A stretch of DNA of 64,000 bases from Hydrogenophilales bacterium 16-61-112 (GTDB lineage: Bacteria; Pseudomonadota; Gammaproteobacteria; Burkholderiales; Thiobacillaceae), in assembly GCA_002257045.1 (NCBI GenBank), contig NCHD01000008.1, forward strand, positions 1 through 64,000, given 5' to 3'. How positions within the stretch are numbered: position 1 is the first letter of the stretch; each line of letters opens with the position of its first letter. The notes beneath the pieces were generated by a model. That model was not told where the DNA came from. It worked only from the letters and a program-made list of their open reading frames with translations, and made no database searches. Positions 1 to 64,000 of the stretch are shown here, piece by piece. Both the position numbers and the translations under genes were made by a program.

Positions 1-2096
1 AGGCGACCTGGCCCGCTTTCCATTTGAGCAGGGCGACGGCGCCTTCAGCGTGGATTCGAAAATCCGCGATGCCGTGATCGACTATGCGCCCGGCTGGCCA
101 CGTGTCGAGGGCATCCAGGCGCGCATGCTGTTTCAGGGCAAGACAATGGAAGTCACCAGTACCCAGGCCCGGATTTTCAACGTGGCGCTGGCGCCGGTGC
201 GCGTTGTCATCCCCAATCTGCTGTTGCACGACAACATGCTGCTGGTCGATGGCCAGGCGCAGGGGCCGGCGCAGGATTTCGTGCGCTATGCCAATTCCAG
301 TCCGGTGGGCGGGCATCTGCGCGGCTTCGTGACGGAACTGGATGCGCGCGGCACGATGCAGTTGGGTTTGAAGATGCAGATTCCGATGCGACATAGCAAG
401 GACACCACGATGTCGGGCACGTTGTCGTTGCAGGACAACCGCCTGGCGTGGGCAGGGCTGCCACCGGCCGAGCAGGCGCGAGGGGAAATCGTTTTCACCG
501 AAAAATCGCTTGCGATCAACAACCTCGCCGCCCAGTTTCTGGGGGGTCCGTTGCGCGTGGATACCACCCCCCGCCCCGGGCAGGGCCCGGTTCAGATCCG
601 GGCTCAGGGCCAGGCCAGCGTCGCGGGGGTTGCAACCTGGCTCAGCGCAGACCTGGCTCAATATCTGTGGCGAGCGCGTCCGGGTCGAATCCGATCTGCT
701 CGGGCTGGCTTCCCGCCTGCCGGCGCCGCTAGCGAAGCCCGCTGTCCGTCCGCTGCCGTTGTTGGTGACGATTCGGCCGCAAGGTGCAGACAGGGAGGTC
801 GAGGTCAAACTGGGTCAAACCGTGGGCGCCGTGTGGCGCAGTGCGCCGGACGGACGCTTTGCGCGCGGAGAGCTGCATTTTGGCGGGGCGCCGGTGTTGC
901 CAGCGGAGCCGGGCTTGCGTCTGGCCGGCAGCGCGCGGGGTCTGGATATCACGGGCTGGCTGGCTTTGCTGCCCGACACCGACGGGGGCGAGGGGTTGCC
1001 GCTTTCTGCGATGGATTTAAAGTTCGACTCCCTGGATATGCTCGGCCGGCGGTTCCAGGATGTTCGTCTGCTGGGAAGCAACCGCAACGGCATCTTTCGC
1101 ACTCAGGTAAGTGGTCGCGAACTCGACGGCGTGCTGAACTACCGGCCAGCGGGTGCGCTTGCTGCGCGCGTATCTGCACAGTTCAAGCGTTTGGTCGTTC
1201 CGGCGGCAAGCCCGGCTGCATCATCCAGCGAGGCGGACGCGATGACGATGGCAGCGGGCAAATTCCCCCTGCTGGAAGTCACGGTTGATGATTTCCGCCT
1301 GCAGACGCGTGCGTTGGGACGGCTGGACGTCATGGCGCACGGCACGCCGCAAGGCCTGTTGATCGACAACCTGCAACTGACGCATGCCGACAGCGTGTTC
1401 CGCATGAATGGCCTGTGGCATGAACAGGGCATCAGCGAAACGCGTGCGGATCTGAACCTGCGTGTGCTGGATGCAGGCAAATTCCTGACCCGCTTTGGCT
1501 ATCCGGACACGCTCAAACGCGGCAGTGCCGCGATCAGCGGCACTGTCAGCTGGGCCGGATCGCCCGCCGACTTCAGTCTGGGCACGCTGGCCGGGCAGCT
1601 TGAGTTCACTGCAAAAGGCGGACAGTTCCTGAACATCAACCCCGGTGTCGGCAAGCTGCTGGGCGTGCTGAGCCTGCAATCCCTGTCGCGCCGGTTGAGC
1701 CTCGATTTCCGTGATATCTTCAATAAAGGGTTTGCCTTCGACGACATGCAGGCGGCACTCAGGATTGCGCGGGGCGTGGTGTACAGCGATGACTTCAGAA
1801 TGCGTGGCCCGGCCGCCACGGTCAGGATGTCCGGACTGGCTGACCTGAATCAGGAATCGGTGCAGCTGCGGCTCAAGGTGATCCCGAAACTGTCCGAAGG
1901 CGTGGCGATCGCAAGTGCGCTGATCGGTGGCCCGCTGGCAGGCGTTGGCGTGCTGGCCGCGCAGAAACTGTTGCGCGATCCGATAGAAGAAGCCAGCAGC
2001 CAGAGTTTCATGGTAACGGGATCCTGGCAGGACCCCGACGTTGCCCGGATAGCTAAAACCCAGAGCAAAACAGACGCCCAGCCGACAGAACCTTGA
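1..2096 (+). pseudogene. yhdP: YhdP-family AsmA-like envelope protein, 3' part, frameshifted
   Basis: This is the C-terminal part of a YhdP/DUF3971 protein; the start lies left of the window. YhdP is an inner-membrane-anchored, AsmA-like protein implicated in phospholipid transport to the outer membrane. The frame beginning at base 2 reads family-like text (YAPGWP, then repetitive beta-strand sequence) to about base 660. The family text then continues in another frame (GERVRVESDLLGLASRLPAP, then the conserved C-terminal part) to the stop at 2094-2096. The switch coincides with a 10-bp direct repeat. The linker before GERV also looks shorter than I would expect for the family, so part of it may be deleted. 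As written the gene cannot make the full protein. Family assignment is confident; whether the break is biological or a sequencing error is open. Confidence 0.75.
635..660 (+). repeat. 10-bp direct repeat (16-bp period) at the yhdP frameshift
   Basis: ACCTGGCTCA occurs at 635-644 and again at 651-660, giving a period of 16 bases. Removing one 16-base unit changes the frame by one and joins the upstream yhdP frame to the downstream one. This makes slipped-strand duplication or misassembly at the repeat a candidate cause of the break. Confidence 0.7.
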
Positions 2097-2111
2097 TTGA
2101 GGAGATTGATC

Positions 2112-3104
2112 ATGACGACAAAAAAAATCATTCAACCCGTCCCGGCCAAACCCGGCACGACGAAATCCGGCCCGGCCAAGTCGAGCGTGGCACGCTCCAG
2201 GGGCGCTCAGGTCAAAAAGGCGTCCCTGCAGATCGACATGATTCGGGTGGCGGCCATCCAGATGGCCTCCGGCTCCAACGTGCTGGCCAATCTGGCCGAA
2301 GCCGAGCAGCTCATCGAGCTGGCGGTCGATGCGGGTGCGCGGCTGGTCGCGCTGCCTGAGTTTTTCTGCATCATGGGGCTGAAAGACAGCGAAGTGGTGA
2401 AGGCGCGCGAGGCCGAAGGCAGTGGCCCGATCCAGGCATTTCTGTCGCGCATGGCAAAAAAACATCGCATCTGGCTGATCGGCGGCTCGGTGCCGCTCGA
2501 GGCCAGCGTGGCGAACAAGGTGCGCAACAGCTGCCTGGTGTACGACGAGCGCGGCAAGCAGGTGGCGCGCTATGACAAGATCCATTTGTTCGGACTCGAT
2601 CTCGGCAACGAGCATTATCAGGAAGCCAAGCTGATCGAGCCGGGCGATTCGGTTGTGGTCATCAACAGCCCGTTCGGTCGCATCGGCCTGTCGATTTGCT
2701 ACGACCTGCGCTTTCCCGAGTTGTATCGCGCCATGCCCGAGGTCGACATCATCGTGGTGCCGTCTGCGTTTACCGCCACCACCGGCCGCGCCCATTTCGA
2801 AACCCTGATCCGCGCGCGGGCGATCGAGAATCTGGCGTATGTGATCGCCCCGGCGCAGGGCGGCTATCATTTGTCTGGCCGCGAAACCAACGGCGACAGC
2901 ATGATCGTCGACCCCTGGGGCGTGGTGCTCGACCGTCTGCCGCGCGGTTCCGGCGTCGTCATCGCCAACATCAACCCGGCCTATCAGGCCAGTTTGCGCA
3001 ACAGCCTGCCTGCGCTTAAACATCGCTTCATCAAGTGCGAGCAGATCGAACTCAACGTGGCCGAACGGCGCGTGTCGGTCAAGCGCGAAAAGCCCGTCAA
3101 ATAA
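2112..3104 (+). CDS. Nitrilase-superfamily amidase (Nit1/Nit2-like)
   Basis: This is a carbon-nitrogen hydrolase, probably a cytoplasmic amidase of the Nit1/Nit2 type; that group includes deaminated-glutathione and omega-amidases. The Glu-Lys-Cys triad is visible as LPEFF (Glu near residue 83), DKIHLFG (Lys near 156) and [14 protein letters not shown] (Cys near 196). The ATG at 2112 has GGAG at 2101-2104 in good position, 16 bases after the yhdP stop. This start adds about 42 residues rich in Lys, Pro, Ala and Ser before the first catalytic-domain strand ([12 protein letters not shown]). A start at 2238 would give the usual family length but has a poor ribosome site. It precedes tldD by 28 bases, so yhdP-nit-tldD is probably co-transcribed. 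The exact substrate cannot be read from sequence. Confidence 0.88.
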
Positions 3105-3132
3105 TCCAGAACCGAATAGTCAGGAAACCGTG

Positions 3133-4485
3133 ATGAACCCAGTCGACGCCTTCGTACCGATACAAACCGCCGAGCAGCTGTTCCAGTCTGCCGAAGCCAC
3201 GCTGCTGACTCCCAACGGGCTCGACGCCGACAAGCTCGCGCCGGTGTTTTCGCGCCTGATGTCGCATGACGTCGATTACGCCGATCTCTACTTCCAGTAT
3301 TCGCGCTCCGAAGGCTGGAGCCTGGAAGAAGGCCAGGTCAAGTCAGGCAGTTTCAATATTGACCAGGGCGTCGGCGTGCGCGCGATTTCAGGCGAGAAAA
3401 CCGCCTTTGCCTATTCCGACGACATCAGCCTCGACGCGCTGGGCGCAGCGGCGGACGCCACCCGCGCTATTGCCCGCGCCGGACAGCAGCGGCAGACCGC
3501 TGTTTCCCGCCGTGGCGACAGTCGACTGCTGTACAACCCGGTCGATCCGCTGGCGAGCTTGCAGGATGCCGACAAGGTCGCGCTGCTGGAGCGGCTGGAG
3601 AAAAAAGCCCGCGCCATGGATCCGCGCGTGATCCAGGTCATGGCAAGCCTCGCCTCCGAATACGAAGTGATTTTCGTCGCGCGTTCCGACGGTCATCTGG
3701 CCGCCGACGTGCGCCCGCTGGTGCGCTTGTCGCTGCAGGTGATTTCGGAACAGGACGGTCGCCGCGAGCAGGGCAGCGGCGGCGGTGGCGGGCGCTTCGA
3801 CTACAGCTATTTCACCGACGATATTCTCGATATCTATGCCCGCCAGGCGGTGCATCAGGCCAGCGTCAACCTCGACGCCCGTCCCGCCCCCGCAGGCAGC
3901 ATGACCGTCGTGCTCGGCTCCGGCTGGCCCGGCATCCTGCTGCACGAAGCGATCGGCCACGGCCTCGAAGGCGACGACGAAGGCAATCCCACCCAGCGCA
4001 CCACCCTGATCGAAGACGGCATCCTCACCGGCTACATGCAGGACATGATGAACGCCCGCCTGATGGGCATGGGCATCACCGGCAACGCGCGGCGTGAGTC
4101 CTACGCACACCTCACCATGCCGCGCATGACCAACACCCTGATGCTGGGCGGCGACAAGGATCCGGCAGAAATCATCGCCTCTGTGAAGAACGGCCTCTAT
4201 GCCGTCAACTTTGGCGGCGGCCAGGTCGACATCACCAGCGGAAAATTCGTCTTCTCCGCCGCCGAGGCCTACATGATCGAAGACGGCAAGATCACCTACC
4301 CGGTGAAAGGCGCCACCCTGATCGGCAACGGCCCCGAAGTGCTGACGCGCGTCTCCATGATCGGCAACGACATGGAAATGGATTCGGGTGTGGGCACCTG
4401 CGGAAAAGAAGGGCAGAGCGTGCCGGTCGGCGTGGGCCAGCCGACGCTGCGGATCGATGGATTGACGGTTGGCGGGACGGCATAA
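3133..4485 (+). CDS. tldD: TldD metalloprotease subunit
   Basis: TldD is the catalytic subunit of the cytoplasmic TldD/TldE zinc protease, which degrades unfolded peptides and matures microcin B17 in E. coli. The protein is 450 residues, normal for the family. It carries the metal motif [15 protein letters not shown] near residue 271 and the conserved C-terminal core ([27 protein letters not shown]). The ATG at 3133 is chosen because AGGAAA lies just upstream; a GTG directly before it is also in frame. The partner subunit is encoded separately at 21062-22402 on the other strand. Confidence 0.97.
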
Positions 4486-4500
4486 GCCGGCTTATTGAAA

Positions 4501-4542
4501 ATACGGCGCTATACCCTTCGATTATTGCGCCCTACACGAGCT
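4501..4542 (+). repeat. Left arm of a 42-bp inverted repeat (REP-like)
   Basis: These 42 bases match the reverse complement of 5264-5305 at 35 of 42 positions. The arm contains ATTGCGCCCTAC, and its ends are themselves partly self-complementary (GGCGC...GCGCC), as in REP/BIME-type hairpins. Together with the right arm it brackets exactly one gene. Confidence 0.75.
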
Positions 4543-4575
4543 GACCGGATTGATCCGGAAACGGCATATTTACAA

Positions 4576-5265
4576 ATGAACAAAATAAGCCAAAGCTCCA
4601 CCATTCTCGTTGCCATACTCTCGACAACCTTGCTGATGGCAACCTGTTCCAAGACGCAAGACTCCCAAGCCTATCAGGCAGCATGTCATGGAGAACCGTT
4701 GCGAACGCTGGAGCAGCGGAATCAGGCAATGGAAGACGGCTATTTAATAAACGAACAATTTCGTTGCATAGACAAGGCGTCTTATATAGCGGTCAATGAG
4801 CAAGAAGCCAAATGGAGAGCCGCCAACACCCCCGAGGCGATCGCCAAGAGAATGCGGGACTTTGCCAAGCAGCGGGAGATTGAAGTGCAGCAAAGGGCGC
4901 TTGAAGCTGAGGAGCGAGCGCGCCAGGATGCGACCGAAGAAAGCAGGCTTGCAGAAGCCATGCAGAATATCGTGATACGTGATGTAGACATCAATACTGC
5001 AACGGCGGACGAGATTGCAGATGTGATAAGTGTGGGCCATGAAGCTGCGACAAAAATCATAGAAGAGCGGAACAAACGTCGTTTTAGGGACTGGGCTGAT
5101 TTGGTCTATAGAGTCAATCATTTTGGCTCCGCAAAGAATGCCGTATTCGCCTCCACCTGTGGCTTGAACGTGGATGGGAAGAGTTTGGAAGGTGCTCCAC
5201 CGGATGCAAGAATGGCTGCCAATATCTATGCCACACTAGAAATGCAGAAGAAGCGAAGAGACTAG
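4576..5265 (+). CDS. Secreted or lipoprotein-like protein with helix-hairpin-helix motif
   Basis: No known named family was recognised. The 229-residue protein starts with an apparent export signal (MNKISQSSTILVAILSTTLL) followed by MATCSK; the Cys could be lipidated, but Thr at -1 is unusual. Residues about 80-135 are charged and Ala/Glu/Arg-rich, probably a coiled coil. Residues about 136-190 contain a ComEA/helix-hairpin-helix-like unit (DVDINTATADEIADVISVG, later FRDWADLVYRV), which suggests DNA contact outside the cytoplasm. The ATG at 4576 is preferred: the frame also opens at 4495, but that start lies next to the left repeat arm and gives no signal. Base composition is visibly AT-richer than neighbours, and the gene lies between two inverted repeat arms, so transfer is plausible. 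Confidence 0.6.
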   Translation: MNKISQSSTILVAILSTTLLMATCSKTQDSQAYQAACHGEPLRTLEQRNQAMEDGYLINEQFRCIDKASYIAVNEQEAKWRAANTPEAIAKRMRDFAKQREIEVQQRALEAEERARQDATEESRLAEAMQNIVIRDVDINTATADEIADVISVGHEAATKIIEERNKRRFRDWADLVYRVNHFGSAKNAVFASTCGLNVDGKSLEGAPPDARMAANIYATLEMQKKRRD

Positions 5266-5305
5266 CCCGAGTAGGGCGCAATATCCGGAGGGCATTGCGC
5301 CGGAT
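5264..5305 (-). repeat. Right arm of the 42-bp inverted repeat (REP-like)
   Basis: This is the inverted copy of 4501-4542, with 7 mismatches. The minus strand reads ATTGCGCCCTAC in the same relative place. It begins at the stop codon of the helix-hairpin-helix gene. Confidence 0.75.
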
Positions 5306-5649
5306 GTGCGTCCACACAAACGCCCATGCCGTCCAGTCATCACTACGCTGGTTTTGATTTTCCTCCCCTCACAGCCCCGCCGGAAATCGAGCCTGCCGGG
5401 CGGATCAGCGGCGAAGGTGTTTGAGCCCCGCCCACAAAAAACAAAATCTAAAACAGCAAGGCGGGGCGAGTTCTTCGCCGCCCGTCCGGCAGTCCCGGTT
5501 TTCGGGAATTCGGGGATGTCGGGGTCGCCTTCTTTTGGTTACTTTTCTTGGCGAGACAAGAAAAGTGACTAGCCGCCGGGCTACCCCCGGCCAACGGTCA
5601 GAAGTCCAGTGAAGTTCTCGACTATTCCAACAGCTCGTTTTGTGCGCAC
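5306..5649. other. Gene-free stretch with a hairpin of dispersed-repeat type
   Basis: No supported gene lies here. At 5541-5566 there is a perfect 10-bp inverted repeat (ACTTTTCTTG, 6-base loop, CAAGAAAAGT) within a stretch whose translation resembles FGYFSWRDKKS. Text of this kind recurs in intergenic DNA of many betaproteobacteria and is often mis-called as small genes. That identification is from memory. The hairpin lacks a clean T-run but could still end transcription arriving from either side. Confidence 0.5.
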
Positions 5650-6729
5650 TTACTTCGGCAGCAACGTCAGTCGCAAATCCCCACCAACCTGCCGCACGTC
5701 GGCCAACCGAAACCGCGCGGCATCGGCCAGCGTCGCAAGCGTCGGCTGCGCAAACAGCCCGCGCGCATCGTCGCCCACCGACATCGGCGCCACATACGCC
5801 ACCCATTCATCGACCAGCCCGGCGGCTAGCAGCGCACCGTTCAACGCCGCGCCAGCTTCGACGTGCAGTTCGTTGACGCCGCGTTGTGCCAATAGCGTGA
5901 GCAGCGCGGCCAGATCAACGCGGCCATCCATCCCAGGCAACTCAACCACCTCCGCACCTGACCGTTCGAGCGCAGCGCGTGCAGTTGGATCAGCATGATG
6001 GCAGGCGATGAGCGCGGGCAGGATCGCCGCATCCGCCGGCGTGCGCAATGCGGAATCGACCACCACGCGCAGCGGCTGCCGGCCAATGTCGAAATCGCGC
6101 ACGTTCATGCGCGGATTGTCGGCCAGCACGGTGCCGCTGCCAGTGAGGGTGGCGCAGGCGCGGGCGCGCAGGTGCTGGACGTCGGCACGCGCGGTCGCGC
6201 CGGTGATCCACTGCGACTGGCCGTTGGCGAGCGCGGTTTTGCCGTCCAGCGTGGATGCGGTTTTCAGTCGTACCCACGGCCGCTGCCGCGTCATGCGTGA
6301 AATAAAACCGGGATTGAGCGCGCGCGCCTCGGTTTCCATCAGGCCGACCTCGGCAGTGATGCCGGCCAGCGTCAGCATGTCGATGCCGCCGCCCGCGACC
6401 AGCGGGTTGGGGTCGGTCATTGCCGCCACCACGCGCACCACGCCGGCCTGGATCAGCGCCTCGGCGCAAGGTGGGGTGCGGCCATGATGGGAACAGGGTT
6501 CTAGCGTGACGTAGGCCGTCGCGCCACGCGCCGCATCACCCGCAGCCTGGAGCGCATGCACCTCGGCGTGCGGCGTGCCGACGCGCTGATGCCAGCCTTC
6601 ACTCACGACCGTGCCGTTACGCACGATGACGCAGCCGACGCGCGGATTGGGCGTCGTGGTGAACAGTCCGCGCGCGGCGAGTTGCAGCGCGCGGGCCATG
6701 TGGGCGTGGTCGGCGGCGGAGAAGCGCAT
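5650..6729 (-). CDS. ribD: Bifunctional riboflavin deaminase/reductase RibD
   Basis: RibD carries out two steps of riboflavin synthesis: deamination of diaminohydroxyphosphoribosylaminopyrimidine, then reduction of the ribosyl group. The 359-residue length is typical. The N-terminal deaminase domain shows the zinc motifs HAEVHAL (about residue 54) and PCSHHGRTPPC (about 77-87). The C-terminal reductase domain begins near residue 150 (RPWVRLKTASTLDGKTAL) and includes GSGTVLADNPRMNVR. It is the last gene of a minus-strand run glyA-nrdR-carbonic anhydrase-ribD; other rib genes are not in the window. Confidence 0.96.
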   Translation of the reverse strand: MRFSAADHAHMARALQLAARGLFTTTPNPRVGCVIVRNGTVVSEGWHQRVGTPHAEVHALQAAGDAARGATAYVTLEPCSHHGRTPPCAEALIQAGVVRVVAAMTDPNPLVAGGGIDMLTLAGITAEVGLMETEARALNPGFISRMTRQRPWVRLKTASTLDGKTALANGQSQWITGATARADVQHLRARACATLTGSGTVLADNPRMNVRDFDIGRQPLRVVVDSALRTPADAAILPALIACHHADPTARAALERSGAEVVELPGMDGRVDLAALLTLLAQRGVNELHVEAGAALNGALLAAGLVDEWVAYVAPMSVGDDARGLFAQPTLATLADAARFRLADVRQVGGDLRLTLLPK

Positions 6730-6784
6730 GGTTGGAGTGGGCGGCAGCCAGAACGGAATAGCCGGATTATCGACGCGAGGCGAG

Positions 6785-6824
6785 AAAAAAGTCGAGCCGC
6801 CCGGACACAGGTCGCGGGCGGCTC
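6785..6824 (-). terminator. Rho-independent terminator of the carbonic anhydrase gene
   Basis: GAGCCGCCC and GGGCGGCTC (6794-6802 and 6816-6824) form a perfect 9-bp stem. On the minus strand it is followed within three bases by TTTTTT (6785-6790). It lies 15 bases after the carbonic anhydrase stop and before ribD, so ribD probably needs read-through or its own promoter. Confidence 0.85.
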
Positions 6825-6839
6825 GGGGTGCGGCAGCGA

Positions 6840-7577
6840 TCAGGAGTGTTCGATGATGGGGCGGCCGTTGCTTGGCTGGATCGGACGGTTGTTGTGGTTG
6901 TACAGGCGGTGGAAACCCTTCAGCTGCGCGGCCGACAATTCAACCGGCTGCTTCAGCACGTACCACGAGACCTGCTCCGAGCAGGGCGGCGTGGTGAGCG
7001 AGCCCAGGTAATGGTAATAGCCGTGCTGGGCCGGCAGCAGGTCGGCGACGTTGACGCTTGCACTGTCGACAAGGTGCTCGGGGCCGGCAGCGACCGGCAT
7101 GTTGGCGAAAACGGTCTTGAGTGTGGGGTTTTCATGGCCCTGCTTGAACAGCACGGCAACGACGGCCAGCTTGCCGGCGTCGTCCTTGTGCACCAGATGC
7201 GCGACCATGTCGTAGGGGTGGCCCTTGACGTGCTCCTCGCTGGGCGAGTGGAAATGGAACTGCACCAGCTTGTAAACGTGGTCCCCGACCGTGAGCGTGC
7301 CTGCGGTTTCGTTGACCTGGATGGTATGGCCGTTGTTGACAATGCGCAGCGGCTGGGCGGCGTAGGTGAATCCAAGCTCGGGTGCATTCGCATCCGGTTT
7401 TGCGCCGCGAACATCGATGGGCGACTGCGTGTGCCCCAGGCTGCATTCCTTGAAGCCGGCTTCGAGCTGGCTCCAGTGCGCCGGGCCGTGCTGGCCCTCA
7501 TAGGTCCAGTGCGGGCCTTCGGCGACAGCGGAAAAAGACAGCCCGAGCAGGGCAATGGCGGACAAACGTAACATCAT
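6840..7577 (-). CDS. cah: Periplasmic alpha-carbonic anhydrase
   Basis: This enzyme interconverts CO2 and bicarbonate in the periplasm. The protein of about 245 residues begins with a signal peptide (MMLRLSAIALLGLSFSAVAE, cleavage after AVA). The zinc ligands are visible as QFHFHSPSEEH and MVAHLVH, and the substrate-pocket loop as GSLTTPPCSEQVSW. The ATG at 7577 has AGGAG eight bases upstream; the next codon is also ATG. A periplasmic anhydrase fits inorganic-carbon supply in an autotroph. It sits between nrdR and ribD, which are neighbours in many relatives, and ends in its own terminator, so it looks like an insertion into that neighbourhood. Confidence 0.95.
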   Translation of the reverse strand: MMLRLSAIALLGLSFSAVAEGPHWTYEGQHGPAHWSQLEAGFKECSLGHTQSPIDVRGAKPDANAPELGFTYAAQPLRIVNNGHTIQVNETAGTLTVGDHVYKLVQFHFHSPSEEHVKGHPYDMVAHLVHKDDAGKLAVVAVLFKQGHENPTLKTVFANMPVAAGPEHLVDSASVNVADLLPAQHGYYHYLGSLTTPPCSEQVSWYVLKQPVELSAAQLKGFHRLYNHNNRPIQPSNGRPIIEHS

Positions 7578-7634
7578 GTGGTGGTCTCCTGGTTGAAAAA
7601 CGACGTACATCGACCCGCCGTAGCGGGCGAATTT

Positions 7635-8117
7635 TTAGCCGAACAAGTCATCGACGCCTTGCGGTGGGCTGCGTTCCAGATCCTGCAGCATTTCGCGAAA
7701 GTCGTCCGGGTCCTGAAAGCTCTTGTAGACCGAGGCAAAGCGGATATAGGCGATCTTGTCGAGCTTCTTGAGTTCCTGCATCACCAGTTCGCCGATTTCG
7801 CGTGCTGGCACTTCGCGTTCGCCCAGGGTCAGCAGGCGCTGGCGGATGCGGTCGACCGCAGCATCGACCAGTTCGGTCGAGACCGGGCGCTTGTGCAGCG
7901 CGCGGCGAAATCCCTCACGCAACTTGCCCTCGTCGAAATCCGCCCGCATACCGTTGCTCTTGACGATCTGCGGCGGCCGCAACTCGGCGGTTTCCCACGT
8001 GGTGAAGCGCTTGTCGCAGGCTGCGCAGCGGCGGCGGCGGCGGATCGCATCGCCCACCTCATTGACGCGGGAGTCAATGACCTGGGTGTCGAGGGAGCCG
8101 CAGAAGGGGCATTTCAT
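7635..8117 (-). CDS. nrdR: Transcriptional repressor NrdR
   Basis: NrdR represses ribonucleotide reductase genes in response to (d)ATP. The 160-residue protein has the N-terminal zinc ribbon (MKCPFCG, then [16 protein letters not shown]) followed by the ATP-cone domain (about residues 48-140, starting [19 protein letters not shown]). Length and order match the family. It follows glyA by 82 bases on the same strand, a common pairing. The 5' leader contains the GTGAGC tandem repeat described separately. Confidence 0.97.
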
Positions 8118-8121
8118 TTTG

Positions 8122-8158
8122 GTGAGCGGTGAGCGTGAGCGTGAGCGTGAGCGTGAGC
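8122..8158 (+). repeat. GTGAGC hexanucleotide tandem repeat in the glyA-nrdR spacer
   Basis: Five perfect GTGAGC units run from 8129 to 8158, with a sixth at 8122-8127 separated by one G. The array starts five bases upstream of the nrdR start codon region on the coding (minus) strand, where it reads GCTCAC. It probably covers or abuts the ribosome-binding region, so copy number could alter translation. Confidence 0.85.
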
Positions 8159-8199
8159 GGCGAGCGGTGGTTAACCGTTTACCGCTCCCTGCTTACCGT

Positions 8200-9441
8200 T
8201 CACCCATAAACCGGAAACTTCGCAACCAGCTTCGCCACGTCGCCCTTCACCCGCTCGATCACGGCTTCGTCGTTGGGGGCTTCGAGCACGTCGGCGATCA
8301 GGTGCGCCAGCTGTTCGGCTTCGAGTTCCTTGAAGCCGCGCGTGGTCATCGCCGGGGTGCCGATGCGGATGCCGCTGGTGACGAAGGGTTTCTGCGGGTC
8401 GTTGGGGATGGAGTTCTTGTTGACCGTGATGTGGGCGCGGCCCAGCAGGGCTTCGGCTTCCTTGCCGGTGAGTCGCTTGGCCTGCAGGTCGACCAGGAAG
8501 ACGTGGCTTTCGGTGCGGCCGGAAATGATGCGCAGGCCGCGCTCGACCAGCACCTTGCACATCACCAGCGCGTTGGCGATCACCTGTTCCTGGTAGTACT
8601 TGAACTCCTTGGTCGACGCTTCCTTGAACGCCGTTGCCTTGCCTGCAATGACATGCATCAGCGGGCCGCCCTGCAGGCCGGGGAAGATCGCCGAGTTGAT
8701 GGCCTTCTCGTGCTCGGCCTTCATCAGGATGATGCCGCCGCGCGGGCCGCGCAGGGTCTTGTGAGTGGTCGAGGTCACGACGTCCGCAAACGGCACCGGG
8801 TTGGGGTAGACGCCCGCAGCGATGAGGCCGGCGTAGTGTGCCATGTCGACCATGAAAATGGCGCCGATTTCCTTGGCAACCCTGGCGAAGCGCTCGAAAT
8901 CGATGCGCAGTGAATACGCCGAAGCGCCCGCGATGATCAGCTTGGGCTTGTGCTCGCGCGCCAGGGCTTCCATCCTGTCGTAGTCGATTTCTTCTTGTTC
9001 GTTGAGACCGTAGGCCACCGCGTTGAACCACTTGCCGCTCATGTTGAGCGCCATGCCGTGGGTGAGGTGGCCGCCTTCGGCGAGGCTCATGCCGAGGATG
9101 GTGTCGCCGGGCTTGAGAAAGGCCAGGAACACGGCCTGGTTGGCCTGCGAACCGGAGTTGGCCTGCACGTTGGCGGCCTCGGCGCCGAACAGTGCCTTGA
9201 CGCGGTCGATCGCCAGTTGCTCGACGATATCGACGTATTCGCAGCCGCCGTAGTAGCGCTTGCCGGGGTAGCCTTCGGCATATTTATTGGTGAGCTGAGA
9301 GCCTTGCGCTTCCATCACCGCCGGGCTGGTGTAATTTTCCGATGCGATCAGTTCGATGTGATCCTGCTGGCGCGTGTCTTCTTTTTGAATCGCCGCCCAC
9401 AGATCAGGGTCGGTTTGGGAAAGGGGCAGGGGAGCAAACAT
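8200..9441 (-). CDS. glyA: Serine hydroxymethyltransferase GlyA
   Basis: GlyA is a cytoplasmic PLP enzyme converting serine and tetrahydrofolate to glycine and methylenetetrahydrofolate. The 413-residue length is typical. Visible motifs are [20 protein letters not shown] (residues about 30-50), [28 protein letters not shown], and the PLP lysine in [14 protein letters not shown] (about residue 230). It is the first gene of the glyA-nrdR run. The next 65 bases upstream carry no recognised gene. Confidence 0.98.
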
Positions 9442-9570
9442 GGCGGAGTCCGGAACGCGAAAACGCGCATTTTAGCAAAGCGCGCCGGAGAAGGTGCGAG
9501 GTGCCCTCAGTCTGGAGTTTTCACGTTGTCAGGCAGTTTCGACTGCTGTGCATTGATTAGATCGCGCAAG

Positions 9571-9911
9571 TCACCGACCCGGCAAATGCGGCAGCAGCAG
9601 CGAGACAGCAGTGGCGGCAATGATGGCAGCGACAGCCAGTTGTGCGCCAGATACCGCTTGCGCTGCGTCGATCCGCCCACCATCAGGATCAGCTCGGTCG
9701 AGAAAGCCAGCAACACCACCCAGTCCAGCATGTGGCCGGCCGCTATCAGGTGCGGTTCGGCCGCCAGCTCGCCCCGATAAAAAGCCGGGATGGCCCGCAG
9801 GGACACCACCAGCATCGGCCAGTGCAGGCGCTTTTCCCAGAAATAGGCGCGATGATTGTCGTGAGGGGGTACGTCACCCAGTCCCATGGCAAGTTGAATA
9901 GAGAACGGCAT
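9571..9911 (-). pseudogene. Small membrane protein, probable one-base frameshift
   Basis: The family was not recognised with confidence. Starting at the ATG at 9911, the reading frame gives amphipathic membrane-protein text (KRLHWPMLVVSLRAIPAF, LDWVVLLAFSTELILMVGG, RKRYLAHNWL). This resembles the first helices of a voltage-gated-like ion channel. After HNWL the frame becomes Cys/Arg-rich and runs to a stop at 9507. The neighbouring frame instead gives a clean hydrophobic segment, VAAIIAATAVSLLLPHLPGR, and stops at 9571. One added base near 9640-9645 would join the two into a protein of about 112 residues with at least three membrane segments. The gene is divergent from the TRAP binding-protein gene. 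It may be a truncated channel or a sequencing error. Confidence 0.4.
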
Positions 9912-9983
9912 AAACGTGGCTCGGGCAAGAATCCTTATAATTCCAGGCGCTTGTTCCCCTTTTTCCTGCGAACGGGAGTTCCC

Positions 9984-10979
9984 ATGCGTTTCAATCGCCG
10001 TGATTTTCTGGCGGCAACAGGTGCCGCCCTGCTGCCGCTGAGTGCGGCACCCGTTGTTGCCGCCGACTCGAGCACATTGCCTGTTGTCCGCTGGCGGCTG
10101 GCGTCGAGCTTCCCCAAAAGCCTCGACACCATTTATGGCGCTGCCGAAACCCTGTCCAAACGCGTGGCGGCCCTGACCGGCGGCGTGTTCGCGGCTGGCG
10201 ATCTGGTGCCCGGCCTGCAGGTGCTCGACGCTGTCGGCAATGGCACCGCCGAATGCGGTCACTCGGCCGGCTATTATTACGTCGGCAAAAACCTGGCGCT
10301 GGCCTTCGATACCGCCGTTCCGTTCGGCCTCACGGCACGACAGCAGAACGCCTGGATGTACGCCGGCGGCGGCCTCGAACTGCTGCGCAAACTGTATGCG
10401 AAATACGGTGTGCTGCAATTTCCCGGCGGCAATACCGGCACCCAGATGGGCGGCTGGTTCCGCAATGAAATCAAGTCGCTTGCCGACCTCAAGGGACTGA
10501 AAATGCGCATTCCCGGTCTCGGCGGCAAGGTCATGGCGCGGCTCGGCGCCGTGCCGCAAACCCTGCCCGGGGGCGACATCTACCCTGCGCTGGAACGCGG
10601 CGCGCTCGATGCGGCCGAATGGGTGGGGCCGTATGACGACGAAAAACTCGGCTTCCAAAAAATTGCCAAGCATTACTACTATCCCGGCTGGTGGGAAGGC
10701 GGACCGCAACTGAGCTTTTACGTCAATCAAGCCAGCTGGCGCGCGCTGCCCGAGTCATACCGCCAGGCGTTCGAGGTTGCCACCGCCGAAGCCAACCAGC
10801 TGATGCTGGCACAATACGATGCCAAGAATCCGCCCGCGTTGCTGCGCCTGGTGGGACAGGGCGTTAAGCTGCATCCCTATCCCAAGGACGTGATGCTGGC
10901 CGCGCGCCGCGCCACCTTTGAGCTCTACGAGGAAGAGGCGAAAATCAACCCCGACTTCGCCGCGATCTACCGACCGTGA
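9984..10979 (+). CDS. TRAP transporter periplasmic binding protein (DctP/TakP type)
   Basis: This is the periplasmic solute receptor of a tripartite TRAP transporter, closest by eye to TakP-like proteins that bind 2-oxo acids or related carboxylates. The 331-residue protein starts with a twin-arginine-like leader ([17 protein letters not shown]). Conserved text includes [52 protein letters not shown] and [16 protein letters not shown]. Between TGG and [12 protein letters not shown] the protein lacks about five residues usually present there (a beta strand), a small in-frame deletion. The cognate permease genes are about 4.4 kb away on the opposite strand (15352-17282), an unusual split. The start has GGGAG upstream. 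Confidence 0.9.
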
Positions 10980-10986
10980 AATAGCC

Positions 10987-11610
10987 ATGAACCGACTTGA
11001 CCAGATCATCACCACGTTCGACCTCGGCCTGCGCACCGTGTTTGCCAGCCCGCACGCAGGTCGTCCCTATCCCGGCACCGGCCCTGAAGCGGACATGAGC
11101 GAAGCCGAACGCGCCCGCGCCGCTGCGCTGATGCGTGTCAATCACGTCGGCGAAGTCTGCGCGCAGGCGCTGTACGCCGGGCAGGCGCTCACCACGAAAA
11201 ATGAGCACGTGCGCGACGAACTCGAACAGGCCGCGCGTGAAGAAACCGATCACCTGGCCTGGTGCGAAACGCGCATCAACGAACTGGGCGGCCGCAAGAG
11301 CCTTTTGAATCCGCTGTGGTTTGGCGGCGCATTCGGTATCGGCGTGCTGGCCGGGATGCTCGGCGACAAATGGAATCTGGGGTTTCTTGCCGAAACCGAA
11401 CGCCAGGTCGAAGCCCATCTGGACGGCCATTTGCAGCAATTGCCGGATGTCGATGCCAAAAGCCGGACAGTCGTCGAGCAGATGAAAGCCGATGAGGCCC
11501 GGCACGCGCAAACTGCGGTCAATCACGGCGGCGCGCCGTTGCCGCCGCCGGTGAAATGGGCGATGCAGGTTGCGGCAAGTGTAATGCGGCAGACGGCCAG
11601 CCGGGTTTAG
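10987..11610 (+). CDS. coq7: Demethoxyubiquinone hydroxylase Coq7
   Basis: Coq7 is a membrane-associated di-iron monooxygenase that adds the 6-hydroxyl in late ubiquinone synthesis. The 207-residue protein shows the ferritin-like four-helix ligands: [28 protein letters not shown] and, near the C terminus, MKADEARHA. The ATG at 10987 lies seven bases after the TRAP binding-protein stop, so the two are probably co-transcribed although functionally unrelated. Confidence 0.96.
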
Positions 11611-11758
11611 GGGGCTGATGTGGGTTCGTGTCAGCCTGGAGACTGGAATTTAAAGCCACCCATCTTCGCGCATCGGTCTATGATCCATCTGGTCTGTGCA
11701 TGCGCTTGTCGCGCAATTAGGCGCCGGACGTTCTGTCGTCATTGCAAGGAGAGTCATC

Positions 11759-11884
11759 ATGGCAAAAGGTCAGGTACGTGGTAACAAGGAAGTCAAGAAA
11801 CCCAAAAAACCGAAACAGGTCGTGGTTCCGGTGGGTTCGTTCATCACCCCGCCCAAACAGGACAAGCCGTCAAAATCGCACTGA
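11759..11884 (+). CDS. Small Lys/Pro-rich basic protein (MAKGQ family)
   Basis: This 41-residue protein starts MAKGQVRGNKEVKKPKKPKQ and is extremely basic. Very similar small proteins of the form MAKGQ-R-NKE-KKPKK are common in betaproteobacteria, and their function is unknown to me. AAGGAG lies about ten bases before the ATG and a terminator follows directly, which supports a real single-gene unit. It could bind nucleic acid, but this is only inferred from charge. Confidence 0.75.
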   Translation: MAKGQVRGNKEVKKPKKPKQVVVPVGSFITPPKQDKPSKSH

Positions 11885-11904
11885 TTTTTGATGCGATCCG
11901 GCAT

Positions 11905-11933
11905 ACGCACCTCAATGGTGGCGTTGTTTTTTT
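11905..11933 (+). terminator. Rho-independent terminator after the small basic protein gene
   Basis: ACGCACC (11905-11911) pairs with GGTGGCGT (11917-11924) with one bulged base. It is followed by a run of seven T at 11927-11933, 21 bases after the stop codon. Confidence 0.75.
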
Positions 11934-11994
11934 AGCTAAATTTATGCGGGCGCACGATTTGCCCGTTTCATCACTTTGACCAGGGAGTCTTGCC

Positions 11995-12558
11995 ATGAGC
12001 GACTACGGATTCAACACCCAGATCAGCGGCCCATTTGATGCTGCTGTGGAGAAAGTCACCGCCGCATTGAAAACCGAAGGCTTCGGCGTGCTGACCGACA
12101 TCGATGTGCAGGCCACGATGAAGGCCAAACTCAACGTCGACGGCCGCCCTTACCGCATTCTCGGCGCCTGCAATCCACCACTGGCGCACCAGGCCATCTC
12201 TGCCGATCCCGATGTGGGCTTGCTGCTGCCCTGCAATGTGGTCGTGCGGGAAGATGCCGATGGCGGCGTGACCGTGGCGTTTCTCGATCCCGGCATCATG
12301 GTCAAACTGGTCGGCAATCCCGCCGTCAACGAGGTTGCGGCCGAAGCGCATGCGCGCCTGCTTGCACTTCCTGCACCAGCACCCACGGCGCAACCACCAC
12401 AGCCCAGAACTGCGGCTGGCGCGCGTGCCAGTCTTCGGCGTCGCTCATTTCAGCGCGGGCGATACGGCCGTCGGCCAGCCAGGCCTGCGCTTCGGCGGCG
12501 TTGTTTTCGGCGATCAGCAGCGCGGCGTCGATCAGGTCCACGCCCGCAGCGACCTTGA
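11995..12558 (+). CDS. DUF302 protein with apparent read-through C terminus
   Basis: Residues 1 to about 125 form a DUF302 domain ([81 protein letters not shown]). DUF302 proteins are small and of unclear role, with proposals including metal or thiol stress; they normally end at about this point. From about base 12370 the frame continues through Arg/Ala/Pro-rich sequence that is antisense to the DUF2288 gene and looks like non-coding text. The native stop seems lost. The gene has AGGGAG before its ATG and is monocistronic between a terminator and a convergent operon. Confidence 0.75.
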
Positions 12559-12651
12559 CGACGTCGCCGCGCGCGAAGTGGCGCTCAAGCTCCGACCAGG
12601 CCAACTGGGCTGTTTCGAGCGTGAGCTTGGCGTGCAGGATGTCGCGCTCGC

Positions 12652-12655
<4 letters not shown>
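12326..12655 (-). CDS. DUF2288 family protein
   Basis: Residues 1 to about 93 match DUF2288, a small uncharacterised family: [40 protein letters not shown], then [15 protein letters not shown]. The start overlaps the ygiQ stop by ATGA, so translation is coupled. The last roughly 15 residues ([11 protein letters not shown]) overlap the convergent DUF302 coding region and look like read-through after the family end. The present overlap with the DUF302 frame is 233 bases, which is unlikely to be native. Confidence 0.8.
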
Positions 12656-14877
<2,222 letters not shown>

Positions 14878-14911
14878 GGGCGATTTTACCGGTGAGGCAG
14901 GTCAGGAAAGA

Positions 14912-14949
14912 CAGGAGGCCAGGCGGGTTATATCCAGCCTGGCCTCCTG
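14912..14949 (-). terminator. Strong hairpin after the FKBP gene
   Basis: CAGGAGGCCAGGC (14912-14924) and GCCTGGCCTCCTG (14937-14949) form a perfect 13-bp stem with a 12-base loop, 35 bases after the FKBP stop. On the minus strand it is followed by TCTTTCC, a weak T tract, so it is probably a terminator for FKBP and perhaps the whole TRAP operon. Confidence 0.6.
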
Positions 14950-14984
14950 CCCGCCTTGTGATGCTATTCAGTCGCTGTTTCGAC

Positions 14985-15311
14985 TTAGCGTACGGCCAGC
15001 AGTTCCACGTCGAACACCAGGGTTGCGTTGCCGGGGATCACGCCGCCCGCGCCGCGCTCGCCGTAACCGAGTTCCGGCGGGATGGTGAGCTTGCGCTTGC
15101 CCCCCACCTGCATGCCGGCCACGCCCTGATCCCAGCCGGCGATGACGCGGCCCATGCCGAGTTTAAAGTCGAACGGCTCGTTGCGGTCGACGCTGGAGTC
15201 GAACTTGGTGCCGTTGGTGAGCCAGCCGGTGTAATGCACGACCACGGTCTGGCCTGCGGTTGCGGTGTCGCCGGTGCCGACGACGAGGTCTTCGATGATG
15301 AGTTCGGCCAT
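14985..15311 (-). CDS. FKBP-type peptidyl-prolyl isomerase
   Basis: This is a single-domain FKBP of 108 residues that catalyses cis/trans isomerisation of prolyl bonds. Family text is clear: [49 protein letters not shown] and [10 protein letters not shown]. There is no signal peptide with the ATG at 15311 (MAELIIEDL), so it is cytoplasmic. The frame extends upstream to 15398, but the earlier start gives no family sequence. It follows dctM by 40 bases on the same strand and may be read from the same transcript. Confidence 0.95.
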
Positions 15312-15351
15312 GATAATTCCCGAGTAAAAAGGTCGGGTATTATACCTCAGT

Positions 15352-16743
15352 TCAGCGCCATTCTGCAGGCAGGTAGCCTGCCGCCGGATCGACCTCAATC
15401 GGGATTTCGGTGACGCTGCTGGCGTCGGGCGGCGCGTCGACCAGCACGATGGCGGGGAAGGCCAGCACCATCGCCACCATGAACAGCTGGATCAGCAGGA
15501 AGGGAATTGCCCCCCAGTAAATGTCGCTGGTGCGGATGGACTTGGGCGCCACGCTTTTGAGGTAAAACAGCGCAAAGCCGAACGGCGGGTGCATGAATGC
15601 GGTCTGCATGTTGACCGCGAGCATCACGCCGAACCAGATCGGGTCGATGCCGAGCTTGTGCGCGACCGGTGCCAACAGCGGCACGGCGATGAAGGCGATC
15701 TCGAAAAAGTCGAGAAAAAACGCCAGCACGAACACCATCAGGTTGACCACGATGAGGAAGCCGAGCACGCCGCCGGGCAACTGGTTGAACAGGTGCTCGA
15801 CCCAGAGGTCGCCACTCAGACCGCGGAATGCCAGGGTGAAAATCGTCGACCCGATCAGAATGAAAATGACGAAGGTAGTGAGCTTGGTGGTGCTGTCGAC
15901 TGCCTGGGTCAGTTGCAGCCGCGTCAGCCGGCCGCGCGCCAGCGCCAGCAGCAGCGCGCCCGCCGCGCCCATCGCGCCGCCTTCGGTGGGTGTGGCGATG
16001 CCGAGAAAAATCGTGCCGAGCACCAGAAAGACCAGCACCAGCGGCGGCACCATGGTGGTCAGCGCCCGCAGTAGCAGTGCCGATCCATGCAGGGTACGCG
16101 CGCTGGCGGGCATGGCCGGCGCGGCAGCGGGACGGACCAGCGTGAGCACAAACACGTAGAGCACATACAGGCCGACCAGCCCCAAGCCGGGCAACAGCGC
16201 GCCCATGTACATGTCGCCGACCGAAGCGCCCAGTTGGTCCGCCAGCACGATCAGCACCAGCGAGGGCGGAATGATTTGCGCCAGCGTGCCGGAAGCGGCG
16301 ATCACGCCGGAGGCCAGTCGCTTGTCGTAGCCGTAGCGCAACATCACCGGCAGCGAAATCAGCCCCATTGCGATCACCGACGCGGCGACCACGCCGGTGG
16401 TGGCGGCGAGCAGCGCGCCGACGAAAATCACCGCGTAGGCCAGACCGCCCTTCATCGAGCCGAACAGCTGGCCGATGGTGTCGAGCAAGTCTTCGGCCAT
16501 GCCCGAGCGTTCGAGGATCAGCCCCATCAGCGCGAAGAAGGGAATGGCCAGCAGCGTCGGGTTGGCGACGATGCCGTAGACGCGTTCGGGCAGAGCCGAG
16601 AGCAGCGAGAAATCGATTACCCCGCTGGCGAGGCCAATTCCTGCGAACAGCAGGCCGTTGGCGGCAAGCGCGAACGCCACCGGGTAGCCCAGCAGCAGAA
16701 ATACCACCAAGCCGAGGAACATGAAGGGTGCGATGCTTTCCAT
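15352..16743 (-). CDS. dctM: TRAP transporter large permease DctM
   Basis: DctM is the large membrane subunit of a TRAP transporter. It drives sodium- or proton-coupled uptake of the solute delivered by the binding protein. The 463-residue protein is almost entirely membrane helices. It carries typical text: [77 protein letters not shown], and ending near [18 protein letters not shown]. Its ATG shares one base with the dctQ stop (TGATG), so the two are coupled. The binding protein at 9984-10979 is the likely partner. Confidence 0.95.
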
Positions 16744-17282
16744 CAGGTTTCCTCCACCGGCGCTTCGGCTTGCAGCACCAGCGCGCCGGTCAAGACGCCG
16801 ATGCGCTTGATGATTTCGGCTAGGCCCTGCAGCGCCAGCAGGCCGAAGCCCACCGGCAGCAGCAACTTGACCGGCCAGCGCAACAAACCGCCGGAATCGG
16901 GCGACATTTCCTGCGTCGTCCAGGCATCCATGAACATCGGCCACGCCAGCCAGGCCAGCAGACCCGCCATCGGCAACAGAAAAAACAGCCCGCCGATCAG
17001 GTCGATCACCGCCTGGCCTTTGGCTCCCAGCCGCCCGTAGAAAATATCGATCCGTACATGGCCGTTGTGCTTCAGCGTGTAGCCCGCCGCCAGCAAAAAC
17101 ACCGCGCCGAAAAGGTACCACTGGATTTCCAGCCAGGCGTTCGAGCTTGCGCCGAGCGCCCAGCGCGCGAGCGCATTGCCCGCCGAAACCAGCGTGGCGA
17201 CCATTACCAGCCAGATAACGAACTGGCCGATGCGTTCGGTGAGCGCGTCGATTGCGCGGGACAGGGCGAGCAGGGCATTCAT
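16743..17282 (-). CDS. dctQ: TRAP transporter small permease DctQ
   Basis: DctQ is the four-helix small membrane subunit of the TRAP transporter. The 179-residue protein has the family pattern: helix 1 near residues 15-40, the conserved LEIQWYLFGAVFLLAAGYTL, then HVRIDIFYGRLGAKGQAVID and a late helix near LLLPVGFGLLALQGLAEI. Its start overlaps the stop of the upstream SGNH esterase gene by ATGA and its stop overlaps the dctM start, giving a tightly coupled three-gene unit. Confidence 0.94.
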   Translation of the reverse strand: MNALLALSRAIDALTERIGQFVIWLVMVATLVSAGNALARWALGASSNAWLEIQWYLFGAVFLLAAGYTLKHNGHVRIDIFYGRLGAKGQAVIDLIGGLFFLLPMAGLLAWLAWPMFMDAWTTQEMSPDSGGLLRWPVKLLLPVGFGLLALQGLAEIIKRIGVLTGALVLQAEAPVEET

Positions 17283-17890
17283 AGGGCGCCAGATTCTTTC
17301 AGCAAGTCGGCAAGCTGGCGGGCAATCGCCTCATAGCCAGCGGCGTTGGGGTGGATCGGGTCGGATTTGAGGGCATTGTCTTTTAAAACGGCGTTGAGGA
17401 TATCGCCTTCGTAAGGCAGCTGGAATTCTTCCGCCAGCCGCGCGTAAAAATCAGGCGCACCGCCGAAAAGTCTCGGTTCGGGCACACCGATCAGCACCAC
17501 CTTGATGCCTCGGGTACGCAACGTTTGCAGCATCAAGCGCAGATTGTTTTCGGTTTGGCTGGCGGGCACGCGCCGCAGCATGTCATTGCCGCCCAGGCAT
17601 AGCAACACCAGCCCGGGGTGATGCTCGTCCAGCACTGCAGGCAAACGCTGCAAGCCTTCTGCGGTTGTCTCGCCCGGCACGCCTGCGTTGACGACCACGC
17701 GTTGGGTCAACCCGGCCAGTTTCGCCGGATAGGCTTCGTTGCGCTCGGCGCCCGTGCCGTAAGTGAGGCTGTCGCCAAAGGCGAGGACGATATCGTCGGC
17801 GCCGAGCCGGGGCAGCGTTGGCGCGCGCTCGCACGCGGCGAGCAACAGGAGGGCGAAAAAGGGGAAAAGGAAGCGTTGGATAGGGTGCAC
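17279..17890 (-). CDS. SGNH/GDSL esterase (TesA/arylesterase-like lipoprotein)
   Basis: This is an SGNH hydrolase related to TesA/arylesterase. The 203-residue protein has the catalytic blocks GDSLTYGTGA (nucleophile Ser near residue 41), GVPGETT, LGGNDML and DPIHPNAAGYEAIA (catalytic Asp and His). The leader ends LLLLAAC, a good lipobox, so it is probably a periplasm-facing lipoprotein. Such enzymes hydrolyse thioesters or short-chain esters; the true substrate is unknown. ATGA overlap with dctQ ties it to the transporter operon. This suggests that the imported acid might be released by this esterase, which is only an inference. Confidence 0.9.
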   Translation of the reverse strand: MHPIQRFLFPFFALLLLAACERAPTLPRLGADDIVLAFGDSLTYGTGAERNEAYPAKLAGLTQRVVVNAGVPGETTAEGLQRLPAVLDEHHPGLVLLCLGGNDMLRRVPASQTENNLRLMLQTLRTRGIKVVLIGVPEPRLFGGAPDFYARLAEEFQLPYEGDILNAVLKDNALKSDPIHPNAAGYEAIARQLADLLKESGAL

Positions 17891-18022
17891 GTCTGTAGCG
17901 GTTGCAGGTTCGATAGAAAACGATGTGCTTCAGGTTCGCACAAGAGGTGACCCCTATTGCGATGCTGCTTATGGTTGCTGTTGCACTCTGATTTATCTGG
18001 TCTCAGGTTTATCTTTTTCGGC

Positions 18023-20827
18023 TTATTGCTGGCCGTGCCAAGGTTGAGCGGATCGGGTGCTCAACAGCACTTCCAGCTGATCAGCGGGGAGCGCTTTGGA
18101 GAAGAAAAATCCTTGCGCATAATCACATCCGGCGTCGGTAAGGATTTTGAGCTGATTGGCCGTTTCCACCCCTTCCGCAATAACCTTGAGACCGAGGGCG
18201 TGGGCCATGACAATGATGGCCTTGGATAACGCCATATCGTTGGGGTCCGTCTCAATATCGCGCACGAAGGACTGGTCAATCTTCAGGTAGTCAATGTGAA
18301 ACCGTTTCAGGTAAGAAAGTGCAGAGTACCCCGTTCCAAAATCATCGATCGCGATCTGAATGCCCGCATTTCGATATAACGCTAATTTGTCAGTCACATC
18401 GGTGACAGCGTTGAGGAGCAAGCCTTCGGTAATCTCGATGGTGATGCCGTCTCCGGGCAACCCCAGTTCGTGTAAATAGTCGAACCACGCAGTTAAGCTG
18501 AGGTCACTTTCCCGAAACTGTTTGGGCGATTTGTTTACGCTTACTTGGAATGCCGAATGGTGGATAGTGCGCCAACGTTTGGCCTGGCGCGCCGCCTCTC
18601 TGAAGACCCAATCTCCAATGGGGGCAATTAAACCGGTTTCTTCTGCCAGTGGAATAAACTCAGCCGGGCTGACCAAACCGCGCTTGGGGTGCTCCCAGCG
18701 GATCAGGGCTTCTGCCTTCAAAATTTCACCCGTCACCAGATCGACGATGGGTTGATAAAGAACGGAAAACTGATGTGATGCGATCGCTTCGCGTAGATCG
18801 GTAATCAAGCGCAGGCGGGTATGCGCGGCTTCCTGCAGCGCCGGCGTGAAGTAGCTGAAGCGGTTGCGCCCCATGTTTTTAGCAACATACATCGCTTGAT
18901 CGGCATTTTTGAGCAGACCTTCTGCGTCATCGGCATCCCGGGGATACACCGTGATGCCGATGCTGCCGGCGACATGAATGACCTCTTCGCCCAAATGGTA
19001 CGGCTCCGCCAGTTTTTGCAGGATGTTTGTGGCCACGCGTTCCACGCTACTGATCTCGTAAAGCTCCGGCAGGATGACGGTGAACTCGTCTCCCCCCAAA
19101 CGCGCCACCGTGTCCATGTCTCTTACGCAGGCGGTAATACGCTTTGCCGCTTCTATCAGCAGGAGGTCGCCTATGTGATGGCCCAGGGTGTCGTTAACCT
19201 CCTTGAACAAATCGAGATCGATGAACAGAAGTGCGAGTGCCAGTTGAGTACGTTGCGCCTTCAGAATGTCCTGCTCCAGTCGATCCTGGAACATGCTGCG
19301 GTTGGGTAGCTGGGTGAGGGTATCGAAGTTGGCCTGGTGCCAGATGAATTCTTCGGATTGTTTCTGTGCGGTGAGATCCCGGAACAGCGCTACTCGGCGA
19401 TAAACAGAGCCATCTGCATTGGGGATGGTGTTGATGGTGAAATATTTGGCATGGATCTCGCCATTCTTGCGGCGATCCCATACTTCGCCTTGCCACTGAC
19501 CGGTGCGGTCGAGTTCGTTCCACATGTTTTGATAAAAGTCCGGCCCGTGGCGGCCTGAGCTGAGAACGCTCGGTTTCTTGCCCACCACATCAGTCAACTC
19601 ATAGCCGGTGAGTCGGGTAAAGGCGGGGTTGACGGCCACGATGTGGTTGCCCGCATCGGTTACCAGCATGCCTTCGCCGCTGTTTTCATAGACCATGGCG
19701 GCCAGTCGCAGCGATTCTTCCGCCTGCTTGCGCGCATTCAGTTCATGGTTCAAAGCACGGGCCGCGTGCATCGAACGCATACGGCCCCGGACCAGAATCC
19801 AGGTCATCAGCGCCAGCAACAGGCTCAGCCCAATGCCGACAAGCGCGATGAATTGAGATTTGCTGGGCCTCAACTGCTTTTCAAAGGCGGGCAATGAACT
19901 GACCAGTATGGTCCAGGTTCGCCCTGCAATCGCCAGCTGTCGCGTCATCTGAAACTGCGTATCGGCGTGGCCATGGGCACGAAATATCTTATCGTTGTCA
20001 TAGAGCAAGGCGTCTTCCGATAGGGTTTTCCCGTCAAAAATCTCGACGTCCAGTTCCGCTGCCTCTTTTCCGAGGATGCCTTTCATTAATGCCTCGGCAC
20101 GAAATACAGAAGCTACCCAGCCAAGTACGCTAGAACGGCGTTGGGCCAGAGTGGTGTGGGGAATGCCCTCCTGATAGAGAGGAAGCAGCATCAGGAAACC
20201 GACTTTTGGACGATGGTTCGTGTCCTGGATCAGTACCAGTTTTCCGGTGATAACCGCGCTATTGGTGTCGCGTGCACGCTCCATGGCAAAACGCCGTACC
20301 GGTTCTGAGTAAATGTCAAAACCAAAGGCGCGGAGATTGCGTCCTTTGAAAGGTTCGATGTAGACCACCGGGGTGTAGCTTTCACGTCGACCGTGCGGCC
20401 AGATGGTGTAACCCGGAAAACCCTCCCGATGCACCTTGCTTATATGCTCGCTTTTCCGGGCGTCGGGAACCAGGGATACGAAAGCCAATGCCTCGATACC
20501 GGGATAACGCCTCGCGAGGGCCATGCCCCTGTAATACTTACCGAACTCATTGCGATCCACGCTTATGGAGGCCTGGAAAAGCGCGCGAACGCTATGCAGA
20601 ACCTGATCCTGATCGAGCATACGCTGTCGAATCCGTTCAGCCACTTCGAGCGTATGAAATTCAAACTCGGCTTTAAGCGTTTGCTGCGCGCTATTTTGAG
20701 CATCACGCCACAGCACATAGGTCAAACCCAGAGACACAACCAGTACGAGCAGTGACAGCAGCAAAGCTTGCCAGGACCCACTCACATTTGATCGTGAGGA
20801 AAAAGGCTTTGTCGGTAGCGGTGTCAC
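18023..20827 (-). CDS. CHASE-PAS-GGDEF-EAL cyclic di-GMP protein
   Basis: This membrane sensor makes and/or degrades cyclic di-GMP. The 934-residue protein has a first membrane helix (about 18-40) and a periplasmic CHASE domain (about 75-300, including RYPGIEALAFVSLVPDA). A second helix (about 325-345) is followed by a PAS domain (about 380-490), GGDEF (about 505-665, intact RLGGDEFTVILPE) and EAL (about 680-925, intact KAEALIRWEHP and DDFGTGYSALSYLKRF). Both active-site signatures are complete, so dual activity is possible. The start is GTG. The DNA is less GC-rich than its neighbours. It stands alone, with 130-230 bases of gene-free DNA on each side. Confidence 0.95.
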   Translation of the reverse strand: MTPLPTKPFSSRSNVSGSWQALLLSLLVLVVSLGLTYVLWRDAQNSAQQTLKAEFEFHTLEVAERIRQRMLDQDQVLHSVRALFQASISVDRNEFGKYYRGMALARRYPGIEALAFVSLVPDARKSEHISKVHREGFPGYTIWPHGRRESYTPVVYIEPFKGRNLRAFGFDIYSEPVRRFAMERARDTNSAVITGKLVLIQDTNHRPKVGFLMLLPLYQEGIPHTTLAQRRSSVLGWVASVFRAEALMKGILGKEAAELDVEIFDGKTLSEDALLYDNDKIFRAHGHADTQFQMTRQLAIAGRTWTILVSSLPAFEKQLRPSKSQFIALVGIGLSLLLALMTWILVRGRMRSMHAARALNHELNARKQAEESLRLAAMVYENSGEGMLVTDAGNHIVAVNPAFTRLTGYELTDVVGKKPSVLSSGRHGPDFYQNMWNELDRTGQWQGEVWDRRKNGEIHAKYFTINTIPNADGSVYRRVALFRDLTAQKQSEEFIWHQANFDTLTQLPNRSMFQDRLEQDILKAQRTQLALALLFIDLDLFKEVNDTLGHHIGDLLLIEAAKRITACVRDMDTVARLGGDEFTVILPELYEISSVERVATNILQKLAEPYHLGEEVIHVAGSIGITVYPRDADDAEGLLKNADQAMYVAKNMGRNRFSYFTPALQEAAHTRLRLITDLREAIASHQFSVLYQPIVDLVTGEILKAEALIRWEHPKRGLVSPAEFIPLAEETGLIAPIGDWVFREAARQAKRWRTIHHSAFQVSVNKSPKQFRESDLSLTAWFDYLHELGLPGDGITIEITEGLLLNAVTDVTDKLALYRNAGIQIAIDDFGTGYSALSYLKRFHIDYLKIDQSFVRDIETDPNDMALSKAIIVMAHALGLKVIAEGVETANQLKILTDAGCDYAQGFFFSKALPADQLEVLLSTRSAQPWHGQQ

Positions 20828-21061
20828 AGCCGATGTGGTTTCAGTAGACCGGGTTTTTATTAAACTTCAACGAGATTTTTATTAAATAAGTTAAGCGGAT
20901 TCAAATCGAGGAGTTGAATTCGAAGTGCAACAGGGGATTCGGTCCGATGGTTGCCCGCTGTTTTTGGGTCGAGCTCAAATTACCTGTCCTACATATACAT
21001 ACAATAAATGCATCAAAAAGGAAGGACCGGGGAAAGCGGTCTGGCAGGATGTCCTGTTGCT
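20828..21061. other. AT-rich spacer upstream of the CHASE-GGDEF-EAL gene
   Basis: No gene is seen in these 234 bases. The stretch nearest the GGDEF/EAL start contains TTTTTATTAAAC and TTTTTATTAAAT, a near-repeat 26 bases apart, which is unusually AT-rich here and is a likely promoter region for that gene. Confidence 0.4.
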
Positions 21062-22402
21062 TTAATTCCCCGCCAGCGTCATCCGGTCAATCAAAATCGA
21101 ACCCACCTGCTTGCTGCCGCGCCGTTCGACATCCTTGCCGATGGCCACAATGCCCTTGAACATCTCGGCCAGGTTGCCGGCGATGGTGATTTCCTCGACC
21201 GGGTATTGAATCTCGCCGTTTTCCACCCAGAATCCCGCAGCGCCGCGCGAGTAGTCGCCGGTGACCATGTTGGCGCCGTGGCCGAGCAGTTCGGTGACGA
21301 ACAGACCGGTGCCCATTTCGCGCAGCAGGCCGGCCAGGTCGAGGTCGCCGTGCGAGACGATCAGGTTGTGGCTGCCGCCTGCGTTGCCGGTGGTGGTCAT
21401 GCCGAGTTTCTTCGCCGAATAGGTGGAGAGGAAGTAGCCTTCGACCACGCCGTTTTTCACCACGTCGCGTTCCAGGCAGGCAACGCCTTCGCTGTCGAAT
21501 GGCGCGCTGCCGAGGCCGCCGTGCACGAAGGGCATTTCGCGGATGCTGATGTGCGGCGCGAAGACGGTTTTGCCGAGGCTGTCGAGCAGGAACGAGGACT
21601 GGCGATAGAGGCTGCCGCCCGACACGGCGGCGACGTAGTTGCCGATCAGGCCGGTGGCGAGCTGCGCTTCGAACAGCACCGGGCAGGTGCGGGTGTCGAG
21701 CTTGCGGCCGTTCAGGCGCCGCACGGTGCGTTCGCCGGCAGTGCGGCCCACCATTTCAGGCGCGTCGAGGTCGTTGCCGTTGCGCGCACTGGTATACCAG
21801 TAGTCGCGCTGCATACCGCCCTTGTCTTCGCCGATCACCGCGACCGAGATGCCGTGGCGCGAACCGGCGTAGCCGTCGCAGAAGCCGAGGCTGTTGGCAA
21901 AGATGAACTGCGAGGTGTGGGTTGAGACGCCTGCGCCTTCGGAGTTGGTGAGGCGCTTGTCGACCGCCAGCGCGGCGGCTTCGCAGGCCTGCGCGCGCGC
22001 GGCGGCTTCTTCCACTGTCAGCGCCCAGGGGTGATAGAGGTCGAGGTCGGGTACGTTTTGCGCCAGCTTGTCGGCGTCGGGCAGGCCGGCCGCTTCGTCT
22101 TCGGCGGTGTAGCGGGCGATGGTAAGCGCCTTGTCGACCGCGCTTTTGAGGGCGGCTTCGGACAAATCCGAGGTAGAGGCATGGCCGCGCCGCTGGCCGA
22201 CGTAGACCGTCACCCCCGCGCCCTTGTCCTTGTTGTATTCGATGGTTTCGATTTCGCCCTGGCGTACCGAGACGTTCTGGCCGATGCCTTCGGAGATTTC
22301 GGTGTCGGCGGCGGTCGCGCCACTTTTCATCGCGTGCTCGATGAGGGTCTGTGACAGGCTGATGAGCTGGTCGCGGGTATAGCTGAATTGGGAGCGGGAC
22401 AT
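21062..22402 (-). CDS. pmbA: TldE/PmbA metalloprotease subunit
   Basis: TldE (PmbA) is the non-catalytic partner of TldD. The 446-residue protein has the family core: KDKGAGVTVYVGQRRGHAST, LYHPWALTVEEA, CPVLFEAQLATGLIGNYVAA, and the C-terminal NLIVSHGDLDLAGLLREMG and GAAGFWVENGEIQYPVEEIT. Like other TldE proteins it lacks the HExxxH zinc motif seen in TldD. It is divergent from darP with a 68-base gap, the same arrangement as yjgA-pmbA in E. coli. tldD lies about 17 kb away in this window. Confidence 0.97.
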   Translation of the reverse strand: MSRSQFSYTRDQLISLSQTLIEHAMKSGATAADTEISEGIGQNVSVRQGEIETIEYNKDKGAGVTVYVGQRRGHASTSDLSEAALKSAVDKALTIARYTAEDEAAGLPDADKLAQNVPDLDLYHPWALTVEEAAARAQACEAAALAVDKRLTNSEGAGVSTHTSQFIFANSLGFCDGYAGSRHGISVAVIGEDKGGMQRDYWYTSARNGNDLDAPEMVGRTAGERTVRRLNGRKLDTRTCPVLFEAQLATGLIGNYVAAVSGGSLYRQSSFLLDSLGKTVFAPHISIREMPFVHGGLGSAPFDSEGVACLERDVVKNGVVEGYFLSTYSAKKLGMTTTGNAGGSHNLIVSHGDLDLAGLLREMGTGLFVTELLGHGANMVTGDYSRGAAGFWVENGEIQYPVEEITIAGNLAEMFKGIVAIGKDVERRGSKQVGSILIDRMTLAGN

Positions 22403-22470
22403 GGCGTATAGGCGAAAAGGGTCGGGATGCGGCGCGTTTTGTTGGGCGATTTGTCGGGCTGGAAACTACA

Positions 22471-23034
22471 ATGACGATCATAACAGCAACCGAAAGCCCC
22501 ACCGTGCGCCTGATCGATCCCGATGCCGAGCTGGAATTCGACCCCGACGAGGTCTACAGCGGCCCCAGTAAAAGCCAGCAAAAACGCGACGTCGAAGCTC
22601 TGCAGGAACTGGGCGAAACGCTCGTCAAGCTTCCTGCTGCCCAGTTCAAGCGCATCGACCTGCCAGAAAATCTGCGCATTGCCGTGGCTGACTGCCGCAA
22701 GATCACCCAGAACGGCGCATTGCGGCGGCAGAAGCAATATATCGGCAAGCTGATGCGCGGCGTCGACCCAGCGCCGATCCAAGCGCAGCTCGATGTATTC
22801 AACGGTGTGTCGGTGGCCGAAAACGCCAAACTGCACCAGTCCGAACGGTGGCGCGACAAACTGATCGCCGACAATGATGCCCTGACCCAGTTTCTGTCGG
22901 CTCACCCTGATGCCGATGCCACGCATTTGCGGCAATTGATCCGCAATGCGCGTGACGAGGCGGCGCACAACAAACCGCCGAAAGCTTTTCGCGAGATATT
23001 CCGGGTGGTCCGTGAGTTGCTGGACAAAGCCTGA
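22471..23034 (+). CDS. darP: Ribosome-associated protein DarP (YjgA/DUF615)
   Basis: DarP (YjgA) is a dual-action factor in 50S ribosomal subunit maturation. The 187-residue protein carries the DUF615 signature: PSKSQQKRDVEALQELGETL, DCRKITQNGALRRQKQYIGK, LMRGVDP, and RQLIRNARDEAAHNKPPKAF. The length is typical. It is divergent from pmbA, a conserved neighbourhood. The start used gives MTIITATESPTVRLIDPDAE, an acidic N-terminal lead-in. Confidence 0.95.
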   Translation: MTIITATESPTVRLIDPDAELEFDPDEVYSGPSKSQQKRDVEALQELGETLVKLPAAQFKRIDLPENLRIAVADCRKITQNGALRRQKQYIGKLMRGVDPAPIQAQLDVFNGVSVAENAKLHQSERWRDKLIADNDALTQFLSAHPDADATHLRQLIRNARDEAAHNKPPKAFREIFRVVRELLDKA

Positions 23035-23046
23035 TTTGAGGCGCCA

Positions 23047-23060
23047 ATGCCCCGGGGCAT
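23047..23060. repeat. Perfect 14-bp palindrome after darP
   Basis: ATGCCCCGGGGCAT is a perfect 14-base palindrome starting 13 bases after the darP stop. A shorter related piece (AGGGCAT) follows at 23070. With no loop or T-run it is not a standard terminator; it could be a protein-binding site. Confidence 0.5.
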
Positions 23061-23151
23061 GAATACCCAAAGGGCATGAAGTGCGCGAAGCAGCGCGAAA
23101 TGTAGCGATATCCAGATGTCTGCGTCGATATGAAAATCCGGAGAAATCACT

Positions 23152-23268
23152 ATGTGGGGCCGCATCGCAAAATTTGCCTTGAGCCTGCCGGTTTGTGCTT
23201 GCGGCCGCACTGTTGACTCGGAAAGATCCGGTTGCCGTATAGCGCGAACATATCGCGAGTCGCTTTAA
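23152..23268 (+). CDS. Possible small membrane protein, doubtful
   Basis: A 38-codon frame follows GGAG at a suitable distance and starts MWGRIAKFALSLPV, like the first half of a membrane helix. It then turns Cys/Arg-rich. The next frame over this region reads FVLAAALLTRKDPVAV, a more natural helix end, and the original frame resumes with ARTYRESL. A small single-helix protein with two nearby frame changes is one explanation; chance is another. The rest of the 303-base gap between darP and the next gene shows no other coding sign. Confidence 0.2.
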   Translation: MWGRIAKFALSLPVCACGRTVDSERSGCRIARTYRESL

Positions 23269-23337
23269 ATCCGGTTCCCATTCAAGCCCCCGCCCGCCCG
23301 GTCGTTATGGGTGGGTTCCTTCCCCGCGTCCACTCTC

Positions 23338-24138
23338 ATGACTTTTCGCCGATTCCGTATTCTCATCCTGCTGGGTGTGCTGGCTGCTGCAATCGGCATG
23401 ACCTGGCTGGAGCAAACCCTGGTGCGCGGCTGGCGTGCGCCGCTGGATGTGGCGATCATCCCGATCAACGGCGATGGCTCGGAGCAGGCGGCCGAGACGA
23501 TCCGTGCGCTGCAGCCCGGCAACTTCAATGACATCAATGCTTTTTTGCAGCGCGAAACGGCGCGCTTTGGGGTGAAACAGCAGCAGGCCATGCTGATCAC
23601 CCTGCTGCCGGAACTCGGCAGGAAACCGCCTGCGCCGCCGCCTGATCGCAGCGTGCTGAAAACCATCGGGTGGAGCTTGCAGCTGCGCTGGTGGGTGTAT
23701 CAGCAGTCGGGGCAACTGCTGCCGCAGCTCGGCAAGATCAAGCTGTTCGTGCTGTATCACGCGCCGCAGGACGGTGTCGCGCTGGAGCATTCACTGGGGT
23801 TGCAAAAAGGCCTGATCGGTGTGGTGCATGCGTTTGCCGGCCCGAAACAGGCGCGGCAGAACAATATCGTCATCACGCACGAGATGCTGCATGCGCTGGG
23901 GGCCAGTGACAAATACGGTGCCGGCGGCCGGCCGGTGTATCCGCAAGGCTACGCCGACCCGGACTGGCCCGAGCAGATGCCGCGCCAGACCGCCGAGATC
24001 ATGGCCGGGCGCTACGTGAATGCCGCCGGGCGGGTGGTCATGCCGCCAAGCCTGGAACAGTGCGTGATCGGCGCGCAGACCGCGCACGAGATCAATGTGG
24101 ACGCAGGCTTCCGGCAGCAATACGCCTCAAGCAACTGA
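23338..24138 (+). CDS. Membrane-anchored protein with HExxH metallopeptidase motif
   Basis: The family was not named with confidence. The 266-residue protein has one N-terminal membrane helix (FRILILLGVLAAAIGMTWL) with Arg before it, then a periplasmic domain. Near residue 181 it has THEMLHALGASDKY, an HExxH zinc-peptidase-like motif followed by a possible third ligand (Asp or Tyr region). A late QTAEIMAGRY is also family-like in metallopeptidases. The middle region (LQLRWWVYQQSG) is aromatic-rich. Its 3' end overlaps the convergent EI24 gene by 12 bases. Proteolytic activity is inferred only from the motif. Confidence 0.65.
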   Translation: MTFRRFRILILLGVLAAAIGMTWLEQTLVRGWRAPLDVAIIPINGDGSEQAAETIRALQPGNFNDINAFLQRETARFGVKQQQAMLITLLPELGRKPPAPPPDRSVLKTIGWSLQLRWWVYQQSGQLLPQLGKIKLFVLYHAPQDGVALEHSLGLQKGLIGVVHAFAGPKQARQNNIVITHEMLHALGASDKYGAGGRPVYPQGYADPDWPEQMPRQTAEIMAGRYVNAAGRVVMPPSLEQCVIGAQTAHEINVDAGFRQQYASSN

Positions 24139-24792
24139 CGCGTCGCGCTGCTGCCTGAGTCGCGCCAGGCCGTAGTGGATGAACGCCAGCGCCGCGAACA
24201 CCGGTCCCAGCAGATTGAGCAGCGGCACGAACTGCAGCAGTCCGGTCAGCAAGCCCAGCCCCCACCAGCCGCCGCGCTCGCTTTTGAACAGCGCCGCCAT
24301 TTCATCTGCGCTGGCGTGTTCGGCGAGGGCGTCGTAGCGGAACAGGCGCTGGTTCAGATAGGCCGCTGCAATGAAGGGCACCAGCACGCCGACGCCCATC
24401 AGCCACAGCGGCAGGGTCACCCCCCACAGGGCAATGAACAGCAGCAGGGCGACGAGCGCATTCCACAGGTTGCCGACCAGGCTGCCGCCGCTGGCGCGCG
24501 CAAGTTCCGGATAATCGCGCTCGGCCACCACGCGGATCAGCACCGGCATGGCAAACAGCGCGGTGATGATGAGCGCGGTGAGATAGACCAGTGGCACGAA
24601 TAGCAGCAGTTGCAACACAACCTGAATGCCGTTGGCCAGCCACAGCGGCTCCAGCCCGGCGAGCCAGGTTCGCACCCCAAGGCTATCGAGCCCCTGGGCG
24701 ATCCAGTTGGAGAAGGTTTCCCAGAATGTCAGCGCCAGCACCAGCCACAGTCCCGCCGCGACCAGCATCGGCCAAATCACCACCCACAGCAC
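24127..24792 (-). CDS. EI24/CysZ-like membrane protein, N terminus uncertain
   Basis: This is a multi-helix membrane protein of the EI24 domain family, which includes the sulfate permease CysZ. The 221 residues visible from a GTG at 24792 give five or six helices (VVIWPMLVAAGLWLVLALTF, VVLQLLLFVPLVYLTALIIT, LLFIALWGVTLPLWLMGVGV). They end in the family-like GLLTGLLQFVPLLNLLGPVF. Family members usually start further upstream, and the same frame does continue upstream as ALRDLFNLRVLW. That text lies inside the 3' end of mogA with no ATG available. The native start therefore seems lost in the join with mogA. Confidence 0.7.
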   Translation of the reverse strand: MLWVVIWPMLVAAGLWLVLALTFWETFSNWIAQGLDSLGVRTWLAGLEPLWLANGIQVVLQLLLFVPLVYLTALIITALFAMPVLIRVVAERDYPELARASGGSLVGNLWNALVALLLFIALWGVTLPLWLMGVGVLVPFIAAAYLNQRLFRYDALAEHASADEMAALFKSERGGWWGLGLLTGLLQFVPLLNLLGPVFAALAFIHYGLARLRQQRDASVA

Positions 24793-25307
24793 GCGCAGGT
24801 TGAAGAGGTCGCGCAGGGCACGCGCCCGCCGATGAGGTCGATGCAGTAGGGCACGGCGGCAAAGATGCCGTCGAGGGTTTCCTTGATCGCCTTGGGTTGT
24901 CCCGGCAGGTTGAGGATCAGGCTGGCGCCGCGGGTGACGCCAATCTGGCGTGAGAGGATTGCGGTGGGTACATATTGCAGCGAGACTGCGCGCATCGCCT
25001 CGCCAAAACCGGGCAGCACCTTGTGCGCGACGGCCAGCGTGGCTTCGGGCGTGACATCGCGCGCCGCCGGGCCGGTGCCGCCGGTGGTGAGGATCAGCGC
25101 GCAGTGCTCAACGTCGGCCAACTCGACCAGCGTGGACTCGATCAGCGGCTGTTCGTCGGGAATCAGCCGGCTGACAAGTTGCACCGGGTTGGCCAGCACC
25201 TCGGTAAACCAGGCTTCGAGCGCGGGCAGGCCACGGTCTTCGTACACGCCGCTGCTGGCGCGGTCGCTGATGGAAACAAGGCCGATGCGGAGGGAGTCGT
25301 GGGGCAT
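24777..25307 (-). CDS. mogA: Molybdopterin adenylyltransferase MogA, altered C terminus
   Basis: MogA adenylylates molybdopterin before molybdenum insertion. The 176-residue protein shows the family motifs LRIGLVSISDRASSGVYEDRG-like start (split here), LILTTGGTGPAARDVTPEAT and SRQIGVTRGASLILNLPGQP, then AVPYCIDLIGG. Normal MogA proteins continue with a segment ending in an AFRPK-like sequence. This one instead continues RVPCATSSTCACCGW, which is the shifted reading of the EI24 gene's N-terminal codons. The conserved core is complete, so activity may survive, but the C terminus is not native. Confidence 0.9.
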   Translation of the reverse strand: MPHDSLRIGLVSISDRASSGVYEDRGLPALEAWFTEVLANPVQLVSRLIPDEQPLIESTLVELADVEHCALILTTGGTGPAARDVTPEATLAVAHKVLPGFGEAMRAVSLQYVPTAILSRQIGVTRGASLILNLPGQPKAIKETLDGIFAAVPYCIDLIGGRVPCATSSTCACCGW

Positions 25308-25379
25308 ATAGTCTGAAAGTAGGCTTGCGTGAAGCGTCGAATTTATCAGAATGACCCCGAATACCCGAGGCGACCGAAC

Positions 25380-25868
25380 ATGAAACCGTATCTGCTTGCG
25401 ACTGCATTGTTATTTGGCGCTGTGACGGCATGGGCCGATCCGCCTGCGGGCTATCCCTTCGTCGATTACAACGCTGGCCTCAAGGCGGCGCGCGCAAGCG
25501 GCAAGCCGATCTTTCTGTACTTTGGCCGCTATGGCTGTGCGTGGTGCGACCACACCAACAAGCAGACCTTTTCCGACGCGGCGCTGAAAAAGCTCTACAG
25601 CAGTCATTACGAGCTGGTGTATGTCGATTCCGAATCAGGGCGGCGCGTCACCCTGCCGAGCGGCGAGCGCATCACCGAGGCCGAGCTGGGCGTGCGCCTG
25701 AACGCTTTCGCCACGCCGCTGTTTGTCTACCTCACGCCGGCGGGTGAAAAAATCGTGCAGATTCCGGGCTTCAAGACCGTGCAGGATTTTCGCGACTTCG
25801 ACCGTTATGTGCGCGGCGGGCACTACAAGCAGCAGACGCTGCTGGAGTTTCTGGGCGGCAAATCGTGA
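25380..25868 (+). CDS. Exported thioredoxin-fold protein
   Basis: This is a periplasmic thioredoxin-like protein of 162 residues (thioredoxin_7/SoxW-like). A signal peptide (MKPYLLATALLFGAVTAWA) is followed by a thioredoxin fold with the redox motif GCAWCDHTNKQTF and the cis-proline region FATPLFVYLTPAGEKI. It probably reduces disulfides in exported proteins; SoxW-type proteins do so in sulfur oxidisers, but no sox genes are in the window. Its stop overlaps the start of the beta-propeller gene (GTGA), so the two are coupled and may be functional partners. Confidence 0.8.
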   Translation: MKPYLLATALLFGAVTAWADPPAGYPFVDYNAGLKAARASGKPIFLYFGRYGCAWCDHTNKQTFSDAALKKLYSSHYELVYVDSESGRRVTLPSGERITEAELGVRLNAFATPLFVYLTPAGEKIVQIPGFKTVQDFRDFDRYVRGGHYKQQTLLEFLGGKS

Positions 25869-27043
25869 AGGCGCTGGCGCTGCTGCTGATGGTGCTGGCA
25901 TGGCCGGCGCAGGCTGCGTGGGAGTGGAGTGCGCCGCTGACCGTCAATTTGGTGCAGGGCGCGGCGATTTTCCCGCACCTGGAATCGGCCAATCGCCGCG
26001 GCGTGGCGGTGTCGGGCGATACCGTCGGCGTGGTGTGGGAAGACAACCGGAGCGGCAGCCCGCAGTGCTATCTGGCGACGAAGGTCGCGGCTGCAGCGAG
26101 TTTTCAGCCGGAAATCCGGCTCGGCGAGTCCGACTGCTACGAACCGGTGCTGGTTGCACTGGGCGAAGGCCGCTTCGTGGCCGCCTGGGAAAGCGCCGGC
26201 AAGGTGCACGCGCGGGTGCTGCCCGGTGGTGCGCCGATTACGTTGAGCGATGGCGATGCAGCGCAGATCACGCTGGCCGCTCAGGGCAACACGGTTTACG
26301 CGGCCTGGGCCGCGCAGGCGGGGCGCTTCCACCGCATCGTCGTCGCCCGGCTGGCACTGCAAGCGGATGGGCTTGACGTGAAAACCGTGCAGCCGGTCGA
26401 AGCGGCGATGCCGACGGACGAGCAGGGCTGGCCTGCGCTGGCGGTGGCCGGCGACGGCAGCGTGACAGTGGCGTGGGAAGACCGGCGCTATCGCCATAGC
26501 GTGCCGATGGTGAGCCACAGCCGCGATGGCCGCAGCTTTGCCTCCCCTGCGCGCTTGACCGACCACAAGAGTGGCCGCGTCGATGGACTGGGCGCCGGCA
26601 CCGGCGCCATGCGCCCGACGCTTTCCGCCTGGGGCCCGCGAGGAATCGCTGCGGTGTGGCTCGACAAGCGCGACTTTCTCTCCGGCTATGACGTCTATGC
26701 CGCATTCGATGCAGGCAACCGCCGCTTCGGCAAGAATGTCCGCGTGCAGGACAGCTTTGGCGACAACATGGCCCAGTGGCATGCGCAAATCGTCGGCGCT
26801 GCCGACGGCAGCCTGGTGGCGCTGTGGGACGACGCGCGCGACGGCACGCCGGATGTGTGGTTGTCAGAGTGGACGGGCGATGCCTTCGGCGACGACGTGG
26901 CGGTGCCCGCAGCGGCCGGGCCGGGCCAGCAATCCGATCCGCTGGCGGTGTTCGATGCGGCGGGATCGCTGCATGCAGTGTGGCTGGATCGTGACGAGGC
27001 GACCGTCACCCGCATCCGCTATGCGCACGCCCGGCGCAAGTGA
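25865..27043 (+). CDS. Secreted beta-propeller (sialidase/BNR-like) protein
   Basis: This 392-residue exported protein has no firm family name. The signal peptide is MKALALLLMVLAWPAQAA. The rest is made of repeating blades with the pattern D-x-V-x-V-x-W-x-D-x-R-x-G (for example VGVVWEDNRSG, VTVAWEDRRYR, GSLVALWDDARDGTPDV, SLHAVWLDRDEAT), typical of a sialidase/BNR-like propeller. The sialidase Asp boxes are not convincing, so it may be a binding or scaffolding domain rather than an enzyme. The start is GTG, overlapping the thioredoxin stop by four bases. Confidence 0.7.
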   Translation: MKALALLLMVLAWPAQAAWEWSAPLTVNLVQGAAIFPHLESANRRGVAVSGDTVGVVWEDNRSGSPQCYLATKVAAAASFQPEIRLGESDCYEPVLVALGEGRFVAAWESAGKVHARVLPGGAPITLSDGDAAQITLAAQGNTVYAAWAAQAGRFHRIVVARLALQADGLDVKTVQPVEAAMPTDEQGWPALAVAGDGSVTVAWEDRRYRHSVPMVSHSRDGRSFASPARLTDHKSGRVDGLGAGTGAMRPTLSAWGPRGIAAVWLDKRDFLSGYDVYAAFDAGNRRFGKNVRVQDSFGDNMAQWHAQIVGAADGSLVALWDDARDGTPDVWLSEWTGDAFGDDVAVPAAAGPGQQSDPLAVFDAAGSLHAVWLDRDEATVTRIRYAHARRK

Positions 27044-27067
27044 CAGGCGGCTAGCGGGGGTGCCCGA

Positions 27068-28030
27068 TCAGATCCATCCGCGTTTGCGCAGCCGCCGGAT
27101 CAGGTAGGCCATGGCGACGCCGGTTATCAGCAACACCAGCGGATAGGCGCCGCGCCATTTCAGTTCCGGCATGAATTCGAAATTCATTCCGTACAGGCTG
27201 AAAATCACCGTCGGAATCGCCAGCACCGCGCCCCAGCCAGCCAGTTTCTGCACCGATTCGTTTTGCTTGACCGATAGCGAGGCGAGATGAAACTGCATCG
27301 CGTCCGATGTCGAGGTACGCAAGCGGTCGATCGCGGCTGAAACCCGCACCGCATGGTCATCGATGTCGCGGTAATACGCCTTGAGCGATTTGGAGGCGAA
27401 TTCCGGATGCAGGCGCAGCAGGTTCTTGGTGATTTCCTGCATCGGCTCGGCGGCGTCGCGCAACGCCGTCAGATCGCGCTTGATCGCGTAGAGCTGGTCC
27501 AGCATGTCGCGTCCCGGCTTGGTCCGGCTCATCAACTGGCTTTCCAGCGACTGAAAGCGTTCCTGCATGCCTTCGATCACCGGGCGATACTGGTCGACGA
27601 TCAGGTCGAGCACCAGATACAGCGCATAGGAGGTGCCAGGCCTGATGCCGTTGGGGCAGCGCTGCAGCCGCTCGCTGACGCGCTGATAGCCGCTGCCGTT
27701 GTCGTGGCGGATGGCGACCAGCCAGTTGCTGCCGACGAACAGATGGGTCTCGCCAAACTCCATGCGGGATTCCCACAGCTGCGCGGTACGCGTGGCGATG
27801 AACAGATGACCTTCGTATTCTTCCAACTTGGCGCGCTGGTGGGTGGAGATGGCGTCTTCCAGTGCCAGCGCATGCAGCCCGAGTTCCTCGCCGAGATGGG
27901 TAATCAGTTGGGTATCAGGCGATTTTAGCTCGACCCAGATGAAGCGGTCTTCCTTGCCGACATGGTCGCTGATGGCCTCAAACTCGATACGGTGGATCTG
28001 GTTGTCCTGAAACAGCTGACAGCTAATCAT
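27068..28030 (-). CDS. corA: CorA family magnesium/cobalt transporter
   Basis: CorA is a pentameric inner-membrane channel for Mg2+ and Co2+ uptake. The 320-residue protein has the cytoplasmic N-terminal domain with a long helix (about residues 140-250). Two C-terminal helices follow, with the signature YGMNFEFMPEL between them and a basic tail (RRLRKRGWI). It is convergent with the propeller gene (24-base gap) and divergent from the PhnD-like gene. Confidence 0.95.
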   Translation of the reverse strand: MISCQLFQDNQIHRIEFEAISDHVGKEDRFIWVELKSPDTQLITHLGEELGLHALALEDAISTHQRAKLEEYEGHLFIATRTAQLWESRMEFGETHLFVGSNWLVAIRHDNGSGYQRVSERLQRCPNGIRPGTSYALYLVLDLIVDQYRPVIEGMQERFQSLESQLMSRTKPGRDMLDQLYAIKRDLTALRDAAEPMQEITKNLLRLHPEFASKSLKAYYRDIDDHAVRVSAAIDRLRTSTSDAMQFHLASLSVKQNESVQKLAGWGAVLAIPTVIFSLYGMNFEFMPELKWRGAYPLVLLITGVAMAYLIRRLRKRGWI

Positions 28031-28165
28031 GGTGCTTTGCGGAGGCAGTTGGACGCAGAGGAGCGCATGCGGGGGAGTTTACGTGGGTTTAGAAAATGCC
28101 TGAAGCTCAAGTACACTCGCCCGGAAAACAAGACCAAAAACCCCCCCACCGTTTGCGGAGACAAC

Positions 28166-29005
28166 ATGAAATCACTTTGGCTGTGCCTTGCCTGGATGCT
28201 CGGCATGACGGCTCAGGCCGCTGCGTTACCCGTTCCCTATGCGTTTGGCGTGTTGAACCACCGCAACCTGCAAGCCACGGCGGCTTACTGGAATCCCATC
28301 CTCCAATATGTGACGGCGCGCTCCGGGGTGCCACTGGAGTTGCACATCGGCCGTACCGCCAATGAAACCACCGACCGCGTGGCGGCTGGCAGGCTGGATT
28401 TTGCCTACACCAACCATCTGTTTACCCCCAAGCGCGACCAGCTGGGCTGGCGCGTGCTGGCGCGCCAGAACTCGAGCGGCATTCGCGGCCAGGTGGTGGT
28501 GCTGAGCCACTCGCCGGTCAAAACCCTGCAGGATCTGGCGGGAAAGCCGGTGGCCTTTGCCAACCCCTATGGCTTTACCGGTTATTACGTGCCGATGGAT
28601 GCCCTGTTGCGCGCCGGTGTTCGGGTAGTGCCGGTGTTCGCCGGCAACCAGGAAGCCGCCATGGGCCAGCTGGTGGCAGAAGAAGTGGCTGCCGCCGGCG
28701 TGAACCATCAGGTGATGACCGATTTTGCCAAAAAGCGGGGTCTGAAATACCGCGTTCTCAGCGAATCCGAGCCCTATTACGATCTGGCCGTCATGGCCTC
28801 TCCGCGTGTCAGCGAAGCTGACGGAGACAAGGTGCGCAAGGCTTTTGTCGGCATGGAGCACGATCCCGAAGGCCTGCGCGTGTTGCAGACTGCGGCGCAA
28901 TCGCTGGGCTTGTCCAAGGCACGCGGTTTTGCGCCTGCGGATGACCGCGACTATGCGAATTACCGCAACTTTCTCAAGCACACCCTGGTGCCGCTGAATG
29001 AGTGA
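28166..29005 (+). CDS. PhnD-like periplasmic substrate-binding protein
   Basis: This is an exported binding protein of the phosphate/phosphonate (PhnD, NMT1-like) type, 279 residues. The signal peptide is MKSLWLCLAWMLGMTAQAAA. Family text includes YWNPILQYVTARSGVPLELH, GRLDFAYTNHLF, PVKTLQDLAGKPVAFANPYG and a C-terminal YRNFLKH. There are no ABC transporter genes nearby. Instead its 3' end overlaps the start of a GGDEF/EAL membrane protein by eight bases, which suggests that the protein senses a ligand for the signalling partner rather than for transport. TTTGCGGAG precedes the ATG. Confidence 0.85.
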   Translation: MKSLWLCLAWMLGMTAQAAALPVPYAFGVLNHRNLQATAAYWNPILQYVTARSGVPLELHIGRTANETTDRVAAGRLDFAYTNHLFTPKRDQLGWRVLARQNSSGIRGQVVVLSHSPVKTLQDLAGKPVAFANPYGFTGYYVPMDALLRAGVRVVPVFAGNQEAAMGQLVAEEVAAAGVNHQVMTDFAKKRGLKYRVLSESEPYYDLAVMASPRVSEADGDKVRKAFVGMEHDPEGLRVLQTAAQSLGLSKARGFAPADDRDYANYRNFLKHTLVPLNE

Positions 29006-31394
29006 GCAGCAGCAAGTACGCGCCACCCGTTTCAGCCTCACCGCCAATATTCTGGGCGCTGTTTTTGCGCTGATCCTGATGATCTATCTGGTGATCCTGG
29101 CCGGTCTGGGCACGTTGCTACGGGAGCATGCACAGCAGAGGCTTGAACTTGAGGCCGAGCGCGAGCGCGGCGCCATCATGGCAGTGATCCAGGACCAGGT
29201 GCTGCTGCGCGACTATCCTGCCATCGAACAATTGATCGCAACGCGCGTGAAACGCAGCCGCATTCTCGAAGCCCGTTTTGTTTCGGCTTCGTTCGCATTT
29301 GAGGCCGACGCACCCCCCGAGGCGTTGCGCCCACCTCAATGGTTTGTCCACTTGGTGGCTATCAACGCGCCGCATGCCGAGTCCGACCTGGTGCTGGGCG
29401 GCACCGTCTACGGCAAGGTGTCGGTCGTGCTCGACCCGGCGCCGGGCATCAACCTGCTGTGGTCGCTTGCGCTGCGCTTTACCTGGCTGATGGCCGGAGC
29501 GATTGCCATCGGCATGCTGTTGCTGAACAGGATGCTGGGGCGCAACCGGCGCGGCTTGCTCGCCTTGCGCCAGGCGGCGCGGGCGATCGAAAGCGGCGAT
29601 CTCGGCGCGCGTGCAAGCCTGGCGCATGGCTCGTCGCCGGAAGTGCGGGAAACCAAACTGGCGTTCAATCACATGGCCAACCACGTGAGCCAGCTGGTAA
29701 GCGCGCTGGAAAACGAACACGCCGACCTGCTGGTGGAAAAAGAGCGCTTGCGGGTGACGATCGAGTCCATCGGCGATGGCGTCATCGTCACCGATGCAAC
29801 AGGCCGGATCGAGTTTCTCAACCCCAAAGCCGAAGAACTGAGCGGTTTTAGCAGCGCCGATGCACACGGCCGGCCGGTATCCGATGTGTTGCCGCTGTTA
29901 AACGAGGACAGTGGCGCGCCGGTCACCAATCCGCTCGAAATGGCATTGCGCGGCAATAAGGTGGTCGAACTGGCCAGCCATTCGGTCATCATCCGGACGA
30001 GCGGCGCATCGCTCGCGATCAGCGACACCGCCGCGCCGATCCGCTCGCACGATGGCACGGTGCTGGGCGGCGTGCTGGTGTTTCGTGATGAAAGCGAAAT
30101 GCGCAGCCTGCTGCAGCGCCTGGCCTGGCAGGCCGAACGCGACCATCTCACCGGGCTGTGGAACCGCCGCGCCATGGAAAATCGGCTGACTACCGCCTTG
30201 CATGACGTGCAGCAGAACGCGCAGCGCACCATTTTTTGTTACATCGACCTCGACCGCTTCAAACTGGTGAACGATACCTGCGGCCACCGTGCGGGCGATG
30301 CCCTGTTGCAGCGGCTGACCGCGCTGCTGGCGCGCCGCGCCGAAAGCGAATACCACTTTTTGGCCCGTCTGGGCGGCGATGAGTTCGGCCTGCTGTTTGT
30401 CGAAACCACCCTGCCCGTCGCGCTGGAATACATTCAGGGCATGCGGGACGAAATCGACCGCTTTCGCTTCGAATGGGACGAAAAGGTGTTCCGGCTGGGC
30501 GTGAGCATCGGCGTGACCGAACTGCACCGTGGCATGGCCGACATCGGGGAAATCCTCGCGCAAGCGGATACCGCGTGTTATCACGCCAAATCGCTCGGCG
30601 GCAGCATGATTCAGGTGTACGAGAAAACCCATCCCGCGCTGCAGAAAATCAGCGACGAAATGCAGTGGGTGAGCGCGATCACCAAGGCATTCGAGGCACA
30701 CCGTTTTGTGCTGTATCGCCAGCGAAAAGTCGCCTTGTTGCCGGCGGTTGCCCTGGCGCATTACGAAATCCTGCTGCGCCTGCGCGGCGAGGACGGCGTG
30801 ATCATTTCGCCCGGCGAGTTTTTGCCCGCCGCCGAACGCTATGGCCTGGCTCCGAGTTTCGATCGCTGGGTGGTGCGCAACATCTTTGCTTATCTCGACA
30901 CCCATCCCGAAGACACCGCCTGTTATGCGCTGAACCTGTCGGGCCGCAGTCTCAGCGACCAGGGCACTGCAGACTTCGTCCTGGAAGAGCTGGATCGCTA
31001 CAGCATCGACCCCAGTCGGATCAGCTTCGAAGTCACCGAAACCGCCGCAATCGACAATCTGGATGCATGCGAGCGCCTGATCCTGACGCTGAAATCACGC
31101 GGCATCCAGTTCGCACTCGACGACTTTGGCAAAGGCCAGTCCTCGTTCGGCTACCTCAAACGTCTGCCCGCGGCCTATCTTAAGCTCGATGGCGATTTTG
31201 TCCGTGGCCTCGACCACAACCGCGAAAACATGGCCATCGTCAAAGCCATGCACACGCTGGCGCATGAACTGGGCAAGCAAACGATCGCCGAACAGGTTGA
31301 AACTGAAGCGGAACTGGCCTGCCTGAAAATGCTGGGCGTGGATTTCGTGCAGGGCTATTTGCTGCATCGGCCCGAGCCGTTGCAGCTGGATTAG
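28998..31394 (+). CDS. HAMP-PAS-GGDEF-EAL cyclic di-GMP protein
   Basis: This 798-residue membrane signalling protein is coupled to the PhnD-like gene. It has helices near 12-38 and 150-175 enclosing a periplasmic region, then HAMP (about 178-240), PAS (about 250-370), GGDEF (about 380-545) and EAL (about 555-795). GGDEF is intact (RLGGDEFGLLF). The EAL motif reads EIL (YEILLRLRGEDG) but the metal-binding Glu is kept, as are DDFGKGQSSFGYLKRL and EQVETEAEL. Activity is therefore possible in both directions. The periplasmic partner probably docks on the sensor loop. Confidence 0.93.
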   Translation: MSEQQQVRATRFSLTANILGAVFALILMIYLVILAGLGTLLREHAQQRLELEAERERGAIMAVIQDQVLLRDYPAIEQLIATRVKRSRILEARFVSASFAFEADAPPEALRPPQWFVHLVAINAPHAESDLVLGGTVYGKVSVVLDPAPGINLLWSLALRFTWLMAGAIAIGMLLLNRMLGRNRRGLLALRQAARAIESGDLGARASLAHGSSPEVRETKLAFNHMANHVSQLVSALENEHADLLVEKERLRVTIESIGDGVIVTDATGRIEFLNPKAEELSGFSSADAHGRPVSDVLPLLNEDSGAPVTNPLEMALRGNKVVELASHSVIIRTSGASLAISDTAAPIRSHDGTVLGGVLVFRDESEMRSLLQRLAWQAERDHLTGLWNRRAMENRLTTALHDVQQNAQRTIFCYIDLDRFKLVNDTCGHRAGDALLQRLTALLARRAESEYHFLARLGGDEFGLLFVETTLPVALEYIQGMRDEIDRFRFEWDEKVFRLGVSIGVTELHRGMADIGEILAQADTACYHAKSLGGSMIQVYEKTHPALQKISDEMQWVSAITKAFEAHRFVLYRQRKVALLPAVALAHYEILLRLRGEDGVIISPGEFLPAAERYGLAPSFDRWVVRNIFAYLDTHPEDTACYALNLSGRSLSDQGTADFVLEELDRYSIDPSRISFEVTETAAIDNLDACERLILTLKSRGIQFALDDFGKGQSSFGYLKRLPAAYLKLDGDFVRGLDHNRENMAIVKAMHTLAHELGKQTIAEQVETEAELACLKMLGVDFVQGYLLHRPEPLQLD

Positions 31395-31632
31395 GCGCTT
31401 GGGTGAAGGTGGCTGCGCCGGATTAGGCGTTGCGTACTGACACCTGATCTGGTTACGGATGCTTGAACTGGATAAAATCTTGCCAGTAGGCCACTCAAGC
31501 ATGCGGCGCATCGCGTCTTTCAAAACCAGCCCCCTCACTGACCCTCAAGATCGGTATTGGACGCAGCCCCCTGATGAGGGAGGAGTTGATAAGTGTCGTG
31601 CCGAGTCTCCCGTTTCTAGAGTGAAGGATTGA
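31395..31632. other. Spacer before the O-antigen-ligase-like gene
   Basis: No supported gene is seen. GGATTAGGCG occurs twice (about 31389 and 31420). An open frame of 43 codons runs from 31501 and stops exactly one codon before the ligase start, in the same frame. Its sequence (MRRIASFKTSPLTDPQDRYW) resembles nothing I know. The spacer is probably promoter and leader for the glycan cluster. Confidence 0.35.
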
Positions 31633-32841
31633 TTGAAGGTGCGTGACTTCTGGCTCAAAACACCTGCGTTTTCTATTGCAGACACATCCAAGGCGTCATT
31701 GGCGGCTTTTTTTCTGTTATTCGTTTTTGCACTCAGCCTGCCCCCAAAGTGGGCAAGCCTGCACCTTGCAGGTCTTCTGCTGGTTTTCTCGGTGGGATTG
31801 GCACGACGTTCCGATTGGCGCACGCCAGCCATGCGGACTTTCTTGTTGTGCACCGCTCTATGGCTGGTCCCCGTCCTGGTGACCGCGGGTTTGCAGCATG
31901 CGCTGGGGATCGCCTCAGCAACAGAATGGAAGGACTTGCCAGTACTCGTCTTGCGCATGCTCGGAATCGGTCTGGGCATTATTGTGCTGGTGCAGCGTGG
32001 CTTTCTGACCCTTTATTCCGCTACGTTCGCGCTGCTCTCCGCGTTATCGATCCATGTCGGTGCTGGTCTGATTGATTTGCTTGCCGAGCCGAGCGCAAGT
32101 CTGACTGCCTGGCGTGAGTTACGCATCAACGGACTGGTGTTCAATCCCAATCCCTTCGGCATGTTTATGGCCATTACGGCCATTCTCTCTGTGGGCCTCC
32201 TGCGCAACCTGTCGCACCGTCCAGTGCTTTGGGTTGCGTTGATCGCCGCGCTGCTCTGCGTTTGGGTCTCGGGATCTCGCGGTGCGATCCTTACCACCGT
32301 TGCAGGGTTTGTAGTTTTGTTCCCGCCCGATAACCGTCAACGCCTGTTTGTCTACTTTGGAAGTGGCGCGTTGATGGCCGCTGTTTATCTGTATGTCACG
32401 CTGTACTTGCCTGCACTGTACAGCGGTAGCGACAGCGAACGCATGATTGCATTCTCGTTTTCGCTGGAGAAAATTCGCATGGCACCCTGGCTTGGCTGGG
32501 GAATCGGTGCCTACGAGCATTTTCCTGATCGGGTCGGGCCAAACGCACCCCACAATATGTGGCTGGATCTGGTCGTGAGCAGTGGCCTGGTGGCGTTGCT
32601 GGGCGGTCTGCTTTCGGCTGGGTTGTTGATTGTGCGGCTTTATCGCCAAAGTCAGCCCGCTGCGCAGTTGGCTTTGGCCGTGTTTGTTGCCGCCTTGGTG
32701 GCTGGCACGCTTGAGTATTCCATTCTGGACTCGACGCATTTCAGGGGTGTCTGGGTGCTTGTCGTGGCGTTGGCGTGTTGTACGCTGAACGAACCTTGCG
32801 GCGCGCAAAATGGGGTTTCCCTTGGCGGTGAAAAGGCATGA
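31633..32841 (+). CDS. O-antigen ligase/WaaL-like membrane protein
   Basis: This multi-spanning protein of 402 residues is of the Wzy/WaaL type, which joins or ligates surface glycans on the periplasmic face. About ten hydrophobic segments are visible. The conserved large periplasmic loop follows the SGSRGA motif (VWVSGSRGAILTTVAGFVV) and contains APWLGWGIGAYEHFPDRVG and PHNMWLDLVVSSGLVALLGG with the typical HN. The start is TTG at 31633 (or GTG at 31639), preceded by AAGG. It leads a run of glycosyltransferase genes on the same strand. Whether it acts as ligase or polymerase cannot be told. Confidence 0.8.
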   Translation: MKVRDFWLKTPAFSIADTSKASLAAFFLLFVFALSLPPKWASLHLAGLLLVFSVGLARRSDWRTPAMRTFLLCTALWLVPVLVTAGLQHALGIASATEWKDLPVLVLRMLGIGLGIIVLVQRGFLTLYSATFALLSALSIHVGAGLIDLLAEPSASLTAWRELRINGLVFNPNPFGMFMAITAILSVGLLRNLSHRPVLWVALIAALLCVWVSGSRGAILTTVAGFVVLFPPDNRQRLFVYFGSGALMAAVYLYVTLYLPALYSGSDSERMIAFSFSLEKIRMAPWLGWGIGAYEHFPDRVGPNAPHNMWLDLVVSSGLVALLGGLLSAGLLIVRLYRQSQPAAQLALAVFVAALVAGTLEYSILDSTHFRGVWVLVVALACCTLNEPCGAQNGVSLGGEKA

Positions 32842-32885
32842 GCAGGCCATTATTTATGACTTTTAATCTTTAACGCTTTCAGACA

Positions 32886-33728
32886 ATGCATCCTGATAAA
32901 GACCAACCTTGGCATTGTTTTGTCATCACACTCGAACATTCGCAGGAACGTCGAAACCTCATTTCGGCTCGACTCGGTGAACTTGGTATGCCGTTCGAGT
33001 TTTACCCGGGGGTGGACGGACGAAAAGTCGATCTTCTCAGCCATCAGAACTATTCAAAATGGAAAAGAAGAATGTTTTTCGGACGCGATCTCAGCAACGG
33101 TGAGTTCGGCTGCATCCTTGCCCATCAAGCTATTTACGAACATATCGTAAAAGAAAACATCCAGACGGCGCTTATCCTGGAAGACGACGCAATCCTGTCC
33201 GACGAGCTGCCGGCGGTGGTCGGCGCGCTCACGCAACATCCGGAAAACTGGGATCTCGTCAGGTTTCTCGGCCGCGAAAAAAACTACCGGGCGTCACGCA
33301 AAATTGCACGGCTGCCGGGAACGCACAGCGATCTTGCCCGACCGCACGGCACGCCCGGCGGCGCCTATGGCTACCTCATCAGCCATCAGGCCGCCCGGCG
33401 ATTGCTGTCCATGATGGGCAAAAACTGGCTGCCGATCGATACGCTGCACGGCGTTTCATGGCTCACCAAACTCAACACGGTTTCGGTCATCCCCTCGCCT
33501 GTCCTGCCCAACGATGACGTACCTTCCTGCATCGACGAGCAGGACTCGAATTTACGGTGGGATAAATCCGTCCAGCTTTCCGGCTGGCGAAAACTGATTT
33601 ATCCCCTGACACGCGGCGCCTGGAAGACGTACAGCAATGTGTTGATAAAATACATATGGTTCAGCACGCTCAGATCAGACCGCAGGCTCGCCAGGCGGTT
33701 CGGTGCGCTCGCTCCGCCCGCCCTTTAG
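32886..33728 (+). CDS. Glycosyltransferase family 25 (LPS-type)
   Basis: This is a GT25 enzyme of 280 residues, related to LPS beta-galactosyltransferases such as LgtB/LpsA. Family text is FVITLEHSQERRNLISARL at the start, GVDGRKVDL, LSNGEFGCILAHQAIYEHIV, then the metal/nucleotide block ALILEDDAILSDEL and later GGAYGYLISHQAARRLL. It is cytoplasmic or membrane-associated. The DNA at its 5' end is AT-richer than that of its neighbours. It is the first of four consecutive glycosyltransferase genes. Confidence 0.88.
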   Translation: MHPDKDQPWHCFVITLEHSQERRNLISARLGELGMPFEFYPGVDGRKVDLLSHQNYSKWKRRMFFGRDLSNGEFGCILAHQAIYEHIVKENIQTALILEDDAILSDELPAVVGALTQHPENWDLVRFLGREKNYRASRKIARLPGTHSDLARPHGTPGGAYGYLISHQAARRLLSMMGKNWLPIDTLHGVSWLTKLNTVSVIPSPVLPNDDVPSCIDEQDSNLRWDKSVQLSGWRKLIYPLTRGAWKTYSNVLIKYIWFSTLRSDRRLARRFGALAPPAL

Positions 33729-33755
33729 ACCTTCCGGAAAACCCAGTCCCGACTC

Positions 33756-34508
33756 ATGTCACCCGTCAACATCCTTTGCCTCAAATGGGGCACCCGCTAT
33801 GGCCCGCATTACGTCAACATGCTCTATCGCGGCGTGGGCCGCAACCTGAGCCGGCCGTTCCGGTTTTTCTGCTGCACGGACGACGCCAGCGGGCTGGACG
33901 CAGGCGTGGAAATCATCCCGTTTCCGGCCAACCCGGGCGTCAAGCGCGGCTGGCCGGACATTCTGGTCAAGCTGGCGGTTCTGCAGGATGGGTTTGGCGG
34001 CTTGCAGGGGCCCACGCTGTTTCTTGATCTGGACGTGGCGATCACCGGGGCTATCGATTGCTTCTTCGATTACAAGCCAGGCGAATTCTGCATCATTCAC
34101 AATTGGGTGAACTGGCGCAAAGCCTTGATGGGCCGGCGTCCGGAGGTGGGCAATTCTTCCGTTTTCCGGTTTGAGGCCGGCCAGTCGAATGACGCCTACG
34201 AAACTTTCCTGCGCGAAATGCCCCGCGCCGAGGACCGCAAGATCTTCAACACCGAGCAGGCTTTTCTGACCTATGCCTTGGGCAATCCCCAATGGTGGCC
34301 GGATGAATGGGTCAAGAGCTACAAGTGGAATTGCCGCCCGACCTTCCCGCTCAACCTGTTCCGTGTGCCCCAACTGCCCGAGGGCTGCCGGATCCTGGTG
34401 TTCCACGGCCGTCCCGATCCGGACGAGGCAATACATGGATACCCGGGGCGCAAGCTGCACCACCGCACGCTGCCCGCGCCGTGGATCGCCGATTACTGGA
34501 AACTGTAA
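33756..34508 (+). CDS. Putative glycosyltransferase with DxD motif
   Basis: This 250-residue protein is not firmly assigned. It starts with a Rossmann-like strand (VNILCLKWGTRYGPHYVNML) and has the DxD-type block TLFLDLDVAITG near residue 92. FNTEQAFLTYAL and WPDEWVKSYKW follow, and the end reads ILVFHGRPDPDEAIHGY. The pattern is like GT8/GT32-type retaining transferases acting on surface glycans. Its stop and the next start share a base (TAATG), so it is coupled to the second GT25 gene. Confidence 0.7.
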   Translation: MSPVNILCLKWGTRYGPHYVNMLYRGVGRNLSRPFRFFCCTDDASGLDAGVEIIPFPANPGVKRGWPDILVKLAVLQDGFGGLQGPTLFLDLDVAITGAIDCFFDYKPGEFCIIHNWVNWRKALMGRRPEVGNSSVFRFEAGQSNDAYETFLREMPRAEDRKIFNTEQAFLTYALGNPQWWPDEWVKSYKWNCRPTFPLNLFRVPQLPEGCRILVFHGRPDPDEAIHGYPGRKLHHRTLPAPWIADYWKL

Positions 34509-35347
34509 TGCCGCAGCCGCAGCTCGATGCTTTCTGGGACATGGTCGACGGCGTGCTGGTGGTCAATCTCGACAACCGCCCGGATCGCTGGCAGGACCTG
34601 CAGACGGTGACCGCCGCTATCGTTCCTGCCGCCAAACTGCACCGGCTGCCTGCCACGCTGGGCGCGGCGTTGCCGGGCTTCGGCGCGCCGCCGTGGTTTC
34701 GCTCTCGCCGCCGTGACAGGACCTGGGCCGGGCGCGCCGGTTGCACGCTGTCGCACCGCGCGGCAATTGCCCACGCCAAACAGCAAGGCTGGCGCACGGT
34801 GCTGATCCTGGAAGACGACATCGAACTTGAACCGGCGCTGGCCGAGGTGCTGGCCGGCTTGCCCGCCGCCTTGCGCGGCAGCCACTGGGACGTGTGCTAC
34901 CTGGGGTATACCGACCCGGTTTCACCCTATCGAACGCTCGCCCAACTGCCGGCCGGACACAGCCTGTGCGCCGTATCCGGATGCAGCACCACCCATGCCT
35001 ACCTGTTGCGAAACAGTACCTACGACACGCTGTTGGCGCGCTTGCCCGAAGCTGCCGACATCTGGCACTGGATCAGCCGCCACCGCGCCATCGACCGCTG
35101 GTATTACCGCAATCTGGCGCGCCATTTCGATGTACTGGCGGTATCACCTGCGGTCATCAACCAGCAGGGCGGGTTCTCCGACATCACCCAGCGCCTGCAC
35201 GAAAAGGTGCACACCACGCGCGTGCCCGATGCCCGCCAGGGCCCGCTGGCTTTCCGGCTGCTGGGCACGCTGCGCTGGCTGGGCTACCGGCTGGCTGAGC
35301 CGCGCGACTGGCTGCGCGGACGCATCAAACGCGCGCGCGGATTCTGA
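34508..35347 (+). CDS. Glycosyltransferase family 25, second copy
   Basis: This is a second GT25-type protein of 279 residues. Motifs are DGVLVVNLDNRPDRWQDLQ, GRAGCTLSHRAAIAHAKQQG, TVLILEDDIELEP and CSTTHAYLLRNSTYDTLLA. It is only distantly similar to the first copy by eye and is much more GC-rich. The ATG at 34508 overlaps the stop of the previous gene. A basic C-terminal tail (LRGRIKRARGF) may contact the membrane. Confidence 0.85.
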   Translation: MPQPQLDAFWDMVDGVLVVNLDNRPDRWQDLQTVTAAIVPAAKLHRLPATLGAALPGFGAPPWFRSRRRDRTWAGRAGCTLSHRAAIAHAKQQGWRTVLILEDDIELEPALAEVLAGLPAALRGSHWDVCYLGYTDPVSPYRTLAQLPAGHSLCAVSGCSTTHAYLLRNSTYDTLLARLPEAADIWHWISRHRAIDRWYYRNLARHFDVLAVSPAVINQQGGFSDITQRLHEKVHTTRVPDARQGPLAFRLLGTLRWLGYRLAEPRDWLRGRIKRARGF

Positions 35348-35353
35348 AATCCC

Positions 35354-36424
35354 ATGAGCGATCTGCAAATATCGCCGGCACGGCTGCGCATCAAATTTCT
35401 CGGTAAATTCAAACCCGGCCTGGACGGCGATGGCTGGCTGAAATGCTTTCCCGGCCGGCAGCCGCGCTGGGGCAACTGCGACTTCATTTTCGACCGCGAC
35501 TGCCGCGACTACGACTGGCTGGTGGTCTACGACGACCTGCCCTCGGTGGCCGGCGAGCGTCACCCGCTGTGGGTGGAAGAACTGGCCTGCCCAGCGGAGA
35601 ACACCCTGCTGATCACCGTCGAGCCGTCCTCGATCAAAACCTATGGCAAAACCTACCTGCGCCAGTTCCGCTGGCTGCTGAGCACGCAGGAACCGTGGGC
35701 GACCGGCAAACACCCGGGCCTGATTTTTCAGCAGCCCGCGCTGATCTGGTTTTACGCAACCAGTTCGCCACGTGGCGACTACGACAGCCTGCTGGCGCAC
35801 GTTCCCATGGCCAAGACCGCAGACCTGTCGACGGTCTGCTCAAGCAAACGGCAGGGACACACCCTGCATCGCGCACGCTACGATTTCACTCAGGCGCTCA
35901 AGGCGAAACTGCCGTTCATGGAAATCTATGGCCACGGCGTGCGCCCGATGGTCGACAAGGCTGACGCGCTCGATCCTTACCGCTACCACCTGGCGATCGA
36001 GAACCATCTGGGTCCGCATCACTGGACGGAAAAGCTCGCCGACCCCTTCATCGGGGCCTGCATGCCGGTTTACTACGGCTGCCCGAATGCCGAGGACTAT
36101 TTCCCGCCCGAGAGTTTCATCCGCATCGACATCGCCGCTGTCGATGCCGCCGCCGAAACCATCCAGCGCGCCATCCGCGACAAGCTATGGGAAAAGAATC
36201 TGTCCGCCATTCTGGAAAGCCGCCGCCGGGTGCTGGAACAGTACGGGCCGATTGCCAACGTCGTGCGCCTGGTCAACGAACGGCATGTCGCCAGCCTCGC
36301 CTCGCCGGCATCACCGGTTTATATCCAGAGTCGCCGACGCCTGCATCGGCAATGGTTGCCGGGACTGCGCTATGGCCTGGAAAAGCTGTATGTGCGCAAC
36401 CGTCATCGCTGGGCTGGTGACTGA
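35354..36424 (+). CDS. GT10-like (fucosyltransferase family) glycosyltransferase
   Basis: This 356-residue protein has the C-terminal signature of GT10 alpha-1,3-fucosyltransferases: YRYHLAIENHLGPHHWTEKL followed by FIGACMPVYYGCPN (residues about 210-245). The acceptor-side N-terminal half (WGNCDFIFDRDCRDYDWLVV, ENTLLITVEPSSIKTYGKTY) is shared with the convergent gene at 36439-37428, so the two are paralogs. GDP-fucose or another GDP-sugar donor is expected from the family. It follows the second GT25 gene by six bases. Confidence 0.8.
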   Translation: MSDLQISPARLRIKFLGKFKPGLDGDGWLKCFPGRQPRWGNCDFIFDRDCRDYDWLVVYDDLPSVAGERHPLWVEELACPAENTLLITVEPSSIKTYGKTYLRQFRWLLSTQEPWATGKHPGLIFQQPALIWFYATSSPRGDYDSLLAHVPMAKTADLSTVCSSKRQGHTLHRARYDFTQALKAKLPFMEIYGHGVRPMVDKADALDPYRYHLAIENHLGPHHWTEKLADPFIGACMPVYYGCPNAEDYFPPESFIRIDIAAVDAAAETIQRAIRDKLWEKNLSAILESRRRVLEQYGPIANVVRLVNERHVASLASPASPVYIQSRRRLHRQWLPGLRYGLEKLYVRNRHRWAGD

Positions 36425-36438
36425 GCGGCGAACGTCGC

Positions 36439-37428
36439 TTATGCCAGAGTATGGCGCAACCTGAACCAATGGCCACGCGGAAAACGGCGGAATGCCTTGT
36501 GCGAACGAATCGTGATGTTTTTTGCAGCCCTGTCCGGCTGATAGAGTTGCTCGGCCCAATGCGCCGCCCAGGCGAAGGGGTTGTAAACGTTCAGGATGCG
36601 ATCGCGGGCTTCCGCCAGCGCAGTCTGGCGAACAGCGCTTAAAGGCTGTTCGAGCAAGCTGGCAATGCGCGCGGCAGTCGTGTCGCTATCCAGATCGTTG
36701 ATGGGCAGCAGTGCATCTCCCGGCAGGTAGTCGCCGACATTGGGGCAGCCGAGATAGACCGGATAGGCCCAGCCGAGATACGCATCGGCCAGTTTTTCGG
36801 TCCAGTAATTCGGCTGTATACCGTTTTCCAGTACCAGTTGAAATCGGTATGGCAGGATGGCATCCATTTTGTCGTCAATCGGTGTGAACCCGCGGCCAAA
36901 GTGCACCAGACGCTCACCCAGGCGCTGTTTGAGCCCGTCCAGCAGCGCCAGCCGCTGGCGCTGCCCTTCGGTCTTGCTGGCATTGGAGCAGACGACTGCA
37001 ATCCGGTTTTCCTTGTCTGGGCAGGCCAGCGCGGTCAAATGGTCGTAACCGTAGCGGTAGCTGCTGGTGCGGTGATCCAGTCCTGCGTGCCAGTTGAGCC
37101 CGAGTGCGTTCACGTGCAGATACGGATGATGTGACTCAGCGTGGCTGTCCACCACATGCCCGAACTGGCGATAGAAAGACTGGGGATACAGCTTTTTGGA
37201 CAGCGGTTCACCCGCGATGAAAAGTGTGTTTTGTGGCGCACAGGTGAAGCGATCATGGGGTCGCGCGTTGCCGAGAACCACGTAAAAATCGGCGTGCCCC
37301 CCGGGCTCGGGGTTGAAATCGAATCGGCACCGTCCCCAGCGCATGCTGCTGCTGGGTGTGAGCAACTCCATTCCACCCGGTGCGCAGTCCATGTTGACGC
37401 GAACCCGGATTTCTTCGCTGTTCGTCAT
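36439..37428 (-). CDS. GT10-like glycosyltransferase, convergent paralog
   Basis: This 329-residue protein is related to its neighbour on the opposite strand. Shared blocks are RWGRCRFDF, PQNTLFIAGEPLSKKLYPQS, and the GT10 signature YRFQLVLENGIQPNYWTEKL followed by YLGWAYPVYLGCPNVGDYL. The ATG at 37428 (MTNSEEIRVRVN) is used; an in-frame start at 37461 adds 11 unlikely residues. It lies 46 bases downstream of the phosphomannomutase gene on the same strand, so sugar-nucleotide supply and transfer may be co-expressed. Confidence 0.8.
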   Translation of the reverse strand: MTNSEEIRVRVNMDCAPGGMELLTPSSSMRWGRCRFDFNPEPGGHADFYVVLGNARPHDRFTCAPQNTLFIAGEPLSKKLYPQSFYRQFGHVVDSHAESHHPYLHVNALGLNWHAGLDHRTSSYRYGYDHLTALACPDKENRIAVVCSNASKTEGQRQRLALLDGLKQRLGERLVHFGRGFTPIDDKMDAILPYRFQLVLENGIQPNYWTEKLADAYLGWAYPVYLGCPNVGDYLPGDALLPINDLDSDTTAARIASLLEQPLSAVRQTALAEARDRILNVYNPFAWAAHWAEQLYQPDRAAKNITIRSHKAFRRFPRGHWFRLRHTLA

Positions 37429-37474
37429 GAACCCAGGTCGGCGAAAGCGTGGACTTTGCACACAGACACGAAAC

Positions 37475-38848
37475 TCAAAATGGTAAGGTCAGCTCCGGCG
37501 CAGCGTCCTTGAGCACGCGGCGGAAGTCGGCCTGGATTTTCTCCAGTGCCTCGGTGGTGTCGGCCTCGAAGCGCAGCACGATGACCGGCGTCGTGTTGGA
37601 GGGGCGGGCGAGGCCGAAGCCGTCGGCGTACTCTACGCGCAAGCCGTCGAGGGTGATGACTTCATCGGCATCGGGGAAGGTCGCGGTTTTTTGCAGCTTC
37701 TCCATCAGCGTGTAGTGCGCGCCTTCAGCCATCTGGATGTTCAGTTCAGGCGTATTGATGGTGTTGGGCAGGCCATGCAGGGTGGCGTTGATGTCGGCCT
37801 GCTTGCTCAAGTATTCGAGCAGGCGCGCGCCGGCGTACATGCCGTCGTCAAAGCCGAACCAGCGTTCCTTGAAGAAGACGTGGCCGGACATTTCGCCGGC
37901 CAGCAGTGCGCCGGTTTCCTTCATCTTGGCCTTGATGAAGCTGTGGCCGGTTTTCCACAGCAGCGGACGGCCGCCGCGCTCGCGAATCCAGCCGAACAGC
38001 TTGCGCGTCGACTTGACGTCGAAAATGATTTCGGCGCCGGGGTTGCGCGAGAGCACGTCGTCGGCGAACAGCATCAGCTGGCGGTCGGGGAAGATGATGC
38101 TGCCGTCCTTGGTGACCACGCCCAAGCGATCGCCGTCGCCGTCGAAGGCGAGGCCGATTTCAGCGTCGCTGGTTTTCAGTGCGGCGATCAGGTCCTGCAG
38201 GTTTTTCGGCTGCGAGGGATCAGGATGGTGATTGGGGAAGGTGCCGTCGACGTCGCAAAACAGTTCTTCGACTTCGCAGCCCATGTCGCGGTAGAGCTTG
38301 GGGGCGAAGGCGCCGGGTACACCATTGCCGCAGTCGACGATGATTTTCATCGGGCGGGTCAGTTTGACGTCCGAGACAATACGGGTGAGGTACTCGTCGG
38401 CGATGTCGTATTCGCGGTAGCCGCCGTCGCCATTCACCAGATCGTTGTTGACCAGCCGTTCGCGCAGCTTCTGGATGGTGTCGCCCGACAGGGTTTCCCC
38501 GCCGAGCACCATTTTCAGGCCGTTGTAGTCGGGCGGGTTGTGGCTGCCGGTGACCATGACCGCGCTGTGGGTGCCCAGTTGGTAGGCCGCGAAGTAGGTC
38601 ATCGGCGTGGCGACCATGCCGAGGTCGACCACGCCGATGCCGGCTTTGCGGATACCGCGTGCCAGCGCAGCGGCGAGGTCGGGTCCGGACAAGCGGCCAT
38701 CGCGGCCAATGCAGATTTCGGTCTGCTTGCGGGCGACGGCTTCGGAGCCGATGGCGTGGCCGATGGCCTCGACGATGTCGGGGGTGAGACTCTTGCCGAC
38801 GATGCCGCGAATGTCGTAAGCCTTGAAAATTTCCTTGGGGGTTTCCAC
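37475..38848 (-). CDS. algC: Phosphomannomutase/phosphoglucomutase
   Basis: This AlgC/ManB-type enzyme converts hexose-6-phosphate to hexose-1-phosphate and so supplies GDP-mannose, GDP-fucose or UDP-glucose routes. The 457-residue protein shows all family loops: the phosphoserine loop VTGSHNPPDYNGLKM (Ser near residue 102), the metal loop AFDGDGDRLGVV (about 233-244), GEMSGHVFFKERW and the phosphate-binding RPSNTTPVIVLRFEA. It is directly upstream of a GT10-like gene. Confidence 0.95.
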   Translation of the reverse strand: METPKEIFKAYDIRGIVGKSLTPDIVEAIGHAIGSEAVARKQTEICIGRDGRLSGPDLAAALARGIRKAGIGVVDLGMVATPMTYFAAYQLGTHSAVMVTGSHNPPDYNGLKMVLGGETLSGDTIQKLRERLVNNDLVNGDGGYREYDIADEYLTRIVSDVKLTRPMKIIVDCGNGVPGAFAPKLYRDMGCEVEELFCDVDGTFPNHHPDPSQPKNLQDLIAALKTSDAEIGLAFDGDGDRLGVVTKDGSIIFPDRQLMLFADDVLSRNPGAEIIFDVKSTRKLFGWIRERGGRPLLWKTGHSFIKAKMKETGALLAGEMSGHVFFKERWFGFDDGMYAGARLLEYLSKQADINATLHGLPNTINTPELNIQMAEGAHYTLMEKLQKTATFPDADEVITLDGLRVEYADGFGLARPSNTTPVIVLRFEADTTEALEKIQADFRRVLKDAAPELTLPF

Positions 38849-38907
38849 AGCGCGCTCCGTGATGGGTAATGCGCCGATTCTACCCGGACTGGTTTAAAGC
38901 TTGCGCT

Positions 38908-39597
38908 TCAGGCGCGCACGGGCTTGCGCCGCGCCCAGGCCAGCCCCAGCAGTCCCGCTGCCAGCAAGGCCATGCCACCGGGTTCCGGCACGCTGGTCGC
39001 GTCGAGCGCGGCATTGACGCTGCCGAGGCTGAATGCGTAGTCGCCGGGCGCGGCCAGGGTGGTGCTGACGAGCGTCAGATCAAGCAGTCCCATGCCGCCG
39101 TTGGCGAGCAAAAACGAATGATCGAAAGCTGTGTTGGCGCTGAGCAGGTCGCTGTAAAGCGTGATGCCGTCGATTTCCAGCGTGACTGCCAGCGCGTTGC
39201 TGCCAAATCCTGTGGCGAGTTGATCAATGAAGGCGTCGAAATCGAGCGACAGGGTGAGCCGGCCCGGCAGCGCGTTGAAGCTGCCGGTAAACGTGCTGAC
39301 GGCGTTGCCCGAGGCGTTGCCGAGGAGGGCGCTGGCCTCGCTGCTGGTGGTCAGGAACAGGGATTCGGCGAAGGCGTTGGCGCTGGCCGAATCGCCCTCG
39401 GCACTCGATGCGGCGGCGCTGGAAACGAGCGGCAGCGAACCGTCGCCTGTCTCGCTGAACGGGCCATCGCTCGCGTCGCCGGCATCAGCCTGGGCAAAGC
39501 TGCTGCTGGAGATTGAGTCGAACACGATCGGTACGGCATGAGCCGACGCAGCGAAAGCAAGGCCGAGGGCGGCGAGCAGGGTATGGGAAGCGGACAT
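38908..39597 (-). CDS. PEP-CTERM exported protein
   Basis: This 229-residue exported protein has a signal peptide (MSASHTLLAALGLAFAASAHA) and an Ala/Ser-rich body. The C terminus carries the PEP-CTERM sorting signal: VPEPGGMALLAAGLLGLAWA, then a basic tail. Such proteins are processed by an exosortase and linked to exopolysaccharide export; no exosortase gene is in the window. It is the last gene of the DUF4331-TPR-PEP-CTERM run, 21 bases after the TPR gene. Confidence 0.9.
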   Translation of the reverse strand: MSASHTLLAALGLAFAASAHAVPIVFDSISSSSFAQADAGDASDGPFSETGDGSLPLVSSAAASSAEGDSASANAFAESLFLTTSSEASALLGNASGNAVSTFTGSFNALPGRLTLSLDFDAFIDQLATGFGSNALAVTLEIDGITLYSDLLSANTAFDHSFLLANGGMGLLDLTLVSTTLAAPGDYAFSLGSVNAALDATSVPEPGGMALLAAGLLGLAWARRKPVRA

Positions 39598-39618
39598 GGT
39601 GTGTTCTCCAGAAGGGGG

Positions 39619-40800
39619 TCAAATGGGGTGGCGTGCGCTGCGGGGGGTGTGCGCGGCGTTTTTCAACGCGATGGCATCGGCGTGCTGCAGCAGTTTGGGG
39701 TCGCGCACGCCGATGGCCAGCGCGCGCTGGCTGGCAATTTGCGCTTCGGCAAACTGGCCGTTGCGGTACAGCGCCCAGGCGTAGGCGTCGAGCGTGAACG
39801 CGTCCTGCCGCCGCGCGACTTCGGCCTGTGCCAGCTTCAAGGCGTCGGCCGGGCGTTGGGCGTGGTCGGCGTAATAAAAGATCAGCTCGCGGTTGGCGTT
39901 GTCCCATGATGCACTCTCGGCGCGCGCGGCGGCTTCGAATTGCTTGAAGGTCGCGGCGGCTTCGGCTTTCAGTCCATTTTGTTCGAGCGCCTCGCCTAGA
40001 TAGAAGATGTTTTCCGGATGGGGTGCAGCGGCCACATGTTGGCGCAGCAAGGCCAGCGCGTCGGCGTGTCGCCCCTGCGCCTGGCGGACCCTGGCCTGCT
40101 GTGCCAACGCGTAGTGGTAGCCGGGAAACGCGCGCAGCGCTTCATCCAGTGCGGCGTCGGCGTGCGGCAATTGTTTATCCAGCAGGTAGAGGTGCGCCAT
40201 GTGGGTGAGCAGCCAGGCGCGGTCTTCATGCTCGGAAGACGGCGTGCGCTGATAGGCCTGCTGCATCAGGTCGAGACTGCCGCTGATGTCGCCATACAGC
40301 TCGCGCAGATAGGCGGCGCGGGTGAGCCCGGGAATATTGCCGGGACGCAGGTCGAGCATCCACTGCGCGGCCTTTTCCGCTTCAGCGTAATGACCGAGTT
40401 CGATGTTGGCATCCGTAAGGTAGCCATAGACCTGGACGTCGTCGGGCATTTCCTGGTTCAGCGCTTGCGCGGCTTTCAGGGCGGCGGCAAATTCGTGCTT
40501 GCCCAGCATCACCCAGACTTGCACCCGGCGAGCCTCGAGATTGCCAGGCGAGAGCGTTAACGACCGCGCCAGCGCGGTTTCGGCCTGCGTGTAATACGCG
40601 GTGTCGGCGGTTTCGCGTGCGCGCTGCGCCAGCGCCATGGCGAGCTGGGCGTGGGCCACGTAGCGTTGCGGATGCTTGTTCACCGCAGTGCGCGCGAGGG
40701 CGATGCGTTGTTCGGCGGGGCTGGGTTCGGTTGACTCAGCCTGCGCAATGGGGGGCGCTGTCAGCAGCGCCAGACTCAACAACAGGACCTGCGGATTCAT
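39619..40800 (-). CDS. Exported TPR-repeat protein
   Basis: This 393-residue protein has a signal peptide (MNPQVLLLSLALLTAPPIAQA). About nine TPR-like helix pairs follow between residues 30 and 385 (for example YVAHAQLAMALAQRARETAD, AEKAAQWMLDLRPGNIPGLT, FEAAARAESASW). TPR proteins scaffold complexes; next to PEP-CTERM genes they often belong to exopolysaccharide assembly. The ATG at 40800 is preferred to upstream in-frame starts, because those would run through a hairpin. It sits 62 bases after DUF4331. Confidence 0.85.
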   Translation of the reverse strand: MNPQVLLLSLALLTAPPIAQAESTEPSPAEQRIALARTAVNKHPQRYVAHAQLAMALAQRARETADTAYYTQAETALARSLTLSPGNLEARRVQVWVMLGKHEFAAALKAAQALNQEMPDDVQVYGYLTDANIELGHYAEAEKAAQWMLDLRPGNIPGLTRAAYLRELYGDISGSLDLMQQAYQRTPSSEHEDRAWLLTHMAHLYLLDKQLPHADAALDEALRAFPGYHYALAQQARVRQAQGRHADALALLRQHVAAAPHPENIFYLGEALEQNGLKAEAAATFKQFEAAARAESASWDNANRELIFYYADHAQRPADALKLAQAEVARRQDAFTLDAYAWALYRNGQFAEAQIASQRALAIGVRDPKLLQHADAIALKNAAHTPRSARHPI

Positions 40801-40829
40801 GGTGTTTCTCCTCGACAATCGACTTGCCA

Positions 40830-40855
40830 GCCGCTGGCGGCAACCCGCCAGCGGC
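40830..40855 (-). other. Intercistronic hairpin between DUF4331 and the TPR gene
   Basis: GCCGCTGGCGG and CCGCCAGCGGC form a perfect 11-bp stem with a CAAC loop. There is no T-run, so it more likely tunes mRNA stability or downstream expression than ends transcription. Confidence 0.6.
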
Positions 40856-40862
40856 ACGGGGT

Positions 40863-42410
40863 TTACTGCGGGCAGTCGGCGCCGCCGCCTGCCGTGCAGC
40901 CGGGCTCGCCCGGGTCGATGTGGCGACGGTCGCGACCCGATGGCGCTTCGCCGACATACGGGAAGCTTGTCTTGTAAGCCGCGTCGTTGACATTGACGCC
41001 ATCGCCCAGCTTGCCGCCGATGTTGGCGTCATAACCGGGGAAGGGGGCCGCGAGCACGCCGCCGACCACCAGCCGCAGGGCCACGTCGGTGACGTCGTCG
41101 AACACGCGGCGGCCGTTGGGGAAGCCTGCCGCGTCGCCCCCCAGCAAGCCCAGGCGGCTGGCGGAGTCGGCAGCGGTCGGCGCGACGCCGGTGTTGAGGC
41201 GCAGCAGGTCGGCGACCGGACCGGGCGGCGTGCCGGGCGCGGCAATCGGCGCGGCGTACGTCACTACCGGCAGCAGATCGAGGCGCGGCGCGTCCGGGCT
41301 GGCGACGATGCCGCCGGTGAGCGCGTTGATGACGCGCGGCAGCGTCGGGTCGAGCAGGAAGCTGGCGAACTGGCTGTCGTTCTTCGGCTGGTCCATGCTG
41401 AAGCGGTCTTTCGAGCCGGTGCCGATCAGCAGCTCGTTGATGAGCGGATTACCCATGCGCTGCACCTGGCGCCAGGTGCCGGAACTGACGGCGGGCAAGG
41501 GCGAGCGGCGCACCGTGACCTGCGGGCGCGAGGTGGTCGCCCAGACGCCGATGGTGGCGGCGGGCGAACTGGCGGCTTCGACCGCGCCGGTTTGGGTGAG
41601 CAACGCGACCGGTACTTCGAGCGCGAGATGGTTGACGGCGAAACCCGATACCGTGTCCGGCGCGATGTTCTCGGCAGCGGCATCCTGCGCGGCGGTCAGC
41701 ACCGGAAAGGCGTGGGTATTGAAGGTGTCGAACGCGCCGCCGAGGTCAATGTAGAACGCATCGTCTGTGGTGCCGGCAAACGCCTTGACGTTGTTCGGCA
41801 GGCTGTGGATCGCGGCCTGATACAGCGCGCTGTAATCCATGGTGCGCGGGCCGACGTTGGCAGGGACGGCCGGCAGATTCTGCGCCAGCACTTCGCGTGA
41901 GGTGACTTTGCCGGCGGCGTCGTACTTCACCAGGGTGATCGAATAGCGCTGGATCTGGCCCAGCCCGGCATCGTCGAAACTGTCGATGCGGTCTGGCACG
42001 ATGGGCGTGCCCTGCGGCACCGGCGCGGGCGAGTTGGCCGGCGCGCTGGCGCCGCCGGCGACACCGGCATAGACCTGAAACAGCCCCGGAAGGCGTTGTT
42101 CTGTGGTGAAGCGGAATTCGAACACGATGTCCTGTTTGGCGTCGTGATTGTTGTCGATTTTCAGTTCGTACAGGATGTCAGGATCGAACGGAAACCAGTT
42201 CGGTCCGTTGGCCGGTTCCAGCAGCGGATCGACGCCCATGATGAGCGTGACCTTGGGCGTGGCGTCGCCACTGTAGCTGCGGAATGCGTAGACGTCGGTG
42301 ATGTCGGCCTTGTGGTCGAGCGCGGTGATCGGGGCTTCGCGGTGGTTGGCGGCGTGCGACAGGCTGCTGCAGGCCAGGGTAAGCGCAAGGCTCAATAAGG
42401 TGCGTTGCAT
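40863..42410 (-). CDS. DUF4331 domain exported protein
   Basis: This 515-residue exported protein belongs to DUF4331, a family of unknown function. A signal peptide (MQRTLLSLALTLACSSLSHA) is followed by the typical start NHREAPITALDHKADITDVY and LIMGVDPLLEPANGPNWFPF. Long beta-rich regions follow, and the end reads FPYVGEAPSGRDRRHIDPG. The close placement with TPR and PEP-CTERM genes suggests a cell-surface role. An ECF-type promoter-like element lies 51-80 bases before the ATG, matching those of the sigma gene. Confidence 0.9.
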   Translation of the reverse strand: MQRTLLSLALTLACSSLSHAANHREAPITALDHKADITDVYAFRSYSGDATPKVTLIMGVDPLLEPANGPNWFPFDPDILYELKIDNNHDAKQDIVFEFRFTTEQRLPGLFQVYAGVAGGASAPANSPAPVPQGTPIVPDRIDSFDDAGLGQIQRYSITLVKYDAAGKVTSREVLAQNLPAVPANVGPRTMDYSALYQAAIHSLPNNVKAFAGTTDDAFYIDLGGAFDTFNTHAFPVLTAAQDAAAENIAPDTVSGFAVNHLALEVPVALLTQTGAVEAASSPAATIGVWATTSRPQVTVRRSPLPAVSSGTWRQVQRMGNPLINELLIGTGSKDRFSMDQPKNDSQFASFLLDPTLPRVINALTGGIVASPDAPRLDLLPVVTYAAPIAAPGTPPGPVADLLRLNTGVAPTAADSASRLGLLGGDAAGFPNGRRVFDDVTDVALRLVVGGVLAAPFPGYDANIGGKLGDGVNVNDAAYKTSFPYVGEAPSGRDRRHIDPGEPGCTAGGGADCPQ

Positions 42411-42460
42411 GGTGTGTCCTCCTTGGGTAAGCGGAGGCGCACACTGCGCCGCCTGCCTCC

Positions 42461-42490
42461 TGTACGCGGAAGGCGGCGAAGCTGGATGCA
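42461..42490 (-). promoter_or_regulatory. ECF-type promoter-like element before DUF4331
   Basis: On the minus strand TGCATCC is followed, after GCATCC plus 17 bases, by CGTACA. The -35-like part is identical to those in the sigma/DUF4394 intergenic region and the -10-like part shares CGTA. It lies directly after the yheT stop and before the DUF4331 operon. Confidence 0.55.
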
Positions 42491-42495
42491 GGGAT

Positions 42496-43593
42496 TCAGC
42501 GGCCGGGTGAAAAAAATCTCAGCAGGCGGGTGGGCAGCCAGTCGATGTTGCCGGGAAACGGGCCGGATGGAAACGCGACATGGCCGCCGGTTTCGGGCTG
42601 TTCCAGCGTCACGGCGGACGACACCTCGGCGGGTGACGGCAGCGCCCAGACGGGCAGAAACGGATCGTTTTTGGCATTGATGACCAGCGTCGGCACGCTG
42701 ATCATCTGCAACATCGGCTTGGCCGCTGCGCGCCGCCAGTAATCGTCGGCGTCAATGTAGCCATGCAGGCGCGCGGTGACCAGGGTATCGAATTCGCGGA
42801 AGCTCGTGGCCGCTGCAATGGCAGCGGCGTCGAGCGTCCCCGGAAATTGTTTGGCCTTGCGCAGCGCCTTGGCCTTGAGCGTGCCCAGAAAGCGCGCGGT
42901 GTACACATCGCGGTTGAATCCCTGGTCGAGCGCGTTGCCCGCAGCGGTGAGGTCGAGCGGTGCCGAGACGGCAGCGGCGCGTTCGATCAGGTTCGCTGCC
43001 GCCTCGGCCGACTCGCCTAGCCAGCGCAACAGCGCATTGCCACCGAGCGAAACGCCGACGGCATACAGCGGTGCGTCCGGGTGTTGGGCCTTGACGTGGC
43101 GCAGCATGCGTTCGATTTCCGCACTGTCGCCGGCGAAATACGCGCGCGGCAGGCGGTTGTCCTCGCCCGAGCAGCCGCGAAAATGCGCCACCACGCCGCT
43201 CCAGCCTTGTTGCCGGACGCTGGCCATGAGGTCGCGCGCGTAGTGGCTGTCCGAATCGCCTTCGAGGCCGTGAAACAGCACGACGACGGGCTGCCCGGGC
43301 GGGCCGTCCACCCAGTCGAAGTCAAGAAAGTCGCCGTCATCGAGTTCCAGCCGTTCGCGCCGGTAAGTCACCTTCGGCACGCGGATGAACAGGCTGGTGT
43401 AAATGGTTTGCAGATGGCCGCCTGGCAGCCAGGCGGGCGCGATGTAGGGCGTGGCGGCAACCGGTTCGGGCAGGATGGAGTCGGGCGGCAGGGGAGTGTT
43501 GGCGTGCACGGGCATGGCTGCCATGATCGCGGCGAAGGCCAGGACGAGGCAAGCCCGTCGCCCCGGCCCCGCATCCAGTCGAAGGCCCAACAT
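42496..43593 (-). CDS. yheT: YheT-family alpha/beta hydrolase
   Basis: This is an alpha/beta hydrolase of the YheT/embryogenesis-associated EMB8 family, 365 residues with the ATG at 43593. Family text is APAWLPGGHLQTIYTSLF, VVVLFHGLEGDSDSHYARDL, HFRGCSGEDNRLPRAY and the nucleophile elbow YAVGVSLGGNALLRWLGE (Ser near residue 190). The late acid/His region reads NAKNDPFLP ... ETGGHVAFP. An N-terminal hydrophobic stretch (RACLVLAFAAIMAAMPVHA) is unusual for YheT and could be an export signal. The start overlaps the cupin stop (TGATG), so it is coupled to the sigma-cupin operon. Confidence 0.88.
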   Translation of the reverse strand: MLGLRLDAGPGRRACLVLAFAAIMAAMPVHANTPLPPDSILPEPVAATPYIAPAWLPGGHLQTIYTSLFIRVPKVTYRRERLELDDGDFLDFDWVDGPPGQPVVVLFHGLEGDSDSHYARDLMASVRQQGWSGVVAHFRGCSGEDNRLPRAYFAGDSAEIERMLRHVKAQHPDAPLYAVGVSLGGNALLRWLGESAEAAANLIERAAAVSAPLDLTAAGNALDQGFNRDVYTARFLGTLKAKALRKAKQFPGTLDAAAIAAATSFREFDTLVTARLHGYIDADDYWRRAAAKPMLQMISVPTLVINAKNDPFLPVWALPSPAEVSSAVTLEQPETGGHVAFPSGPFPGNIDWLPTRLLRFFSPGR

Positions 43594-44063
43594 CAGCGGG
43601 CGTGGCGGTCGGCAGCGCCACGGATGAACAGCAGGCAGCCGCTTTCGGTCGTCAGCCAGTCGTGCGGTTTGCCGTGCGGTGCCAGGTGGTAGTCGCCGGC
43701 GTGGCACAGTACGCCATTGATCGTGGCGTCGCCCTCCAGCACCAGCGCTTCCTCGTCCAGCGCATGGTCGTGCGGCGGCAGGCGGCTGCCGGGTTCCATG
43801 CGCAGCAGGAAGGAGCGGGTCTGTGCATCCTCGCGCAGCAATTTCTGGCTGATGCCGCGCCGCAGCCTGATCCAGTCACCCTGGTGGCTGTGCACGAACA
43901 GATAGTCTGCCGCAGGCTGGTGCACCCGCTGAAACAGCTGTTCGCGCATGCGTGCGCTGGCGTCCGCGCTGGGTGCTTCGGCGGGACTTGCGCTGGCGAG
44001 TGCATCGATCAGCAGGGCGTCCAGAACGGGGGGGGTGTTTTTGCTGTTCATCGAGAACCTCAT
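43593..44063 (-). CDS. ChrR-like cupin, probable anti-sigma factor
   Basis: This 156-residue protein has a C-terminal cupin domain like that of ChrR anti-sigma factors: RMEPGSRLPPHDHALDEEAL, LVLEGDATINGVLCHAGDYH and LAPHGKPHDWLTTESGCLLF. It lacks the N-terminal zinc-binding His/Cys module (HxxxCxxC) of classical ChrR, so direct sigma binding would have to differ. The ATG at 44063 overlaps the sigma stop by ATGA; an in-frame ATG at 44051 is an alternative. The neighbour pairing is the main reason for the anti-sigma inference. Confidence 0.8.
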   Translation of the reverse strand: MRFSMNSKNTPPVLDALLIDALASASPAEAPSADASARMREQLFQRVHQPAADYLFVHSHQGDWIRLRRGISQKLLREDAQTRSFLLRMEPGSRLPPHDHALDEEALVLEGDATINGVLCHAGDYHLAPHGKPHDWLTTESGCLLFIRGAADRHAR

Positions 44064-44698
44064 GCCTGACAAAGTACGCGGCGCAGACTGTCCTGGGCGC
44101 GCTTGAGATGCGATTTAACGGTGCCGAGCGGCAGGCCGGTCTGGTTGCTGATTTCCTGGTGCGATAAGTCCTTGTAGAACGCCAGCGCCACCAGCTGGCG
44201 CTGCACCGGACTCAAGGTGGCCAGCGCCTGGCCGAGGCCTGTGTTCTGCTCGCTTTGCAGCAGATGGTCGAGCGGCGAGCCGTCCGGGCAGGCGGTAAAC
44301 TCCAGGTGAATCTCCGGCTCGGCGCAACTGCTGGCGCGGTCGAGCCGGCGCAGCGTGTCGAGCGCGCGGCTGCGTGCCATCACCATCAGCCAGGCCATCG
44401 GCCCGCCGCGCTGCGTGTCGTAGCGGCTCGCTTCGCGCCAGCCTTGCCAGAAGGTTTCGACGCACACTTCTTCGGCCAGTTCACGCCGTCCGGTGATTTT
44501 CAGCGCCAGTCCGTACACCCGCGACAGGGTCGCATCGTAGAAGCGCCCGAGCGCGGCTTCGTCGCCCGCCGCCATGCGCTGGATCAGCTCGGTCAGCAGG
44601 ACGTTCTGTAGCGTTTCAGCAGGTGGCAGGTGGGCGTTCATGCGGGCGAGTATAGCGCCCGGACGAAACAGGTTTAACGGCGGATTCATGCCAGTCAT
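44060..44698 (-). CDS. ECF-type RNA polymerase sigma factor
   Basis: This 212-residue extracytoplasmic-function sigma factor has region 2 (about residues 40-105: LGRFYDATLSRVYGLALKIT, EVCVETFWQGW, RGGPMAWLMVMARSRALDTL) and region 4 (about 155-205: LATLSPVQRQLVALAFYKDL, SHQEISNQTGLPLGTVKSHL). It resembles the group paired with ChrR-like cupins, which answers oxidative or singlet-oxygen stress. The ATG at 44698 has GGAGG five bases upstream; the later ATG at 44641 is weaker. It is probably autoregulated: a promoter-like element identical in type to two others lies 30-57 bases upstream. Confidence 0.93.
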   Translation of the reverse strand: MTGMNPPLNLFRPGAILARMNAHLPPAETLQNVLLTELIQRMAAGDEAALGRFYDATLSRVYGLALKITGRRELAEEVCVETFWQGWREASRYDTQRGGPMAWLMVMARSRALDTLRRLDRASSCAEPEIHLEFTACPDGSPLDHLLQSEQNTGLGQALATLSPVQRQLVALAFYKDLSHQEISNQTGLPLGTVKSHLKRAQDSLRRVLCQA

Positions 44699-44727
44699 GC
44701 TGGCCTCCAGGTGGACGTGTTCCTAGC

Positions 44728-44755
44728 TTTACGCAGGCAATTGCGAAACGGATGC
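44728..44755 (-). promoter_or_regulatory. ECF-type promoter-like element of the sigma gene
   Basis: On the minus strand GCATCC (44755-44750) is followed after exactly 16 bases by CGTAAA (44733-44728), 30 bases before the sigma start codon. It forms one half of a 12-bp inverted repeat with the DUF4394 promoter. Confidence 0.6.
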
Positions 44756-44786
44756 AGGGCTTTTTTGCGCCTGGCTGCATCCGTTT
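44746..44786. repeat. 12-bp inverted repeat made by two divergent promoter elements
   Basis: AAACGGATGCAG (44746-44757) and CTGCATCCGTTT (44775-44786) are perfect inverted copies with a 17-base centre. Each arm carries the GCATCCGTTT core of a divergent promoter. Confidence 0.85.
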
Positions 44787-44804
44787 GCGTGGCTGCCGCG
44801 TATT
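44777..44804 (+). promoter_or_regulatory. ECF-type promoter-like element of the DUF4394 gene
   Basis: GCATCC (44777-44782) is followed after exactly 16 bases by CGTATT (44799-44804). It drives in the direction of the DUF4394 PEP-CTERM gene, whose ATG is at 44882. Confidence 0.6.
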
Positions 44805-44881
44805 GGAGAGTGGAGCAGCAAGGCATGCATCACTGCTCCACCCGATACCCCCGCTTATTCATCCCCATTCAGGAGCGCATC

Positions 44882-45790
44882 ATGAAACGCAAGCAAAAAA
44901 TGGCCGGCACGCTGGCAATCCTCTCGCTGGCGCTGGCCGCAGGCAGCGCGCAGGCCGTCTCGCTGGTCGGCCTGACCACCGACAATCGCTTGACCGTGTT
45001 CGACAGCACGACCCCGGCCATGACGAGCCCGTATCTGGCGATCACCGGCGTCACCGCAGGCGCGCGCATCGTCGGCATCGACACCCGTCCGGGCGACAAC
45101 CAGATTTACGGCGTCGGCACCGACAACCTGCTGTACACCCTCGACGCCGCAACTGGCGTGGCCACGCAAAAAGCCACGCTGACCGGCGCGACGATCATGT
45201 CCAGCCTGTCTTACGGCATCGACTTCAACCCGGTGGCCGACGCCGCGGGCGGCGCATCGCTGCGGCTGGTGACGTCTGCGGGCAACAACTATGCGATCAA
45301 TGCCAATACCGGTGTGATCGGCAATACCGCCAACATGCTGCCGGGCGGCATTGGTATCGGCGGCGTGGCCTACACCAATTCGGTGGCAAGCCCGGCGCCA
45401 GCCAGCACCGGCCTGTATTACATTGATTACACCAACGACCTGCTGTTGCTGGCGCCGACCGGGTTCAATGCGCCGGCCATCCAGGTCGTCGGCTCGTTGG
45501 GAATGGACAGCATCGGCGCATTCGGCTTCGAAATTCTTGCCGACGGCAGCGCATTTGCCACCCTGACCAGCGGCGTCAGCGGGCAAAGCGGGCTTTACCG
45601 TATCAATCTCGCAAACGGTTCCGCCACGCTGCTGGGAGGCTTCGGCGCCGCCTCTCCCTTGCTGGCCGGTCTGACTGCTGCGCCGATGGCGACCCCGGTG
45701 CCGGAAGCCGATACCTACGCCCTGTTGCTGGCAGGGCTGGGCGTGGTTGCGCTGGCGGTGCGTCGTCGCGGCCGCCTGCAAGCAGCCTGA
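44882..45790 (+). CDS. DUF4394 PEP-CTERM exported protein
   Basis: This 302-residue protein has a signal peptide (MAGTLAILSLALAAGSAQA) and a DUF4394 beta-propeller-like body (SLVGLTTDNRLTVFDSTTP, ARIVGIDTRPGDNQIYGVG, GIDFNPVADA). The end is PEP-CTERM-like: PVPEADTYALLLAGLGVVAL plus a basic tail. Glu-Ala replaces the usual Pro-Gly part of PEP, but the VPE start is kept. AGGAG lies six bases before the ATG at 44882. It is divergent from the ECF sigma gene, shares the promoter motif and ends in a strong terminator. Confidence 0.9.
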   Translation: MKRKQKMAGTLAILSLALAAGSAQAVSLVGLTTDNRLTVFDSTTPAMTSPYLAITGVTAGARIVGIDTRPGDNQIYGVGTDNLLYTLDAATGVATQKATLTGATIMSSLSYGIDFNPVADAAGGASLRLVTSAGNNYAINANTGVIGNTANMLPGGIGIGGVAYTNSVASPAPASTGLYYIDYTNDLLLLAPTGFNAPAIQVVGSLGMDSIGAFGFEILADGSAFATLTSGVSGQSGLYRINLANGSATLLGGFGAASPLLAGLTAAPMATPVPEADTYALLLAGLGVVALAVRRRGRLQAA

Positions 45791-45820
45791 ACGAACCGGC
45801 ATTCACGGCCGGAACGACAA

Positions 45821-45847
45821 CGGCGCACCTCGGTGCGCCGTTTTTTT
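45821..45847 (+). terminator. Rho-independent terminator of the DUF4394 gene
   Basis: CGGCGCACC (45821-45829) and GGTGCGCCG (45832-45840) form a perfect 9-bp stem with a two-base centre, followed by seven T. It lies 30 bases after the stop. Confidence 0.93.
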
Positions 45848-45854
45848 GCCTGCT

Positions 45855-46274
45855 TCAGTGCAGCGCCTGCGAAGCGGTGCGCGCGGTCGGCGCCCCGCCC
45901 ACCTGCAAGGGCGAGGCATGGTGCAGCACCATGCGCCAGCCGTCGGCTTCGCGGTGGTAGACATTGGTCGCCAGAATCGGCGCGCGCGGTTCGCTTTCGA
46001 GGCCGATGAACAGGTATTCGCGCACGATGCGTATGAGGCTGTCGGCCTCACGTATTTCATGCGCCAGATCGACCTGCACGCGAAATGATCCGGCCGCCTC
46101 GAACATGCTGCGCCAGCCAGCCGCCACGGCTGCGCGGCCATTCAGCGGCGCCACCAGCGGGTGGATGCAGGCGATGGATTCGCGGTCGGACCAGACCGCC
46201 ATCATGGCGTCGAGGTCGCGGGCTTCAAACGCCCTGTAGAAAGCGGTTTCGGCAGATTCCGGGGTGTCGAACAT
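45855..46274 (-). CDS. SnoaL/NTF2-like protein
   Basis: This small 139-residue protein has the NTF2/SnoaL-like fold (DUF4440-type), judged from PESAETAFYRAFEARDLDAM, VWSDRESIACIHP, GWRSMFEAAGSFRVQVDL and NVYHREADGWRMVLHHAS. Such proteins bind small ligands or act as calcium/calmodulin-kinase-like association domains; no catalytic role is clear. The ATG at 46274 is chosen because upstream in-frame sequence lacks family text. It is convergent with the DUF4394 gene and divergent from the BcsA-like gene. Confidence 0.8.
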   Translation of the reverse strand: MFDTPESAETAFYRAFEARDLDAMMAVWSDRESIACIHPLVAPLNGRAAVAAGWRSMFEAAGSFRVQVDLAHEIREADSLIRIVREYLFIGLESEPRAPILATNVYHREADGWRMVLHHASPLQVGGAPTARTASQALH

Positions 46275-46377
46275 AGGGGATGTGCGCCGTATCAAATGGG
46301 GTTGCGGGAGGGAGGCTTGAGTTGGCCCGGATTTTGCAGTTAAGGCTTGCAAACCTCTCTGGGTCAACGCTCTCTGT

Positions 46378-48585
46378 ATGAAACCTGAATATCGCTCACT
46401 CCATCGCGCCCGGCAAGCAGTCATTCTGCTGTTTCTGGTTTGCGGCGTGTGGTACCTGAACTGGCGGCTGGGCAGCTTCAACGCTGCTCACCCGGTTTTC
46501 TCGGCCCTGCTTTACGGCGCCGAACTGTTCGGCTTTCTGACGGCCTGCCTCAATGTGTTCATGACCTGGCGGCTGTCGGTGCGCGTGCCGCCGCAGCCCG
46601 CCGCGGGCCTGAAGGTCGATGTCTTCATCCCGACCTACAACGAGGACGTCGACCTGGTACGGCGCACCGCGATGGCGGCGCAGGCGATGGATTATCCGCA
46701 CGAAACATGGATTCTCGACGATGGCAATCGCGAAGCGATGCGCGACCTGGCGCACAGGCTGGGGCTGCGTTATCTCGCCCGCACCGACAATACGCATGCC
46801 AAGGCAGGCAACCTCAATCACGCGCTGCCGCACAGCACGGCCGACCTGATCGCCACGTTCGATGCCGACCACGCGCCACGGCGCGATTTCCTGACCCAAA
46901 CCCTGGGCTACTTTGCCGATCCGCTGGTGGCGTTCGTGCAGACGCCGCAGGACTTCTACAACCTGGACTCGTACCAGAACCGCACCGATGCCGGTAGCCG
47001 CGTGGCATGGTCCGAGCAGTCGCTGTTCTTCCGCGTGATCCAGCGCGGCAAGGATTACTGGAACGCTGCGTTCTACTGCGGCAGTTGCGCAGTGATCCGT
47101 CGCCAGTCGCTCGACTTGATCGGCGGCTTCGCCACCGGCACGGTGACGGAAGATATCCACACCAGCCTGCTGCTGCATAAAAAGGGCTTGCGTTCGGTGT
47201 ACCACGATGAGTCGCTGGCGTATGGCGTGGCGCCGGCCAGGATCGAGCCTTTCCTCAAGCAGCGCGTGCGCTGGGGCGTCGGCGCGATGAACGTGTGGCG
47301 CAAGGAAGGCATCCTGTTTGCGCGCGGGCTGACGCTGGCGCAGCGGCTGAACTATCTGGCCACGGTGCTGGCTTACTTTGACGGCTGGCAAAAGGCGTTT
47401 TTCTACTTTGCACCGGTCTATGTGCTGATGGCGGGCGCCATGCCGGTCGACGCCAATGGCTGGACCTTCCTGCTGCATTTCGCACCGTATTACCTGCTCA
47501 ACTTTCTGGCGTTCGAGGAGATTTCGCGTGGCTATGGCCGCAGCGTGCTGATCGAGCAATACAACATGGCGCGCTTCGCCAGTTTTGCCTGGTCGACGCT
47601 GGGGGTGTTCAGGTTGCGCACCCGGTTCGGGGTGACCGCCAAGCATCTGGAGACGCGTACCTCCAGCCTCGGCTTTCTGCTGCCGCAACTGGCGGTGGTG
47701 AGTCTCAATGTGCTGGCGATTCCGGTCGGAATTGCGTTGTTCTTCGCCCAGGGCCATCTGCCCGCAGATGGCATGTGGGCCAATGTGGTGTGGGCGGCGA
47801 TCAACACCTGGCTGGCGGTGCTGGTGGTGAGCTTCACGCGGGCGCGCAGCATCAACCGGCGCAACGATTACCGCTTCGCCATGCCACTGGTTGCGCGCCT
47901 TGACGGCGTGCTGGGAACGGTCGACGACCTGTCGCCCAACGGCCTCAAGTTCTATGGTTTGCTGCAGCCGGTTGCAGCCCGCGACGTGCTGCCGGTTACG
48001 CTTTATTTGCCGGACGGAGTGCTCGACGCCATGCTCGACATTCGCAAGCTGGAGCAGAGCCAGGTAGGCGATGAGATCTACACCCGTTCGCTCGGCGGCG
48101 TGTTCCAGAACCTGTCGCAAGCATCGATTCAGCGCATCGAGCAGTTTTTGTACGGCACCGATGCGCAATGGCGGGTCAACCGTTATCGAGATGACAGCCT
48201 GACGCCCCTGCAACGCCTGGGACTGATCAACAAGCCGCTGCCGCTGCCCTTGCAGCCTGGCCACTGGACGGGGTGCGAGGTGGTGAATGATTCGGCCAGC
48301 GCACCGCTCATTCAGGTCGGTCTGGTCGATGCGGCCCCCGAAAACGGCGAGATCCGGCTGCTGGTCGACCGGCCGTTGAGCGCCGACCGTTACTATCGGA
48401 TCCAGGCGCACAGCCGCGCCGGGCTGCGTACCCTGCAGGCCGTATCGGGCTCCCATGAAACGATTCTCACCGGGCTGGGCAACCTGTATTTATATCGGAT
48501 GGTCTTGCTGAGGCAGTCAGCGGCGACAGAGGGGGTCTCGCTGCCAGCCGATGCGCCGCAGACCGACGTGGCGATTGCCGCATGA
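46378..48585 (+). CDS. BcsA-like cellulose synthase catalytic subunit with PilZ domain
   Basis: This 735-residue inner-membrane GT2 processive glycosyltransferase polymerises glucose from UDP-glucose. It has N-terminal membrane helices and the catalytic motifs DVFIPTYNEDVDLV, ILDDGN, FDADHAPR (DxD), GTVTEDIHTS (TED) and QRVRWGVGAMNVW (QxxRW). Further helices and a C-terminal PilZ domain (about 500-600, RRNDYRFAMPL ... DDLSPNGLKF) follow. The PilZ domain carries the RxxxR-like and DxSxxG motifs that bind cyclic di-GMP. bcsB, bcsC and bcsZ are absent; only a BcsS-like gene follows, 43 bases on. The product may be cellulose or another beta-glucan. Confidence 0.9.
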   Translation: MKPEYRSLHRARQAVILLFLVCGVWYLNWRLGSFNAAHPVFSALLYGAELFGFLTACLNVFMTWRLSVRVPPQPAAGLKVDVFIPTYNEDVDLVRRTAMAAQAMDYPHETWILDDGNREAMRDLAHRLGLRYLARTDNTHAKAGNLNHALPHSTADLIATFDADHAPRRDFLTQTLGYFADPLVAFVQTPQDFYNLDSYQNRTDAGSRVAWSEQSLFFRVIQRGKDYWNAAFYCGSCAVIRRQSLDLIGGFATGTVTEDIHTSLLLHKKGLRSVYHDESLAYGVAPARIEPFLKQRVRWGVGAMNVWRKEGILFARGLTLAQRLNYLATVLAYFDGWQKAFFYFAPVYVLMAGAMPVDANGWTFLLHFAPYYLLNFLAFEEISRGYGRSVLIEQYNMARFASFAWSTLGVFRLRTRFGVTAKHLETRTSSLGFLLPQLAVVSLNVLAIPVGIALFFAQGHLPADGMWANVVWAAINTWLAVLVVSFTRARSINRRNDYRFAMPLVARLDGVLGTVDDLSPNGLKFYGLLQPVAARDVLPVTLYLPDGVLDAMLDIRKLEQSQVGDEIYTRSLGGVFQNLSQASIQRIEQFLYGTDAQWRVNRYRDDSLTPLQRLGLINKPLPLPLQPGHWTGCEVVNDSASAPLIQVGLVDAAPENGEIRLLVDRPLSADRYYRIQAHSRAGLRTLQAVSGSHETILTGLGNLYLYRMVLLRQSAATEGVSLPADAPQTDVAIAA

Positions 48586-48628
48586 TGGCCGGCGCGATCC
48601 AACCCCTGCACAGGAAGGCAGAAAAATC

Positions 48629-49330
48629 ATGAAACGCACACGACAGACAGCAGGGCTACTGGGGATGGCGCTGGGCGCGCTGTGGAGCGTGCCGGCGCAG
48701 GGCGGCGTTGCCCTGACCGGCCTGGAAGCCAGCCGCGATAACCGTTCGGCCTATCTGGGCGTGGTGCTGCCGCTGTCCGGGCAGTCGCTGGGGCAGGGCT
48801 TCGTGCAGCGTTACTGGCTTGACTACACCGGCTACCAGTACGAAAAACAGCCGTTTCAAACCATCCAGGTGGACGTCGCTGCGGTCGAAGCCGCGCTGGG
48901 TTACCAGCACAGCTCGGCAGGCAGCTGGTGGGCGGCTTATCTGGGCGCGCACTATTCCGATACGCACCTGAGTCCGGCCGATCCGGATAACACCAACCAG
49001 GGCAAGCAGTTGCGCGCCAAGCTGCAATTCGAGGGCGAGACCGATCTTGCCGCAGGCTGGCGCGTCAATGGCATCGTGAGTCATCTGGTGGGGGACTTCA
49101 ATTACTGGACGCGCCTGCGTGTACAGACCACGCTGGCGAACCGGCTGCATGTCGGCCCTGAGCTGGTGGTGCAGGGCGATGCGTATTACGACGCGTACAA
49201 GCTGGGGCTGTTCGTGGGGAATATCCCGCTGGGCAGGCACAGCGCCTTTACCCTCAAGGGCGGGATAAGTCAGACGCTGAAGGAAACTGCTTCGCTGTAT
49301 CTGGGGACCGAGTTCTACATTCCGTTTTAA
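48629..49330 (+). CDS. bcsS: BcsS-like cellulose biosynthesis protein
   Basis: This exported 233-residue protein is of the BcsS type, an outer-membrane-barrel-like accessory gene found beside some bcsA genes. A signal peptide (MKRTRQTAGLLGMALGALWS, cleaved near AQG) is followed by alternating beta strands (YLGVVLPLSGQSLGQGFVQR, GSWWAAYLGAHYSDTHLSP, TLKGGISQTLKETASLYLG) and a terminal aromatic FYIPF typical of outer-membrane insertion. The ATG at 48629 has AGGAAGG upstream. It may help pass the glucan through the outer membrane, which is inferred from fold and position. Confidence 0.82.
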   Translation: MKRTRQTAGLLGMALGALWSVPAQGGVALTGLEASRDNRSAYLGVVLPLSGQSLGQGFVQRYWLDYTGYQYEKQPFQTIQVDVAAVEAALGYQHSSAGSWWAAYLGAHYSDTHLSPADPDNTNQGKQLRAKLQFEGETDLAAGWRVNGIVSHLVGDFNYWTRLRVQTTLANRLHVGPELVVQGDAYYDAYKLGLFVGNIPLGRHSAFTLKGGISQTLKETASLYLGTEFYIPF

Positions 49331-49397
49331 GTCCTGCGAAAGGGGGCCGGGTGTTGTGATTTCGGCGCTTTCGGCAACCTGCCCGTTGCCGGCAGGC

Positions 49398-49430
49398 AAA
49401 AAAAGGGGCGGCCAGAGGCCGCCCCTTTTT
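49398..49430. terminator. Bidirectional terminator between bcsS and a PEP-CTERM gene
   Basis: GGGGCGGCC (49405-49413) and GGCCGCCCC (49417-49425) form a 9-bp stem with loop AGA, with seven A on the left and five T on the right. It can end transcription from both converging genes. Confidence 0.93.
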
Positions 49431-49445
49431 GGTGGGTTGTACCGT

Positions 49446-50169
49446 TCAGGACGTCTTCACCCGGCGGCGTGCACCCCAGGCCACGGCCAGCATGCCCAAG
49501 GCCAGCATTGGCGCCACGCCGGGCTCCGGCACCATCGATACGTGCACGTTGTCGAGGCCCCAGCTTTCGTCGTCCATCGCCTGCAATCCGTAGCCGCTGA
49601 AATCGAGCGTGAGCTGGTCGGCGCTGTGGGCGAAGGTGTAACGCAGCGTGTAGACCGAGTCCATCACCTGCGGCGCGGCAAGAATGCTGGCGGGAACCAC
49701 GTAGCCGAGCGAATAGGTTTCGGCCGCACCGGTGAGCTGCGGGTTGATGGCCGCCGGACCGAAGGTCTGGCCTGCCGTATTGCCGTTGCTGAAGGTCGCG
49801 TCCAGCAACACCGGGCCGTTGCCGACCGCGACCTTGAAGCTGTCGTTGCCGAAGTCGGACGTCGGACGCGGTCCCGATAGAACTGCCGTCCCAGGTGCGG
49901 ATCAGGTAGAGATCGAAACTCAGCGTCAGGGCGCTGTGCGGGGTCAGGCCGGACAGGTTGAGCGAGACGGTGTCATTGCCGAATTCACCCAGAAAACTGC
50001 GCGCTCCGAACGGGTAGGGCGTGGGTGTGTTTTGCAATGTGCTGTGCGACCACTCGTTGCCAACGCTCGATTGAAAGTCGTTGGCATAGACGGCCACGGC
50101 CTGCGATGCAGTGGCGGTGAGCATCAGGGCGGTGAACAGCAGGGGCGGGGTGAGTGTATGCAGTTTCAT
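49446..50169 (-). pseudogene. PEP-CTERM exported protein, frameshifted by a 7-bp duplication
   Basis: The start at 50169 gives a signal peptide (MKLHTLTPPLLFTALMLTATA) and body text (FGNDTVSLNLSGLTPHSALT, LYLIRTWDGSSIG). It then shifts into Arg/Gln-rich nonsense. Another frame resumes with DFGNDSFKVAVGNGPVLLDA and runs to the PEP-CTERM end VPEPGVAPMLALGMLAVAWG at 49446. The switch lies exactly at a tandem pair of 7 bases (49854-49867). Removing one copy restores IGTASDFGNDSFKV and a single frame of about 238 residues. Function is unknown beyond export and exosortase sorting. The gene is monocistronic, with a hairpin upstream. Confidence 0.85.
49854..49867 (+). repeat. 7-bp tandem duplication causing a frameshift
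   Basis: GTCGGAC is present twice, at 49854-49860 and 49861-49867 (GTCCGAC on the coding strand). One unit too many shifts the PEP-CTERM gene out of frame. Confidence 0.9.
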
Positions 50170-50272
50170 GGCGTGTTCTCGTTAGGGCTGATCAGGGAAT
50201 CCACCTGACAAACAGCAATACTCGTGCCAGACACTTGGCTGACGGGTGCGGAACGAGCCGGGCGAACGTGAT

Positions 50273-50307
50273 TGCGCCCCGCCAGGCATTCCGCACGGAG
50301 GGGCGCA
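50273..50307 (-). other. Hairpin downstream of the CHCC zinc-finger gene
   Basis: TGCGCCCC (50273-50280) and GGGGCGCA (50300-50307) form a perfect 8-bp stem with a 19-base loop, 19 bases beyond the zinc-finger gene's stop. No T-run follows. It may be a factor-dependent terminator or stability element. Confidence 0.55.
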
Positions 50308-50325
50308 GGGACAACAACAGACGGG

Positions 50326-50529
50326 TTAGTGCGAGCTGCCGCTGGGCCTGCCTTTCAGGCGATAGAGCGTGCCGCAATACGGGCACAGCGCGTCGCCCCG
50401 CGCTTCGATCGGCAGATAGACACGCGGATGGGCGTTCCAGTCGGCGTGTTGCGGCATCGGGCAGTGCAGGGGCAAGTCGTCTTCGGTGACCTCGATGACG
50501 CGCTGGGTGTTGTCATGCAGCTCGCTCAT
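50326..50529 (-). CDS. CHCC-type zinc-finger domain protein
   Basis: This 67-residue protein matches the zf-CHCC family: TEDDLPLHCPMPQHADWNAH, PRVYLPI, then GDALCPYCGTLYRLKG, with Cys, His, Cys, Cys as ligands. Homologs in mitochondria are complex-I accessory subunits (NDUFS6-like); in bacteria the role is unclear. It follows ilvE by 11 bases on the same strand, an arrangement common in betaproteobacteria. Confidence 0.92.
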   Translation of the reverse strand: MSELHDNTQRVIEVTEDDLPLHCPMPQHADWNAHPRVYLPIEARGDALCPYCGTLYRLKGRPSGSSH

Positions 50530-50540
50530 GCCGCGCTCGC

Positions 50541-51464
50541 TTACTTGACGGGCGTGAGCCAGCCGGTATGGGCGGCCGCCCGGCCATGCACGCAGTCGAA
50601 ATACATCGCCTGCAACTTCGCCGTCAGCGGGCCGCGCGTACCTTCGCCGATGGCGCGGTTGTCGAGTTCGCGGATCGGCGTGACTTCTGCCGCAGTGCCA
50701 GTGAAAAAGGCTTCGTCAGCGGAATACACCTCGTCGCGGGTGATGCGTTTTTCCACCAGCGGCAGGCCGATTTCGGCAGCCAGTTGAATGATGGTGTCAC
50801 GCGTGATGCCTTCCAGCGCAGAGGTCAGATCCGGCGTGTAGAGTTTGCCGTTGCGGATGATGAAGACGTTTTCACCCGAGCCTTCGGCGACGAATCCATC
50901 GACATCCAGCAGCAGCGCCTCGTCGTAACCATCCATCTCGGCTTCTTTGTGCGCGAGAATGGAATTCATGTAGTTGCCGTTGGCCTTGGCCTTGCACATG
51001 GTGATGTTGACGTGGTGGCGCGAGAACGAACTGGTTTTGACACGGATGCCCTTGTCAAGCGCTTCCTGCCCCAGGTAGGTGCCCCACGGCCAGGCGGCGA
51101 CGATGACGTGCACCGACAGGTTTTTCGCCGAAATGCCCATCGCTTCCGAGCCGAAAAACGCCATCGGGCGCAGGTAGCCGGATTCGAGCCCGTTTTCGCG
51201 CACGACGGTGCGCTGCGCTTCGGAAATCGTGGCCTTGTCGTACGGCAGTTTCATGCCCAGGATGTGGGCGGAGCGGAACAGCCGGTCGGTGTGCTCCTGC
51301 AGGCGGAAAATCGCGGTGCCCTGTTCGGCCTTGTATGCGCGCACGCCTTCGAACACGCCCATGCCGTAGTGCAGGGTGTGCGTGAGGACGTGGGTGGTGG
51401 CTTCGCGCCAGGGGACAAGCTTGCCGTCGTACCAGATGACGCCGTCGCGGTCGGCCATGGACAT
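50541..51464 (-). CDS. ilvE: Branched-chain amino acid aminotransferase IlvE
   Basis: This PLP enzyme performs the last step of Leu, Ile and Val synthesis. The 307-residue protein shows LTHTLHYGMGVFEGVRAYKA at the start, the PLP lysine block TMCKAKANGNYMNSILAHKE (Lys near 160), ALLLDVDGFVAEGSGENVFI and ITRDEVYSADEAFFTGTAAE, which are all family signatures. The start is ATG at 51464; a second in-frame ATG follows two codons on. Confidence 0.97.
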   Translation of the reverse strand: MSMADRDGVIWYDGKLVPWREATTHVLTHTLHYGMGVFEGVRAYKAEQGTAIFRLQEHTDRLFRSAHILGMKLPYDKATISEAQRTVVRENGLESGYLRPMAFFGSEAMGISAKNLSVHVIVAAWPWGTYLGQEALDKGIRVKTSSFSRHHVNITMCKAKANGNYMNSILAHKEAEMDGYDEALLLDVDGFVAEGSGENVFIIRNGKLYTPDLTSALEGITRDTIIQLAAEIGLPLVEKRITRDEVYSADEAFFTGTAAEVTPIRELDNRAIGEGTRGPLTAKLQAMYFDCVHGRAAAHTGWLTPVK

Positions 51465-51598
51465 GATGGGGGTCTCGTAACATTGGGAAAAACCGGATTT
51501 TACCGGAATCCATGCGGAGCGAAGTGCGCCCGCATGATTCTGTCGTTAGGAATTTCCACTGCCGAGGCCGCCCTGTCCGCAAGCTGCGACGGGATGCC

Positions 51599-51916
51599 TT
51601 ACAGGTAGGCGCAGGCCTCTTCCCCGGGGTCGGGCAGGCCGGCCACGCGCCACGCGCTGCGTGGATTGGGGAACAGGTGCTGCATGCAATCCGCGCTTTG
51701 ACCCGTGAGGTGGCAGACGTGGCTGAGTGCGGTGACGCAGTCATGTTTGGCGTACTGGTCGCGCAGGGAGTGCAGCAGGCCGATCTGCAGGTCATTCAAC
51801 TCGCCCAGGCCGTCGGTCTGGGCGATGCGGTCGGCAAGGGTCAGACTCCATGCATCGGGGTCGAGCAGGAATCCGTTGGCATCGAAAAGTGCGGAGTTGG
51901 GAGCCGGGGCGATCAT
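51599..51916 (-). CDS. DsrC/TusE-like sulfur-relay protein with variant cysteines
   Basis: This 105-residue protein has the DsrC/TusE fold pattern: FDANGFLLDPDAWSLTLADR, GLGELNDLQIGLLHSLRDQY, and the C-terminal arm HLFPNPRSAWRVAGLPDPGE ending EACAYL. In DsrC the arm carries two redox Cys, one in GPAKxACKxAGL and one next to last. Here the first is replaced (SAW) and the last Cys is four residues from the end. Other Cys are at SHVCHL and SADCM. It may therefore be a regulatory or alternative sulfur-carrier paralog. AAGGAG precedes the ATG, and the GGDEF/EAL stop is 13 bases upstream. Confidence 0.8.
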   Translation of the reverse strand: MIAPAPNSALFDANGFLLDPDAWSLTLADRIAQTDGLGELNDLQIGLLHSLRDQYAKHDCVTALSHVCHLTGQSADCMQHLFPNPRSAWRVAGLPDPGEEACAYL

Positions 51917-51929
51917 GGCTACTCCTTGA

Positions 51930-54743
51930 TCAGAGGGGGCGACCCTCTTTATAGCAATGCGCGGTCGATCTGCCAGCCCCGATTCTGTCCGGATTCGCGC
52001 CCGTTCCCTGCAGGGTTTGAACCGGCTGGGGCCGGCCAAAGTGGTAGCCCTGCGCAAAGTCGATTCCCAGCGCGGCAACCCGCTTGAAGATGGCTTCATT
52101 TTCGACGTATTCAGCCACCGCCTGCTTGCCATAACCGTGGATCGCCTCGACCAAGGCCTTGACGAACAGCAGGTCGTCCTCGCTTTGATCTAGGGTGCGG
52201 ATGAACGAGCCGTCGATTTTGACGAAGTCCACCGGCAGATGTTTGAGGTACTGAAAGGTCGAAAATCCGACGCCGAAATCATCGAGCGCCAGCTTGCAGC
52301 CCAGCGCCTTGATGCCGCTGAGCAGGGCTTCGGCGTGCGCCAGATGGTTGAGCGCTGCGGTTTCAGTGATTTCCAGCGTCAACTGCTGCGGATCGACCTG
52401 GTGTTCCTGCAGCAGGCTGCGCAACAGGGTGGGCAGCTCGGGGTTGTCGAGGCTGCGCGCAGACAGGTTGGCGGCCAGGTGCAGCTCCGGCCAGCAGGCG
52501 ATCAGCTCGATGACATGCTGCAGCACCCAGAGGTCGATTTCACGGATCAGGCCGGAGGCTTCGGCTGCGGCGATCAGGGGCGCAGGGGGAAGCGTGCGGC
52601 CATCAGCGGTGTGGACGCGCAGCAGCGCTTCGTAGTGCGCCGGCTGCCCGGATTTCACGTCGATGATGGGCTGCAGGTAGAGCTCGAGCCGGTTGTTGTG
52701 CAGGGCATCGGTTATCAGCGCGAGCTGCTCGGTACGGTCGAGCAGGTTTTCCCGGATGCCGTCTTTGGGGTTGTAAAGGTGCCAGTTGCTGCGGCCCTTG
52801 CTGCGTGCCTGCGACAGTGCCAGGTCGGCCTGCCCCAACAGGGTCTCGGTATCCGCACCCGTGCCGTTTGCCGTCAGCGTGGTGATGCCGATGCAGGCCG
52901 TGGCGATGTGCTGGTTCTGCTCGCCCTTGCATAGCAGGCGTGCCGTTTGCAGCAGGGAGGCATCGGGCATGGGGTCGAAAAACAGGGCGAACTCATCGCC
53001 GCCGAGACGGGCCGCCAGGCGCGGCTCGGGCTTGAGTCCGCGCAGCCGCTCGGCCATGTGCTGGATCACGCTGTCTCCCGCGCTGTGGCCGGCCAGGTCG
53101 TTGATGGCCTTGAAGTCGTCGAGGTCGATCAGCAGCAGCGCGCCGCCCTGCGCGCCGAGCAGGATCTGGGTCAGCCGGCGCTGAAATCCCTGGCGGTTGT
53201 AGAGGCCGGTCAGGGTGTCGTAATCTGACAGGTAACTGGCACGCGCCTGGGCGCTTTTGAGTTCGGTCAGGTCGAGGCCGACCGACAGGATGAGCGGATC
53301 GTTGCCGCTGGCCTGGCCGATCAGCGAATGCACCCAGGTAATGTTGCGCAGGCCACTTGCGGTGACCAGCGGCGCTTCGAACCGAAGCGGCGCCGGGTCG
53401 CGCGTGAAATGGGTGAGCAGACGCGCGCGCCATTCCTGCCGCTCCTGCTGGGCGACCATGAGTTCGAAGTAGTCTTGGCCGATGAGCTGGTTTTCCGTCA
53501 GGCCGGTGAGGCTTTCGCAGTAGTGGTTGGCCATGCGGATCACGCCGCGCTGATCCTGGGTCAGGATCAGCGCCTGGGCGGTGTCGAGCAGCCCGCTGAT
53601 GAAGTCGCGCTCATGCGACAGGGTGTCCACCAGCTTGCCGAGGTCGTTTTGTTGGTCGCGCGTCGCAGTGTCGAGTGTTTCGAGCTGGCCGGCCAGCGCG
53701 AGCGCGGCGTCTTTCAGGACGGAGATTTCGTCGCGTGGCGCTTTGTCCGGGATCCGCAGGTGTTGCCGGACCTGCTGCCAGTTACCCTGGCCGAGCAGGG
53801 GCAGGCAGGAGCTGACCCGGTTCATGCGCCGCATGAACCAGATGAGCGCCAGCAGCAGCATGAGTTCGGCCAGCACAAAAACGCCGAGCCCGGTGATCAG
53901 ATTGCTCAGGAACACGCGTTTGATCGCCCGCTCGTCGGCGGTGACATCCTTGCGCGCGACGAACAGCGGCGTATTGGGCGCGGCAGGCAGCGGCCACAGC
54001 TTTTGCCATTCATAGGTCTTGTTGTCGTGGTGGCTGAGCGCGGATTCGATGCGCGCAAGCTGCGGATAGGGGGTGAAATTAATCGTGTTGAACTGCTCTT
54101 TAAGGGCGGGTGACGTGGCCGTCAGCAGGCGGGTCGCTGCTGCGTCATCGATCGCCACGGCCAGGTCGCGCCCGCTGCTTTGCTTGAATGCGCCCAGTAA
54201 GCCCGACAGGTCCATGCTCACCACGACCGCGCCGATGGTGATGCCACGATGTAACACGGGAACCATGCCGACGAACTGGCAGGTTTGAGCGCAATGCAGC
54301 ACGCTGTCGGGATGTTCTCTGGCCAGGACTTTTCCCAGCTTGACGCGAATGCGCTCGTTAGAAGCCGCCGCGCTGCCGAAGCCGATGATTAACTGCTGCT
54401 TCGCATCGTATAAACGCAGGCTCTGAAAGCCCTGGTTCAAACTGAGCTGATCCCAGTAAGGCTGCAGAAAGGACGCCGATTCCAGCCCGAGCGCATCGCT
54501 GTTTCCAATGACCAGAAAATCGGCCAGTGCCGAGCCGGCATCCAGCAATTGGCGTTCGTTCTGCTGGATCAAAAAGCGCAGCAGGGCTTGATTGCGCAGG
54601 GCGTCGTCACGCCGCGTCTGCTCGAGGGAGTAACGGAGGTTGGTGTCGTTGACCCAGGTCAGCGTGACCGTGCCGGCCGCCATGGCGAGCGTGAGCGGCA
54701 GCAGCAGCTTCCATTTCAGGCTGATGAAACGAGGATAGGCCAT
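51930..54743 (-). CDS. Membrane sensor PAS-GGDEF-EAL cyclic di-GMP protein
   Basis: This 937-residue protein has membrane helices near 10-30 and 290-315 that enclose a large periplasmic sensor (about 40-290, Cache-like by size). PAS (about 395-520), GGDEF (about 530-690, intact RLGGDEFALFF) and EAL (about 700-935, intact YEALLRVHTADGR, DDFGVGFSTFQYLKHL) follow. The ATG at 54743 is used; it lies two bases after the porin stop, so they are co-transcribed. A DsrC-like gene follows directly. The cluster suggests that a periplasmic ligand signal feeds into cyclic di-GMP turnover. Confidence 0.95.
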   Translation of the reverse strand: MAYPRFISLKWKLLLPLTLAMAAGTVTLTWVNDTNLRYSLEQTRRDDALRNQALLRFLIQQNERQLLDAGSALADFLVIGNSDALGLESASFLQPYWDQLSLNQGFQSLRLYDAKQQLIIGFGSAAASNERIRVKLGKVLAREHPDSVLHCAQTCQFVGMVPVLHRGITIGAVVVSMDLSGLLGAFKQSSGRDLAVAIDDAAATRLLTATSPALKEQFNTINFTPYPQLARIESALSHHDNKTYEWQKLWPLPAAPNTPLFVARKDVTADERAIKRVFLSNLITGLGVFVLAELMLLLALIWFMRRMNRVSSCLPLLGQGNWQQVRQHLRIPDKAPRDEISVLKDAALALAGQLETLDTATRDQQNDLGKLVDTLSHERDFISGLLDTAQALILTQDQRGVIRMANHYCESLTGLTENQLIGQDYFELMVAQQERQEWRARLLTHFTRDPAPLRFEAPLVTASGLRNITWVHSLIGQASGNDPLILSVGLDLTELKSAQARASYLSDYDTLTGLYNRQGFQRRLTQILLGAQGGALLLIDLDDFKAINDLAGHSAGDSVIQHMAERLRGLKPEPRLAARLGGDEFALFFDPMPDASLLQTARLLCKGEQNQHIATACIGITTLTANGTGADTETLLGQADLALSQARSKGRSNWHLYNPKDGIRENLLDRTEQLALITDALHNNRLELYLQPIIDVKSGQPAHYEALLRVHTADGRTLPPAPLIAAAEASGLIREIDLWVLQHVIELIACWPELHLAANLSARSLDNPELPTLLRSLLQEHQVDPQQLTLEITETAALNHLAHAEALLSGIKALGCKLALDDFGVGFSTFQYLKHLPVDFVKIDGSFIRTLDQSEDDLLFVKALVEAIHGYGKQAVAEYVENEAIFKRVAALGIDFAQGYHFGRPQPVQTLQGTGANPDRIGAGRSTAHCYKEGRPL

Positions 54744-54745
54744 GC

Positions 54746-55954
54746 TTAAAAGCGGTATGCCGCTTGCAGCAAGCCCATGTTCCAGCGCTGCTCGGTGGCA
54801 AAAATATCTGGATTGTCCTGCCCCGGTAGCCAACTGGTACCGTTGACGTGGTGGTACTCGGCACGCAGCATCAGACTGGGCGTGACATCCCAGCGCAAGC
54901 CGATCACCCAGTCGTCGGTGTACAGTAAATGTGCGGGCAAACCGGTTGCGGCCTGAAGTTGCGTGCCGGATCGGTCATCCTGGTCGCGATAGTTGACCTC
55001 ATTGCGTACGACCAGCTCCCATTCGGGATGAAAGCGCCATTCGGTCTGCAGGTAATACGTGAGTGAGTTGCGGACGCCATCAGGAAACGCTGCGCCGAAT
55101 CCGGCACGACTGTTACGTGGTTCGTTGTATTCAGCAGTGAGTGTGACGGTATCGTAGCGTTGCTGGATAGACGCGAGCACGTTGCGGACCCGTATCGAGC
55201 CGGCTGCTAGATTGTCGGCGCTAGCAGGTTCATAGTCGGCTTTGGCATCGATGTAGGTCAACATGAATGTGGTGTCGGTTGGCGTATCCCAGCGTAGGCT
55301 GGTGCTGAATGCCGAGGTGCCATTCAGCTTGCCGGGCCGAATGGCGCCCAGGAACACGCCCTCGACCGCTTCACTGTCGAAGTCGGGGCGCGCCCACCCC
55401 AGCGTGGCGTCAAGGCCACCGTACGCGTTGACCGTGCTGGCATGAAAAATCGCACCGGGTGCGGCGATCAGTACGCTGCGCGAGTGGTCCAGGTAGATCG
55501 CCTGCGGCAGCAGGATGCTGGGGCGGGTGAACGGCACGTCGCGCGTTTCGTTGTAGAGGCCGTAGGGGATCTTGACCTTGCCGAGCCTGACGCCAAGCTG
55601 GGTGGAATCGTTCTGGTAAAACCGCCAGTCTGCCTGCGCGTAATCCAGCCGCAGGCCTTCCTGGTCACTCTCACCTGCCTGACGATACAAAATCTGGCCG
55701 GATAGTTGCAAGGCGTCGAGCGGCAGCCAGAAACCCTGGAGTCCGATTTCGGTGAAATCGGTGCTGACAGCATCGCGGCTCTCACCAAAAAAGTTGTTGT
55801 TGGTGCTGCTGATCAGGGTCTGCGCGGCAAACCCCTGGATGCGGTAGCGCGGGTCTGCAAAGCTGTCGCCGAGGCTGTCGGCAGCGGCGGCCGAGGCACC
55901 CAGCAAGCCGGCCAGCACCAGGCTACTCCAGCGTGATTGTCTTGATGCCGTCAT
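54746..55954 (-). CDS. Porin-like outer membrane beta-barrel protein
   Basis: This exported 402-residue protein has a signal peptide (SSLVLAGLLGASAAAAD) and a long series of amphipathic strands ending in AAYRF, the terminal aromatic typical of barrel insertion. Strands such as TQLGVRLGKVKIPYGLYNET, NSLTYYLQTEWRFHPEWELV and DDWVIGLRWDVTPSLMLRAE resemble phosphate- or anion-selective porins. The start at 55954 overlaps the upstream PstS-like gene by 32 bases, so the two are coupled. Selectivity is unknown. Confidence 0.82.
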   Translation of the reverse strand: MTASRQSRWSSLVLAGLLGASAAAADSLGDSFADPRYRIQGFAAQTLISSTNNNFFGESRDAVSTDFTEIGLQGFWLPLDALQLSGQILYRQAGESDQEGLRLDYAQADWRFYQNDSTQLGVRLGKVKIPYGLYNETRDVPFTRPSILLPQAIYLDHSRSVLIAAPGAIFHASTVNAYGGLDATLGWARPDFDSEAVEGVFLGAIRPGKLNGTSAFSTSLRWDTPTDTTFMLTYIDAKADYEPASADNLAAGSIRVRNVLASIQQRYDTVTLTAEYNEPRNSRAGFGAAFPDGVRNSLTYYLQTEWRFHPEWELVVRNEVNYRDQDDRSGTQLQAATGLPAHLLYTDDWVIGLRWDVTPSLMLRAEYHHVNGTSWLPGQDNPDIFATEQRWNMGLLQAAYRF

Positions 55955-56360
55955 GGCGGGTGTCCTTGCCTGCGTTCTGGTTGAGATATCCGATTGCACC
56001 GGGCGTGGCGCGTACCCGGGCACGAAGCTCTTTTTCATCCTTGACCTCTATCGGCGCGCGTGCCATTCCGCTGTAACTGAGACGGTCCCAGATCTGGCGC
56101 AGCCGATACGGATAGAGGCCGAGTTTTTCCTTGGTGAAGGCTTCGTGCGCGGGGTGGTCGTCTGGCAGCACGAAGACGACGATGGCCTGACCGCCAGGCC
56201 AGCTGGTCTGGCGCAGGGTGTAAATGTTGCGCAGGCTGGCAGCGCTGAGGCTGCGAACGTTGACGCCAGGGTTGACGATGATGTCTGCCATGACCAGCGC
56301 CGAACCGGCCAGCAAGGCCAATCCAAACACTAAATAGAAAGCACGTCTTACAAGGGTCAC
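55923..56360 (-). CDS. Small PstS-like phosphate-binding-type protein
   Basis: This exported protein of about 145 residues resembles the short PstS-like proteins annotated as phosphate ABC substrate-binding. VRRAFYLVFGLALLAGSALV is the signal; the body has NVRSLSAASLRNIYTLRQTS, HEAFTKEKLGLYPYRLRQIW and the phosphate-loop-like ATPGAIGYLNQNAGK. No ABC transporter is nearby. The start is uncertain: GTG at 56360 lies directly before the signal, ATG at 56423 is also in frame, and neither has a strong ribosome site. It leads the porin-GGDEF/EAL-DsrC cluster. Confidence 0.75.
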   Translation of the reverse strand: MTLVRRAFYLVFGLALLAGSALVMADIIVNPGVNVRSLSAASLRNIYTLRQTSWPGGQAIVVFVLPDDHPAHEAFTKEKLGLYPYRLRQIWDRLSYSGMARAPIEVKDEKELRARVRATPGAIGYLNQNAGKDTRHDGIKTITLE

Positions 56361-56433
56361 TGGCCGTGGCGGGGTCGAAGATGAACTTGCCGATTTATAG
56401 CATGGGGATCGTGAATCGCGCATGGTGTGGCAT

Positions 56434-57486
56434 TCAGTCACGCGTGAGTTGCGCCACGAGCGTGCGGATGGGCGCCGGCAGGGCTGCGCCCAGCGCGTCG
56501 GCCGGTGACAGCCAGATTTGACCTGTCGGGGTTGCATGGCGGGGAGCCAGATGCAGCTGAACGGGGTGAATGAGAAGCTTGAAATGGGTGAAGCTGTGGC
56601 TCAGTCCGGGCCAGGTTTGCTGCGACCGGGGGGTCAGGCCAAAGTGTTCCATGCAATGCCGGGCCGGGTCGTGGTCGACAGCGAGTTCGGGCAGGCTCCA
56701 CATGCCCCCCCAGATGCCCCGCGGCGGACGTTTTTCCAGCAGCAATTCTCCGCGATCAAGCAGCAGCAACAACTGTATCTGCCTTTCGGGCAGCGGCTTT
56801 TTCGGGCGCGGCGTGGGCAGTTCGTGGGTACGCTGCTGGTTGAAGGCGACGCAGTCGGCATGCAGGGGACAGTCCGCACAGGTCGGCTGGCTGCGGGTGC
56901 AGATCAGCGCACCCAGATCCATCATGCCCTGGGTGTAGGTCGCGATGGCGCCCGTGCCGTGCTGCGCGGCGGTCGGCAAAAGCGATTCCGCCAGACACCA
57001 CAACTCGGCTTCAATTTTCTTGTCTCCCGGCCAGCCCGTCACCCCGCCATGGCGCGCCAGCACGCGTCTGACGTTGCCATCAAGGATGGCGCAATGCTGG
57101 CCGAACGCCAGTGCCGCGACCGCCGCTGCGGTGGAGCGGCCAACGCCCGGCAGCTGGGCGATCTGCTCCGCTGTGTCAGGAAAGCTTTCAGGGTGACCGG
57201 TCATCACGATGCGGGAGGCTGCATGCAGATTGCGCGCACGGCTGTAATAGCCCAGCCCGCTCCACAGCGCGAGGACCTCGTCTTCGTGCGCAGCAGCCAG
57301 CGCGGGCAGGCTGGGAAAGCGTGCGACAAATCGCTCGAAATAGGGAATGACCGTGGCAACCTGGGTCTGCTGCAACATGATCTCTGACAGCCAGATGCGG
57401 TAGGGGTCGCGATCGATTTGCCAGGGCAGGGTATGCCGGCCGTGGCGCTGTTGCCAGTGGATAACGCGGGAAGCAAAGGGTTTCAC
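56434..57486 (-). CDS. mutY: A/G-specific adenine glycosylase MutY
   Basis: MutY removes A mispaired with 8-oxoguanine. The 350-residue protein shows the helix-hairpin-helix block LPGVGRSTAAAVAALAFGQH and catalytic Asp region LDGNVRRVLARHGGVTGWPG, MMDLGALICTRSQPTCADCP, and the iron-sulfur Cys pattern CTRSQPTCADCPLHADC (C-x6-C-x2-C-x5-C). A C-terminal NUDIX-like domain begins near residue 230 (LLLLLDRGELLLEKRPPRGI). The length is normal. It is 73 bases from the PstS-like start, same strand. Confidence 0.97.
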   Translation of the reverse strand: MKPFASRVIHWQQRHGRHTLPWQIDRDPYRIWLSEIMLQQTQVATVIPYFERFVARFPSLPALAAAHEDEVLALWSGLGYYSRARNLHAASRIVMTGHPESFPDTAEQIAQLPGVGRSTAAAVAALAFGQHCAILDGNVRRVLARHGGVTGWPGDKKIEAELWCLAESLLPTAAQHGTGAIATYTQGMMDLGALICTRSQPTCADCPLHADCVAFNQQRTHELPTPRPKKPLPERQIQLLLLLDRGELLLEKRPPRGIWGGMWSLPELAVDHDPARHCMEHFGLTPRSQQTWPGLSHSFTHFKLLIHPVQLHLAPRHATPTGQIWLSPADALGAALPAPIRTLVAQLTRD

Positions 57487-57534
57487 TGGGTCAGGATAAC
57501 ACCCACCCCATGCAGGGGCAGAGGATGGGGTGAT

Positions 57535-59835
57535 TCAGATACTGCTGAGTTTCTGGCGGAACAGGTTCATGAGTTTGCCGAAGGCCGATTCAGTGATGGA
57601 TTTGCGCTCGACCAGCACGGCCTCGCCCTTGCGCAGCTTATCGGCCAGACGCTGCAGGCTGATGGAGAAGCTGTTCATGCCGTCCTGGTCCGAGAACAGA
57701 TAGGTGTTCTTGACGCCGCTCACCCAGCCTAGCCGTGCCCAGCGGATGGTGCTGTCGTCATAATGGAATTCCACCCAGTCGCCCTTGTTGAGTGAGCGGG
57801 CACGCAGGCTGAACAGGTCTTCAAATTCAGGTGCGGCTGGTTCCGGCTCGGCATCGGTTACGGCGGGCGTTACCGCCACGCTGGCTTCGGCTTCGCGTTG
57901 CTGAACGGCGGCCACTTCCTCGATCCGTTCTGCCGGAGTCGCCTCGGGCAGGGGAACCGGCTGCGTGTTGGGGCGCACTGCGTTGGCATGCAGGATCACC
58001 AGCGTGGCGTAAAAGCGGTCGGCGAGCTTGGCCGGGAAGTTAATCTTGGTAGTGCCCTCGCGCAGCCGCTTCAAAAGCCCCGGCAAAATGCGGACCAGCA
58101 TGAGCCGCGCGTCCATGTCGGCCTTGGAATGCACGCTCCAGACCAGCTCGCGCATGGTTTCGACACTGCTGTTGAAGTGCGCGCCCTGCTCGCCTTCTTC
58201 GATGAAGTCCTGCATGAGCAACCGTGACCAGTCACGCCGCAGGAATTCACGCACGGCTTCCGGCACTGGCTGGCCTTGATGTCCTTCAGGCTGCTTGAGG
58301 GCCCGGTTGATGAAGTCATGGACAACAACCGGAGCGAGTTCGGCGCGTTCGGCTTGCTTGATCTGGGCGATGTCTGCCTGCAGACCGACGTCGACTGCTT
58401 CTTCCAGGTTTTCTTCGAGGAGGGTGCCCATTTCCTCCAGTTCTGCAGCAGCAGAGTCGAACACGGCAATATCCTGTTCGAAGGTGTCGAGCACCCGGCT
58501 CACGACAGCTGAAATGGCATCCAGGCGCGTGTTACCGGTTTCGTTTTCGGGCAGGTGTATGGACAGCGTGGCGATCGCATCGAGCATGCGGCGCACCGGA
58601 TGGTTCTGCTGCGAGAAGAAGTTGCGGTCCAGCATGGCCGCTTTCAAAACCGGGATTTGCAGGCGCGCGATCTGCGCTTTCAGGCGGTCGGGGATCGCCG
58701 CCTCGTCGAACACCACGTCGAACAGTATCGCAACGGCATCCACCAGCACTGCGTCGAGCGGACTCGCTGATTGCATGACAGGACTTTGCTGCAAGCTGCG
58801 CAGCACGTTGCGGATCGAGGCCGCGTCCAGCAGGGGGAGCTCGAAACTGCCACCATCAGGTAGCGGCATGGCACCGAGTTGCAGTTGGCTCAGCGAATCT
58901 AGCAGGTTGAACTGAGCGGATCCGCCCGATACGCCGCCGGTGTGGCCGCCGATTCCGCCACCTCCCGGTCCGGCATGGCCGCCTGACCCACCGGCAACGC
59001 CTCGCCCTCCGGCCAGTTGCTCAAACAGGTTGAACATCTCGCCACCGGTCGACGATTGCGCCGCGGCAGTTCCCGTTACCGACGGAGCGCGTCCTGACGG
59101 GCTCTGGGCGCGGCTCTGGCTGCCGACCTTGAGGTCGGGCAGCACGCCGTGATTGACCAGGTAGCGGTTGATGGACTGGTAAATGCCGGCGAGCTCGGTG
59201 GTGAGCACCAGATTGAACTGGTTCAACAAGACGATCTGGATGTTTTGCGCCACGTCCATGCGGGCGATGCCGTCCAGCAGCGCTTCGCACAACGCGCGCG
59301 GGCCGAGCGGGTTGTCGTTTTCGTTCAGACTGGGGCGCGCCATCAGATGCGCGACGCGTGCATCCAGGGCAACCAGTTCTTCGGCACAGTTGAAGCGCAG
59401 GCGCGAGGTGGCCTTGTCGACCGCCAGGGTGATTTCAAAGTCCTGATCCCCCACCAGGGCAAGCTCCGACAGATCAAAGGTAACGGGCTTTTCCCGGCCG
59501 AGGGTGAATTGGCTGAAGGTCTGGCAATACGCTTCCTTGCAGGCGCTGAGGAGTTCGTTGGCCTGCTTGTTGAGGATGCCCTGGGCGCCGAAATAGATAT
59601 TGCGGGTATCCAGCAGGGGGGCTCGGTCGGCCATTGCCAGCAGCGTACTTTCGATGCCTTCGACCTGGTGGGTGAGAGTGCGGGTCGCCCCTTCGATCAA
59701 CTGGTCGCGGCAATTATGCAGCAGGGTCAGCGTCTCGGCAGAGGCATGTGTGCCGGCGCCGCCCGTGTTGCGACGCGAACGTTCGAATTGATTGAGGTTG
59801 ACTACGACTGAGTTGTCAGGCATTTCGCGCTCCAT
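57535..59835 (-). CDS. DUF1631 family protein, riboswitch-preceded copy
   Basis: This protein of about 766 residues belongs to DUF1631, a betaproteobacterial family of unknown function. Family text includes NPLGPRALCEALLDGIARMD near residue 190, SALDAVLVDAVAILFDVVFD-like core, EEMGTLLEENLEEAVDVGLQ and a PilZ-like C-terminal barrel (LNKGDWVEFHYDDSTIRWAR, NTYLFSDQDGMNSFSISLQR). A Gly-rich linker (HAGPGGGGIGGHTGG) lies about 270-330. The PilZ-like end has no clear RxxxR, so cyclic di-GMP binding is unproven. The ATG at 59835 is about 65 bases after a GEMM-I riboswitch; in-frame ATGs lie at 59853 and 59823. Confidence 0.88.
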   Translation of the reverse strand: MEREMPDNSVVVNLNQFERSRRNTGGAGTHASAETLTLLHNCRDQLIEGATRTLTHQVEGIESTLLAMADRAPLLDTRNIYFGAQGILNKQANELLSACKEAYCQTFSQFTLGREKPVTFDLSELALVGDQDFEITLAVDKATSRLRFNCAEELVALDARVAHLMARPSLNENDNPLGPRALCEALLDGIARMDVAQNIQIVLLNQFNLVLTTELAGIYQSINRYLVNHGVLPDLKVGSQSRAQSPSGRAPSVTGTAAAQSSTGGEMFNLFEQLAGGRGVAGGSGGHAGPGGGGIGGHTGGVSGGSAQFNLLDSLSQLQLGAMPLPDGGSFELPLLDAASIRNVLRSLQQSPVMQSASPLDAVLVDAVAILFDVVFDEAAIPDRLKAQIARLQIPVLKAAMLDRNFFSQQNHPVRRMLDAIATLSIHLPENETGNTRLDAISAVVSRVLDTFEQDIAVFDSAAAELEEMGTLLEENLEEAVDVGLQADIAQIKQAERAELAPVVVHDFINRALKQPEGHQGQPVPEAVREFLRRDWSRLLMQDFIEEGEQGAHFNSSVETMRELVWSVHSKADMDARLMLVRILPGLLKRLREGTTKINFPAKLADRFYATLVILHANAVRPNTQPVPLPEATPAERIEEVAAVQQREAEASVAVTPAVTDAEPEPAAPEFEDLFSLRARSLNKGDWVEFHYDDSTIRWARLGWVSGVKNTYLFSDQDGMNSFSISLQRLADKLRKGEAVLVERKSITESAFGKLMNLFRQKLSSI

Positions 59836-59894
59836 AGGATCACCTCGCTGCATGTGCGACGTGCCAACCGGCGAACGAAGGGGGGTGGATCAAT

Positions 59895-60005
59895 CCGGAG
59901 TGTTGCCGGCAGTCCCGCTTTCTCGACCTGCCGGGGAGGTAAGGTCGAGGCCGGAAACTTTGCGTCCCCGTCTCGCGGCGGGTTTGCCCTGTTCGGTGGT
60001 CAGCG
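59895..60005 (-). promoter_or_regulatory. Cyclic di-GMP-I (GEMM-I) riboswitch
   Basis: The minus strand reads ACAGGGCAAACCCG, a GCGA (GNRA) tetraloop, CGGGGACGCAAAG, TTTCCGGCCTCGACC, then GGTCGAG and AAAGCGGGACTGCCGG. This is the GEMM-I consensus in order, including the invariant AGGGCAAACC, GGACGCAAAG and the P3 stem. P2 (CCCG/CGGG) is capped by the tetraloop, P3 pairs CTCGACC with GGTCGAG, and P1 pairs CCG..CAG with CTG..CGG. It lies between the two DUF1631 genes and ends about 60 bases before the start codon of the downstream copy, so it probably controls that gene in response to cyclic di-GMP. Confidence 0.9.
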
Positions 60006-60010
60006 GGTAA

Positions 60011-60025
60011 ACCCGAAATTCGGGT
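60011..60025. repeat. 15-base palindrome upstream of the riboswitch
   Basis: ACCCGAA, A, TTCGGGT forms a perfect 7-bp inverted repeat just upstream of the riboswitch. It may end transcription of the first DUF1631 gene or act as an operator. Confidence 0.5.
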
Positions 60026-60089
60026 ACACCATCGCATAGCTGATGTATCGGATGGCGCCGGTGAAACTTGAGCGATTTGCGCCAGAATT

Positions 60090-62156
60090 TCAGGCGGGGT
60101 CTTCCAATAGTTTGTTTTTGAGACGCAGCATGGCCTTTCGCGTAAGTGACTGCTCCGGAATACGCGCGCGTCCGGCACGGATTTCTGTCGCGAGTTGCGT
60201 GCAGTCGAGCGAAAAACGTTGCGCCTCGGTCTCGTCGCAAAAAAGCAGATAGCCGTGTACACCCACCCAGGCCACGCGTGCGGTTGTCAGGCCCTCGAAT
60301 GGCGGATCGAAATCCACCCAGTCACCTTCGAGCAATTGCCCGGCCTGTTGCAGGGTCGAGTCGTTGGGAACAGGGGGCAGCTGCCGTGCGAGCAACTCGA
60401 CCTGGTTCGGCGAAATGGACTGAGGCACAAAGGTGCTGACCACACTGACGGGCTGACTGACGTCCGGGCGTATCCAGCATTCCTGTGTGCGGGTGATGGC
60501 GCTGAAAAAGTCCTTCAACTGTCCGGAATCGGCGCCTTGTGCCAGCAGGCCGCGTCTTAGCGAGGTATTGATCGCGGGGATGGATTGCAGTCGTGCTTCC
60601 CGCTCGTCCGCTGCCGGCGCCTGCAGGCTCTGAAAAAGCTGGAGCAGGGTTGCGCAGGCCTCGCGCCATTGGGCACCTTCGCCGGACTCGGCCACATAGA
60701 GAGTCGCCATATACGGTATCCAGGCCGATTCCAGCCGGCGCAAGACTGCCTCGGGGGCGGGGAGCCGCGTGGTGAGATCGTGCAGGTTTTGCAGCGCCAG
60801 CAGGGTGCCCAGTTCCTGGCTTTCGATTTGCTGGAGCTTTTCGACTTCTGATGACAGTTGGGTTTCTGCGCGGGTGTTTTCGTCCACCAGCCAGGTGTTG
60901 AGCGCATCGAGTGCCTGGGCAATGCCTTCGGAGGGGTGAAGCGGGTCGCTTGCGGTCAGCGCACAGCTGGCTTCAATCTGTTGCAGAGCGCTGGCGTGGG
61001 CGGGATGGCCTTCGGGAAAGCGCCGCGAAAACTGGCCGAGTAGGTCGATCAGCTGGCGCGCAGGGTTCTGCTCGTCGTCAAAGAACTCGGGCGACTCAAG
61101 CGCCACGCGCAGGGTCGGCATCTGCAGCCGGGCAATCGCGGATTTATAGTGCGTAGAGACGTCCGGCTCACTCAGGATGAATTCAAACACGCCGGCGAGG
61201 GCATCAAGCACCGCGAGGTCGAAGCTTCCCGCATTGGATTGGCCAGCGCCTTGCTGAAGCTGCCGCAAAAGGAGAGCGCTTGACTTGGGCGCGGAAGGTA
61301 TCGTGCCGGTCTGGGCTTCCCAGCCTGCAAGCGTGTCGAGAAAACGTGGCAATGCAGCGGGAAAGCCATTTTCGCCCCAGGACGCGGTTTCGTTTGCGGG
61401 CGCGCTCGAATCAGTCAACGACGGGGCCGGCTTGCGCGCCGCGGCTGACTTGATGCGCGACAGGATGCCGTGGCTGGCGGCGGGTTCATTGAGCCGGCGG
61501 GTGGGCGCAGGCTGGGCACGTATGCTCGTGTGCTGTTCGATCCCCTGCTCAAGCAGAAACTGATTGAGCGCGGAGTAGGTGTGCTTCAGCGTGTCGAACA
61601 GGGGGGCCGCTGAATTTTGTATCAGCAGGGTGCCGTTCTGCGAATCGAGGCCCAGTGAGTCGAGCGCGCGAGACAAAGCATGAATGACCGGCAAGGGGCC
61701 AAATGCCTGGATTTCCCCGGGGGCGCCCAGGCTGGCTTGTATCAGGGATTGCAGACGGCCAAACACCAGCAGCAATTCGGGACGCAAGTCGTCGGTCAGA
61801 TGCGCGGCGATCTTGTCTGACGCAAGTTGTCGGCCCAGCACGTCATCATCCACCAGTTGCAGCTGCCCCGATCGGCCACGGGCCTGGTGCTCAAAGGTTT
61901 CAGGGTGCGCGAGATGCTGGCGAAACTGCTCCGCAAATGCGGAGGATAACCTGTCCGGGGAGGCTTGCAGCCAATCCAGGCAGGTTTGCCTGCTTTCCAG
62001 CATGGATGGCGTGGTCTGCGTCGCGATAGCGCGCAGAAGGGTGTCCTGGATGCGTTCCCGATTGCGCTGGAAAAAATTATCCAGTGCTTGCGCCATGCGA
62101 GTTTCTGCTTCGCTTAGCAGCGCAATGGCAATAGAGGGGTCAAGCGGAACTGACAT
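60090..62156 (-). CDS. DUF1631 family protein, upstream copy
   Basis: This 688-residue paralog of the next gene shares the DUF1631 core: FGPLPVIHALSRALDSLGLD, AVLDALAGVFEFILSEPDVS, IARLQMPTLRVALESPEFFD, NPARQLIDLLGQFSRRFPEG and the PilZ-like C terminus (LLEGDWVDFDPPFEGLTTAR, GYLLFCDETEAQRFSLDCTQ). It ends in a basic segment (SLTRKAMLRLKNKLLEDPA). The riboswitch lies downstream of it, so only the second copy appears to be riboswitch-controlled, unless read-through occurs. Function is unknown; the pair may form a complex. Confidence 0.88.
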   Translation of the reverse strand: MSVPLDPSIAIALLSEAETRMAQALDNFFQRNRERIQDTLLRAIATQTTPSMLESRQTCLDWLQASPDRLSSAFAEQFRQHLAHPETFEHQARGRSGQLQLVDDDVLGRQLASDKIAAHLTDDLRPELLLVFGRLQSLIQASLGAPGEIQAFGPLPVIHALSRALDSLGLDSQNGTLLIQNSAAPLFDTLKHTYSALNQFLLEQGIEQHTSIRAQPAPTRRLNEPAASHGILSRIKSAAARKPAPSLTDSSAPANETASWGENGFPAALPRFLDTLAGWEAQTGTIPSAPKSSALLLRQLQQGAGQSNAGSFDLAVLDALAGVFEFILSEPDVSTHYKSAIARLQMPTLRVALESPEFFDDEQNPARQLIDLLGQFSRRFPEGHPAHASALQQIEASCALTASDPLHPSEGIAQALDALNTWLVDENTRAETQLSSEVEKLQQIESQELGTLLALQNLHDLTTRLPAPEAVLRRLESAWIPYMATLYVAESGEGAQWREACATLLQLFQSLQAPAADEREARLQSIPAINTSLRRGLLAQGADSGQLKDFFSAITRTQECWIRPDVSQPVSVVSTFVPQSISPNQVELLARQLPPVPNDSTLQQAGQLLEGDWVDFDPPFEGLTTARVAWVGVHGYLLFCDETEAQRFSLDCTQLATEIRAGRARIPEQSLTRKAMLRLKNKLLEDPA

Positions 62157-62230
62157 AGCGATTAACTATCGGCCCAATGAGCGAAAAATGAATAGCTGTC
62201 GGCTGCAGAAGGGGGTGTCGGGGTGTTTTT

Positions 62231-62304
62231 TGGAGCGGGCGAAGGGAATCGAACCCTCCTCATGAGCTTGGGAAGCTCAGGTAATGCCACTATACGACGC
62301 CCGC
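62231..62304 (-). tRNA. tRNA-Gly (anticodon CCC)
   Basis: The minus strand folds as a complete tRNA: acceptor GCGGGCG/CGCCCGC, D arm GTATAGTGGCATTAC, anticodon stem TGAGC/GCTCA with loop TTCCCAA (anticodon CCC, reading GGG), and T loop TTCGATTC. The discriminator base is T and CCA is encoded (62231-62233). It lies between the DUF1631 gene and thiS. Confidence 0.95.
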
Positions 62305-62344
62305 CCGGCAGGGATGTGTCTCATGCCCTGTCAGGTGCTTCAGG

Positions 62345-62363
62345 GTAGAATCCACCATTCTAC
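62345..62363. repeat. Inverted repeat upstream of thiS
   Basis: GTAGAAT (62345-62351) and ATTCTAC (62357-62363) form a perfect 7-bp inverted repeat with a 5-base centre, 36 bases before the thiS start. It contains a TAGAAT -10-like box and could be a promoter or operator. No TPP-riboswitch motif was seen. Confidence 0.4.
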
Positions 62364-62398
62364 TGAAACTCACGTCCCCCGGATAGAAGAAGCGTTTT

Positions 62399-62602
62399 GT
62401 GATTGAACTTCATATCAATGGCGAACTCCGTCGCTTTCCTGCCCCGCTTACCCTGAACCAGTTGATCGAGTCGCTTGACCTGGTGGGTAAACGCATCGCA
62501 ATCGAAAGAAATGGCGAAATCGTCCCGCGCAGCCAGCATGCCGTCACGCCGCTAGCCAATGGCGACCGGCTGGAAATCGTTGTTGCGGTTGGCGGCGGCT
62601 GA
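62399..62602 (+). CDS. thiS: Sulfur carrier protein ThiS
   Basis: ThiS is the ubiquitin-fold carrier whose C-terminal glycine is thiocarboxylated to donate sulfur to the thiazole of thiamine. The 67-residue protein has MIELHINGELRRF, LIESLDLVGKRIAIERNGEI and the terminal AVGGG. The start is GTG at 62399. thiG follows by about 90 bases. Confidence 0.95.
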   Translation: MIELHINGELRRFPAPLTLNQLIESLDLVGKRIAIERNGEIVPRSQHAVTPLANGDRLEIVVAVGGG

Positions 62603-62692
62603 CGTGGGTGAAGGTGAGGCATCAGGGATCCATGAAGCCCCGGCCTTACCCGTCGCTCCTTACCTTTTACTTCTAGTCTCGTGTCTGAATCC

Positions 62693-63496
62693 ATGAACCC
62701 TCTCGTTATCGCCGGAAAGTCCTATGCCTCCCGCCTGCTGGTGGGAACCGGCAAATATCAGGACTTTGAACAGACTCGCCTTGCAGTTGAGGCCTCGGGC
62801 GCAGAAATCGTCACCGTCGCCATCCGCCGCACCAACATCGGTCAGGACGCAAGCCAGCCGAGCCTGCTCGATGCCTTGCCACCCTCGAAGTACACCTATC
62901 TGCCCAATACGGCCGGCTGCTACACGGCGGACGACGCGATCCGCACCTTGCGGCTGGCGCGTGAACTGCTGGATGGCCATAGCCTGGTCAAGCTCGAAGT
63001 GCTGGGCGACCCTGCCTCGCTGTATCCGAATGTGGCCGAAACCATCAAGGCCGCCGAGGTGCTGGTGAAGGAAGGCTTCCAGGTGATGGTCTACACGTCG
63101 GACGACCCCATCGCGGCCAAACAGCTGGAAGACATCGGCTGCGTTGCGGTGATGCCGCTGGCGAGCCTGATCGGCTCCGGCATGGGCATCCTCAATCCGT
63201 GGAACCTGCAGATCATCATCGACCGCCTTTCCGTGCCGGTGATCGTCGATGCCGGTGTCGGCACCGCCAGCGATGCGACGATTGCGATGGAACTCGGTTG
63301 CGACGCCGTGCTGATGAATACCGCCATCGCAGGCGCCGGCAATCCGGTGCTGATGGCCTCGGCGATGAAGAAAGCCGTAGAGGCCGGGCGCGAGGCGTTT
63401 TTGGCTGGCCGCATGCCGAAAAAAATCTACCAGGCCAGCCCGAGCTCGCCGACCAGCGGCCTCATCACTGAAAATAGCAGCACGGGTGGCAAGTAA
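62693..63496 (+). CDS. thiG: Thiazole synthase ThiG
   Basis: ThiG is a TIM-barrel enzyme that builds the thiamine thiazole from deoxyxylulose phosphate, dehydroglycine and ThiS-thiocarboxylate. The 267-residue protein has [31 protein letters not shown], the Schiff-base lysine in [10 protein letters not shown] (about residue 100), [20 protein letters not shown] and [20 protein letters not shown]. The ATG at 62693 matches the usual start; a GTG at 62681 would add four residues. No other thi genes are in the window. Confidence 0.96.
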
Positions 63497-63498
63497 GC

Positions 63499-64000
63499 AT
63501 GAGCGAATCTGGCGCGCATCCGCGCATCCGTTCCTATGTGCTGCGCGCCGGGCGCGTCGGCCCTGGCCAGGCGCGAGCACTGGCCGAAATCGGGCCGCAG
63601 TGCATGCTGTCCTATCAGGCAGGGCTGCTTGACCTTGACGCGGCCTTCGGTCGTGCCGTCCCGCATATTCTGGAAATCGGTTTTGGCATGGGCGAGGGCC
63701 TGGCTGAAATTGCTGCTGCCCATCCTGAAAACGACTACCTTGGGGTCGAGGTACATACCCCGGGCGTCGGCGCGTTGCTCAAGCAGGTGGGCGAGCGGGG
63801 CCTCACCAACGTTCGGGTCATCCAGCACGATGCAGTGGAGGTGCTGACGCGGATGCTCGCGCCGGACAGCCTCGCCGGTATCCATATCTTTTTTCCCGAC
63901 CCCTGGCATAAAAAACGCCATCACAAGCGCCGCCTGATTCAGTCGCCGCTGGTCGCTTTGCTGGCCAGCCGCACCCAGCCGGGGGGCTATATTCATCTGG
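63499..64000 (+). CDS. trmB: tRNA (guanine-N7)-methyltransferase TrmB, cut by window end
   Basis: TrmB methylates G46 of tRNAs. About 167 residues are visible: [40 protein letters not shown] (SAM-binding motif), [11 protein letters not shown], and the active-site block [19 protein letters not shown]. The gene runs off the right edge at base 64000. It follows thiG by three bases, so thiS-thiG-trmB is probably one transcript. Confidence 0.95.

Follow-up and report, generated by a model that had tools for sequence, protein, structure and literature searches.

What does a riboswitch for cyclic di-GMP (c-di-GMP) do in front of a gene for a DUF1631 protein, a member of a family to which Pfam assigns no function? 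The question is raised by a locus in the window (the whole stretch of DNA analyzed here, 64,000 nucleotides), for which an earlier note, made from the sequence alone, had proposed a GEMM-I element placed between two DUF1631 paralogs and, from that position, control of the downstream paralog. The locus consists of the following parts.

57535 to 59835, minus strand: DUF1631-A, 766 aa, the presumed target gene (PF07793, 554 bits)
59836 to 59904, minus strand: spacer and presumed expression platform, recognized from the sequence, with a C-rich tract and the Shine-Dalgarno sequence GAGGTGA (59846-59840)
59905 to 59998, minus strand: c-di-GMP-I (GEMM-I) aptamer, Rfam 51.1 bits, with P2 capped by GCGA and P3 a straight helix
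59999 to 60043, minus strand: predicted 5' hairpin between promoter and aptamer (RNAalifold, 47 host-genus leaders)
60045 to 60071, minus strand: sigma28 (FliA)-type promoter, matching the consensus at 14 of 16 positions, the highest count for any site in the 64-kb window
60090 to 62156, minus strand: DUF1631-B, 688 aa, the upstream paralog, which is not downstream of the riboswitch (PF07793, 240 bits)
62166 to 62191, minus strand: weaker sigma28-like site before DUF1631-B, TCATTTTT-N10-GCCGATAG, 13 of 16 positions, about 10 nt before the ATG

To judge by sequence, the 5' untranslated region of DUF1631-A contains a genuine c-di-GMP-I riboswitch. Rfam cmscan, run on the window at curated thresholds, matches RF01051 over its full length (1-87) at 59998-59905 of the minus strand with 51.1 bits, above the gathering score of 35 (E = 4.6e-7); the sole further Rfam match in the window is a tRNA. 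The covariance search that the earlier note had proposed thus bears out its class assignment: the match lies inside the interval 59895-60005 that it had given, and the motifs it had quoted are all in place (AGGGCAAACC, the GNRA loop GCGA at 59976-59973, GGGACGCAAAG, and GCGGG). In the host genome (2.9 Mb, 206 contigs, 94% complete), no second RF01051 match was found. A covariance model of our own, made from 25 family aptamers that include some other DUF1631-A leaders, gives the window aptamer (locus L036) 59.4 bits, this aptamer being one of its 25 rows.

The numbering G20/A47/C92 is taken here to map onto the DUF1631-A aptamer sequences. The equivalents of the ligand contacts in the window aptamer, namely, the G before GC, the CGCAAA core, and AGCGG, are all intact, and all 74 DUF1631-A leaders described below retain the CGCAAA core, [AG]GCGG, and a G where position 20 would be; binding of c-di-GMP would be expected. 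G20, A47, and C92 are named as contact residues of the c-di-GMP-I riboswitch in PMC4744006. In GEMM-Ib, an A at position 20 confers selectivity for cGAMP, and an A20G variant has been described (PMC6456294); the window aptamer has G. At L019 (1501-1586, minus strand, G049:C18), the alignment shows an A at the equivalent of position 20 in a c-di-GMP-I aptamer that precedes a small, apparently exported protein. This A would predict cGAMP sensing outside Geobacter; in the other non-G rows of the same set, an earlier GC or a changed core had been picked up and not position 20.

The GNRA loop GCGA is present in the window aptamer, and a helix takes the place of the CTAA-type receptor, P3 being the straight CTCGACC/GGTCGAG where the tetraloop receptor is usual. 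Loop and receptor covary over the 74 leaders, with GCGA or GTGA accompanied by a helical P3 in 59 and GAAA by CTAA in 13 (the remaining two are one CAAA with CTAA and one unreadable), a covariation that tracks genera and so represents few independent events. Most other family aptamers retrieved have GAAA with the CTAA receptor, as against GCGA with a plain helix in the window. The link between the GAAA loop and its receptor in GEMM was reportedly described on the discovery of the motif (Weinberg, 2007).

The survey of related genomes that the earlier note had also suggested shows that the adjacency recurs. RF01051 is found in 105 of the 117 genomes of the host's family, and a DUF1631-A relative is found in 87 of them (protein search, E <= 1e-60). 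Scanning the regions 5' of these 87 genes with our own covariance model places an aptamer upstream of 74 of them, with scores of 54 to 101 bits: 48 of 52 loci in the host genus (genus g1) and 26 of 35 family loci outside it. Rfam finds RF01051 at none of the 13 loci that this model missed, of which 4 belong to the host genus and 9 to genera g7 and g8. By eye, three of the host-genus misses carry aptamer remnants (L063/G053, L069/G093, and L074/G099) and the fourth a deletion (L081/G055), and at all four the promoter, the start region, and gene A persist; these cases of natural decay or loss are useful natural mutants. In the g7/g8 set, the G018 locus is cut by a contig end, and G016, G017, G033, and G040 each carry, on a different contig, a DUF1631 gene with a riboswitch before it (L006, L015, L008, and L021, respectively), so their best protein match was another paralog.

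In a named collection, the aptamer is present at 48 of the 80 best DUF1631 loci, including those of Sulfuriferula multivorans, Sulfuricella, Parasulfuritortus, "Ca. Accumulibacter," Methyloversatilis, and "Ca. Desulfobacillus denitrificans"; the pairing reaches Sulfuriferula, Sulfuricella, Accumulibacter, and Rhodocyclaceae. Cultured species with the aptamer at this locus include Thiobacillus thioparus, T. denitrificans RG, and Sulfuriferula multivorans. No aptamer was found at the Chromatiaceae, Chitinimonas, and Pseudomonas loci among these 80. The nearest named relatives of DUF1631-A are mostly called Thiobacillus, which indicates that the host, a sulfur-oxidizing bacterium, belongs to the Thiobacillus group. 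On a quick DUF1631 tree of 65 rows (33 with an aptamer, including the window A; 29 of the 32 named loci without; B; and two other copies from the host), the aptamer label changes 6 times, compared with 22.1 times in shuffles, none of 500 being as low. So few changes argue for an old pairing of aptamer and DUF1631-A that has been passed on mostly by inheritance. That the riboswitch controls a DUF1631 gene, which the earlier note could propose from one position, is now supported by synteny conserved across the family and the named loci.

Both neighbors of the aptamer are indeed DUF1631 genes, with scores far above the PF07793 cutoff of 33.7 bits, so the description of a riboswitch lying between two paralogs is correct as far as it goes; the placement itself is incidental, B having been found in only part of the host genus. 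It is found beside A at 33 of 48 riboswitch-bearing loci there and at none of 26 outside that genus, with the qualification that 5 of the 15 riboswitch-bearing loci without B have less than 1 kb of upstream sequence. B is also missing at all four host-genus loci with a decayed riboswitch. A dependence of the riboswitch on B was considered and rejected, because those 15 riboswitch-bearing loci lack B as well. Four DUF1631 genes were found in the host genome, with an aptamer only at A; B has none. Sigma28-like sites of 11 to 14 of 16 positions precede 7 of 9 other B genes and sites of 9 of 16 the other 2, scores that stand without a shuffle control. The two DUF1631 proteins of the window reach 147.9 and 34.3 bits with the NCBIfam model PacR (NF058594), compared with its cutoff of 1200; nothing relevant to the meaning of this name was found, to judge by titles, in the open-licence literature.

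The promoter upstream of the aptamer, a feature absent from the earlier note, has the -35 element TCAAGTTT (60071-60064) and the -10 element TCCGATAC (60052-60045) with a spacer of 11, its score being counted against the sigma28 (FliA) consensus TMAAGTTT-N11-GCCGATAA-like; transcription would start near 60038. Sites of at least 13 of 16 positions are present in 59 of the 74 related leaders and in 1 of 1480 mononucleotide shuffles. The distance from promoter to aptamer is nearly constant, at about 72 nt in the host genus and about 51 to 61 nt in g6 to g8 and g11, and the A-type motif persists in genomes without B. The exact pattern AAGTTT-N10..12-GCCGATA has 36 matches in 56 host-genus genomes (the reversed pattern has 5), and 19 of these are the A-leader site. 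The other 17, of which 13 were looked at, are mixed: before a PAS protein, before a 4HB_MCP-PAS-GGDEF protein, before unrelated genes, or inside open reading frames (ORFs). A looser exact pattern matches once in the host genome, as does its reversed control. Among the 48 leaders of the named set (one unscorable), 28 reach 13 of 16, compared with 2 of 960 shuffles; apparently outside the host's family, the occurrence is patchy, with at least 13 of 16 in 3 of 17 named leaders, one of them unscorable.

An internal control is provided by 30 riboswitch loci, the best in each of 30 family genomes. The promoter score is at least 12 before 15 of the 16 DUF1631 riboswitch leaders and before 2 of the 14 leaders of other genes (Fisher p = 1.7e-5, only a guide given that this threshold was picked after the data had been seen and that the rows are related); at a score of at least 13, the counts are 13 of 16 and 1 of 14. 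The 14 other genes encode mostly exported or surface proteins, as judged from the protein starts. The 16 DUF1631 loci comprise 8 of the A class (6 from the 87-locus scan and 2 assigned by protein similarity) and 8 of a second class.

This second DUF1631 class is found in genera g3, g5, g7, and g11 and is likewise headed by a c-di-GMP-I riboswitch, with the aptamer at 1501-1587 of each locus, a recurrence that the earlier note also lacks. Its loci are L006, L008, L009, L011, L014, L015, L020, and L029, of which L009 and L011 are near copies, and 7 of the 8 genes were checked with Pfam. A sigma28-like site scoring at least 14 is present in 7 of the 8.

FliA control of the A leader appears likely from these patterns. 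FliA itself is found above the cutoff in 104 of the 117 family genomes, so a phyletic link between A and FliA, also considered, is uninformative. There are two flagellar systems, each with its own fliA paralog. In the host genome, the flgM gene of one system is preceded by a like site, TCAAGAAA-N11-GCCGATAG, with 12 of 16 positions; the corresponding site scores 14 of 16 in G058 and 11 of 16 in G053. The flgM gene of the other system reaches only 10 of 16 in all three genomes, and flgM in G010 and G039 reaches 11 of 16. Flagellin promoters failed as a positive control, another motif being common there: the best-scoring site in 22 of the 29 scored in the host genus is TTAACTTT...GACGATTC. In the eight fliA and flagellin stretches scanned (146 kb from three genomes), no copy of the A-type motif lies before a gene; one A-type site is separated by 3.6 kb from the ORF that follows. 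PMC3627812 reports a FliA motif, TTAAG-N16-CCGATA, from Bdellovibrio, and the A-leader promoter resembles it. FliA and bifA are treated together for Pseudomonas putida in PMC5300878.

The flagellin motif, also written TTAACTTTCTCC...GACGATTC, precedes 22 of 29 flagellin-domain genes (L238-L267; L239 is too short) and is unlike the usual sigma28 consensus, in genomes that have two FliA paralogs and two flagellar clusters. The second PF00669 match of G053 has no such site within 250 nt upstream.

In the predicted 5' hairpin between promoter and aptamer, 498 of 566 cells form standard pairs over 44 distinct rows, so that pairing survives sequence change. On the other side of the aptamer, A most likely starts at ATG 59835, which lies behind the putative Shine-Dalgarno sequence and 69 nt past the aptamer; an alternative in-frame ATG at 59853 would shorten this distance to 51 nt. 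The earlier note had given about 60 bases. No terminator-like sites, and hence no intrinsic terminator, were found in 59750-60250. Folding predicts a largely paired Shine-Dalgarno sequence, its partner in most leaders being the spacer. Enforcing the aptamer leaves its mean accessibility at 0.33, the same as without (6 leaders down, 6 up), over 46 of the 74 leaders, the others having been dropped for lack of a Shine-Dalgarno pattern match, N bases, short upstream sequence, or lack of a recognizable aptamer anchor. The sign of the switch therefore does not come out of folding, which gives no net effect over these 46, and RNAalifold of the spacer yields no trusted helix. An OFF switch is nonetheless slightly favored over an ON switch, because in four host-genus species the aptamer is dead or deleted and gene A is still there; had an ON switch been lost, the gene should have fallen silent, so its retention fits OFF slightly better.

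The suggestion of the earlier note that DUF1631 proteins have a PilZ-like end, so that c-di-GMP might act on both RNA and protein, finds no support on the protein side. An AlphaFold2 model of DUF1631-A, based on an alignment of 35 DUF1631 relatives (mean pLDDT 82, pTM 0.53), predicts a long body made of helices and, at the C terminus, a small beta barrel (about residues 673-744). The barrel is matched best by the translocation-signal domain of TraI (Z 8.7, with 66 residues aligned at rmsd 2.0) and next by Spindlin (Z 7.8), a Tudor/Spindlin-like arrangement that is a common one, and no PilZ entry is among the 50 matches listed. Foldseek finds nothing at E <= 0.001, and searching solved structures with a profile gives only three weak matches, with E of 0.13 and above. 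The PilZ motif for c-di-GMP consists of RxxxR followed by [DN]xSxxG. [DN]xSxxG is found in the last 130 residues of none of the 35 relatives, and 16 of them have an RxxxR; the window protein has neither, and Pfam reports no PilZ domain in the DUF1631 proteins examined. A C-terminal PilZ domain was set aside as unlikely on these grounds, and with the motif absent from all 35 relatives, action of c-di-GMP on the protein is left without support here.

Directly 3' of A, a gene for an HDOD protein is found at one locus each in g6, g7, and g8 and in Sulfuricella.

L127, 8354-9577: HDOD gene after DUF1631-A
L128, 8139-9452: HDOD gene after DUF1631-A
L133, 8189-9481: HDOD gene after DUF1631-A
L175, 5347-6765: HDOD gene after DUF1631-A

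Three of these four HDOD proteins have a weak EAL match, below the Pfam cutoff, and HDOD relatives follow A at 5 of 48 named loci with the riboswitch and at 0 of 32 without it. Such an HDOD/EAL neighbor again points to c-di-GMP signaling. In the window, a dCache-PAS-GGDEF-EAL protein is encoded at 51930-54833 of the minus strand, 2.7 kb past the end of DUF1631-A, with a mutY-like gene and two other ORFs between them.

The explanation that we consider probable is that a FliA-type promoter and a c-di-GMP-I riboswitch leader together tune the translation of DUF1631-A, bringing two inputs to bear on one protein. Transcription would most likely start at the sigma28-type promoter just upstream of the aptamer, so the RNA would be made mainly when the flagellar program is on. 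The aptamer would sense c-di-GMP as the RNA emerges and set the level of DUF1631-A translation through access to the Shine-Dalgarno sequence, 58 nt beyond it; the leader would thereby merge flagellar stage and c-di-GMP level. DUF1631-A itself may take part in the transition between a swimming and a sessile mode of life.

Alternatively, the aptamer could control A behind a promoter that is not FliA dependent, either because another sigma factor reads it or because the riboswitch lies inside a B-A operon. In its favor are the different flagellin promoters of the host genus, the lack of gene-linked A-type copies in the flagellar stretches scanned, and the stop codon of B, which in the window precedes the aptamer by only 91 nt. 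Against it, the promoter motif sits between B and the aptamer and persists both where B is absent and, by eye, where the aptamer has decayed; it is also like the Bdellovibrio motif (PMC3627812), and a like site precedes flgM. This competitor appears rather unlikely.

A different outcome would be that c-di-GMP controls early termination of transcription, by Rho or at a weak terminator, and not the start of translation. C-rich stretches are the kind of sequence that Rho uses, and one lies directly after the aptamer, in leaders for which folding offers no Shine-Dalgarno switch; the window leader, however, has no intrinsic terminator. Early termination is in our estimate unlikely, and Rho-dependent control is the main rival to translational control, which the anatomy of the leader makes the leading reading. 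That the window aptamer is merely a decaying remnant that no longer switches is very unlikely. Its Rfam score is indeed low for the family, in which the top score is 88.3 and the matches listed have at least 57 bits, four host-genus relatives have remnants or a deletion, and mismatches interrupt both P2 (C.A) and P3 (G.A) of the window aptamer. However, the ligand-contact positions and core are untouched, the P2 mismatch is common to 19 of the 45 distinct rows of the host genus, and the relative L037, whose A protein is 96% identical to that of the window, keeps its aptamer at 60.4 bits.

A broader and more tentative possibility is that DUF1631 represents an unrecognized motility-transition class in Betaproteobacteria, produced through a coincidence-detector leader. 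In such a detector, the flagellar sigma factor would determine when the RNA is made and the c-di-GMP riboswitch whether it is translated, an arrangement that would have arisen or been kept, within one family, on two or more classes of DUF1631. The conserved riboswitch and flagellar-type promoter before DUF1631 genes provide a strong, cheap, and testable motility hypothesis for this family, and leaders with a swapped tetraloop and receptor or with natural decay should be useful for learning how such leaders switch.

The locus thus joins a known riboswitch class to a well-conserved and apparently undescribed target family. In the open-licence literature, no description of DUF1631 paired with a c-di-GMP riboswitch and no mention of PF07793 was found, and the open-licence papers that mention the family describe, to judge by their titles, no function for it; by the same measure, the papers on GEMM riboswitches and Thiobacillus have no bearing on the pairing. 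Among known systems, the window aptamer shares the Rfam family and core with Vc1 and Vc2 of Vibrio cholerae, whose G20, A47, and C92 have equivalents here (PMC4744006). It differs from both in a P3 that lacks the usual tetraloop receptor and forms a straight helix accompanied by a GCGA loop, and from Vc1 in that Vc1 heads gbpA and the window aptamer a DUF1631 gene. The Geobacter cGAMP-sensing GEMM-Ib riboswitches have the GEMM-I architecture in common with it, with A20 (PMC6456294) in contrast to the G of all 74 DUF1631-A aptamers. In the attack phase of Bdellovibrio bacteriovorus, a FliA-like motif is found at 92 of 140 mapped promoters, and merRNA is likewise a c-di-GMP riboswitch RNA of this motile phase; it lacks a conserved ORF, and the table of the same source (PMC3627812) does not list it as FliA driven, whereas a conserved gene follows the window aptamer. 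Cd1 of Clostridioides difficile is likewise a c-di-GMP-I riboswitch tied to flagellar expression, an OFF switch according to PMC4744006; Cd1 heads a flagellar operon, whereas the window aptamer follows a sigma28-type promoter and heads a gene whose function is unknown.
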